From Cytophagales bacterium (GTDB lineage Bacteria > Bacteroidota > Bacteroidia > Cytophagales > Amoebophilaceae): DNA of 38,855 nucleotides. Location of the stretch: NCBI GenBank assembly GCA_020629455.1, contig JAHDDH010000006.1, forward strand, positions 1-38,855. The letters are read 5' to 3'. Under the pieces are notes generated by a model. That model had not been told where the DNA came from and made no database searches. It was given only the letters and a program-made list of their open reading frames with translations. The translations under genes were made by a program, and so were the position numbers. This document shows, one piece after another, positions 1-38,855 of this stretch (the first letter of the stretch is position 1; each line of letters opens with the position of its first letter).

Positions 1-950
1 ACCATCTCATCAAACCTTTTCACTATACTATAACCCCTCCTTTGAAAATAATCCTTCACCTCCACCACACAATCACCAGTAGCTAAAAAAAAATCTCCGC
101 CCCAAGCACCCAAAGACTTCAAAGCCCCTGGATAATCCGTAAACAAACGGCCAATGCAAGGCTTGCACAATATTTTTTCCATCCTTGCCTCATGCTTTTG
201 CATCAATATTTCAAAATCAGACAAAACATCACAAACGAGCATTGCCTGCGTCAAATTTGATATATACTGAATATCCTTTGATCCATAATTTTTTTTTCGA
301 AACTGCTGTACAGCCTTTTCAGAAGATACTTTGTGCCCTGTATACACAAAAAATAAATGATCTGAAAACGTTGGATGAAAAGAAACAGCTGTATAAACAA
401 TCCCTTTTTGAGGACAGTTTTTGTAAAGAATTGGTCGTTGCATCTTTGTACAAGCAATATCATAGCCAGAACCATCAAAAAGTATATGCCATAACCTTAA
501 CGGATCTATTTGTACCCATTGTGCCAAATGATATACCAACGTCGCACTACTCCCTAAGCCCCATGCAGGAGAAAAGTTTTGGTCTGTACGCACATATACC
601 CCATGGCGTATGCTCCAAAAGCCAGGCTGTAACTTCTGTATAGTAACAAATATTTTTTGTAGAAACTGAGCTTTTGCCATATCATTCGAAGACAAACATT
701 CCAGGCTATTGGCATCATAAATTGCCTCAAACAACAAACGATTGTCATAAAATTGCTGCCAAACAATTTTGGGGAAATCAAATCGATCAAACGTTTTTTC
801 TACCCACGGACGAACGGTAAAATTTTGTTGATAACACAAAGGCAAAGCCAAACCCACTGCCCCATCCATAATTAAATATTCTCCAGAAAGCAATAACTGA
901 CCATATGCTACTCTTGTTTTTACAAACAAGGCCTCTGCATTAAGAAACAT
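1..950 (-). CDS. GHMP kinase, GYDIA family (mevalonate-pathway kinase), 3' end beyond window
   Basis: I translated this by hand from ATG at 950-948. The frame is open for 316 codons to the left edge, so the stop lies outside. The ATP-binding motif of GHMP kinases (PAWGLGSSAT) is at about residues 128-137, and GSGYDIA at 160-166 is the signature of the Bacteroidota GYDIA subfamily. An N-terminal GEYLIMDGAVGLALP segment fits the substrate-binding strand. The family is about 300 residues long, so little is missing. The start overlaps the end of the HMG-CoA reductase gene by 11 bases, placing it last in a fni-HMGR-kinase operon. By context it phosphorylates mevalonate or phosphomevalonate; which one cannot be told from sequence. 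Confidence 0.9.
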   Translation of the reverse strand, partial: MFLNAEALFVKTRVAYGQLLLSGEYLIMDGAVGLALPLCYQQNFTVRPWVEKTFDRFDFPKIVWQQFYDNRLLFEAIYDANSLECLSSNDMAKAQFLQKIFVTIQKLQPGFWSIRHGVYVRTDQNFSPAWGLGSSATLVYHLAQWVQIDPLRLWHILFDGSGYDIACTKMQRPILYKNCPQKGIVYTAVSFHPTFSDHLFFVYTGHKVSSEKAVQQFRKKNYGSKDIQYISNLTQAMLVCDVLSDFEILMQKHEARMEKILCKPCIGRLFTDYPGALKSLGAWGGDFFLATGDCVVEVKDYFQRRGYSIVKRFDEM

Positions 951-2232
951 TTTTTCTGATATAATCCTTCACCGCTTGTGTAGAAACTACTTGATTTTGA
1001 AAATAAACCATAGCCTTTTCTCTTTGTGCTAATGTAAGCTTATAGCAGCTCAAAAGATTATGCAAATGCATACGCATATGTCCCTGTTGAATTCCTGTAG
1101 TAATCAAAGCTGTAAGCGCACTAAAATGACTAGCCAAACCCACCGCTGCCATAATTTGCATCAAATCTATTGCATTAGGTTTTTGTAATAATCTCAAAGA
1201 TGTCTCTACTAAAGGATGCAAACGTGTCATACCACCCACAACGCCGATCATTAAAGGCAATTTGAGCTGAACAGTGAATACATCCTCTTCTAAACTTACT
1301 TTTGTCAACCCTTGATAACATCCTTCTGCAGCTGCATAAACATGCACCGCTGTTTCTATCGCCCTACAATCATTTCCTGTCGCAAGGGCAAGGGCATCAA
1401 TACCATTCAAAATACCTTTATTATGAGTAGCTGCACGATATATATCATGATGTGCAATATGCGTAGCCAAAGCAAATTTTTCAGCAAAAATAGGAGGTGC
1501 TATACCATGAATATATCCTAAATCTTTGATAGCACAAGATACACGACTAATGACCATACAATGAGGTGCATGATTGGAAAGAATACTCATAATAATTTCA
1601 AAAGCAATGCAAGGCCATTGGGCAGTGACATATATTTGACATGCTTTTGCCATAGCTTCTAAGCAAGTGTTGATAAAATTAGCACCCATGGCATCACATG
1701 TATCAAACGTAACATGTATTTGGTAGTAAAAACTGGCAATATTTTTTTTTTCTTTCAGTTGTATCGTCTGAATACCTCCACCTCTTTTTTTCATGTCCTC
1801 TGTAATGGACTGCGTAGCCTCAAGCATTTTTATTTTGATCCACTGCCAATGATCATATAATTTTTGTATATCTCCATACCAACGAAAATGGATTTGTCCT
1901 TCTTTTTGTGTACTGAGAACACTTGTTCGAAATCCTCCACGGGTATACCAAAATTTAGCTGCTTTGGCCAAAGCAGCCACCACAGAGCTCTCTTCTGTCA
2001 CCAACGGCACGTGGTATATTTTCTGATTGATTAAAAAGTGAGGCGCTACACTATAAGGAAGTATGAAATTGGTCAATACATTCTCGCTCAATCCTTCCAT
2101 ATTTTTTTGGATATGCTCTTGTGGGTGTAGGCACTCTTGGATTTTTTTTTTGATATGATTTGCCTGGGGTAAATCTTTTAAAATCCATTGGATTTTTTTT
2201 TCTCTAGGCCATTTTGAAAAAGCAGGTAACAT
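940..2232 (-). CDS. Hydroxymethylglutaryl-CoA reductase, class II
   Basis: Interconverts HMG-CoA and mevalonate, the committed step of mevalonate-dependent isoprenoid synthesis. At 430 residues it has the length of the compact soluble class II enzymes, with no membrane domain. The catalytic set is visible: Glu in TEESS, Lys in THNKGI, Asp in TGND, and the C-terminal His in QGHM. DAMGAN and GVVGGMTRLHP are also conserved family blocks. It lies 24 bases downstream of the IPP isomerase gene and overlaps the following GHMP kinase. In Bacteroidota this enzyme works in the biosynthetic direction, and the neighbours support that here. No ribosome binding site is visible before the ATG. Confidence 0.95.
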   Translation of the reverse strand: MLPAFSKWPREKKIQWILKDLPQANHIKKKIQECLHPQEHIQKNMEGLSENVLTNFILPYSVAPHFLINQKIYHVPLVTEESSVVAALAKAAKFWYTRGGFRTSVLSTQKEGQIHFRWYGDIQKLYDHWQWIKIKMLEATQSITEDMKKRGGGIQTIQLKEKKNIASFYYQIHVTFDTCDAMGANFINTCLEAMAKACQIYVTAQWPCIAFEIIMSILSNHAPHCMVISRVSCAIKDLGYIHGIAPPIFAEKFALATHIAHHDIYRAATHNKGILNGIDALALATGNDCRAIETAVHVYAAAEGCYQGLTKVSLEEDVFTVQLKLPLMIGVVGGMTRLHPLVETSLRLLQKPNAIDLMQIMAAVGLASHFSALTALITTGIQQGHMRMHLHNLLSCYKLTLAQREKAMVYFQNQVVSTQAVKDYIRKNVS

Positions 2233-2256
2233 GATAATTATTGTATAGCATTTGCA

Positions 2257-3297
2257 TCAATGGTCTTTTTTTACTTGAAAAAAATTTTTTGCCAAAGCCA
2301 AACCCTTAATTTCTAAAGTAAGATATTGACAAAGAGCTTTATATGAAATTTTTGCTTGTTGCAATAATTTGCCAGCCTGCCCGTAGATAGCAGGCATTTG
2401 AGATAAACCCATAAGATAGTATCCATCTAAAAAAGATTGTATACCGCCTGAAATGATCAACTTTTGACAATATACATGTGGCTCAAGCACTCCTTTTTGA
2501 TAATTCAAAAAAGCAATCATTTCTTCTGAAGAATGGCCTATTTTCGCCAATGGTAAATATTGTTTTTGTTGTGCACGGCTACACCGCAATGTTTCTAACA
2601 AAGCAAAATTTGTTCCACCAAAACCAGCCAATTCGATCGCAGCCAAAGGCAATTGCAAAAGCTCCCTTAAACTTTTAGGACCAAAACCTTGCCCTACTTC
2701 TTTGATGATGACTGGATAATTGACCCACTGCAAAAATTTTTGAACTGTAAGCAAAGGCGATTGAGTAAATAAATTACCTTCTGGCTGTATAAACTCTTGT
2801 ATAGGATTGATGTGAATGATTAGTCCGTCTGTGTTCAATTGTTGTATTATATGATTAATAGGCTGTATATTTTCTTTTTGAACAGCTTCTTCAATTTGTG
2901 CAATGCCTAGATTCGCAAAAAACAATATATCTTCCCCTAAAATAGGCCTCAAATCAAAATCTTTGAGATATTTTTCACTAGTCAATAAACTTCTACAAGA
3001 ACCTAAACCCATACCCAAACCAAAATATTTACAAGCCTTTGCCAAACGTTGATTGATGGTAAAAGCAGCATCAGCACCTCCTGTCATACTTGAAATCCAT
3101 AAAGGCCACCGCATCGATTTTTTGAGCCATATTTGCTGCATAGGTGCATGGTCTAATACATCTCTCAGATGCGATGCCAGCATTGGTTCGTAATAAAACC
3201 GTTCATCTTTCATCATATGATCTACTATGCTATGAGGTGCTAGCTGGATATGGACTGATTTTCTGTGACGAGTGAAAATTTTTTTAAAAAAAGACAT
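2257..3297 (-). CDS. fni: Type 2 isopentenyl-diphosphate isomerase
   Basis: FMN- and NADPH-dependent interconversion of isopentenyl and dimethylallyl diphosphate, the last step of the mevalonate pathway. The 346-residue length is normal for a TIM-barrel type 2 enzyme. Visible family blocks are SSMTGGADAAF near residue 70, GLGMGLGSCRSLL near 97, INPIQEFIQPEGN near 160, VIIKEVGQGFG and the C-terminal GFGGTNFA phosphate/flavin site. It is the first gene of the leftward operon; a candidate promoter lies at 3326-3355. It is not related to type 1 (Nudix) isomerases. Confidence 0.94.
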   Translation of the reverse strand: MSFFKKIFTRHRKSVHIQLAPHSIVDHMMKDERFYYEPMLASHLRDVLDHAPMQQIWLKKSMRWPLWISSMTGGADAAFTINQRLAKACKYFGLGMGLGSCRSLLTSEKYLKDFDLRPILGEDILFFANLGIAQIEEAVQKENIQPINHIIQQLNTDGLIIHINPIQEFIQPEGNLFTQSPLLTVQKFLQWVNYPVIIKEVGQGFGPKSLRELLQLPLAAIELAGFGGTNFALLETLRCSRAQQKQYLPLAKIGHSSEEMIAFLNYQKGVLEPHVYCQKLIISGGIQSFLDGYYLMGLSQMPAIYGQAGKLLQQAKISYKALCQYLTLEIKGLALAKNFFQVKKDH

Positions 3298-3325
3298 AAG
3301 AAAACTAATACTGAAAAATAGAATG

Positions 3326-3355
3326 CAAAACTACGATATTGTTATTTTAAGCAAT
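3326..3355 (-). promoter_or_regulatory. Candidate Bacteroidota-type promoter for the fni operon
   Basis: On the minus strand TAGTTTTG at 3333-3326 matches the Bacteroidota -7 consensus TAnnTTTG exactly. A TTG lies about 18 bases upstream, near the spacing known for the -33 element. Transcription would begin about 25 bases before the fni ATG. The call rests on motif and spacing only, and chance matches are common in A+T-rich DNA. Confidence 0.4.
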
Positions 3356-3461
3356 ATTTTTTTACAAAAAATGTATATATTGTCAGATTTCATATAACTG
3401 CATGTCCTTGCTGCAAGCTCATACCTTTCTTTTTAAAATCTGTAACTCTAATCTTTTGATA

Positions 3462-4700
3462 ATGCACTCACAAAAATTTTATCGTCTGATATACGCCCTG
3501 CCAATTATTTTTTGTTTGGCAAGCTGTAGTTTGTTTGGTAATAAAAAAAACGAAGCAGCTAAAATTATCTTTAGCAAGCCCAAAAATTTAAAAATCAAAG
3601 ATCAAAAACTACTGGTAGATCCTTGTTTGGTAAAAATACCTGGAGGATCTTATGCTTCAGGTATACAAATGAGCAACGCACAAAAACCACAGACAAGACC
3701 AATCAAAAAAATACAGATATCCGAATTTTATGTCAATGCTACTTTGACAACCAATTTAGAATACCGTACGTACGTCCAAACATTACAAAAAGCCATTGAC
3801 CAACCCCAAGATGCAAAACAGCCCGAAAAACCAACCAAAAAAGACACTCAAAAAACTACTCCTACACAAAACAACACCGTTGAACAAAAGTCTAAAAATC
3901 AAAAAAAAAGTCCCTTAAAAAAAGATCCTAAAAAAACTTACGAAGAAGCATTGCCTGATTTTACGGTTTGGAACAATAATTTTTCTTCTGACTATAATGA
4001 CAAAGGCAATCGATATTTTTATGCCGAACAATACAGTCACTATCCTGTAGTAGGGGTCAGTTTTGTACAAGCAACTGCCTATTGTACATGGAAAACAACC
4101 TTATATCAAGCTACAGAAGAAGCATTTCAAGCCAAAAAAAGAAAAAGAACAGTGAGTAAAGAAGAAATTGTGACTAGAAAATATGCTTTGCCTACAGAAA
4201 TTGAATGGGAATATGCCACAGCTGCCAATGATATGGATGTAGGACTGCCAAGAGAAAAAGCAAAAAGAATTTATCCATGGGATGGCAAATCTTTTGTCAT
4301 TGACAGAGGTCCTCATTTAGGAATATACAAAGCTAACTTCAAAAAAGGACCTGGCAATTATGGTGAAATTGATGCTTATCCTACAGCACCAGTGATGAAA
4401 TACCCAGCCAATGACTTTGGAATTTATGTAGGGGGTAACCTTCGAGAATGGACTTGTGATATCTATCGAGAAGATACATTGCTAGACACCAATGACTTGA
4501 ACCCATGTCGTAAAGATGGTACACAAGATCCAGCAGCTAATTATGATCCGCAAAACTCATTGATTAATGATAAAGTAAGAGTCATCAAAGGGGCATCTTG
4601 GAGAGATAGTCCTTATTATCTACAAATGGCTACTAGAAGATACTGGAAAGAAGATGCTTCTTCTGCAGATATTGGGTTTAGATGCGTAATGCATTTCTAA
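3462..4700 (+). CDS. GldJ/GldK-type SUMF1-domain lipoprotein
   Basis: I chose ATG at 3462 because it is followed directly by a lipoprotein signal peptide ending in the lipobox LASC (Cys near residue 21); upstream starts would bury the signal. The mature 412-residue protein has the formylglycine-generating-enzyme (SUMF1) fold: IPGGSY, VVGVSFVQATAYC, LPTEIEWEYA, GGNLREWTCD and a C-terminal IGFRCVMHF. The ending resembles GldJ more than GldK. GldJ and GldK belong to the gliding and type IX secretion machinery, where the domain has no known enzymatic role. Unusual is a low-complexity insert rich in Lys, Gln and Pro at about residues 110-165, inside the domain. No other gld gene is adjacent. Confidence 0.82.
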   Translation: MHSQKFYRLIYALPIIFCLASCSLFGNKKNEAAKIIFSKPKNLKIKDQKLLVDPCLVKIPGGSYASGIQMSNAQKPQTRPIKKIQISEFYVNATLTTNLEYRTYVQTLQKAIDQPQDAKQPEKPTKKDTQKTTPTQNNTVEQKSKNQKKSPLKKDPKKTYEEALPDFTVWNNNFSSDYNDKGNRYFYAEQYSHYPVVGVSFVQATAYCTWKTTLYQATEEAFQAKKRKRTVSKEEIVTRKYALPTEIEWEYATAANDMDVGLPREKAKRIYPWDGKSFVIDRGPHLGIYKANFKKGPGNYGEIDAYPTAPVMKYPANDFGIYVGGNLREWTCDIYREDTLLDTNDLNPCRKDGTQDPAANYDPQNSLINDKVRVIKGASWRDSPYYLQMATRRYWKEDASSADIGFRCVMHF

Positions 4701-4739
4701 TTTTTCCTTTTTTTATTTTTTAACCAAACTTCTTTCTTT

Positions 4740-5657
4740 ATGTTTAAGAAAGAAAAAAAATGGACTGTACTATCGTGTATACGTAGTACAGTCTACTTTT
4801 TTCTGTACTTCAACTTACGCCTGTTCTCACTTCTGCCCTTCCGGATCATTTATTTTTTTTCAGATATTCTATACTGCTGGGTTTGTTATATTTTGAAATA
4901 CCGTAGAAAAGTCATCTGGTGTAATCTGCAAAAAGCTTTTCCAAACAAAACAGCATATGAAAAAAAAAAAATACTTCAACAATATTACCGTCACCTTTGT
5001 GATTTGACTTTAGAGTTTTTTAAAGCTCTTACCATTTCTAAAAAACAAATACGAAAAAGATGTGTTTTCAACAATGTATCGCTTTTGCACCGTTTGTATG
5101 CCCAAAAAAGGCATATTATCTTGGTTATGGCACATAATGGCAACTGGGAATGGGCTGGTAATAGCTTGATGCTTTTTACAAAATATCGCTTATGTGCGGT
5201 ATATAAACCTTTGAAAAATTTATTTTTTGATAGAGTGTTGTATCAACTACGATCACGTTTTCATCGGAAAGCCATTCCTTTACAACGTATTTTCAAAACT
5301 ATGCTACAGAATCAATCTGACCTTCAAGCAACTGTTTTTTTATTTGATCAATATCCAAGCAATCCTACAGGGGCTTTTTCCACTGAATTTCTACACCAAA
5401 AAACCCGTTTTTTTTTAGGACCTGCCAATATTGCCAAAAAACTCAACTACCCTGTGGTGTATGTACGCATTGATAAAAAAAAAAGAGGTTACTACACTAT
5501 TGACTTATCTTTAATTGAAGAAAACCCACAAACATCCAACCCACAAAATATCATGATGGCTTGTGTACAAAAATTGACGCAAGATATCCAAAAAACACCC
5601 AGTGGCTGGCTTTGGTCACATAAAAGATGGAAAGATCAAATCAATTATCCAAATTAA
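4740..5657 (+). CDS. Lysophospholipid/lipid A acyltransferase, LpxL (HtrB) family
   Basis: Predicted inner-membrane acyltransferase adding a secondary acyl chain to lipid A or a related lipid. It has 305 residues, with a hydrophobic N-terminal anchor at about 15-45. The catalytic HxxxxE motif is seen as HNGNWEW near residue 132, followed by VYKPLKN and FDQYPS, which correspond to the acceptor-binding blocks of the LPLAT superfamily. It starts 39 bases after the GldJ-like gene and is followed 19 bases later by mraY, so it sits in an envelope-assembly operon. The exact acceptor lipid is not determinable; retention suggests an outer membrane with lipid A or an aminolipid. Confidence 0.88.
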   Translation: MFKKEKKWTVLSCIRSTVYFFLYFNLRLFSLLPFRIIYFFSDILYCWVCYILKYRRKVIWCNLQKAFPNKTAYEKKKILQQYYRHLCDLTLEFFKALTISKKQIRKRCVFNNVSLLHRLYAQKRHIILVMAHNGNWEWAGNSLMLFTKYRLCAVYKPLKNLFFDRVLYQLRSRFHRKAIPLQRIFKTMLQNQSDLQATVFLFDQYPSNPTGAFSTEFLHQKTRFFLGPANIAKKLNYPVVYVRIDKKKRGYYTIDLSLIEENPQTSNPQNIMMACVQKLTQDIQKTPSGWLWSHKRWKDQINYPN

Positions 5658-5676
5658 CACTGATTTACTTTTCCAC

Positions 5677-6861
5677 ATGCTTTATTACTTATATCCTTAT
5701 TTAGAACGTATCATTCATATTCCTGGCTTAGGCTTGTGTCAGTATGTCTCTTTTCGTGCTTTTTTAGCGGCAGTATGTGCTCTTGGCATTAGTATTATAG
5801 GAGGAAAAAAAATGATTATGGTTTTTAAGAAATACCAAATCAATGAAAACATCCGTGATTTGGACTTGCAAGGACAAAATCAAAAAAAAAATATACCAAC
5901 TATGGGAGGGGGTATTATCATCATGGCAATTATAATTCCCACAATATTATTTGCACCGCTACATAATGTATATATTTTTTTATCCTGTATAACGATACTT
6001 TGGATGGGTTTCTTAGGATTTTTAGATGACTATATCAAGGTGTTCAAAAATAAAAAAGCAGGATTAGCTGGTAAATTTAAAATTATAGGACAAGTAGGCT
6101 TGGGCATCATAGTAGGGCTTACGCTATACTATCATCCAGATGTATTAATCTATAATAATACTGATCCAACAATACATGAAGGTTATGCCAAGTCTATGCA
6201 AACAACGATTCCTTTTTTTAAGCACAATGCATTGGACTACGGTACTGTATTACACTTTATACCTTTGCCATATATTTGGATTTTTTATGTAGGAATTGTG
6301 ATATTCATCATTACAGCTGTTTCAAATGGGGTCAACATGACAGATGGTCTAGACGGGTTAGCAGCAGGTACGTCTGTGGTAGTGAGCATTGCATTAGCTA
6401 TTTTGGCTTATGCATCAGGACATTATTTTTTCTCACAGTCTCTCAACATCATGTATATACCCCATGCAGGGGAACTTGTGATTGTATGTACAGCCATGGC
6501 TAGTGCTTGTATAGGTTTTTTATGGCATAATACTTATCCTGCAGCCATATTTATGGGTGATACTGGCAGCCTTACTTTGGGGGGACTGATTGGCATGATT
6601 GCTTTGGCTATAAAAAAAGAACTGCTCTTGCCTTTATTGTGTGGTATTTTTTTTATTGAGAGTTGCTCTGTAATTTTGCAAGTCTTTTATTTTCAATACA
6701 CCAAAAAAAGAAGAGGTATTGGCAAAAGATTATGGTTGATGGCTCCCCTCCATCATCACTATCAAAAAAAAAAATATCACGAAGCAAAAATCGTTACACG
6801 CTTTGTCATCATTAATATTTTACTCGCTATATTCACCTTTATCACGTTAAAAATTCGCTAA
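5677..6861 (+). CDS. mraY: Phospho-N-acetylmuramoyl-pentapeptide transferase MraY
   Basis: Transfers phospho-MurNAc-pentapeptide to undecaprenyl phosphate, making lipid I at the inner face of the membrane. I chose ATG at 5677 because the N-terminus MLYYLYPYLE matches Bacteroidota MraY and lies after the upstream stop; an earlier in-frame ATG at 5602 would overlap the acyltransferase gene. The 394-residue protein has about ten membrane helices, the cytosolic motif DDYIKVFKNKKAG, the catalytic NGVNMTDGLDGLAAG, MGDTGSL and the PLHHHYQKK Mg/substrate loop. It is separated here from the usual mur/ftsW cluster. Its presence with mltG and LpoB argues that peptidoglycan is still made. Confidence 0.96.
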   Translation: MLYYLYPYLERIIHIPGLGLCQYVSFRAFLAAVCALGISIIGGKKMIMVFKKYQINENIRDLDLQGQNQKKNIPTMGGGIIIMAIIIPTILFAPLHNVYIFLSCITILWMGFLGFLDDYIKVFKNKKAGLAGKFKIIGQVGLGIIVGLTLYYHPDVLIYNNTDPTIHEGYAKSMQTTIPFFKHNALDYGTVLHFIPLPYIWIFYVGIVIFIITAVSNGVNMTDGLDGLAAGTSVVVSIALAILAYASGHYFFSQSLNIMYIPHAGELVIVCTAMASACIGFLWHNTYPAAIFMGDTGSLTLGGLIGMIALAIKKELLLPLLCGIFFIESCSVILQVFYFQYTKKRRGIGKRLWLMAPLHHHYQKKKYHEAKIVTRFVIINILLAIFTFITLKIR

Positions 6862-6875
6862 TCATCTAATTTTTT

Positions 6876-8216
6876 ATGCAAACATCTTTCAAAATTTTTT
6901 TCTGGACCCTTTGTATATGTCATAGCATCAATGCTAATACAGAGCCTAAAGCCATTTTAGCAGATAAAATATTATATAAAATAGGAGATGAAATCATCAC
7001 CCACACTGCTATAGAAACGGCTTTTCAAGCATCAAAAAACAACGATAGACAATCCATAATCCAAGAAATAATCTCTCAAAAAATATTACTTGCAGAAGCT
7101 AAAAAAAAAAATATCCCTCTTACTAAACAAGTCATAGAAAGTCATGTACAAATGCGGCTAGAGCATATGCTCAAACAAACAGGCTCTGAAGAGACCCTCA
7201 CAGACTATTGCCAAGAATCTATGTATGCTATCAAAAAACAACTATATGAAAATTGTAAGGAACAGCTGTTGATAGAAAAAATGCAAAACGAAATCACAGC
7301 AGCAATTACTTTACAACCAGCAGAGGTGAAAAATTATTATCATACCCTTTCGGAAGAAACATTAGCATGGATCCCCATGAAAATACACTATACAGTGTAT
7401 GCTATACCTTATCCTGGTGCTTTAGAAACATATAAACAATATGCACACACTACTTTACTAGCAATGAAAAAAAAAATATTGCAGGGAGAAAATTTTGCTA
7501 CAGTTGCTCAAAACTACTCTTTCGAAGATTCTTATGGTAAACCATATTATACAGCACCTGATGATGGAATACTTGAAGCATTGGAAGAAAGCTATGCAAA
7601 TGTTTTGCGTACACTATCACCAGGAGAACTTTCAAATATATTGGAAAATAAAAAAGGATTTTATTTGATACAGCTATTAGAAAGAAAACAGTCAAAAGTA
7701 CTACACCAACATATTTTTATACCCCATCAAGGTATCTGCCAAACAGACCGCTTGCAAGGCCTCTACCGTTTTCGCCAAACACTTTTAAACAAAAAAAAAC
7801 AACTCACCAGCCAAACCATTGACACAGCAGCACAGGAAAAACATCTGAAATACAAAAAAAAAAAAGGGCACCTCTATAAATTATTAGACAGTGACTATGA
7901 AAAACAACGGTATTGCAAAAGTATTACAGACGAATCTTTATGTCAAACAGTTGATACATCACAAGGAGAAAAAAAACAATTGGGTACTCTATTAATGGCT
8001 ATGTCAGTAGGCGAAATTACCTTACCTCTTATAGTAGAAGGTGAAACAAACAAGCAAGTACAAATTATCTGCTTAGAAAAAAAAATACCAGCACATCGTA
8101 TTAATTATACAGATGATTACACCCTGCTCTATCAAAAAGCATGGATCGCAAAAAAAGAAAAAATATTACAAGAATTTATCAAAAAAAAAATCCATGAATA
8201 CCAACTTTCGTACTGA
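6876..8216 (+). CDS. SurA-like periplasmic peptidyl-prolyl isomerase/chaperone
   Basis: Predicted periplasmic foldase for outer-membrane proteins. It has 446 residues: an N-terminal signal peptide (about 1-20), a SurA N-terminal helical domain (about 25-150, with the KILLAEAKKKNI block), and one clear parvulin domain (about 170-275, with GENFATVAQNYSFED and LSPGELSNILENKKGFYLIQLLERK-type ending). A second degenerate parvulin region follows. A run of twelve A at 7854-7865 is read in frame as lysines. The gene starts 14 bases after mraY and overlaps the pyrE start by 23 bases, so the two are translationally coupled or pyrE relies on internal initiation. Substrate specificity is inferred from the family. 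Confidence 0.85.
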   Translation: MQTSFKIFFWTLCICHSINANTEPKAILADKILYKIGDEIITHTAIETAFQASKNNDRQSIIQEIISQKILLAEAKKKNIPLTKQVIESHVQMRLEHMLKQTGSEETLTDYCQESMYAIKKQLYENCKEQLLIEKMQNEITAAITLQPAEVKNYYHTLSEETLAWIPMKIHYTVYAIPYPGALETYKQYAHTTLLAMKKKILQGENFATVAQNYSFEDSYGKPYYTAPDDGILEALEESYANVLRTLSPGELSNILENKKGFYLIQLLERKQSKVLHQHIFIPHQGICQTDRLQGLYRFRQTLLNKKKQLTSQTIDTAAQEKHLKYKKKKGHLYKLLDSDYEKQRYCKSITDESLCQTVDTSQGEKKQLGTLLMAMSVGEITLPLIVEGETNKQVQIICLEKKIPAHRINYTDDYTLLYQKAWIAKKEKILQEFIKKKIHEYQLSY

Positions 8217-8844
8217 TGTTGCTCAAAAAATTGCCCGAGATTTACTATCTATAGGAGCAATCAAAATTAACACTCATAACTACTTTCAATGGTCTTCTGG
8301 TATTGCATCTCCTATTTACTGTGATAATAGAACCTTACTTTCATACCCTACAATACGCAACTATATCAAAAAAAACCTAATAGCTTGTATTCAAAAAAAT
8401 TTTGAAAAAGACGCATTAGAAGCTATTGCAGGAGTTGCTACTGCGGGCATATCGCATGGTACTTTAGTAGCTGATGTATTGGATTTACCTTTTTATTACG
8501 TCCGCAATCAGCCTAAAAAACATGGCTTAAAAAATAATATCGAAGGAAAAGAAATTGTCCCTCACCAAAAAATATTGGTCATTGAAGATCTTATCTCTAC
8601 AGGCAATAGTGCTTTTAATGCTTGTAAAAGTTTACAAGCTGCAGGCGCAACAGTGCTAGGAGTGGTTACAATTATCAACTATGGCTTAGCAATCAGTAAA
8701 GAAAAATTTGCAACAGCTAATATTCCATTATATAGCCTATCAAATTTTGACATCCTCATCCAACAAGCCATTGCCACCACACATATTCTTCCGAAAGCTT
8801 GCGAGCAGCTCAAAAAATGGCGTCAAGACTTATCTTTATCATGA
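8194..8844 (+). CDS. pyrE: Orotate phosphoribosyltransferase
   Basis: Joins orotate to PRPP to make OMP in pyrimidine synthesis. I chose ATG at 8194 because the following residues (TDVAQKIARDLLSIGAIKI) match the N-terminus of the family and the length becomes a normal 216 residues; a longer frame from 8113 would read through the end of the foldase gene. The PRPP-binding motif ILVIEDLISTGNS is at about 127-139. The start sits inside the upstream gene, preceded by an A10 tract and no Shine-Dalgarno motif. The stop is TGA, showing that TGA is a working stop here. No other pyr gene is in the window. Confidence 0.93.
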   Translation: MNTNFRTDVAQKIARDLLSIGAIKINTHNYFQWSSGIASPIYCDNRTLLSYPTIRNYIKKNLIACIQKNFEKDALEAIAGVATAGISHGTLVADVLDLPFYYVRNQPKKHGLKNNIEGKEIVPHQKILVIEDLISTGNSAFNACKSLQAAGATVLGVVTIINYGLAISKEKFATANIPLYSLSNFDILIQQAIATTHILPKACEQLKKWRQDLSLS

Positions 8845-9341
8845 TCATTGCCTATAATTGACGATAAAGTTTCATTTTTTTCTAGGTTATCCAACATACT
8901 TTTAGCTAAATATTTAATTTTCTCTTTAGTTTCTGCATAAACCAACGCATACCTTTTGGTTGCTTCCCGCATATGCTGCATTTCTTGATCAATCTTGTCT
9001 TTTGATTGATCTCTATACTGCGCAGTCTCTTGTCGTATTTTTTCTTCATCAATTTTCGCCTGTTGTAAAATTAAGGAAGCTTCTTTTTTTGCTTGACCAA
9101 TCATTTGGTTTTGTGTGGCTTCTATATTTTGTATAGCATACAAGAGCTTATTCTCAATAGCCTGTAACTTTTCTATAGTGATTTGTTTTTTTTTTATGGT
9201 TTCTTGCAATTGATTATTTTCTATCAGTATTTTTTTCCAAGCTTCTGATAACATATGTAAAAAATGAGTTACTTCTTTAGGATGATATCCGCGCCATTTT
9301 TTTTTGAATTTTTTCTTGCGGATGTCGATAGGGGTAATCAT
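8823..9341 (-). CDS. DivIVA domain-containing coiled-coil protein
   Basis: The N-terminus MITPIDIRKKKFKKK and RGYHPKEVTHFLHM match the DivIVA/GpsB lipid-binding domain in the form common in Cytophagales. Residues about 35-150 form a long charged coiled coil rich in Glu, Lys and Gln. It likely recruits envelope or division partners to curved membrane, but no function has been fixed for the Bacteroidota version. It is the last gene of an rpe-mltG-divIVA operon, starting 6 bases after mltG. Its 3' end overlaps the convergent pyrE gene by 22 bases. Confidence 0.88.
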   Translation of the reverse strand: MITPIDIRKKKFKKKWRGYHPKEVTHFLHMLSEAWKKILIENNQLQETIKKKQITIEKLQAIENKLLYAIQNIEATQNQMIGQAKKEASLILQQAKIDEEKIRQETAQYRDQSKDKIDQEMQHMREATKRYALVYAETKEKIKYLAKSMLDNLEKNETLSSIIGNDHDKDKS

Positions 9342-9347
9342 ATAATC

Positions 9348-10382
9348 TTAATTAAAAATTTTTTTCTGATTTAGTATACTTTGGTATCGTCTAGCCTTTT
9401 GGTTATGTGCTTGCAATGTTTTTGAAAAATAATGCATACCAGAAAAGTCTTCTTTAGCAGAAAAATACAAATAAAGATGCTTTTTAAAATGTAGCACAGC
9501 CTCTATAGCCTTCACAGAAGGCATGCGAATAGGCCCTGGAGGTAATCCTTTATGAAGATAAGTATTGTAGAGAGATGGAATTTTTTGATGCTTATATAAC
9601 AAACGTTTACACGTAAAATCTTGCATAGCATATCGCAGCGTAGGACAAGCCTGTAAAGGAATACCTCTTTTAAGCCGATTTATAAACACACCCGCTATCA
9701 TTGCATATTCTTGTACTTGATTGGTTTCTTCTTCTACAATCGAAGCCAGTATACTCACTTGAATAGGCGTTAATCCTATACTTTGAGCCTGCAACCGACG
9801 CTCAGCATTCCAAAACTGCTGATAATACGTATAAATTTTGATGAATATCTGCTCTGCACTGTATGTCCAATATACTTGATAAGTATTAGGAATAAACATG
9901 GCTTTTACTGTGTGTGAATCAAAATGATACTGAGATAAAAAATTTTCATCCTGTAAAAGAGTCAGTAACTGATGCGAAGAGATTCCTATATTTTTCGTCA
10001 ATTTTTTGACCAACTCAGGTAATGTTCTTACACTATGAAAAGTAATATTCACAGGATGCTGCTTACCAGACCTCAACAAACGGACCATCGCTAAATTATG
10101 CATACCTTGCTTCAAAAAATAATACCCTGGCTTGATTTTTTGATCCAACTTCATCCAGCGCGCCAAAAGGCTAAAAGACAAAAGATGATGAACAATCTTT
10201 TCTTTCTGTAGCTTTTTTTGTAGTTGTTGAAATGTTGAGTGATAAGGAATTACAAAAAACCGATCTTTTTGATGTACCAAAATATTTGGCTGATATAATA
10301 CCTGATAGAAGTATAATGAAAAAGTAGTACATAACACAGAAAAAAAAACAATTCCTATAATTTTTTTTTTAATTTTAAGCAT
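9348..10382 (-). CDS. mltG: Endolytic murein transglycosylase MltG (YceG-like)
   Basis: Cuts nascent glycan strands in the inner membrane and helps terminate peptidoglycan polymerisation. It has 344 residues: a single N-terminal membrane helix (about 8-28), a LysM-like region, then the YceG catalytic domain. The active-site region LASIVEEET places the Glu cluster at 217-219. GVFINRLKRGIPLQACPTL and the C-terminal GLPPGPIRMPSVKAIEAVL are conserved family blocks. Its start overlaps the rpe stop by 8 bases. Together with mraY and the LpoB-like protein it supports a living peptidoglycan cycle. Confidence 0.94.
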   Translation of the reverse strand: MLKIKKKIIGIVFFSVLCTTFSLYFYQVLYQPNILVHQKDRFFVIPYHSTFQQLQKKLQKEKIVHHLLSFSLLARWMKLDQKIKPGYYFLKQGMHNLAMVRLLRSGKQHPVNITFHSVRTLPELVKKLTKNIGISSHQLLTLLQDENFLSQYHFDSHTVKAMFIPNTYQVYWTYSAEQIFIKIYTYYQQFWNAERRLQAQSIGLTPIQVSILASIVEEETNQVQEYAMIAGVFINRLKRGIPLQACPTLRYAMQDFTCKRLLYKHQKIPSLYNTYLHKGLPPGPIRMPSVKAIEAVLHFKKHLYLYFSAKEDFSGMHYFSKTLQAHNQKARRYQSILNQKKIFN

Positions 10383-11028
10383 TTGAAAAATTTTTGAATG
10401 CTTGTATACTCGTTGTTACACATGCTGTATGAAAAATAGACTGACCTGCTACCAAAACATCTGCACCTGCTTCCAAAAGTAATGCCACATGATCTAAAGT
10501 AATACCACCATCCACAGATAATTTTACACTTTTGTTTATTCTTTTACGCATCTGATCTAAAACCTGTAATTTCTTAAACATTGTTGGTATAAATTTTTGT
10601 CCTCCAAAACCAGGATTGACAGACATCATACAGACAAGATCTACATAAGGCAAAATATCTTCTAAAAATGACACTGGTGTATGTGGATTAATCGCCACGC
10701 CTGCCTGACATCCTAACGTACGAATTTGTTCCACTGTACGATGCAAATGCGTACAAGTTTCATAATGTATTGTAATCATTTGAGCACCTGCTTGTGCAAA
10801 TGCTTCCAGATAACGTTCGGGTTGTACAATCATCAAATGTACATCTAAAAATTTTTGTGTGCAGGATGCAATTTTTTGTACAATAGGTAGTCCAAAAGAT
10901 ATATTTGGTACAAACATACCATCCATTACATCAAGGTGTATCCAATCTGCAGCACTTTGGTTGAGCAAGTCGATTATTTTTTTTAAATGAAGAAAGTCTG
11001 CAGAAAGTATGGAAGGGGATAAAATCAT
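10375..11028 (-). CDS. rpe: Ribulose-phosphate 3-epimerase
   Basis: Interconverts ribulose 5-phosphate and xylulose 5-phosphate in the pentose phosphate pathway. This is a normal-length (217 residues) TIM barrel with the metal-binding and catalytic blocks in order: LSADFLHLKK, HLDVMDGMFVPNISFG near residue 32-47, DVHLMI near 62, VNPGFGGQ near 137 and the phosphate-binding VDGGI near 172. It is the first gene of the leftward operon with mltG and divIVA. It complements talC at 18650 in carbon metabolism. Confidence 0.95.
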   Translation of the reverse strand: MILSPSILSADFLHLKKIIDLLNQSAADWIHLDVMDGMFVPNISFGLPIVQKIASCTQKFLDVHLMIVQPERYLEAFAQAGAQMITIHYETCTHLHRTVEQIRTLGCQAGVAINPHTPVSFLEDILPYVDLVCMMSVNPGFGGQKFIPTMFKKLQVLDQMRKRINKSVKLSVDGGITLDHVALLLEAGADVLVAGQSIFHTACVTTSIQAFKNFSNA

Positions 11029-11055
11029 AAATACTTTTAATAAAAAAGAAAAAAT

Positions 11056-11085
11056 TTGACAAAAAACACGCTTATCATATTTTTT
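11056..11085 (+). promoter_or_regulatory. Candidate promoter for the LpoB-like gene
   Basis: TTGACA at 11056-11061 is followed after 16 bases by TATTTT at 11078. Read the Bacteroidota way, TTG and TATTTTTT (close to TAnnTTTG) are 19 bases apart, the usual spacing for that phylum. It lies in the divergent rpe/LpoB space and would give a leader of about 60 bases. This is motif evidence only. Confidence 0.4.
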
Positions 11086-11150
11086 TTATTTTCATGATTT
11101 AATCAAATTTTTTTATAAAATTAAAAGATATTATAATTAATACTACACCT

Positions 11151-11732
11151 ATGCTTTACTTTAAAAAATATGTCTTTATACTCATCATATGTATGTCTTT
11201 TACCCATTGTATAAACATTACACGTATAAGTTCTAGTACAAACATTGATTTAAGTGGCGATTGGAATGATACTGATGCTCGATTGGTAGCAGAAGCCCTA
11301 GCAAAAGATATCTTGCAGCATCATTGGCTCACAGATTATAAAAATACACATCAACAACAAAAGCCTGTCATCATTGTTGGGGATATTTATAATAAAACAC
11401 ATGAACATATTGCTGCAGAAATTTTTATCAAACATATAGAAAAAGCTGTAATCAATGCACAAGCTTTTCGCATCGTAGCCAATGGCATCTTTCGAGAAAA
11501 ACTACAACAAGAAAAAAAAAACATAGCAGGCTATGTATCGGTAGATACACAACAAAAAGTAGGCCAAACACTAGGGGCAAATTTTATGCTTTTAGGGAGT
11601 ATCCATAGTATTGTGGATATGAAAAAAAAAAAAAAAGTCATTTTTTACCAAGTGGATCTAGAACTTATCCATCTTGACACCAATGAAAAAGTGTGGATTG
11701 GAGAAAAAAAAATCAAAAAATACCAGCAATAG
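11151..11732 (+). CDS. LpoB-like penicillin-binding protein activator lipoprotein
   Basis: A 193-residue lipoprotein with a signal peptide ending in FTHC (Cys 20). The mature part matches the LpoB family: DLSGDWNDTDARLVAEAL, then IIVGDIYNKTHEHI, and a C-terminal LGANFMLLGSIHSI with an EKVWIGEKKIKK ending. LpoB-type proteins reach from the outer membrane to activate a bifunctional penicillin-binding protein. In Bacteroidota the partner has not been fixed, so the activator role is inferred. A run of fifteen A (11622-11636) is read in frame as five lysines. The next gene starts 6 bases downstream. Confidence 0.8.
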   Translation: MLYFKKYVFILIICMSFTHCINITRISSSTNIDLSGDWNDTDARLVAEALAKDILQHHWLTDYKNTHQQQKPVIIVGDIYNKTHEHIAAEIFIKHIEKAVINAQAFRIVANGIFREKLQQEKKNIAGYVSVDTQQKVGQTLGANFMLLGSIHSIVDMKKKKKVIFYQVDLELIHLDTNEKVWIGEKKIKKYQQ

Positions 11733-11738
11733 AATACT

Positions 11739-12116
11739 ATGCCAGACAACTTTAAAGTCATTTTATATCTGATCATGGGCATCTCCTATCTTATCTTAAG
11801 ACAGTATAAAAAAAATGAAGTAAGAGAACAAAAAAGTAGCCCACACAAAAAAAAACGTCCTGCTTCTTGGCGAGATCTACTGGAAGAAACAAAGGAAAAA
11901 AACAAACCACCTACGGCACAAAAAAAAAATACACAGCATAAAAAAATATTCTCAATACCTTCTATACCCATCAAAAATATACAGTCACCTTCACCTGGAA
12001 TATCTACTCCGATAAAGCAAAAGAAAAATAATACGGTTAAAAAAAAATTTTCAGATCAATGCCTAAAAAAATCCATGGTCATACATGAAATATTAAATTC
12101 TTGTAAAGGTTTATGA
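11739..12116 (+). CDS. Small basic membrane-anchored hypothetical protein
   Basis: A 125-residue protein that I do not recognise. Residues about 5-22 form one hydrophobic helix; the rest is strongly basic and low in complexity, with repeated lysine runs and a PASWRDLLEETKE segment at about 41-53 that is the only patterned part. The layout (short anchor, cytoplasmic basic tail) is seen in small unnamed Bacteroidota proteins beside envelope genes. It starts 6 bases after the LpoB-like gene, so the two are co-transcribed. It ends in TGA. The function is unknown. Confidence 0.6.
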   Translation: MPDNFKVILYLIMGISYLILRQYKKNEVREQKSSPHKKKRPASWRDLLEETKEKNKPPTAQKKNTQHKKIFSIPSIPIKNIQSPSPGISTPIKQKKNNTVKKKFSDQCLKKSMVIHEILNSCKGL

Positions 12117-12540
12117 AAATTATTTAGTTGGCTAAAGCCTTCGTAGGATTGAATAATTATAAATTTGTTGAGTTCTTTTTCTAGTTCTAAATAATTTTTT
12201 TCGAAAGCGTATTTCAAAAAAACACCATTTTTCTATAATGATTGTTCTTTTCGATAGAAGATTGTCTTTTTAAACTTGAAAATTTCTATAAAAATAAACT
12301 TAAGGCTGCTATAATGAATTTATTTATGAAAACTAAAATTTTAGAATACTGTTATATGAAATGTTGTAAAATTTTTTGACTTTCGTTGCCAAAGAGCTTG
12401 CAAAAAAAGATATCAATTTTTGAATCTAGATATTTGTTGCTGTAGTACTTGAAAATAGGGTGTTGTATCTTCAATGGGAATATTGCTACTGAAATAGTTT
12501 TTAAAAAATTTCTAATTTAAATAACGGTAAATTCAATACG
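12117..12540 (-). pseudogene. Decayed coding remnant between two hypothetical genes
   Basis: No intact gene lies in this 556-base space. On the minus strand a single frame from about 12540 to 12117 reads like protein but is broken by five stops, including TGA at 12415-12413. Coding-like pieces include FFKNYFSSNIPIEDTTPYFQ, QALWQRKSKNFTTF, and near the left end EKNYLELEKELNKF. Random sequence of this composition should give roughly twice as many stops. I cannot name the parent family. The remnant reading frame continues toward the 3' end of the plus-strand gene. Confidence 0.35.
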
Positions 12541-12554
12541 AATTGAAAAAAAGC

Positions 12555-12587
12555 GCCTATAATACATTTTAAAAATATATCATAGGC
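12555..12587. other. Imperfect hairpin with GCCTAT/ATAGGC arms
   Basis: GCCTATAATA at 12555 pairs with TATCATAGGC ending at 12587, giving a 6-bp perfect base and a few more pairs after one mismatch, with an A+T loop. It lies just left of the end of the orphan gene at 12673 (transcribed leftward), so it could end that transcript, but there is no clean T run on either side. Confidence 0.3.
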
Positions 12588-12672
12588 TTAATTATTATGT
12601 AAATATTTTAAAATATTTTGCAACAAGATTTTTTATTATTCTTCTTATTAAATACACTGTTGTCATTTTTAT

Positions 12673-13239
12673 TTATTTGTATATTTTTTTTCTTGGATTA
12701 TTATAAATATAAAAAGACGAACGACTATCTTCATTATTTTTATTGTTATTATCATTTTTTGTTGTGTATACAGTCTTACTTGAATCTACTTCATTAAATT
12801 TCATTTTAAATTCTTGTTGCTTATTCATTTTTTCTCTTTTTTTCTTTGTCATGTTATCACTTTTTCTTTGGTGATAATAATCATCATTTTCATTTGAATT
12901 TTTATCCTCTTTAGGATCTGATCCTACTTTTTTGTTCTTAAACAAATCAAAAACTTGATTTTTGAGCAATATCGTATCGTGTGCAACTTGATATGTTTCT
13001 AGCCATTGTGGGTCTACAAAAATACCACAATCTTGATTTTTATTATCTATATTTTCTAGGTTTTTCTTTAAATTTTTTAGTTGGCACTCATTATCTTCAT
13101 ATTTTTCAAATGTTGTCCCTTTGCCAAGCTTCTTGCCCAAAGCATTTATCGTCTCATCTCTTTGACGTGGCACTATTTTGTCTTTCCTGAGTAAATTTCC
13201 TATATTGTCCTGTATAGAAACTGCTTCTGATTGATTCAC
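12673..13239 (-). CDS. Orphan hypothetical protein, Asn/Lys/Asp-rich, possibly N-terminally disrupted
   Basis: A 188-residue frame from a GTG at 13239. I see no known domain. The protein is very polar, with predicted helices at about 40-65 and an Asn/Lys-rich C-terminal third. Composition differs from neighbouring housekeeping genes. In the same frame coding-like sequence continues upstream of the GTG (EIQRTKTPLYGESKEV) to a stop at 13293. In the adjacent frame ATG at 13324 opens MEKKCGWVMGMK and meets it at an AAAA run near 13287-13290. One base of frameshift would join them into a longer gene. It could be a lineage-specific secreted protein or a gene in early decay. Confidence 0.45.
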   Translation of the reverse strand: MNQSEAVSIQDNIGNLLRKDKIVPRQRDETINALGKKLGKGTTFEKYEDNECQLKNLKKNLENIDNKNQDCGIFVDPQWLETYQVAHDTILLKNQVFDLFKNKKVGSDPKEDKNSNENDDYYHQRKSDNMTKKKREKMNKQQEFKMKFNEVDSSKTVYTTKNDNNNKNNEDSRSSFYIYNNPRKKIYK

Positions 13240-13427
13240 TACTTCTTTGCTTTCGCCGTATAAGGGTGTTTTAGTTCTTTGTATTTCTTTTCATTCCCAT
13301 CACCCACCCACACTTTTTCTCCATTTTTTGTATTGTTTTTTTACTACAATTAATAAAAAAAATAGTGACAAATAAATTTTTATGATATAAAAAAATTATG
13401 ATTGCAAATCAACTGATTTTTTTATTA

Positions 13428-14933
13428 TTATTCACACTTCATCTGCGGAAAAAAAATCACCTCTTGTATAGAAGGCATATTCGTCATAATCATAGCCAAA
13501 CGATCAATCCCCATACCCAAACCAGCCGTAGGAGGCATACCATAGGAAAGCGCTCGCAAAAAATCTTCATCCAATACCATGGCTTCTTGATCACCGCGCT
13601 TAGCGTAAGACAACTGCTCTTCAAAACGTTTTCTTTGCTCAACAGGATCATTCAACTCAGAAAAAGCATTACAAATTTCCTTTCCATTGCAAATTACCTC
13701 AAAACGTTCTACCAAACTTGGATTATCTGCATGCTGCTTTGCCAAAGGAGACATCTCCACAGGGTAATCTGTAATAAACGTAGGTTGTATAAGATATGGT
13801 TCACATTTTTTTCCAAAAATCTCATCTATAATTTTTCCCTTATGTGCCGATGCATCCAAAGAAATATCCAATTGCTTGGCAACCCCTCTTAAAGCTTCCT
13901 CATCCATTGAACGAATGTCTATCTTGGTAAAATGCTCAATCACTTCAAACATCGTAAAACGCTGCCAAGGCTTTTTAAAATCAATCACATGTGCCCCTAC
14001 ATTTACTTGCGTACTACTATGTAAATTGTAGGCAATTTTTTCCACCAAATCTTCCACAAAATGCATCATCCAATGGTAGTTTTTATATGCTACATAAATT
14101 TCTACTTGTGTAAACTCAGGATTATGAAATCGAGACATACCTTCATTACGAAAATCTTTGGCAAACTCATATACCCCCTCATACCCTCCTACAATCAAAC
14201 GCTTTAAATACAACTCATTGGCAATACGTAAATATAACGGCATATCCAATGTATGATGATGTGTTTTAAACGGACGTGCCGTAGCCCCACCATACACCGG
14301 TTGTAAAATAGGTGTTTCAACCTCTAAATACCCCTGTTGATCAAAATATCCCCGAATAGTTTGTATCATTTTTGATCTTTGTTTAAATACATGCTTGACC
14401 TCAGGATTTACAATCAAATCTACATAACGTTGCCGATAACGGTGTTCTGGATTAGAAAAACGATCAAAAGTAACATCATCTTTAGTTTTTACGATTGGCA
14501 AAGGTGCTAATGATTTTGTTAATAAAATAAAATATTTTACGTTGATTGAAATTTCCCCCACTTTAGTGGTAAATACATTTCCATGCACGCCTATAATGTC
14601 TCCAATATCTAATAGTTTTTTAAATACTGTATTGTATAAAGTTTTGTCTTCTTCAGGACAAATTTGATCTCTCTTAATATAAAGCTGAATTTTTCCATGT
14701 GCATCTTGTAACTCTGCAAACGCAGCAGAACCCATCATCCGATAATTCATCAACCGGCCTGCTATCTTAATTTGCTGAAATTTTTCTGGAGCATTTTTAA
14801 AATTTTGAATAATAGCTACAGTAGTAGTATTCGTCAAAAAATGTACCGAAGGATAAGGAGAAATCCCTAGTTTTTCTAAACCTGCTTTTTTTTCAAGCCG
14901 GATGGCTACTTGTTTGTTTTGTGTTGGATACAT
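13428..14933 (-). CDS. lysS: Lysyl-tRNA synthetase, class II
   Basis: Charges tRNA-Lys with lysine. At 501 residues it is full length for the bacterial class II enzyme. An N-terminal OB-fold anticodon-binding domain spans about 55-140 (IAGRLMNYRMMG). The catalytic domain follows with motif 2 FRNEGMSRFHNPEFT at about 261-275 and motif 3 GLGMGIDRLAM near 478. It lies 104 bases downstream of aspS on the same strand. No frameshift or missing signature residue is seen. Confidence 0.97.
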   Translation of the reverse strand: MYPTQNKQVAIRLEKKAGLEKLGISPYPSVHFLTNTTTVAIIQNFKNAPEKFQQIKIAGRLMNYRMMGSAAFAELQDAHGKIQLYIKRDQICPEEDKTLYNTVFKKLLDIGDIIGVHGNVFTTKVGEISINVKYFILLTKSLAPLPIVKTKDDVTFDRFSNPEHRYRQRYVDLIVNPEVKHVFKQRSKMIQTIRGYFDQQGYLEVETPILQPVYGGATARPFKTHHHTLDMPLYLRIANELYLKRLIVGGYEGVYEFAKDFRNEGMSRFHNPEFTQVEIYVAYKNYHWMMHFVEDLVEKIAYNLHSSTQVNVGAHVIDFKKPWQRFTMFEVIEHFTKIDIRSMDEEALRGVAKQLDISLDASAHKGKIIDEIFGKKCEPYLIQPTFITDYPVEMSPLAKQHADNPSLVERFEVICNGKEICNAFSELNDPVEQRKRFEEQLSYAKRGDQEAMVLDEDFLRALSYGMPPTAGLGMGIDRLAMIMTNMPSIQEVIFFPQMKCE

Positions 14934-15037
14934 GTAAAAAAATTGAATGAAAAAATGAATATAATGCCAAGTACAACAGTTAAAAATTAACAGGTTATAA
15001 AACCTTTTCCATTTTTATAATAAATAACATGCCTATA

Positions 15038-16774
15038 CTATACAAGGTCTAATCTTGAGGGCGCTTCCATCATTACATCTCTTCCCTGATGATTTTTTGG
15101 AAAAGGAATAAAATCTCGAATCGTATGAGTGCCTTGCATCGTTGCACAAAGCCTGTCTAACCCTATGGCAATACCACCATGCGGTGGCGCACCATATTGC
15201 AATGCGTTTAAAAAAAAACCAAACTGCTGTTGCATGGTTTTCGGTGTAAAACCCAAAAGCTGCAATATTTTTTCTTGAAGCTGTTTTTGGTGTATTCGGA
15301 TAGACCCTCCACCAATTTCTACCCCATTGATTACCAGGTCATATGCCTGTGCTTTAACTTTTTCAGGATATAAATCTAATTGACCCCAACCTTCTTCTGG
15401 TAATTGAGGAGCTGTAAAAGGATGATGCATAGCAGTATACTTTTGTACATCACCATCCCAATGTAAAAGCGGAAAATCAGTAATCCAAACTGGAATAAAA
15501 TCCTGTAGTGGTAATGATTGCGCGTCTATTTTATTTTGAATGACTATTTGACGTAACATAGCCAAAGCATCTTGTGTTGGTTGATCGTCTCCTGCCAATA
15601 TACAAACCAAATGTCCAGGTTTTGCTTGTATAGTTTGTAAAAATGCTTGAAGTTGCGCTGATGTAAAAAATCGATTGATAGAAGATACAATAGTGTTGTC
15701 TTTTTTGTATTTAATATATACCAAACGACTACCCACCACAGGATGAAATTTTTGAAGTGCACCTTTGAGCTGATCTATTTTTTTACGTGTGTACATCCCA
15801 TCTAAATCATCTACTATAATACCTTTGATATGAGTTTGATTTTTCCACAGTGGAAAATCATTAGGAGGTATTGCTTGCTTCAAGTCAAAGAAAGGCATAC
15901 CCCATCGCAAATCTGGTTTATCAGTGCCATACTGTTGTATTGCCTGTGTGTAAGGCATACGCTTAAATTTTGGTAAAGTAATATTTTTTGTTTGTTGAAA
16001 AATTGTTTTGATCAACTGTTCAAACAAAACCAAAATATCTTCTTGTTCTATAAATGCCATCTCACAATCAATTTGTGTGAACTCAGGCTGCCGATCAGCC
16101 CGTAGATCTTCATCACGGAAACATTTTGCTATTTGATAATAGCGATCAAAACCTGCCACCATCAACAATTGTTTTAACATTTGTGGCGACTGAGGCAAGG
16201 CATAAAAATGTTCTTCCAATTGCCGTGCAGGCACTAAAAAATCTCTAGCACCTTCAGGCGTTGATTTGATCAAATGCGGAGTTTCTAAATGTAAAAATTG
16301 ATGTTGATCTAAAAATTGATGGACAGATTGTATCACCTGATGTTTCAATCGGAGATAATCTTGTAAGGTTTTGCGACGCAAATCCAAATAACGATATTGC
16401 ATACGCAAGCTTTCACTCACTGCTTGTTTGTCATGAATGGGAAATGGTAATAAAGTCGCATGGTTTAATATATTTATAGACTCAATACTGACTTCAATAT
16501 CTCCTGTAGGAATATTTTTATTTTTAGAAGCGCGTTCGATCACTTGACCCTTCACTTGAATCACTGTTTCTCTAGAAAGTGTTTTGATAGCTTGGATCAC
16601 ATTGACGGAATTTTTATCTTTTTCAGCAACAAGCTGAGTAATACCGTAATGATCTCTTAAATCAATCCAAAGAATAGTGCCTTTATCTCGAATATTTTGG
16701 ACCCATCCACAGAGGATAACATTTTGATGAAGGTGTTGGCTATTAAGCGCATGACAAGTATGTGTTCTTAACAT
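15038..16774 (-). CDS. aspS: Aspartyl-tRNA synthetase, bacterial type
   Basis: Charges tRNA-Asp. It has 578 residues with an N-terminal OB fold (CGWVQNIRDKGTILWIDLRD at about 22-41), the class II motif 2 FRDEDLRADRQPEFTQ near 219-234, the bacterial GAD insertion in the middle and motif 3 GGIAIGLDRLCA near 535-546. The QIDCEMAF block after motif 2 is typical. Whether it also charges tRNA-Asn depends on gatCAB or asnS elsewhere. It is divergent from xerD, which begins 80 bases away. Confidence 0.97.
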   Translation of the reverse strand: MLRTHTCHALNSQHLHQNVILCGWVQNIRDKGTILWIDLRDHYGITQLVAEKDKNSVNVIQAIKTLSRETVIQVKGQVIERASKNKNIPTGDIEVSIESINILNHATLLPFPIHDKQAVSESLRMQYRYLDLRRKTLQDYLRLKHQVIQSVHQFLDQHQFLHLETPHLIKSTPEGARDFLVPARQLEEHFYALPQSPQMLKQLLMVAGFDRYYQIAKCFRDEDLRADRQPEFTQIDCEMAFIEQEDILVLFEQLIKTIFQQTKNITLPKFKRMPYTQAIQQYGTDKPDLRWGMPFFDLKQAIPPNDFPLWKNQTHIKGIIVDDLDGMYTRKKIDQLKGALQKFHPVVGSRLVYIKYKKDNTIVSSINRFFTSAQLQAFLQTIQAKPGHLVCILAGDDQPTQDALAMLRQIVIQNKIDAQSLPLQDFIPVWITDFPLLHWDGDVQKYTAMHHPFTAPQLPEEGWGQLDLYPEKVKAQAYDLVINGVEIGGGSIRIHQKQLQEKILQLLGFTPKTMQQQFGFFLNALQYGAPPHGGIAIGLDRLCATMQGTHTIRDFIPFPKNHQGRDVMMEAPSRLDLV

Positions 16775-16853
16775 AGAAGGACCAAATAAGGATAGTGCAT
16801 AAGTTGAAAGTGCGACAAAATTACTAAAATCACCTGACCTATTTTTTTAAATT

Positions 16854-17798
16854 ATGGATCATTCAAGGATATGGCAACAGTCCATGCAAGATTATGAGAC
16901 TTACTTGCATTTAATTAGGGGTTTATCTCCACACACAGTGATGGCCTACTTACAAGATTTAAAAAAATTGTATGATTTCTTTGTGTACGAAAATACCCAA
17001 TACCAAAAAAAATTGCCCGTACCCTTTGCCATCACGTCAACAGATATCCAACAATTCTTACAATATCTATACCGCCTAGGCATACAGCCCAGCAGTCAAG
17101 CACGTATGATCTCTTCTTTAAAATGCTATTATCAATACTTATTTGAAAATAAAAAAATACAAAAACATCCTTTACAATCAATTGTACAGCCACATACCAC
17201 GCAATACCTACCACATATTTTAGCGATTCATGAAATCGAAAAAATGTTGTCCAGTATTGATCTAAAAAAAACAAACGGATTTAGAAACCTAGCCATCCTT
17301 GAAATTCTATATAGCACAGGCATGCGAGTATCTGAATTGACACAAATACAGATATCAGATATTTATTTAAAAGAAAAATGCGTCAAAATTTTGGGAAAAG
17401 GCAATAAAGAACGTATAGGGCTATTGGGTAGTAAGGCTATAGAAGCCATCAAAGCTTACATAAACAGTAGTCAAAAAATACGTGCACAGAGCAATAAAGG
17501 AAGCTATTTATTACTGAATAATAGAAAACAGCCGCTTACACGCATAATGATTTTTATGATCATCAAAAAAATAGCCCTGCAAGTAGGCATTCAAAAGTCA
17601 GTAAGTCCACACACCTTTCGACATTCTTTTGCAACACATTTACTGGAAGCAGGTGCTGATTTACGGGCAGTGCAACTGTTGTTGGGACATAGTGCCATCA
17701 CAACAACGGAAATCTATACACATCTAGATACAACCTATCTGAAAGAAACCGTCAAAACTTATCATCCAAGGAGCAGTTGTAATTTGCCGCTCAAATAA
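16854..17798 (+). CDS. Tyrosine recombinase XerC/XerD family
   Basis: Site-specific recombinase that probably resolves chromosome dimers at dif. It has 314 residues, with an N-terminal SAM-like core-binding domain (about 10-100) and a C-terminal catalytic domain. The complete catalytic set is visible: Arg158 in TGMRVSEL, Lys182 in GKGNKER, His253 and Arg256 in SPHTFRHS, His279 in LLGHS and Tyr288 in TEIYTH. The ATHLLEAGADLRAVQ block is typical of XerD/XerC. No integron or mobile element surrounds it, so the housekeeping role is favoured. Bacteroidota often carry a single XerD-like enzyme; I did not assign C or D. Confidence 0.9.
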   Translation: MDHSRIWQQSMQDYETYLHLIRGLSPHTVMAYLQDLKKLYDFFVYENTQYQKKLPVPFAITSTDIQQFLQYLYRLGIQPSSQARMISSLKCYYQYLFENKKIQKHPLQSIVQPHTTQYLPHILAIHEIEKMLSSIDLKKTNGFRNLAILEILYSTGMRVSELTQIQISDIYLKEKCVKILGKGNKERIGLLGSKAIEAIKAYINSSQKIRAQSNKGSYLLLNNRKQPLTRIMIFMIIKKIALQVGIQKSVSPHTFRHSFATHLLEAGADLRAVQLLLGHSAITTTEIYTHLDTTYLKETVKTYHPRSSCNLPLK

Positions 17799-18127
17799 TG
17801 ATACCATCAATCGTTTGCTTGATAATCTACTCTTGACAAAGAACAAACAAAATGAATTTGTTATGTGCTTGCCAATAAATTTAATTTCCAAACCTGTCTA
17901 CTGAAAACTCTTTTTATTAAAAAAAATAATGGCATTAATTTTCCATGAAAAAATTGCCCTACACAAATATTTTTGATAACTGATTTCACCATTTTTTTAA
18001 CTGCGTGACTGATGATATACTTTGAGATATTAGAACAATGATGTACATGACTTTTTCAAATCATCTTAGCAACAAAAAATAGCCTATACACTATTTTCAA
18101 TTGATTTTTATATTGTTTAGCTATGCT
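17799..18127. other. Gene-free space between xerD-like gene and DUF2795 gene
   Basis: There is no tRNA, terminator or complete gene that I can support in these 329 bases. On the minus strand 18055-17861 is open for 64 codons after an in-frame TGA at 18058. It has a mildly protein-like composition (ISHAVKKMVKSVIKNI) but no recognisable family and no good start, so it may be another decayed gene. Confidence 0.4.
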
Positions 18128-18349
18128 TTAATACTCGTCTTCGTTGAAAAAAAAATCATCTTTGGTAGGATATTCTGGCCAAAGTTCTTCAGGGCTTTCA
18201 TAGATAGTATGGTCATCATCCATGTTTTCTAAATTTTCTATCACTGCTGCAGGCAATCCTGATCGATGGGCATATTCTATCAATTCTTGTTTAGTGGCAG
18301 GGAATGGGGCATCATCTAGGTAAGATATGAGCTCGAGTGTCCAATACAT
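18128..18349 (-). CDS. DUF2795 domain protein
   Basis: A 73-residue acidic protein beginning MYWTLELISYLDDAPFPATK. The pattern of hydrophobic N-terminal helix, FPATKQELIEYAHRSGLP and VIENLENMDDD matches the small DUF2795 family, widespread in Bacteroidota and Actinobacteria with no assigned function. The very acidic C-terminus (DDFFFNEDEY) is typical of the Bacteroidota version. It is a single gene with its own leader of A+T-rich sequence. Confidence 0.85.
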   Translation of the reverse strand: MYWTLELISYLDDAPFPATKQELIEYAHRSGLPAAVIENLENMDDDHTIYESPEELWPEYPTKDDFFFNEDEY

Positions 18350-18463
18350 AATAAAAAATTATAAAAAATACTGGGTTAAATTCTTTTTGTAATTGACAGC
18401 ATCGTCAATATTTCAGGGATTTTTGAAAAAAGAGAGCAAATATATCATTTTCAATGCATTTTT

Positions 18464-18497
18464 TTTGTTAAAAAAAAATGACATATTTGTATCCTTA
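18464..18497 (+). promoter_or_regulatory. Candidate promoter for the SRP RNA
   Basis: TTTG at 18464-18467 and TATCCTTA at 18490-18497 (two mismatches from the Bacteroidota TAnnTTTG box) stand at nearly the expected separation. They end about 5 bases before the predicted RNA start. The support is position relative to a recognisable RNA gene. Confidence 0.35.
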
Positions 18498-18501
18498 TAA
18501 A

Positions 18502-18602
18502 GGCAAATCGGTATGAATAGTCTCCTATTGAATCCTCCAGGTCTGGAAAGAAGCAAAGGTAAGATGGTTGTAGCAGTTCGATACTTGATTTGCCTTTTTT
18601 TA
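18502..18602 (+). ncRNA. ffs: Signal recognition particle RNA, small bacterial type (4.5S)
   Basis: The Ffh-binding apical hairpin is clear: CCAGGTCTGGAAAGAAGCA at 18537-18555 carries the GGAA tetraloop and the conserved AGCA side of the asymmetric internal loop, followed by AAAGGTAAG. The ends pair perfectly, GGCAAATC at 18502-18509 with GATTTGCC at 18587-18594, and a T run follows directly, serving as terminator. The 93-base length is right for the Alu-less bacterial RNA. It directs membrane-protein synthesis with Ffh and FtsY. Confidence 0.9.
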
Positions 18603-18649
18603 TACCTTTCTCATTCATCACTTCCTATTTTTTATCCTAAAAACATCCT

Positions 18650-19315
18650 ATGTTATTTTTTCTAGACTCAGCTTGCATAGCAGAAATCGAAGAAGCCAAA
18701 GCATTAGGGATTTTGGATGGCGTTACTACCAATCCTTCTTTATTAGCCAAAGAAAATATCCCTCAAGCAGCCATTTATGATCATTATAAAAAAATATGCG
18801 CCATTGTAGATGATAATGTAAGTGCTGAAGTTATTTCTACAGACGTAACAGGTATGCTTCAAGAAGCCCATGCACTGGCAGCGATTGATGCCAAAATTGT
18901 AGTAAAAATTCCTATGACAAAATCTGGCTTACAGGTCATCCACAAACTTCAAGCAGATGGCATTCGTACCAATTGTACACTAGTTTTTTCTGCTGGACAG
19001 GCTATTTTAGCAGCAAAAGCCGGAGCTTCTTATATTTCTCCATTCATTGGCAGGCTCGATGATTTATCAACCGATGGCTCACAGCTAATACAACAGCTGA
19101 GTATTATTTTTCAAAAAAATTATTTCAACACACAAATTTTAGCCGCTTCTATCCGACATCCTATGCACATCATACAATGCGCGCAGCAAGGGGTTGATGT
19201 GATTACTTGCCCTTTGTCTGTGATCAAAAAAATGATCCATCATCCACTGACAGATAGCGGCTTACAAACTTTTTTAGCAGATTACCGCGCGGCTTTTCCA
19301 CAACAAGCCTTATAG
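18650..19315 (+). CDS. Transaldolase, TalC/fructose-6-phosphate aldolase family
   Basis: A 221-residue TIM-barrel aldolase. The start MLFFLDSACIAEIEEAKALG and DGVTTNPSLLAKE match the short TalC/FSA subfamily. The Schiff-base lysine is in VVKIPMT near residue 86, and GASYISPFIGRLDDL follows near 127-141. It probably acts as transaldolase linking pentose phosphates and glycolysis, alongside rpe at 10375. It begins 55 bases after the SRP RNA and leads a talC-ftsE-transporter operon. Confidence 0.92.
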   Translation: MLFFLDSACIAEIEEAKALGILDGVTTNPSLLAKENIPQAAIYDHYKKICAIVDDNVSAEVISTDVTGMLQEAHALAAIDAKIVVKIPMTKSGLQVIHKLQADGIRTNCTLVFSAGQAILAAKAGASYISPFIGRLDDLSTDGSQLIQQLSIIFQKNYFNTQILAASIRHPMHIIQCAQQGVDVITCPLSVIKKMIHHPLTDSGLQTFLADYRAAFPQQAL

Positions 19316-19333
19316 GGAGAGTTCATTAATGAT

Positions 19334-20020
19334 ATGTCCTCCCCTATTGTCCATCTACAGCATGCCAATATTGCACCCACTAAAAAAATAATTCTTCAAG
19401 ATGTTTCTTTTGAAATATGGCCTGGTGATTTTATTTTTTTGATAGGCAAAACAGGCAGTGGCAAAAGTTCTTTGCTACGTACGCTTTATGCCGATATTCC
19501 TTTGCATTCAGGAAAAGCCACAGTTTTAGGTTATGATTTGTCTTGTTTAAAAAGAAAAAAAATTCCGCTTTTGCGTAGAAACATGGGCATTGTTTTTCAA
19601 GATTTCCAACTTTTATTTGATCGATCGGTAGCGGAAAACCTTTATTTTGTGCTACAAGCTGTAGGTTGTTCTAAAGCAGTGATTGATACAAAAATTACAG
19701 AAGCACTAATTCATGTAGGCTTGGCAAATAAAATAGATAAAATGCCTCATGAACTCTCTGGAGGAGAACAACAAAAAGTAGCCATTGCGCGTGCTTTACT
19801 CAATGATCCGCATATCCTTTTGGCTGATGAACCTACGGGTAATTTAGATCCAGCTATAGCACAAGAGATTATGCAACTGTTTTTAGACATTCATTGGGGA
19901 GGCACTACTATAATCATGGCTACGCATAATTATACCTTTTTAGATCTGTTTTCTAAAAAAAAAATCTTTCGTTGTGAAGATCAACAGCTTTTTATAACAT
20001 CATCTTCTGTTGTTTCATGA
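19334..20020 (+). CDS. ftsE: Cell division ATP-binding protein FtsE-like
   Basis: ATPase of the FtsEX complex, which activates periplasmic wall hydrolases during division. It has 228 residues: Walker A GKTGSGKS at 38-45, Q-loop VFQDFQLL near 87, signature LSGGE at 141-145, Walker B ILLADEP at 161-167 and the switch His in MATHN. FVLQAVG and ARALLNDP favour FtsE over LolD, but the two families are close. The partner ftsX is not adjacent, as is common in Bacteroidota. Its stop overlaps the next start by four bases (ATGA). Confidence 0.85.
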
Positions 20021-20676
20021 ACCGACAGCAGCACATTTTTATCATACTAACCATTGGTTTTGTAGTTATGTTTTTGGTCACAAATATTGTTACAGTTAAA
20101 TACTGTGCAGTAGCTTGTATTGCGGTCACAGCAGGTGCTTTTACATATCCTTTTACATTTTTATTGCTGGATTTGATTACAGAATTATATGGTAAGGCAT
20201 ATGCTCAACAGGCTGTTTGGCTTGGCTTTGGGGCTAATATTTTAATGTTGTGTTGTGTGCAAGGAGTCGTATGGTTGCCTGTGCATATACATTCTCCTGT
20301 GAATCAAAAAAATTTTCAACAATTTTTTGGTTTTATGCCGGGATTGGTCTTGAGCTCTTTGGTAGCTTATCTTCTAGCACAGTTTTTAGATATTTATTTA
20401 TTTCATAAAGTAAAACGGTACACAGGAAAACGACTTTTATGGTTACGCAGTCATATTTCCACTTTGTTGAGTCAGGTAGTAGATACTTTTGTCTTTGGTT
20501 TTTTTGCTTGGATTTTTTTCCCTTGGCTCGGACTAGGTGGTAATGCTATCCAGACATCTATTTGGTGGACTATTACGGGATATGAGTTGTTTTTTAAGAT
20601 GATCTTTATGTGGATCAGTACGCCAATGCTCTATGGCAGTGTTTTTTTGATCAAAAAAATTGGAAAAATGGAATGA
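20017..20676 (+). CDS. Queuosine precursor transporter (YhhQ family)
   Basis: A 219-residue membrane protein with about six hydrophobic helices. The LLLDLITELYGKAYAQQAVWLGF-type segment near residues 48-70 is the hallmark of the YhhQ/DUF165 family, and SQVVDTFVFGFFAW near 150 is the second conserved block. The family imports queuine or preQ0/preQ1, so tRNA queuosine modification probably depends on outside precursors. That fits a host-associated or scavenging cell but does not prove it. Translationally coupled to ftsE. Confidence 0.87.
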   Translation: MNRQQHIFIILTIGFVVMFLVTNIVTVKYCAVACIAVTAGAFTYPFTFLLLDLITELYGKAYAQQAVWLGFGANILMLCCVQGVVWLPVHIHSPVNQKNFQQFFGFMPGLVLSSLVAYLLAQFLDIYLFHKVKRYTGKRLLWLRSHISTLLSQVVDTFVFGFFAWIFFPWLGLGGNAIQTSIWWTITGYELFFKMIFMWISTPMLYGSVFLIKKIGKME

Positions 20677-20825
20677 GGGGTTTAATTTTTGATATTGTAT
20701 TTCTAAAACAACTTTTTCTGTTTTTTTAGATCTTTATTTTTAATCAAAAAAAATAATAAAATAATATAGAAAACGAAATGCCTGAATATTGTTTAAACAA
20801 TCCTCAACTGTCTTCATAAAAAAAT

Positions 20826-20872
20826 AATTTAAATGTGTCAATCGGTTGTGATGACAGAAATTTAAATTTTTT
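20826..20872 (+). terminator. Hairpin followed by T run
   Basis: AATTTAAATGTGTCA at 20826-20840 pairs with TGACAGAAATTTAAATT starting near 20852, with a small bulge and an 11-base loop. A run of T follows. It could end the talC-ftsE-transporter transcript about 150 bases after the last stop codon, or be part of a structured RNA. Confidence 0.5.
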
Positions 20873-20907
20873 CTATAAAAAAGCTATCTTCAAAAAATAA
20901 AATTATA

Positions 20908-20948
20908 GGAACCAAAGGTAAAAACTTAACCTCTGGTTCTTTTTTATT
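20908..20948 (+). terminator. Rho-independent terminator
   Basis: GGAACCAAAGGT at 20908-20919 pairs with ACCTCTGGTTCT at 20929-20940 around an A-rich loop, and a T run follows at once. This is the most typical intrinsic terminator in the window. Since another hairpin with a T run lies 40 bases upstream, it may end a separate short RNA. Confidence 0.7.
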
Positions 20949-21073
20949 TTCTAATATTTTTTAAAAACAGTTCAGTTCGATGAAAATGCTAACAACACTA
21001 ATCATATAACAATCTGTAGTTCAAGCCTAGATCAAACTCCATTATTTCTCATCATCATCCTTCCTAAAATACC

Positions 21074-24000
21074 TTGACAGACAACCCAATACTCCACCAC
21101 TATTGTACACACCGTACAACACAACTTTTAGTAAAAAGTATTCTCCACAACAAAAAAAAACAAAACTACATCCCTCCGCTCATTGGGAGTCTCAAGGCAA
21201 TCATTCCTGCTACTACAGGCTTATTGACAAAAAAACATCAAGTTATCATTGCCAAAAACCCGCAAGAAGCAAACTATATTTATACAGACATTCAAAACTT
21301 ACTCCCTCACACCCCTGTATTTTTATTCCCCTCCACAAAGCCCTCTTCTAATATACAAACCTATACAGCAGCACAACTCAATCAAATAGCCACTATATGG
21401 CATCTTACCTATAAATCCTCCTTGCCAGCCTATATCGTCACCTATCCAGAAGCATGGAATAGCATTGTTTTATCTCGTGAAACTATCCTGCAAAATACAA
21501 TCACATGTGATATCAATACAGCTATACACAGCGAAAAATTCATACAAACACTACTTGATAATGATTTTACACAAAAAGATTTTGCCAACCAACCGGGTAC
21601 ATTTGCCGTAAGAAATCATATTATCGATATTTTTGATTATGCCAATCCATCGCCTATTCGTATACAGCAAGCAGAAAATTATATAGAAAAAATAAAAATC
21701 TTACAAAGATCCTCGCAAAATACAATCAAAGCTGTCAAAAAAATTCAACTACTCATCACATACAATCCAGAAAAAAAAAAAAATAACGGCCATTTCCTAT
21801 GGCAGCACTGTACAAAAGATATGTGTTGGATTTGGCATTATACCACAACAACAGCCATAGAATCAAATGAAAAAATACTACACAATAGCACAGAGGCCTC
21901 TCATTTGAGAAAAAAAATTATAGAACAACTTGCCTCTTATATCTATATTACGGATACTGATCTACAAACAAACAAGGCAATATATCATCAAGCAGTTCCT
22001 CAGCCTATATTCCATCAAAACTTTGATTTATGGACTAATCATTGGCGAGATAACCAGAAAAAAGGAATATATAACCTAGTGACAGCTACTTCTACATATC
22101 AAATAGAACGTCTTCAAAAAATATTCCATGCTGCTGAAAAAAATACATTATTTCAAACATTACACCTGAGCCTAAGCGCTGGCTTTATAGACTCAACAGC
22201 GGGCATTACTTGCTATACCGATCATCAAATTTTTGATAAACATTATCAGCCATTGACACCCCAAACAATCAAAAAAAAAATAGCAAAAAAAAATCATCAG
22301 CTACAAATAGGAGATTATGTAGTACATCAAGATTATGGCATAGGACGCTTCACAGGTTTAACACAAACCAATATCCAAGGACAGCCACAAGAAGCCATGC
22401 GACTGGTTTATAAAAACAATGATTTAATTTTGGTAGGCATGCAAACTTTGCACAAAATTACAAAATACCATACGCAGGAAGATATAACTCCTAAAGTAGA
22501 CACGATAGGCTCTCCAGCTTGGGAAAACAAAAAAAAAAAAGCAAAAAAAAAAATTACCGATGTCGCAACACAATTAATTTCGCTGTATAGCCAAAGAAGA
22601 AATATCAAAGGATTTTCTTTTGCCCCTGACACAGTAGCACAAACAGCTTTAGAGTCTTCTTTTATGTATGAAGATACACCAGATCAAACCAAAGCAACCG
22701 CTGAGGTAAAACAAGACATGGAAAAATCATATCCTATGGACCGGCTGATTTGTGGAGATGTAGGCTTTGGCAAAACAGAAATTGCCATGCGTGCTGCTTT
22801 CAAGGCAATTCAAAATGGTAAACAAGTGGCTTTGCTAGCACCTACTACAGTACTCACATCGCAGCATTACCGCTCATTTCAAAAAAGATTTACACAATAT
22901 CCTATCACTATTGCATACATCAACCGCTTTAAAACAGCCAAAGAAATCAAAGATATCCAAGCAAAAGTCAAAAAAAATGAAATACAGTTGCTCATAGGCA
23001 CACATAGTATTTTGAACAAAGCAGTACAGTTTCATGACTTAGGACTGCTTATAGTAGATGAAGAACAAAAATTTGGCGTACAAGCCAAAGAAAAACTCAA
23101 AGATTTTAAGTTAAATGTAGATGTACTCACCCTAACGGCAACACCCATTCCACGGACTTTACATTTTTCTTTGATGGGGGCTAGAGATATGAGCATCATC
23201 AATACACCACCACCCAACCGACAGCCTGTAATTACACAAGTACAAATTTTAAATCCAGAAAAAATACAAAAAGCAATCACCAATGAATTGAACAGACAGG
23301 GACAGGTATTTTTTGTACACAATCGGATTCATGATTTACAAGACATAGCAGATATGTTGAAAACAATATTGCCTCAAGCACGTATGGCTATAGCCCATGG
23401 AAAAATTCCTGGGATAATGTTAGAAAAAATCATGTTAGCATTTATACAAGGAGACTTGGACATTTTGCTTTCTACAAACATTATAGAATCTGGTTTGGAT
23501 ATTCCAAATGCCAATACAATTTTGATTAACAATGCACAAACATTTGGCTTATCTGATTTACACCAAATGCGAGGAAGAGTGGGCAGGTCCAATCAGCAAG
23601 GATTTTGTTATCTCTTATCACCACCTATGCATACACTGACAACGGATGCAAAAAAAAGATTAAAAATCTTGGAAGAATTTTCAAACTTAGGAGACGGTTT
23701 TCAAGTGGCAATGCGTGATTTAGATATACGAGGTGCTGGGAACCTTTTAGGAAGAGAACAAAGTGGCTTTATCAATGATTTAGGATTTGAAACGTATCAT
23801 CAAATTTTAAATGAAACGGTAGCAGATCTCAAACAAAATCAATTCCAAACATTATTTCAAGAAGAAACAGAAAACGCTACTAACATACAAACCACTGTAG
23901 AAACAGAAGAGGAAATCTATATTTCTAAAAACTATATAAGCAATACAGAAGAACGCTTGCGTGTTTATACATGGATGCATACTATACAAGTAGTTGATGA

Positions 24001-24352
24001 AATCAAAAATTTACAAGTAGAACTTGAAGATAAATTTGGAAAAATACCTGTCAGGTTGATGGATTATTTGGAGGTGATACGTTTGCGATGTTTTGCTAAT
24101 CAATTACAGATGAGAAAAGTCCGATTGCGCAATCAGACCATGCAGATATTTTTATCAAAGGATATTGCTCAAAAAAATCACCCTTGTATTACTCAAATTA
24201 TCCTTTACACACAACAACATCCTGAAAAATGTCGTATCCAAGAGCATTCATCATCTCTCATCTTCACAGTAAAAAATATAGCGAATATCAATCAAGCAAA
24301 AACAGTGTTACAAGCCATCGCAAAGCACATACCTAACAGTTGCAACGAATAG
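21074..24352 (+). CDS. mfd: Transcription-repair coupling factor Mfd
   Basis: Displaces RNA polymerase stalled at DNA lesions and recruits UvrA. The start is TTG at 21074; no ATG is available before the conserved region and the 1092-residue length is only slightly short. Domains in order: UvrB-like N-terminal region (about 1-350), CarD-like RNA polymerase interaction domain with QIGDYVVHQDYGIGRF near 415, helicase with Walker A GDVGFGKTE near 562, DEEQ box in IVDEEQKFG, TATPIPRTL, RGRVGRSNQQG, and the C-terminal TRCF domain. Runs of A13 (21771-21783) and A11 near 22531-22551 are read in frame as lysines. The folK start lies 54 bases downstream. Confidence 0.96.
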   Translation: MTDNPILHHYCTHRTTQLLVKSILHNKKKQNYIPPLIGSLKAIIPATTGLLTKKHQVIIAKNPQEANYIYTDIQNLLPHTPVFLFPSTKPSSNIQTYTAAQLNQIATIWHLTYKSSLPAYIVTYPEAWNSIVLSRETILQNTITCDINTAIHSEKFIQTLLDNDFTQKDFANQPGTFAVRNHIIDIFDYANPSPIRIQQAENYIEKIKILQRSSQNTIKAVKKIQLLITYNPEKKKNNGHFLWQHCTKDMCWIWHYTTTTAIESNEKILHNSTEASHLRKKIIEQLASYIYITDTDLQTNKAIYHQAVPQPIFHQNFDLWTNHWRDNQKKGIYNLVTATSTYQIERLQKIFHAAEKNTLFQTLHLSLSAGFIDSTAGITCYTDHQIFDKHYQPLTPQTIKKKIAKKNHQLQIGDYVVHQDYGIGRFTGLTQTNIQGQPQEAMRLVYKNNDLILVGMQTLHKITKYHTQEDITPKVDTIGSPAWENKKKKAKKKITDVATQLISLYSQRRNIKGFSFAPDTVAQTALESSFMYEDTPDQTKATAEVKQDMEKSYPMDRLICGDVGFGKTEIAMRAAFKAIQNGKQVALLAPTTVLTSQHYRSFQKRFTQYPITIAYINRFKTAKEIKDIQAKVKKNEIQLLIGTHSILNKAVQFHDLGLLIVDEEQKFGVQAKEKLKDFKLNVDVLTLTATPIPRTLHFSLMGARDMSIINTPPPNRQPVITQVQILNPEKIQKAITNELNRQGQVFFVHNRIHDLQDIADMLKTILPQARMAIAHGKIPGIMLEKIMLAFIQGDLDILLSTNIIESGLDIPNANTILINNAQTFGLSDLHQMRGRVGRSNQQGFCYLLSPPMHTLTTDAKKRLKILEEFSNLGDGFQVAMRDLDIRGAGNLLGREQSGFINDLGFETYHQILNETVADLKQNQFQTLFQEETENATNIQTTVETEEEIYISKNYISNTEERLRVYTWMHTIQVVDEIKNLQVELEDKFGKIPVRLMDYLEVIRLRCFANQLQMRKVRLRNQTMQIFLSKDIAQKNHPCITQIILYTQQHPEKCRIQEHSSSLIFTVKNIANINQAKTVLQAIAKHIPNSCNE

Positions 24353-24406
24353 TAAAATCATGAGTCTTGCTATCTTAATGTTTTGACAAATAATCTGTTA
24401 ATCAAA

Positions 24407-24898
24407 ATGCCAAAAGTTTATATCGGTTTGGGCAGTAACATAGGCAATGCACCACAAAATATATCTAAAGCAATAGAAGATATTACAGCCTTGGCTATAG
24501 TACAACAAAAATCCCCTGTCTATTGCTCTTCCCCTTGGGGCTATACTGCACAACGTATGTTTTACAACCAAGTGATTCAAATTGATTGTCAGGAAACACC
24601 TCATCATTTACTATATAGACTACAAGTGATTGAAAAAAAGATGGGTAAAAAATATAAAAAAAAATGGGGGCCGCGTATTATAGATATTGATATGCTGTAT
24701 TACAATCATTGCATCATCTATCACCCTCAACTGAAAATTCCACATCCTTATATTGCACAACGCAGATTTGTTTTAGTGCCTCTGTGTGCCATAGCACCAC
24801 AACTAATACACCCACAAACAGCTTTATCACAAGAACAAATGTTGTTGGCGTGTAAGGATCAAGGCCTAGTCATCAAACAAGCCTCTTGTTTATCATAA
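24407..24898 (+). CDS. folK: 2-Amino-4-hydroxy-6-hydroxymethyldihydropteridine pyrophosphokinase
   Basis: Transfers pyrophosphate from ATP to the pterin in folate synthesis. I chose ATG at 24407, immediately before KVYIGLGSNIGN, which is the normal N-terminus; an upstream TTG at 24383 would only add eight residues. The length is 163 residues. The family block GPRIIDIDMLYY near 88 holds the two Mg-binding Asp, and HPYIAQRRFVLVPL follows. It lies shortly after mfd on the same strand. It implies that de novo folate synthesis is at least partly kept. Confidence 0.95.
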   Translation: MPKVYIGLGSNIGNAPQNISKAIEDITALAIVQQKSPVYCSSPWGYTAQRMFYNQVIQIDCQETPHHLLYRLQVIEKKMGKKYKKKWGPRIIDIDMLYYNHCIIYHPQLKIPHPYIAQRRFVLVPLCAIAPQLIHPQTALSQEQMLLACKDQGLVIKQASCLS

Positions 24899-25353
24899 AA
24901 TGAAAAAATATTTTAAACTATTCGTTTAAAATATTCAATTTAATTGAGCATTTTTATTTTAAAAACTATATTGAATGAAATTTTTAGAGTATATTTTTCC
25001 AAACTTTTCTATGAATTAGAAACATTCATCACAGAACACCCAATGTAGTATTATTATTATCTAAGGCATATAATTTTAATGGCTATAACTAAAAATTATC
25101 CATTGCTCGCCGTATAACCTTTAGGTTACAAATATATCCTTCTAAATAAAATTTCTTTCCACTAAAAATAAAATTTTAAGCCTTTCTATAGATTTATAGG
25201 TATTAAGTCTATAATTTTTAACAATATACTGCGATTATCAGATTAACTTTATATACTGGATTAACTTATTGCCTGGTAGCTACCACTAAAAAAATTTTAT
25301 AGTATAATTTTGTACTCTTTAGTCAGAAAATATCGACATTTTTTGACAAAATT
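24899..25353. other. Gene-free A+T-rich space between folK and gldD
   Basis: In 455 bases I see no RNA gene or coding stretch. It contains a perfect hairpin right after folK (24907-24935, listed separately) and a smaller palindrome TAACCTTTAGGTTA near 25111-25125. Both flanking genes end here, so this is a convergent terminator region. Confidence 0.5.
24907..24935. terminator. Perfect 12-bp hairpin at the convergent folK/gldD junction
   Basis: AATATTTTAAAC at 24907-24918 and GTTTAAAATATT at 24924-24935 are perfect inverted repeats around a 5-base loop. It starts 8 bases after the folK stop. On the minus strand it is followed directly by a T run, so it may stop transcripts from both sides. 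The stem is almost all A-T pairs. Confidence 0.5.
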
Positions 25354-25968
25354 TTATATCCATTGTGTAGTATGGATCAAGTGAAGCATATCTTTTTTTA
25401 TATATTGTATGATGGGCGCTAAAAAATCATTTTGTGTAGCATTATCAAAATATAGTACACCACGCAAAAAATGATTTTTGCCATCGGTAATATAAAATTG
25501 CATAGGTGTAGCTACTTCCCCGGAAATTTCAGCTATAAAGGCTTCATTACCATGAATTGTATATATTTTCTGAGGAATCATACCATCAGCTTTGATATAA
25601 TGCTTGGCAATTAACTGGTGGGCATCTTGTATATAGGCTTGTAAAGTAGAAATACTGGGTACTGGTTTATAGGTCAATTGTATAATGGCATTGTATGCTG
25701 GATATACAATATTCATCCAAAAAGGTTCTTTGTGTATATTTTCTATTTTTTGGTTGACTTCAGCCTGTTTGGAGTAGGCAAAAGAATAGGGAAAATGCGA
25801 CCAGTAATTTTTTAGTTGTACATATTGATGATCAGGAAGGTTAATTTTGATATACCCTTTGGGCTTCGGCAAATAATAAGGAGTGCTGAGCAAGCGATAA
25901 AAAAAAATAACAAGTAAAAAAACCGCTGTGATGATAGTACTATAAAATATATATTTTTTCGTCATCAC
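25354..25968 (-). CDS. gldD: GldD family protein without the lipoprotein cysteine
   Basis: A 204-residue protein matching GldD, a Bacteroidota envelope protein needed for gliding in flavobacteria and kept in many non-gliding relatives. The conserved parts are YLPKPKGYIKINLP near residue 32-45, PYSFAYSK, a central EPFWMNIVYPAYNAIIQLTYK-type block, SGEVATPMQFYITD, HFLRGVLYF and DFLAPIIQYIKKD. GldD is normally a lipoprotein; here residues 7-24 form a membrane helix and the whole protein has no cysteine, so it must be held by the helix instead. It follows tsf by 21 bases in the ribosomal-protein operon. Confidence 0.85.
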   Translation of the reverse strand: MMTKKYIFYSTIITAVFLLVIFFYRLLSTPYYLPKPKGYIKINLPDHQYVQLKNYWSHFPYSFAYSKQAEVNQKIENIHKEPFWMNIVYPAYNAIIQLTYKPVPSISTLQAYIQDAHQLIAKHYIKADGMIPQKIYTIHGNEAFIAEISGEVATPMQFYITDGKNHFLRGVLYFDNATQNDFLAPIIQYIKKDMLHLIHTTQWI

Positions 25969-25989
25969 TACGGTTTGTTGTAATACTGA

Positions 25990-26835
25990 CTATGTAATCG
26001 CCAGTCTTTTAAATGTGGTAATTTGTAAGTTAGGATTTATTTTTTTTAAATATTGTTGGACAGTTAATGTACTATCTTGAACAAAATTTTGGTTGAGTAA
26101 AGTATTTTCTTGCAAAAATTTTTTTATTCTTCCTTGGGCTATTTTTTCTATAATGGCTAGTGGTTTTCCTTCTTCTTGTGCTTGTGCTTTGGCAATGGAC
26201 AATTCTTTTTGTAAAATATGTTGTTCTACCCCATGCTCATCCACAGCGATTGGATACATTGCAGCTATCTGCATGGCTATATTTTGACCTATTTCAAAAA
26301 TATTTTCTATTTTTTTTCCTCCTTGTATCCCTACCAATGTACCTATAGTGTTACCTGTATGTATGTATGGAATGACAAGATCTTCTTGGATAATAGCAAA
26401 ATCATTGAGTGTGATTTTTTCTCCAATCTTACCCATCACTTCAATCATTTTTTCTTGTACTGTCATCAACTCTTTTGTAAAAGAGGTAATGGTTTGGATA
26501 TCTAAAGCTGTATGAGGATTAAAATGATGCAAGATGGCATCATTGATCCATTGTCCTAAATTTTTAAAGTCACTATTTTTGGCAACAAAATCTGTTTCAC
26601 AGCCTAAAGCAATCATTACGCCTACTGTTTTCTGAGGATTAATATCAATAAAAATAGCTCCTTCTTTAGTATCTCTATCCGTACGACTTTCTAATATTTT
26701 TTTTCCTTTTTTTCTTAAAAAGGCAATGGCTTGTTCAAAATCACCTTCAGAAACTTTCAAGGCTTTTTTACAATCCATAATGCCTGCACCTGTTTTTTTT
26801 CTTAATGCGTTGATGGCTTCTATTGTAGAGGACAT
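25990..26835 (-). CDS. tsf: Translation elongation factor Ts
   Basis: Guanine-nucleotide exchange factor for EF-Tu. It has 281 residues: UBA-like N-terminus LRKKTGAGIMDCKKAL at 11-26, the conserved ETDFVAKN block near 80-87 that contacts EF-Tu, and the dimerisation region behind it. Position after rpsB is the standard order, with 56 bases between. The leader before the ATG is A+T-rich with no Shine-Dalgarno motif. Confidence 0.96.
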   Translation of the reverse strand: MSSTIEAINALRKKTGAGIMDCKKALKVSEGDFEQAIAFLRKKGKKILESRTDRDTKEGAIFIDINPQKTVGVMIALGCETDFVAKNSDFKNLGQWINDAILHHFNPHTALDIQTITSFTKELMTVQEKMIEVMGKIGEKITLNDFAIIQEDLVIPYIHTGNTIGTLVGIQGGKKIENIFEIGQNIAMQIAAMYPIAVDEHGVEQHILQKELSIAKAQAQEEGKPLAIIEKIAQGRIKKFLQENTLLNQNFVQDSTLTVQQYLKKINPNLQITTFKRLAIT

Positions 26836-26891
26836 GATGTATTTGGAATAAAATAAATAAACAATAATGATTTACTGTTTTTAACAAAAAA

Positions 26892-27680
26892 TTACTGTTG
26901 GATATTGACTTTTAATATTTTTTTATTTTTGGCCCTAGGTTTAAGTATTTTTCTTGGATTATTTTTTGTTTTTGTAACAAGTTCTTTTTCTTGTTTACGT
27001 AGATCAAGCCCCTTTTGTATGTATGTTGACATAGTTTGTGTGATCAAACGTACGGCACTAATCTTATCATCATTGCTAGGGATAGGATAGTCAACGGATT
27101 CAGGATTAGTGTTGGTATCTACTATACCAAATACAGGAATGCCTAATTTTTTTGCCTCTAATACGGCAATTGTTTCACGCTTAGCATCTACCAAAAATAA
27201 TGCTCCTGGCAGACGGTTCATATGTGTGATCCCTTTAAAAATACGGTCTAGTTTTTCCTTTTCTCTGGCCAATGATAATTTTTCCCTTCTAGCATAATTT
27301 TGTAAAAGTTTTTTATCTCTAAAAATTTTGTCGAGATACACTAATTTTTTTATAGAACTTTGTACTGTGATGAAATTTGTGAGCATACCTCCTAGCCATC
27401 TTTCAGTTACATAAGGCATCATGACCTTTTGTGCTTCTACTTCTACTGTTTTAGCGATTTCTTTTTTTGTGGCTACAAACAATATTTTTTTTCCTTTGGC
27501 CACCATTGTTTGTATAGCTTCTCCTGCTTGATGAATACACTGTAATGTAGTATTGACATCAATAATATGTGTATTATATTTTTTTGTAAAAATAAATGGT
27601 TCCATATTTGGATGCCATCTGCGTGTCAGATGACCAAAATGTGCACCAGATTTGATCAATGTTTCTTGATTAAGTGTCAT
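26892..27680 (-). CDS. rpsB: 30S ribosomal protein uS2
   Basis: The 262-residue protein begins with GAHFGHLTRRWHPNMEPFI near 12-30 and has ERWLGGMLTNF near 92 and PGALFLVDAKRE near 158, all typical of uS2. The C-terminal 40 residues form a basic tail that is longer than in enteric bacteria, as is usual in Bacteroidota. It sits between rpsI (54 bases) and tsf (56 bases). Confidence 0.97.
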   Translation of the reverse strand: MTLNQETLIKSGAHFGHLTRRWHPNMEPFIFTKKYNTHIIDVNTTLQCIHQAGEAIQTMVAKGKKILFVATKKEIAKTVEVEAQKVMMPYVTERWLGGMLTNFITVQSSIKKLVYLDKIFRDKKLLQNYARREKLSLAREKEKLDRIFKGITHMNRLPGALFLVDAKRETIAVLEAKKLGIPVFGIVDTNTNPESVDYPIPSNDDKISAVRLITQTMSTYIQKGLDLRKQEKELVTKTKNNPRKILKPRAKNKKILKVNIQQ

Positions 27681-27734
27681 ATATTTTATAATAGCTTTTT
27701 TAGGAAGGATTAAATATTTGGAATATATAGATCA

Positions 27735-28127
27735 TTATCGCTTACTGAACTGAAATCTTTTTCTTGCTTTGCTTCTACCATATTTTTTTCTTTCTACTTT
27801 TCTTGTATCTCGGGTAAGCATTTTATGTGGTTTAAAAGGAATACGGTATTCTTCGTTAACTTTACACAATGCTCTTGCAATGCCTAACTGGATTGCTTCT
27901 GCTTGCCCTTTAACACCACCCCCATGTACATTGACGGAAATATCATATTTTTTTTCTGTCTTTGTTAAAAATAAAGGCTGTTTAATAGTTGCTATAAAAC
28001 ATGTGAGCTGGACGTACTCTTCTATTTTTTTTTTATTGATTTTAATATTTCCTTCTTTTTTTGCAGGAGTAAGTTTAATTCTTGCAATAGCTGTTTTTCT
28101 TTTACCAACAGTTTGGATAGTTTCCAT
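27735..28127 (-). CDS. rpsI: 30S ribosomal protein uS9
   Basis: The protein has 130 residues with GKRKTAIARIKL at 8-19, VHGGGVKGQAEAI near 68-80 and the C-terminal GRSKARKRFQFSKR that reaches the P-site tRNA; the final Ser-Lys-Arg is intact. It follows rplM by 11 bases, the universal order. Confidence 0.97.
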   Translation of the reverse strand: METIQTVGKRKTAIARIKLTPAKKEGNIKINKKKIEEYVQLTCFIATIKQPLFLTKTEKKYDISVNVHGGGVKGQAEAIQLGIARALCKVNEEYRIPFKPHKMLTRDTRKVERKKYGRSKARKRFQFSKR

Positions 28128-28138
28128 ACAATATTTTT

Positions 28139-28585
28139 TTAGTTGAGAACAATAGTTTTGGGTTTTTGAGCTACATGTGGATGATGATTACCAGTGTATA
28201 CATATAGATGATGAAAAATTTTACGCCCTAACCTATTTTTAGGTAACATTCCTTTGACTGCTTTTTCAATCACACGTGTAGGATGTTTGGCTTGTAAATC
28301 TTTTGCAAGGATTGTCTTTTGACCTCCAGGATGTCCACTATGAGATATGTAAGATTTTTTTTTCCATTTATTGCCTGTTAAGTGTATTTTTTCAGCATTC
28401 AAAACAACAACATAATCTCCACAATCCACATGGGGTGTATAGGAAGGTTTATTTTTACCTTTCAACATCATTGATATCTGACTGGCAATACGGCCTAATG
28501 TCTGATTTTCTGCATCTACCAATGTCCAATCTTTTTTTACACTTTTTTTATTGGCAGCAAGAGTTTTATAACTAATCGAATCCAC
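28139..28585 (-). CDS. rplM: 50S ribosomal protein uL13
   Basis: A 148-residue uL13. The start is GTG at 28585: DSISYKTLAANK directly after it is the conserved N-terminus in Bacteroidota. LGRIASQIS near 30-38, GDYVVVLNAEKIHLTG near 56-71 and the KGMLPKNRLGR block near 111-121 are diagnostic. The bases before the GTG (AAAAACTCAAAACC) show no Shine-Dalgarno motif. First gene of the rplM-rpsI-rpsB-tsf-gldD operon. Confidence 0.97.
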   Translation of the reverse strand: MDSISYKTLAANKKSVKKDWTLVDAENQTLGRIASQISMMLKGKNKPSYTPHVDCGDYVVVLNAEKIHLTGNKWKKKSYISHSGHPGGQKTILAKDLQAKHPTRVIEKAVKGMLPKNRLGRKIFHHLYVYTGNHHPHVAQKPKTIVLN

Positions 28586-28684
28586 GGTTTTGAGTTTTTT
28601 GTTAAGAAAAAATCTAAAAATAAAATTTTTATGTATGAGAACCTAATCTATTATAACACCAGTACAAACAATACTCGTTCCACA

Positions 28685-29917
28685 TTAAACTAAAATAGTC
28701 ATGGGATTTTCTAAAAAATTTTGAAGGGTTTTCAAAAATAAGGCCCCCATACTTCCATCCACTACACGATGATCACAAGACAAAGTTAATTGCATACAAT
28801 AGGCTATTTTTATTTGATTTTCTATAACCATCGGTAACTGATGTATACAACCAATAGCCAATATACAAGCAGCAGGAGGATTGATAATAGCTGTAAAACT
28901 ATCTATACCAAACATGCCTAAATTTGAAATCGTAAAAGTAGCACCCTCCCAAGCATTTGACTTGAGTTGTTTGGCTTTAGCTTTTTGGACAAATGCTTTG
29001 ATTTCAGATGATATTTTTGTCAATGTTTTTTTTTCTACAGACCTCACAACAGGCACTAAAAGACCATCTTCAATGGCTACTGCAATCCCAATGTGTGCTG
29101 TATGGTATTGTCTAATTGTATCGCCTAGCCAAGTAGCATTAATCTCTGGATGTTTTTGCAATGCTTTGGCGGTAGCTTTTACAATAATATCGTTGATGGA
29201 TATTTTATTGCTCTGATCAGTGCTATTATTAATTTCTTTACGCATTGTCAATACTTTTTCCATATTGACAGTACAATTAATAGTAAAATGAGGAATCGTT
29301 TGTTTACTTTGAGTAAGACGCTGGGCAATGACCTTACGCATCGTAGAGACAGAAATCTCCTGATAGGTTAAACATTTTTCTTCTTGCACATCAAATGATG
29401 AAAATTGATCATCTTGTTGTAAAAAATGATCTATATCTCTTTTAACGATTCTACCATCTTTGCCAGTACCTTTGATATCATGTAATGTACATCCTTTTTC
29501 TTTAGCTATTTTCTTAGCTAGTGGAGAAGCTTTGAGGCGTTTAGATGGACTTGTAGGGCCATCATTTTTTTGTACAAAACTGTTTTGTACAGATGATAAA
29601 TCATCTCTCGACGATAAACTAACTGGTGTAACTTCTGAAGCAGATGTTTCCGCTTTTAAAATGGTAGATACATCTGTTGTTTCATCTCCTATAATCGCAA
29701 GTATGCTATTGACAGGAACTGATGCATCTTTTGGCACACCAATATAAAGCAAAATACCCCCTTCATAAGCTTCTAACTCCATCGTGGCTTTATCTGTTTC
29801 AACTTCCGCCAAAATATCTCCCACTTGGATATGATCACCCTCTTTTTTTAACCAAGAAGCAATCACGCCTTCTTGCATGGTGTCACTCATTTTGGGCATG
29901 CGCACGATAGTAGCCAT
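28685..29917 (-). CDS. Dihydrolipoamide acetyltransferase (E2) of pyruvate dehydrogenase
   Basis: Core acyltransferase of a 2-oxoacid dehydrogenase complex, most likely pyruvate dehydrogenase. It has 410 residues: one lipoyl domain (about 1-80) with the lipoylated Lys43 in VETDKATME, a flexible Ser-rich linker, an E3/E1-binding domain (about 122-160, SPLAKKIAKEKGCTLHDIKG), and the catalytic domain ending with the active-site His in LSCDHRVVDGSMGA. The single lipoyl domain and short linkers are normal for Bacteroidota. E1 and E3 are not adjacent, so the complex genes are scattered. Divergent from the lipocalin gene. Confidence 0.92.
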   Translation of the reverse strand: MATIVRMPKMSDTMQEGVIASWLKKEGDHIQVGDILAEVETDKATMELEAYEGGILLYIGVPKDASVPVNSILAIIGDETTDVSTILKAETSASEVTPVSLSSRDDLSSVQNSFVQKNDGPTSPSKRLKASPLAKKIAKEKGCTLHDIKGTGKDGRIVKRDIDHFLQQDDQFSSFDVQEEKCLTYQEISVSTMRKVIAQRLTQSKQTIPHFTINCTVNMEKVLTMRKEINNSTDQSNKISINDIIVKATAKALQKHPEINATWLGDTIRQYHTAHIGIAVAIEDGLLVPVVRSVEKKTLTKISSEIKAFVQKAKAKQLKSNAWEGATFTISNLGMFGIDSFTAIINPPAACILAIGCIHQLPMVIENQIKIAYCMQLTLSCDHRVVDGSMGALFLKTLQNFLENPMTILV

Positions 29918-30109
29918 ATTTTTTTAGGTTGTAGATTGAAGAGAGTTTGATGATGTTTGATTAAAGCTTTTAATATATATCTTTTTTGTCTAATCAACTA
30001 AATTTAAATAAATTGAAAAAACAAAACACAAATCCGACTCTTTTTTTCTCCAAAAACCCTTTATTATCGTATCTTCCCATCTCAAAATCAAAAATTGTCT
30101 ATCAAGTTT

Positions 30110-30652
30110 ATGCGTTTATTTTTCTTTGCTAATTGCCTGACATTTTTTTTAGTTTTTAACGCTTTGGCCAATCAACAAAAAACCTTTGATATAACAAGAT
30201 ATATGGGGCAATGGTATGAAATTGCTCGTAAGCCCAATCGTTTTGAAAAAGGAGACTTTGGCTTTGCATTTTATCAGTCAATCACAGAGAAAACATTTGC
30301 TATTAAAAACCAAGAAACAAGAAAGGGCTATATCATTCATCAAGTAAACGGCAAAGGACAAATCACTAAAAAGCCAGGAAAATTCCTGATTCAGTTTTCC
30401 AATAATTTTTTTCAAAAATTCTTCAAAGCAAAATATGAGGTCATCGCTACAGATTATGATCACTATGCCATTGTATACAGCAAGACAAAGTATCTATTTT
30501 TTTTTGATGTGGTATTGGCATGGATCCTTTGCCGTGAACCATGTCCTACAGAGGCACAAAAAAAAATATGGTTTGCACAACTAAAAAACTTAACAGGTAT
30601 TGAAAGAGATGCCATGTATGAACCTCAACAATCATCAAAATATCCATCATAG
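30110..30652 (+). CDS. Lipocalin family protein (Blc-like)
   Basis: A secreted beta-barrel protein of 180 residues. I chose ATG at 30110, directly before the signal peptide (cleavage probably after NALA); an upstream TTG at 30095 adds five residues. The lipocalin motif DITRYMGQWYEIARKPNRFE follows immediately, and later YEVIATDYDHYAIVYS and LCREPCP match the Blc subfamily. Bacterial Blc proteins bind lysophospholipids or fatty acids at the envelope. Many are lipoproteins, but no lipobox Cys is seen here, so it is probably free in the periplasm. It precedes actE by 65 bases. Confidence 0.87.
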   Translation: MRLFFFANCLTFFLVFNALANQQKTFDITRYMGQWYEIARKPNRFEKGDFGFAFYQSITEKTFAIKNQETRKGYIIHQVNGKGQITKKPGKFLIQFSNNFFQKFFKAKYEVIATDYDHYAIVYSKTKYLFFFDVVLAWILCREPCPTEAQKKIWFAQLKNLTGIERDAMYEPQQSSKYPS

Positions 30653-30717
30653 CTACTGTTGGTATTCACCAATATTACGCTCTAAAAAAGTATCTTCAAT
30701 AGTTTTCCCCTTTAGAC

Positions 30718-31353
30718 ATGTATACCATACGTCTTTTGTTAATTATCTTATTAACGTTTGGGCTTGGCCTTTTGCAAATGATTAAATCAAAAATACAAGC
30801 ACATAAAAATCAAACTGGCTGGGAGTATGCTCCTCAAATGTATCATAGTGTAGCATATGAAGCATTATCTCAAATTACTGATAGCACAGCAGGCAAATGG
30901 CTTTCCAACCGATCAGATCATAAAGGAGAATTTTACAACAGCAATATTTATAATCCTCATCGCATGAATATGCGTACACCTCCCCTCAATACTGTCCCAA
31001 GAAACCAAAACAATACATTGCCTTATCGTATATCCAAACATGATTTTGCACAAGCACAAAATATATATAATCCATTCAGTCAAAACAATCACATTTTACA
31101 ACAAGGAAAAATACTTTATCACACATTTTGTGCGCATTGTCATGGAAAAAATGGCCAAGGAGATGGTAGTGTAGGAAAAATACTCAAAGGAGTACCCGCC
31201 TATAACAAAGGCCGAACAAAAACTTTAAACGAAGGACATATTTTTCATGTCATCACACATGGCTACGGCAGAATGAGTGCTCATGCTTCACAAATTTCAA
31301 TAGCAGAAAGATGGAAGATTGTGCAATATGTACAACATCTACAAAAGGCATAA
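30718..31353 (+). CDS. actE: ActE, monoheme cytochrome c subunit of alternative complex III
   Basis: A membrane-anchored cytochrome c of the quinol oxidoreductase (ACIII) that replaces bc1 in many Bacteroidota. It has 211 residues. TGWEYAPQMYHSVAYE at about 33-48 is a strong ActE signature. The heme site CAHCH has Cys138, Cys141 and His142; the Met ligand is likely in GYGRMSAHA. ActE is usually a lipoprotein, but residues 1-23 contain no cysteine, so this one would be held by an uncleaved helix. actF follows, overlapping nothing essential. The other act genes are not next to it. Confidence 0.9.
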   Translation: MYTIRLLLIILLTFGLGLLQMIKSKIQAHKNQTGWEYAPQMYHSVAYEALSQITDSTAGKWLSNRSDHKGEFYNSNIYNPHRMNMRTPPLNTVPRNQNNTLPYRISKHDFAQAQNIYNPFSQNNHILQQGKILYHTFCAHCHGKNGQGDGSVGKILKGVPAYNKGRTKTLNEGHIFHVITHGYGRMSAHASQISIAERWKIVQYVQHLQKA

Positions 31354-31421
31354 AAGCATCAGAAGCATCCAAAAAAATATTTTCAAATTTTATTCTTACA
31401 CATAGGGCACCAATAAAAACT

Positions 31422-32618
31422 ATGCACAATAATTTTATATACCATCATAACACAAAAAAAAAACTGCTTATACTATTGAGTATAGGAGCTATAGCCATAC
31501 TATGCCATAAAAAAACCATTGCTTTACACATTGAGCACCTTTGGACACATCTTTGGATCAGTCATGTTTATTTTATGGGTATTGCTCTGATCGGTGTTTT
31601 TTTCTTCGCATTACAATATGCAACACAAGCAGGATGGGCTGTTGGAATACAACGCATTCCTGAAACTTTTGGCTATTGGTTATGGGTAGGTGGTATCACA
31701 GGGTTATTGATTTTTATAGGAGGACATCATTCCATTTTTCATTGGACACATGATTATTTATACGATGTACAAGACATACGTTATGACCCTATCATTGCAG
31801 GAAAAAAAAGCTATTTAAACCTGCCGTTCTTTACATGCAGAACCATTATTTATAGTATACTTTGGATTGGTCTTTTTGTCAAAATGCGCCAACTTTCTAT
31901 ACAAGCAGATTTTGTGAAGGATAGGATCAAAATGTATCGAAAAATTAAAAAATATGCAATCATTTTTATTATATGCTTTGCAATTACTTCCTCTACCGTA
32001 GCATGGGATTGGATACTTTCAATTGATACACACTGGTTTAGCACACTATTTGGCTGGTATGTATTTGCTAGCTGGCTAGTGGCTGGATTATCGATGATTA
32101 CTTTCTGTGTGACACTGCTCAAAGAAAAAGGCTACTTAACTATTGTCAATACCAACCACTTGCATGATTTAGGAAAATATCTTTTTGCTTTTAGTATTTT
32201 TTGGGCATACCTTTGGTTTTCTCAATTTTTATTGATTTACTATGCCAATATTCCGGAAGAAACTATTTATTTTATAGAAAGAATGAAAGTCAGTCCCTAT
32301 CGTTTTTTATTTTTTTCTAATATTATCATCAATTTTTTATTCCCTTTTCTTGCTTTGATGAAACAAAATGCAAAAAAATATACAGCCTTTTTAAAAATTG
32401 TCTCATGCGTCCTTTTGATAGGACATTGGTTAGATTTTTACCTAATGATCTCTCCTAGCCTCTTAAAAGAAACAGGTGCTATCAATACCTTGTCTTTAGG
32501 TATTCCGATTATTTATTTTGTAGCTTTTTTACATCTATTTTTTAAACAACTAGCAAAAAAACCAATTATTCCTATCCAGCATCCTTTATTGCAAGAAAGT
32601 AAATACTATCATAATTAA
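31422..32618 (+). CDS. actF: ActF, quinol-oxidoreductase membrane subunit of alternative complex III
   Basis: I chose ATG at 31422, which leaves a 68-base space after actE and gives a 398-residue protein; a longer frame from 31311 would overlap actE. About ten membrane helices are visible. HWTHDYLYD, GKKSYLNLPFFTCRT and SSTVAWDWILSIDTHWFSTLFGWYVF are conserved in ActF and related NrfD-like subunits. It would sit in the inner membrane beside ActC. Downstream lies gene debris rather than cytochrome oxidase genes, unlike the usual act-cox layout. Confidence 0.88.
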   Translation: MHNNFIYHHNTKKKLLILLSIGAIAILCHKKTIALHIEHLWTHLWISHVYFMGIALIGVFFFALQYATQAGWAVGIQRIPETFGYWLWVGGITGLLIFIGGHHSIFHWTHDYLYDVQDIRYDPIIAGKKSYLNLPFFTCRTIIYSILWIGLFVKMRQLSIQADFVKDRIKMYRKIKKYAIIFIICFAITSSTVAWDWILSIDTHWFSTLFGWYVFASWLVAGLSMITFCVTLLKEKGYLTIVNTNHLHDLGKYLFAFSIFWAYLWFSQFLLIYYANIPEETIYFIERMKVSPYRFLFFSNIIINFLFPFLALMKQNAKKYTAFLKIVSCVLLIGHWLDFYLMISPSLLKETGAINTLSLGIPIIYFVAFLHLFFKQLAKKPIIPIQHPLLQESKYYHN

Positions 32619-32627
32619 AATTCTTCA

Positions 32628-33017
32628 TTATTCTTTCTTTTCTTTGTATAAGCTATGATCTTCATCCTCTATAAAGCTGTCATTTAAACAATCTGCTCCA
32701 GGGTAAAATCAAAAAAATAATTTTAATATTTTTTTATTTTCATATTTGTCGATGGAAAATTCCTTGAAAAATAACGCTATTTTTCTATCGTACTTATTCT
32801 TTTCCCCCCAAGAACACTTGGAAGTCTTTTAAATTTAATGATGTTTAAAAAATATAACAAGTCCTTTTCATAAACTTTTTTGTCAAAAATTTTTCGATAA
32901 AAAATGTAGTCTTTTTCTTAAAAACAAATTTTTTCAAAATCTCGATAAAAATCATAATTGTTAATTTTTAGTATTAGCACTCTTTTCCTTGAAGTTATCA
33001 GAAGTAGACTTTGAAGC
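32628..33017 (-). pseudogene. Decayed coding remnant downstream of actF
   Basis: Within the 682-base space 32619-33300 the minus strand carries protein-like pieces in shifting frames. Examples are ASKSTSDNFKEKSANTKN (33017-32964, then TAA), a middle piece containing KRLPSVLGGKRISTIEK (about 32835-32785), and a last piece GADCLNDSFIEDEDHSLYK (32699 on) that ends with TAA at 32630-32628. The switches of frame and internal stops mark a dead gene. I do not recognise the family. The rest of the gap (33018-33300) shows nothing I can support. Confidence 0.45.
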
Positions 33018-33300
33018 ATAGTAAAAAATGTACTTTTAAAATTTTCTTGAGGAGAAATTTATATTTCTACTATTTAATTTCCGTTCTAGAATTAACATAG
33101 AATATCTACTATAATTGTATTTTGATACACAATTTTTTAAACTAAAATCAGATTAAAATAGACCACATCAGTGATTAATCATTTTTTTAAACTTTGTATG
33201 TTGTTAATAAAGCAGATCAACATAATTTTTTGCTCTGTTTCAAATTTTTGCACAAGATTACATCATTTTTGAACTCTAAATATTAAAACAACATCAATAT

Positions 33301-34425
33301 TTATAACATCAAATCAGCAGTGATTTTATCAGCCCATAATTTTCCTTGATGTGTTAAACATAAAATATCATTCTTGACTGTTATAAAATTTTTATGTAAA
33401 AAAAAATCAATTATCTCTCCTTTTTCTTGATACAAATTATAACGATAAGTCTTTTGTAACCAAAGCAAATCACATCCTTCTATAATTCGTAAACGTGTGA
33501 GTATATACTCATTGATTAAATCTTGACGTGTCAATATTTCTTTTGTACAAGGAATTTTATTTTGTACAATACTTTGCATATAGCGATGATTATTTGACAC
33601 ATTGTATTGCCTAGATGACCCATTATAGGAATGGGCACTAGGACCAATCCCAAGATAAGGCGTTTGTAACCAATAATGACTGTTATGTTGAGAAGCAAAA
33701 CGGGGCTGGCAGAAATTAGAAATTTCATAATGCACATATCCTGCTGCTTTGCATGCCTGTGTTAGCATTTCAAAATACTGTACGCATAAATCATCTGGCA
33801 TCTTTGGCAACTTGCCTATTTTTTGCCAATGAGCAAATACTGTTTTAGGCTCTATAGTGAGCATATAAGCAGCAATATGCTCAGGCAATAACCGGAAGGC
33901 TTGTTGTAAATCATCAGCCCACATAGTTTTTGTTTGAGAAGGAATAGCATATATCAAATCGATGCTAATATTGTCAAAGCCTGCTTGACGTGCATCATCT
34001 ACACAACGTATGGCTGCTTGGGCATTATGTGCCCTGTGCATTTTTTGTAATAAAATATCTTGAAAAGATTGTATGCCAATACTCAATCGATTGATGCCTA
34101 TTTTTTTAAATGCTTGCAATTTTTCAAAATCTAAATCATCGGGATTGGCTTCTAAAGTAATTTCAAGATGCTTGGAAAGCATATAATACTTTGCTACTTC
34201 TTCTAGCAATTTATAAATGTCTTTTGGACTACATAAGGAAGGAGTACCCCCACCAAAATAAATAGTGGTAATACAATGCTTGGTAAGATAATGTTGCTGT
34301 AAAGATAATTCCCTTTGCATTGCCACCAGCATCTGTGAAAAATAACCATGCTGCGTGCTAAAATGAAAGTCACAATAATAACAGGCTTGCTTACAAAATG
34401 GAATGTGTATATAAATACCTGCCAT
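33301..34425 (-). CDS. hemW: HemW, radical SAM heme chaperone
   Basis: A 374-residue radical SAM protein related to HemN. The cluster motif CKQACYYC has Cys11, Cys15 and Cys18 in the CxxxCxxC order, followed by Phe as in HemW. YFGGGTPSLC, LEANPDDLD and GIQSFQD are the SAM-binding blocks. The HemN-type extra cysteine and N-terminal extension are absent, so it is a heme chaperone rather than coproporphyrinogen dehydrogenase. It probably loads heme into respiratory enzymes, consistent with the ActE cytochrome. Third gene of a mgtE-accD-hemW operon, 7 bases after accD. Confidence 0.9.
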   Translation of the reverse strand: MAGIYIHIPFCKQACYYCDFHFSTQHGYFSQMLVAMQRELSLQQHYLTKHCITTIYFGGGTPSLCSPKDIYKLLEEVAKYYMLSKHLEITLEANPDDLDFEKLQAFKKIGINRLSIGIQSFQDILLQKMHRAHNAQAAIRCVDDARQAGFDNISIDLIYAIPSQTKTMWADDLQQAFRLLPEHIAAYMLTIEPKTVFAHWQKIGKLPKMPDDLCVQYFEMLTQACKAAGYVHYEISNFCQPRFASQHNSHYWLQTPYLGIGPSAHSYNGSSRQYNVSNNHRYMQSIVQNKIPCTKEILTRQDLINEYILTRLRIIEGCDLLWLQKTYRYNLYQEKGEIIDFFLHKNFITVKNDILCLTHQGKLWADKITADLML

Positions 34426-34432
34426 AAATTTT

Positions 34433-35272
34433 TTATTGTAACATTTTCAAAAGGGTAGTAAGCTTAGTTTTCAAATACCTTCTATCTACAATAAAATCTA
34501 AAAATCCTTTTTCAAGTAAAAATTCAGATTTTTGAAAACCTTTGGGTAATTCACAGCCAATAGTTTCTTTGATCACCCGAGGACCTGCAAAGCCAATCAA
34601 GGCATCTGGCTCTGCTATATTAAAATCACCTAGCATAGCAAAAGAGGCTGTAACCCCTCCTGTAGTAGGATCTGTCATTAAAGAAATGTAAGGAATTTTG
34701 GCTTGAGATAATAACAAAAGCTTAGCAGCTGTTTTGGCCATCTGCATCAAAGAAAAACTTCCTTCCATCATACGAGCTCCTCCTGATTTGGAAATGATAA
34801 GTAAAGGCATTTGTTTTTGCAAACAAAAATCAACTGCTTTAGCTATTTTTTCTCCTACCACAGTGCCCATCGATCCGCCTATAAAAGAAAAATCCATGCA
34901 AGCAATCATAATATCCAAACCATTCATCTTACCATGAGCTGTACGAATGGCTTCTTGTAGGCCTGTTTTTTTCTTCGCTAAGGCTAAACGGCTACTATAT
35001 GTTTTTTTGTCGGTAAAATGCAGTAGGTCTTTGGCAGCACATGTATCATGAATAGCCGTATAGGTATTCATATCAAAAAGTATTTTGAAATACTCCTGAG
35101 ACCCTATACGCATATGATAACCATCTTCAGGGCATACATAGGCATTGTCGATAATATCTTTGATATATACAATATTTCCTTTAGGAGTTTTATAAAAAAG
35201 ACCATCTGGCACATTTTTTTTATTTTTTGTGTCTGTAAGAATGCCTTTTTTTTGTCTGAGAAACCAAGCCAT
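34433..35272 (-). CDS. accD: Acetyl-CoA carboxylase carboxyltransferase subunit beta
   Basis: Moves the carboxyl group from biotin to acetyl-CoA, starting fatty acid synthesis with AccA. It has 279 residues and begins MAWFLRQKKGI as in Cytophagales. The carboxylase core has DFSFIGGSMGTVVGEKI, ISKSGGARMMEG and DPTTGGVTASFAMLGD. The four-Cys zinc ribbon of the enteric enzyme is not present: the first CxxC is TPKG and the second is CPED. Related Bacteroidota proteins show similar loss, as far as I recall. It lies 36 bases after mgtE. Confidence 0.94.
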   Translation of the reverse strand: MAWFLRQKKGILTDTKNKKNVPDGLFYKTPKGNIVYIKDIIDNAYVCPEDGYHMRIGSQEYFKILFDMNTYTAIHDTCAAKDLLHFTDKKTYSSRLALAKKKTGLQEAIRTAHGKMNGLDIMIACMDFSFIGGSMGTVVGEKIAKAVDFCLQKQMPLLIISKSGGARMMEGSFSLMQMAKTAAKLLLLSQAKIPYISLMTDPTTGGVTASFAMLGDFNIAEPDALIGFAGPRVIKETIGCELPKGFQKSEFLLEKGFLDFIVDRRYLKTKLTTLLKMLQ

Positions 35273-35308
35273 AGTAAAATGAAAATTAAAAATTCACTAT
35301 CGTGAACA

Positions 35309-36721
35309 TCAACATAAAAAGAAAAATACAGCTGTAAAGTAAATGATGAGGCCAATAATGTCAACCAATGTGGTAATGGCAGGACTAGCAACAATGGCAG
35401 GATCACCTTTCAAATATTTTACAACAAGCGGTAGTATAGTACCCACCAAAGAAGAAAATATTACTTGCATGCTTAAGGCAAAAGCAATTGTTATAGCTAA
35501 AATGACAATGTTTGCAAAATCGTGGGAAAGATAATAGACTTTCAAAAAACTTAAACAGAATAAACAAATAGCAATCAAAAAAGCTATTTTCAATTCTTTA
35601 AAAAGAATTTTCCACCAATTTTTCAACGATATTTGCCCTGCCGATAATGCCCGAATAATTACAGAAGCAGCTTGACTTCCAATATTACCTCCTGTGCTGG
35701 TAATCATAGGGATATAAAAGGCCAGTATGGTCAATTTTTCTAAAATACTCTCATAGCGCGTCATCAAAATACTGGAAAGTAAACTGGCTACAAAAAGACC
35801 AGTAATCCATACTACTCTTTTTTTAAAATGCTGTAGCACAGATAACACAAAATAACTTTTACTCGCTTCATCGGGTACAATCCCCATAAATTTTTCCATA
35901 TCTTCTTTTTCTTCTGCTCTTACAATATCTAACACATCATCATGTAAAACAATACCTACCAACTGTTTTTTAGGATTTAATACTGGTATAGCCACAAGAT
36001 TATATTTTGCTACTTGTTGGGCTACTTTTTCTCTGTCTTCAGTGACTTGTACAGCAACAAAATTTTTGTGTAATACTTTCGCTACTGTATGACTCGGTTC
36101 TTCTAAGATTAAATCTTTTAAAGTAACAAAACCCATCAACTGCATTTGATGATTCACAACATAGAGATAATAAATCATCTGCTTTGAAGGGGCATCTTCT
36201 CGTAATTTTTGCAATGCTTCTGCAATAGACATATCGTGATGAATTGTAGCAAAATCAGTACTCATAATACCTCCTGCTGTTTCTGGAGGATATCCACTCA
36301 AAGCCAATACATTTTCTTTAATTTTTTTTGCAAGAAAAGGCAACAGTTGTATACGTTCTTTATCATGTAAAAATTGATAAAAATCAGCCCTTTGGTCTGA
36401 AGGAATACAACTGAATAGAAGGGCAAATTTTTTTTTTTCCATTTTACAATAAATTGCCCGCTGTGTTTCATGTGGTAATTCTGCAAATACGACACCCCAT
36501 TTTTTATAGGGAATTTTTGTCAGTATTTTGACTATGGAAGGGATAGATAAGGCAGTAAGCCATTCCGAAATATCAGCTATTGGTAGTTGATCAAGCACTT
36601 CTGCTGCAAGAGCAATTTCATTTTTTTTGAGTAGTTTTTCCCATAGTTGGAAATAAAACTTTGTATTGTCTTTCTGCATACACCACACATTATGATCACA
36701 TACCGTAGGCGATGCATACAA
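35309..36721 (-). CDS. mgtE: Magnesium transporter MgtE
   Basis: Mg2+ channel regulated by intracellular Mg2+. It has 470 residues: an N-terminal MgtE_N helical domain (about 20-130), a pair of CBS domains (about 150-270, with GIMSTDFATIHHDMSIAEAL and MGFVTLKDLI), a connecting helix and five membrane helices. STGGNIGSQAAS near 350 is the pore signature, and DPAIVASPAITTLVDIIG near 445 the second conserved helix. An inner ATG 14 codons later is also possible as start. First gene of the mgtE-accD-hemW operon. Confidence 0.93.
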   Translation of the reverse strand: MYASPTVCDHNVWCMQKDNTKFYFQLWEKLLKKNEIALAAEVLDQLPIADISEWLTALSIPSIVKILTKIPYKKWGVVFAELPHETQRAIYCKMEKKKFALLFSCIPSDQRADFYQFLHDKERIQLLPFLAKKIKENVLALSGYPPETAGGIMSTDFATIHHDMSIAEALQKLREDAPSKQMIYYLYVVNHQMQLMGFVTLKDLILEEPSHTVAKVLHKNFVAVQVTEDREKVAQQVAKYNLVAIPVLNPKKQLVGIVLHDDVLDIVRAEEKEDMEKFMGIVPDEASKSYFVLSVLQHFKKRVVWITGLFVASLLSSILMTRYESILEKLTILAFYIPMITSTGGNIGSQAASVIIRALSAGQISLKNWWKILFKELKIAFLIAICLFCLSFLKVYYLSHDFANIVILAITIAFALSMQVIFSSLVGTILPLVVKYLKGDPAIVASPAITTLVDIIGLIIYFTAVFFFLC

Positions 36722-36944
36722 AACATAAAAATATCATTGATATCCAATGGTAAATAACAAAAAAATTCTTGTGTTGAGCTTTAGATCTTAATGATAATTT
36801 ATTGTCTGCTTTTAAACAACAAAAACTACTTGGAGTATAGCCTTGAATCGACTATCTCTGTTTTAACCATTGGCATCTTTCAACATTTTTATCACAAATA
36901 GTTTGTATTCACTAAGTAGCCTCACCTAGTAGGTATGGGGTGAA

Positions 36945-37607
36945 TTATTTTAAGTAGGTTTTGAGTCGATATTTATGTTTTTTGGCTTCGGCGTAATAAA
37001 TACTTTTAGGATATTTTTGGGTAATCTTTTTTAGTGTTTGCACTGCTACAGTATACTGTTGTGTAGCTTCATAAGCCAAAGCTAATTTGAAAAGGTACAT
37101 TACGTTTAAATCAGTATTAGGATATAAATCTGCTGCTTTTTGATAATGAATAATGGCTTTTTTGTATTTTTTTTGATCACAATAAATATCGGCTATCAAA
37201 GACAATGTACGGGGATGCAATAGTGGATCTTTTGTTTTAAATTGTAAAAAATGAGTCAGGGCTTTCTCTTGTTCCTGTTGATATAAATAGATATTCCCTA
37301 TATAGAAATGTGCTAAATTAGCAGCTTTTGTATGCGAAAACTGTTGAACAATCGCTAAAAATCCAGAATAAATATCATCTCCATGCAATGCTTTTTTCCA
37401 ATCATTTTGTTCAAAATAGTATACAGCTTGATACATAGCATTTTCTGCTTTTTTTGCTTGTTTTTCTTGATGATTTTTAAAAAAAAACCAAGCAATGGTT
37501 CCTGTAATTAGTAAACCACTGATGAAATAAAACCATTTAGACTTTTTTCGCAGCTGATAAGCCTTTTGTAGTACTTTGGTTTCAGGAAACTGTGTAGCAA
37601 AATCCAT
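36945..37607 (-). CDS. Membrane-anchored TPR protein (YfgM/DUF2133-like)
   Basis: The 220-residue protein begins with a short cytosolic segment, then one membrane helix at about 25-43, then tetratricopeptide-like repeats. Repeats are visible as AHFYIGNIYLYQQEQEKALTHF, LSLIADIYCDQKKYKKAIIHYQKA and LFKLALAYEATQQYTVAVQTLKKI-type helices, ending in a basic tail. It looks like the single-pass TPR proteins common in Bacteroidota, which resemble YfgM, a partner of the SecYEG translocon. The specific partner is unknown. A 223-base space separates it from mgtE, with no structure I can support. Confidence 0.75.
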   Translation of the reverse strand: MDFATQFPETKVLQKAYQLRKKSKWFYFISGLLITGTIAWFFFKNHQEKQAKKAENAMYQAVYYFEQNDWKKALHGDDIYSGFLAIVQQFSHTKAANLAHFYIGNIYLYQQEQEKALTHFLQFKTKDPLLHPRTLSLIADIYCDQKKYKKAIIHYQKAADLYPNTDLNVMYLFKLALAYEATQQYTVAVQTLKKITQKYPKSIYYAEAKKHKYRLKTYLK

Positions 37608-37699
37608 CTTTGGAAAGGTTGATATAAAAACGTCTAAAATAAAAAATATATTTCACTCATTACTCAATAAAAAAATTTTATCTTCTTAAAATTTTTTTA

Positions 37700-38722
37700 T
37701 AAACGATAAATACAATCGCTAGATCGCTAACTTTAATAAATCTAGAAAAGAAAAAGTAGAAAGGTTTAAAATGTTATATGAAGCTTTTAAAAAATCACAA
37801 AGATAAAAATATTAAAAAAATTAATAGTTAACGAAAATTTTTTTACACTCTATATCAACATCTTAAGCAAGAAAAAATATCCTCATTTTATCAAAAATAG
37901 GAAAAAAGAAGAGTTCAAAAACTTTAATTGGTTTTTATCCAACTTAATAATTAAATAACATTTCTTCTTTTATTGATAAATATTTTACCAATACACAAAA
38001 TAATTCTGATAATTCTAAAAAAAAAATTAAAATATCAAAAATATAATTTTCAAAAACAATACCATAAAAAAATTTATAAATACTATTTTATAAACAACCA
38101 GTCGTAAAAAAAATAGAAAGCGCCACAAAGAAAATTTTTCATACTTTTTTTTATTACACAAAATAACATGAAAATATTTATAATTCTTTTCAAAAAAATG
38201 TGGTGATTGTTTATTCAATATAATACAGTTCATATAGAGAATTATACAACGTATACAATGGCTAACAGACACAGATTTTTCCAAAACTATTGGATTTAAA
38301 GACAAAAAAATTTTGAATGTTTTATTAAATTGTGGTATACCTAAAAAAATCTACAATATTTTTTTCAGGGTACCTATAATATATATAGACATAACCTATA
38401 GAAGAATATAATTTTCCTGAAAAAAATATAATTCCTTTTGATACAATTTGGCAACATACCTTGTATGAAACACAAAAAAAAGTATGAAAATCTGCTGCTC
38501 AAAATATAAACGATACAAAGCTCTTATCCTTAAAATCACATACTTTCTTATATAATGATGAAATAAAGATGTATGAAAAAAAATAAATTTATTCAAGAAA
38601 AATTTGAGCAGATATACACAAACTCTCTTAGAGGTTCTTACTAGAAAAAAATTTGATAAAGAAGTTGAAGATTATTATAATAATTTAATTCTAGATACTT
38701 TTGAAGAGTTCAAAAAAAACTA
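37700..38722 (+). pseudogene. Decayed gene remnant(s) beside the 16S rRNA gene
   Basis: The 1.2-kb space between the TPR gene and 16S rRNA holds no intact gene. On the plus strand coding-like pieces follow one another with shifts of frame: EKVERFKMLYEAFKKSQ (about 37750), RKFFYTLYQHLKQEKISSFY (about 37840), WLTDTDFSKTIGFKDKKILN (about 38260-38320), NIIPFDTIWQHTLYETQKKV (about 38427-38486, then TGA), KSAAQNINDTKLLSLK, and LSRYTQTLLEVLTRKKFDKE to a TAA at 38720-38722. At 38575-38582 a run of eight A is one base short of joining two pieces. The parent family is not recognised. Confidence 0.5.
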
Positions 38723-38820
38723 ATTATAAACTATATATTTTTATATCATTAACCTACTATAATCAATTTTTTTGAAAAAAAATTATTGTATATAGTATAG
38801 ACACGATTAAAAATTTTTTT

Positions 38821-38855
38821 ATCCAGCCACACCTTCCGGTACGGCTACCTTGTTA
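38821..38855 (-). rRNA. rrs: 16S ribosomal RNA, 3' end only
   Basis: Read on the minus strand, the last 35 bases are the conserved 3' terminal segment of 16S rRNA: TAACAAGGTAGCCGTACC, the helix 45 tetraloop GGAA, GGTGTGGCTGGAT. This is the typical Bacteroidota version. The gene enters from the right edge. After GGAT, where CACCTCCTT is expected, the sequence becomes AAAAAAATTTTTAATCG. The mature end is therefore probably at or just after 38821, without the anti-Shine-Dalgarno. No tRNA or 23S sequence follows downstream in the window. Confidence 0.93.

What the first reader, a model, noticed from the sequence alone, without database searches (positions are those of the whole stretch)
38800..38855. 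16S rRNA 3' end lacks the anti-Shine-Dalgarno sequence
Seen directly: the minus strand reads through helix 45 with its GGAA loop and GGCTGGAT, then changes to AAAAAAATTTTTAATCG, with no CCTCC within the following bases. In nearly all bacteria GGAT is followed by CACCTCCTT. Loss of this tail is known from a few highly reduced endosymbionts. Bacteroidota in general use Shine-Dalgarno pairing little, so this lineage may have completed the step. Inference: initiation here relies on unstructured A-rich leaders and ribosomal proteins such as bS1, bS21 or IF3.
Basis: partly seen in the sequence, partly recalled or inferred. Interest (0 to 1): 0.92.

Follow-up and report, generated by a model that had tools for sequence, protein, structure and literature searches.

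The report
Symbiont ribosome lacking its mRNA-pairing tail
In this reduced relative of the symbionts Amoebophilus and Cardinium, both copies of the small-subunit ribosomal RNA gene have lost the CCTCC tail that nearly all bacteria use to line up with messenger RNA, and its relatives show the loss in stages, together with erosion of other parts that depend on the tail.

Summary
The window's minus-strand end reads through 16S helix 45 to GGAT (38821) and continues AAAAAAATTTTTAATCGTGT, with no CCTCC. A second contig (C2) ends in the identical 55 nt, and two others (C1, C5) share the 55 nt of the 16S 5' end. So the assembly holds 16S as a two-copy repeat and both copies have this tail. Each copy also has its own processing stem (C1 with the window, C5 with C2); in the window copy it starts 17 nt after GGAT and leaves only AAAAAAAUUUUUAAUC for the tail. 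The family is Amoebophilaceae, where the anti-SD decays in steps: CCTCC, CCTCT, TCTCT, TCTCA, ATTCA, and here AAAAA. bS21, a bS18 motif, the rpsR Shine-Dalgarno sequence and the prfB frameshift site erode with it. Best reading: initiation does not use rRNA-mRNA pairing, and the last other uses of the tail were lost too. CCUCC loss as such is known (Weeksellaceae, Hodgkinia, Carsonella, Cardinium cEper1). Total A7U5 replacement within a graded family series is a new variant. Not shown: reads, mature RNA ends, the 16S body.

The parts
38821..38855 (-). 3' end of the 16S rRNA gene, cut by the contig end: helix 45 (about 38823-38849) with GGAA loop, ending GGCTGGAT
   Evidence: Read directly; matches the 16S ends of 13 family relatives
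38801..38820 (-). Tail AAAAAAATTTTTAATCGTGT in place of the anti-Shine-Dalgarno region; no CCTCC
   Evidence: Read directly; identical in the second 16S copy on contig C2 although the flanks beyond it differ
38782..38804 (-). 3' arm of the presumed pre-16S processing stem; pairs with the flank upstream of the 16S 5' end on contig C1 (-97..-74)
   Evidence: 22 paired nt with one bulge; 1 of 200 dinucleotide shuffles as good; cross pairings give none
38801..38855 (-). 55-nt block shared exactly with the end of contig C2; marks the k=55 overlap of a two-copy 16S repeat
   Evidence: Contig-end comparison

Best explanation
This is a true 16S rRNA gene, one of two identical copies, whose anti-Shine-Dalgarno sequence has been completely replaced by an A/T tract (AAAAA at the CCUCC position). 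Ribosomes of this Amoebophilaceae bacterium therefore cannot pair with mRNA through the 16S tail, and choose starts by the other means already used in Bacteroidia (unstructured AT-rich leaders, start codon and initiator tRNA). In Bacteroidia the anti-SD is normally hidden in a bS21/bS18/bS6 pocket and kept for a few special jobs: the SD of rpsR or rpsU, the RF2 (prfB) +1 frameshift, and Era-guided 30S assembly. In this family these jobs erode with the anti-SD, so selection for CCUCC faded and in this lineage it vanished. Shown: the sequence, two copies in the assembly, processing stems, the family gradient and the erosion of partner features. Inferred: that the mature rRNA ends within the 16-nt tail, the order of the losses, and the initiation mode.
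For: Tail read directly. Two 16S copies with the same tail. Private processing stems for both copies. Graded anti-SD decay in the family. bS21 decayed to 28 bits and Tyr54 replaced by His; bS18 LPRR, kept in all 20 relatives, is IPAK here. rpsR SD present in A. asiaticus, G004 and G005 and absent here. prfB frameshift lost in the other strongly decayed genomes. No GGAGG in 131 leaders. F. johnsoniae ribosomes with AAAAA for CCUCC work in part (PMC8710568).
Against: No reads, no RNA 3' end and no full 16S sequence were available. The genome is a draft (83.7% complete), and its prfB gene was not found, so the frameshift prediction is untested in the organism itself. The lineage evolves fast (long branch), so part of the bS21, bS18 and Era change may be general drift; S6, S18 and L9 scores are only about a tenth lower, which limits that. 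The correlation of tail and bS21 (Spearman -0.67, 14 genomes) ignores relatedness. Stem significance for C1-window is 1 of 200 by helix score and 32 of 500 by whole-duplex energy.
Confidence: 0.83

Rival explanations
1. Assembly or binning artefact: the 16S fragment was joined to foreign sequence right after GGAT, where conserved 16S k-mers from several organisms meet.
For: The contig ends inside 16S, a usual breaking point, and no reads could be checked.
Against: Two contigs continue from the same tail-bearing 55-mer and two enter the same 16S 5' end; both pairs of flanks form private stems, which a random junction would not give.
Confidence: 0.06
2. Both tail-bearing ends belong to 16S pseudogenes or partial copies, and a functional 16S with CCTCC exists in the missing part of the genome.
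For: The 16S body and about 16% of the genome are missing. An intact third copy branching at GGA would not be visible in the contigs at hand.
Against: 5' and 3' contexts balance (two and two), helix 45 is intact, the copies are identical, both have stems, and relatives carry one 16S. Partner features are eroded as expected if no CCUCC remained.
Confidence: 0.06
3. The A-rich tail is a new anti-SD that pairs with U-rich tracts in mRNA leaders.
For: Leaders are T-rich, and T5 tracts are about twice as common as in the two relatives sampled.
Against: T5 and T6 tracts are not enriched at -20..-4 over -60..-44 (17.6% against 17.6%, 7.6% against 6.9%). The tail's own A7 and U5 could pair with each other or with neighbouring copies as easily as with mRNA.
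Confidence: 0.03

Closest known systems
Cardinium hertigii cEper1 (same family; G016 here), listed as SD-scarce without CCUCC in PMC10783764
   Same: Same family, reduced genome, altered anti-SD, hardly any SD use
   Different: Its tail is TATCTCTTTT, a partial decay that still pairs weakly (-7.3 kcal/mol), and it keeps the prfB frameshift site and a normal bS21
Weeksellaceae / Chryseobacterium ribosomes with anti-SD UCUCA (PMC8710568, PMC10783764)
   Same: Bacteroidota with altered anti-SD and no prfB frameshift; G007 here has the same TCTCA core and also lacks the frameshift
   Different: Point changes in an otherwise normal tail in large free-living genomes; here the whole tail is replaced
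Tiny insect endosymbionts (Hodgkinia, Carsonella, Nasuia; PMC10783764, PMC6107228)
   Same: No CCUCC and few SD sequences
   Different: Other phyla and far smaller genomes; Hodgkinia tails differ between copies, whereas the two copies here are identical
Engineered F. johnsoniae 16S with CCUCC changed to AAAAA (PMC8710568)
   Same: AAAAA at the anti-SD position in a Bacteroidia ribosome
   Different: Laboratory construct with reduced activity and intact partner proteins; here it is the natural state, with altered bS21 and bS18

Membership tests
16S rRNA gene (functional) | Conserved helix 45 and GGAU 3' region | tested here: met
   Exact match to the 30-nt pattern used across relatives
16S rRNA gene (functional) | Flanks form a pre-16S processing stem | tested here: met
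   C1-window and C5-C2 stems, cross pairs negative in the helix test
16S rRNA gene (functional) | Full-length body and expression | not testable with these tools
   The body is the collapsed repeat left out of the bin; no RNA data
16S rRNA with anti-Shine-Dalgarno | CCUCC 3-12 nt after GGAU | tested here: not met
   No CCTCC or 4-of-5 match within 100 nt in either copy
SD-scarce organisms lacking CCUCC (class iv of PMC10783764) | No CCUCC in any 16S copy | tested here: met
   Both copies in the assembly lack it; a third copy cannot be excluded in a draft
SD-scarce organisms lacking CCUCC (class iv of PMC10783764) | Few SD sequences before genes | tested here: met
   131 genes: GGAGG 0%, short SD cores 4.6% against 2.3% control; starts are first-ATG calls
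Amoebophilaceae | Same family as C. hertigii cEper1 and A. asiaticus 5a2 | tested here: met
   Tool's family grouping; contig lengths 887,130 and 1,884,364 equal the published sizes
RF2 without programmed frameshift | prfB read in one frame | tested here: inconclusive
   prfB not found in this genome; one frame in G001, G006, G007

The most novel reading that the evidence does not exclude
The whole 30S platform around the rRNA tail has been rebuilt: bS21 and bS18 changed together with a new A7U5 tail, so that this ribosome has no rRNA-mRNA pairing in any role (initiation, rpsR/rpsU autoregulation, RF2 frameshifting), and Era-guided assembly reads a different tail. The family would be a natural step-by-step series of that dismantling.
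Probability: 0.4. Interest if true: 0.75.

Novelty: new variant of a known kind. Interest (0 to 1): 0.6.

Why it matters
Why SD-blind Bacteroidota still keep CCUCC is an open question. This family shows the sequence fading in at least two separate lines (G000, and G006/G007), together with the features thought to keep it: the rpsR SD, the RF2 frameshift, bS21 and bS18 pocket residues, and Era KH residues. That makes the question testable by comparison, and the engineered AAAAA ribosome of F. johnsoniae gains a natural counterpart.

Tried and rejected
Rfam SSU and LSU searches of the genome found nothing, but the SSU search also misses genomes that certainly have 16S (A. asiaticus, G009), so absence there means little. 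A scan of about 85,000 GTDB genomes for a helix-45 end followed by five A/T at the anti-SD place gave four contigs; all four carry LSU before SSU with tRNAs and look mitochondrial, and two of them show the same sequence in bins named Rickettsiales and Flavobacteriales, so no second bacterial case was found. The pattern needs an exact helix 45, so fast-evolving symbionts such as Hodgkinia are missed by design. A draw of 394 Bacteroidota genomes gave only this one, with the same limit. A U-tract replacement for the SD was tested and dropped. A first duplex test with 90-nt flanks missed the C1-window stem because its 5' arm starts 97 nt upstream; longer flanks and a local-helix test found it. Loss of Era as an explanation was dropped: Era is full length, with KH changes. 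Reassignment of TGA for want of RF2 was considered; 8 of 33 window genes end in TGA, so the missing RF2 more likely reflects the incomplete bin. The structure paper of the F. johnsoniae ribosome (Jha 2021) was not held, so contact residues other than bS21 Tyr54 could not be checked one by one.

Full report
OBSERVATION. The minus strand of the window's right end reads TAACAAGGTAGCCGTACCGGAAGGTGTGGCTGGAT (38855-38821), then AAAAAAATTTTTAATCGTGT (38820-38801). In the first 100 nt after GGAT neither this copy nor the second one holds CCTCC or a 4-of-5 match to it. The finding is as described.

SECOND COPY OR ASSEMBLY ERROR? The window is contig C6 of an 800,097-base draft of 11 contigs. I compared all contig ends. 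C6 and C2 end in the same 55 nt: the 16S 3' end plus 20 nt of tail after GGAT. C1 and C5 begin in the same 55 nt: the 16S 5' end (TTACCCTAGAGAGTTTGATCCTGGCTCAG...). Exactly 55 shared letters at each side is what a de Bruijn assembly with k=55 leaves around a two-copy repeat. So there are two 16S genes, homogenised over the gene, with unrelated flanks, and both carry the tail. By E. coli numbering (inference) the shared block starts about at the mature 5' end and stops 20 nt past GGAT.

PROCESSING STEMS. Bacterial pre-16S is cut out of a long stem formed by its two flanks (established knowledge). Of the four possible flank pairs only two give a local helix above background: C1 with the window (22 paired nt with one bulge, 3' arm +17..+39 after GGAT, 1 of 200 dinucleotide shuffles as good) and C5 with C2 (17 bp, +70..+86, 1 of 200). 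By whole-duplex energy C5-C2 is far below shuffles (-39.1 kcal/mol, 0 of 500), C1-C2 is weakly low (8 of 500), C1-C6 is not significant (32 of 500) and C5-C6 is background, so the pairing C1-window rests on the local helix. Two different sequences that both form a stem argue that both loci are real transcription units. For the window copy the stem leaves 16 nt, AAAAAAAUUUUUAAUC, as the only place for the mature tail.

FAMILY. Two relatives in the same family have contigs of 887,130 and 1,884,364 bases, the published sizes of Cardinium hertigii cEper1 and Amoebophilus asiaticus 5a2 (PMC3486910). The family is therefore Amoebophilaceae. Tails after TGGA: G004 and G013 ACACCTCCTTT; G012 ATACCTCCTTT; G002 ATACCTCTTTT; G015 ACATCTCTTTT; G010 and G016 to G020 ATATCTCTTTT; G007 ATATCTCAATT; G006 ATAATTCATTT; this genome TAAAAAAATTTT. 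Computed pairing with a full SD falls from -15.0 to -0.2 kcal/mol. A tree of S6, S18, L9 and Era puts G000 with the main group (99/99) and apart from G001, G006 and G007, so its loss looks independent of theirs. Within genus g9, G013 keeps CCTCC while its sisters have TCTCT.

PARTNERS. In F. johnsoniae the tail is held by bS21, bS18 and bS6, and bS21 Tyr54 stacks on A1534 (PMC9976891). Here bS21 scores 28 bits with its Pfam model, against 50-68 in most relatives; G007 (26), G001 (31), G003 (43) and G006 (45) are the other low ones. S18, S6 and L9 of G000 are only about a tenth lower than those of relatives, so bS21 decayed more than comparable proteins. Residue 54 is His in G000, Cys in G006 and His in G018 (position read from the alignment). 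The bS18 motif LPRR, kept in all 20 relatives, is IPAK in G000. rpsR carries an SD in A. asiaticus (AAGGAGGTGAT), G004 and G005, only purine remnants in most of genus g9, and none in G000. The prfB +1 frameshift site CTTTGAC is present in 14 relatives and absent, with an uninterrupted frame, in G001, G006 and G007; this mirrors Weeksellaceae, which have UCUCA and no prfB frameshift (PMC8710568). prfB was not found in G000, G003, G005 or G018. Era is full length in G000; of KH positions fixed in the family it changed five, including G258S (also in G006) and R262S.

LEADERS. In 131 genes of G000, GGAGG is absent from -20..-4, and short SD cores are at 4.6% against 2.3% further upstream. U-tracts are not enriched, so there is no sign that the A-rich tail is a new anti-SD. 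Gene starts were the first ATG of long ORFs, so this is a coarse test.

WHAT IS KNOWN. CCUCC variants are catalogued: 112 SD-scarce organisms without it, including Cardinium cEper1, Hodgkinia, Carsonella, Nasuia and 75 Flavobacteriia (PMC10783764). Hodgkinia tails vary between copies (PMC6107228). F. johnsoniae ribosomes with AAAAA in place of CCUCC translate with reduced activity (PMC8710568). A scan of about 85,000 species genomes for helix 45 followed by five A/T gave four contigs that look mitochondrial, and 394 Bacteroidota gave only this genome. So total replacement behind an otherwise ordinary helix 45 is rare, though these patterns miss fast-evolving symbionts.

MECHANISM. Shown: tail sequence, copy number in the assembly, stems, family gradient, partner erosion. 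Inferred: with no CCUCC, initiation depends on open AT-rich leaders, the start codon and initiator tRNA, as it mostly does in Bacteroidia. That stimulators can go first is suggested by G013, which still has CCTCC but whose prfB site has no strong SD-like part (AGCACTGTCTTTGAC).

LIMITS. Draft genome, no reads, no RNA, no full 16S, a fast-evolving lineage, and correlations over related genomes without phylogenetic correction.

Noticed in passing
36761-36940 (-), with 35309-36721 (-): M-box magnesium riboswitch (62.6 bits) directly upstream of an mgtE magnesium transporter gene, a regulated transporter kept in a reduced genome.
   Followed up: partly
18494-18599 (+): Small SRP RNA of the Bacteroidales_small_SRP family, just above the gathering score.
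   Followed up: no
3-3297 (-): Isoprenoid genes in a row: GYDIA-family GHMP kinase, HMG-CoA reductase and type 2 IPP isomerase (the last two below NCBIfam cut-offs), which suggests a mevalonate pathway.
   Followed up: partly
37610-38780: About 1.2 kb of AT-rich sequence after the 16S end without a credible gene; short open stretches on the + strand near 38600-38725 look like a decayed gene.
   Followed up: no
G000 contig C2 (L039 8231-8304, -): A tRNA (anticodon GAT by reading) lies about 1 kb after the second 16S copy with no 23S found on the contig, perhaps a relic of a linked rRNA operon.
   Followed up: no
G000 contig C2 start (L039 from base 1): Tandem 30-nt repeats (GCAGTGACAGCAGATAAACTAGCAAATAAT) at the contig end, likely coding for a repeat protein.
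   Followed up: no
L040 1-235 and 302-728 (G006): In G006 the tmRNA gene follows the 16S 3' end after about 70 nt on the same strand, an unusual neighbour for a 16S gene.
   Followed up: no
G000, G003, G005, G018: No RF2 (prfB) above cut-off in these genomes, although TGA is still used as a stop in the window (8 of 33 genes).
   Followed up: partly
L013 451-491 (G025, another family of the order): Tail ATATCTCTTTT, the same decayed anti-SD as in genus g9, which suggests convergent decay.
   Followed up: no
L035, L036, L037, L038: Mitochondrion-like rRNA contigs inside genome bins named Bacteroidetes, Bacteroidales, Rickettsiales and Flavobacteriales; likely contamination of those bins.
   Followed up: partly
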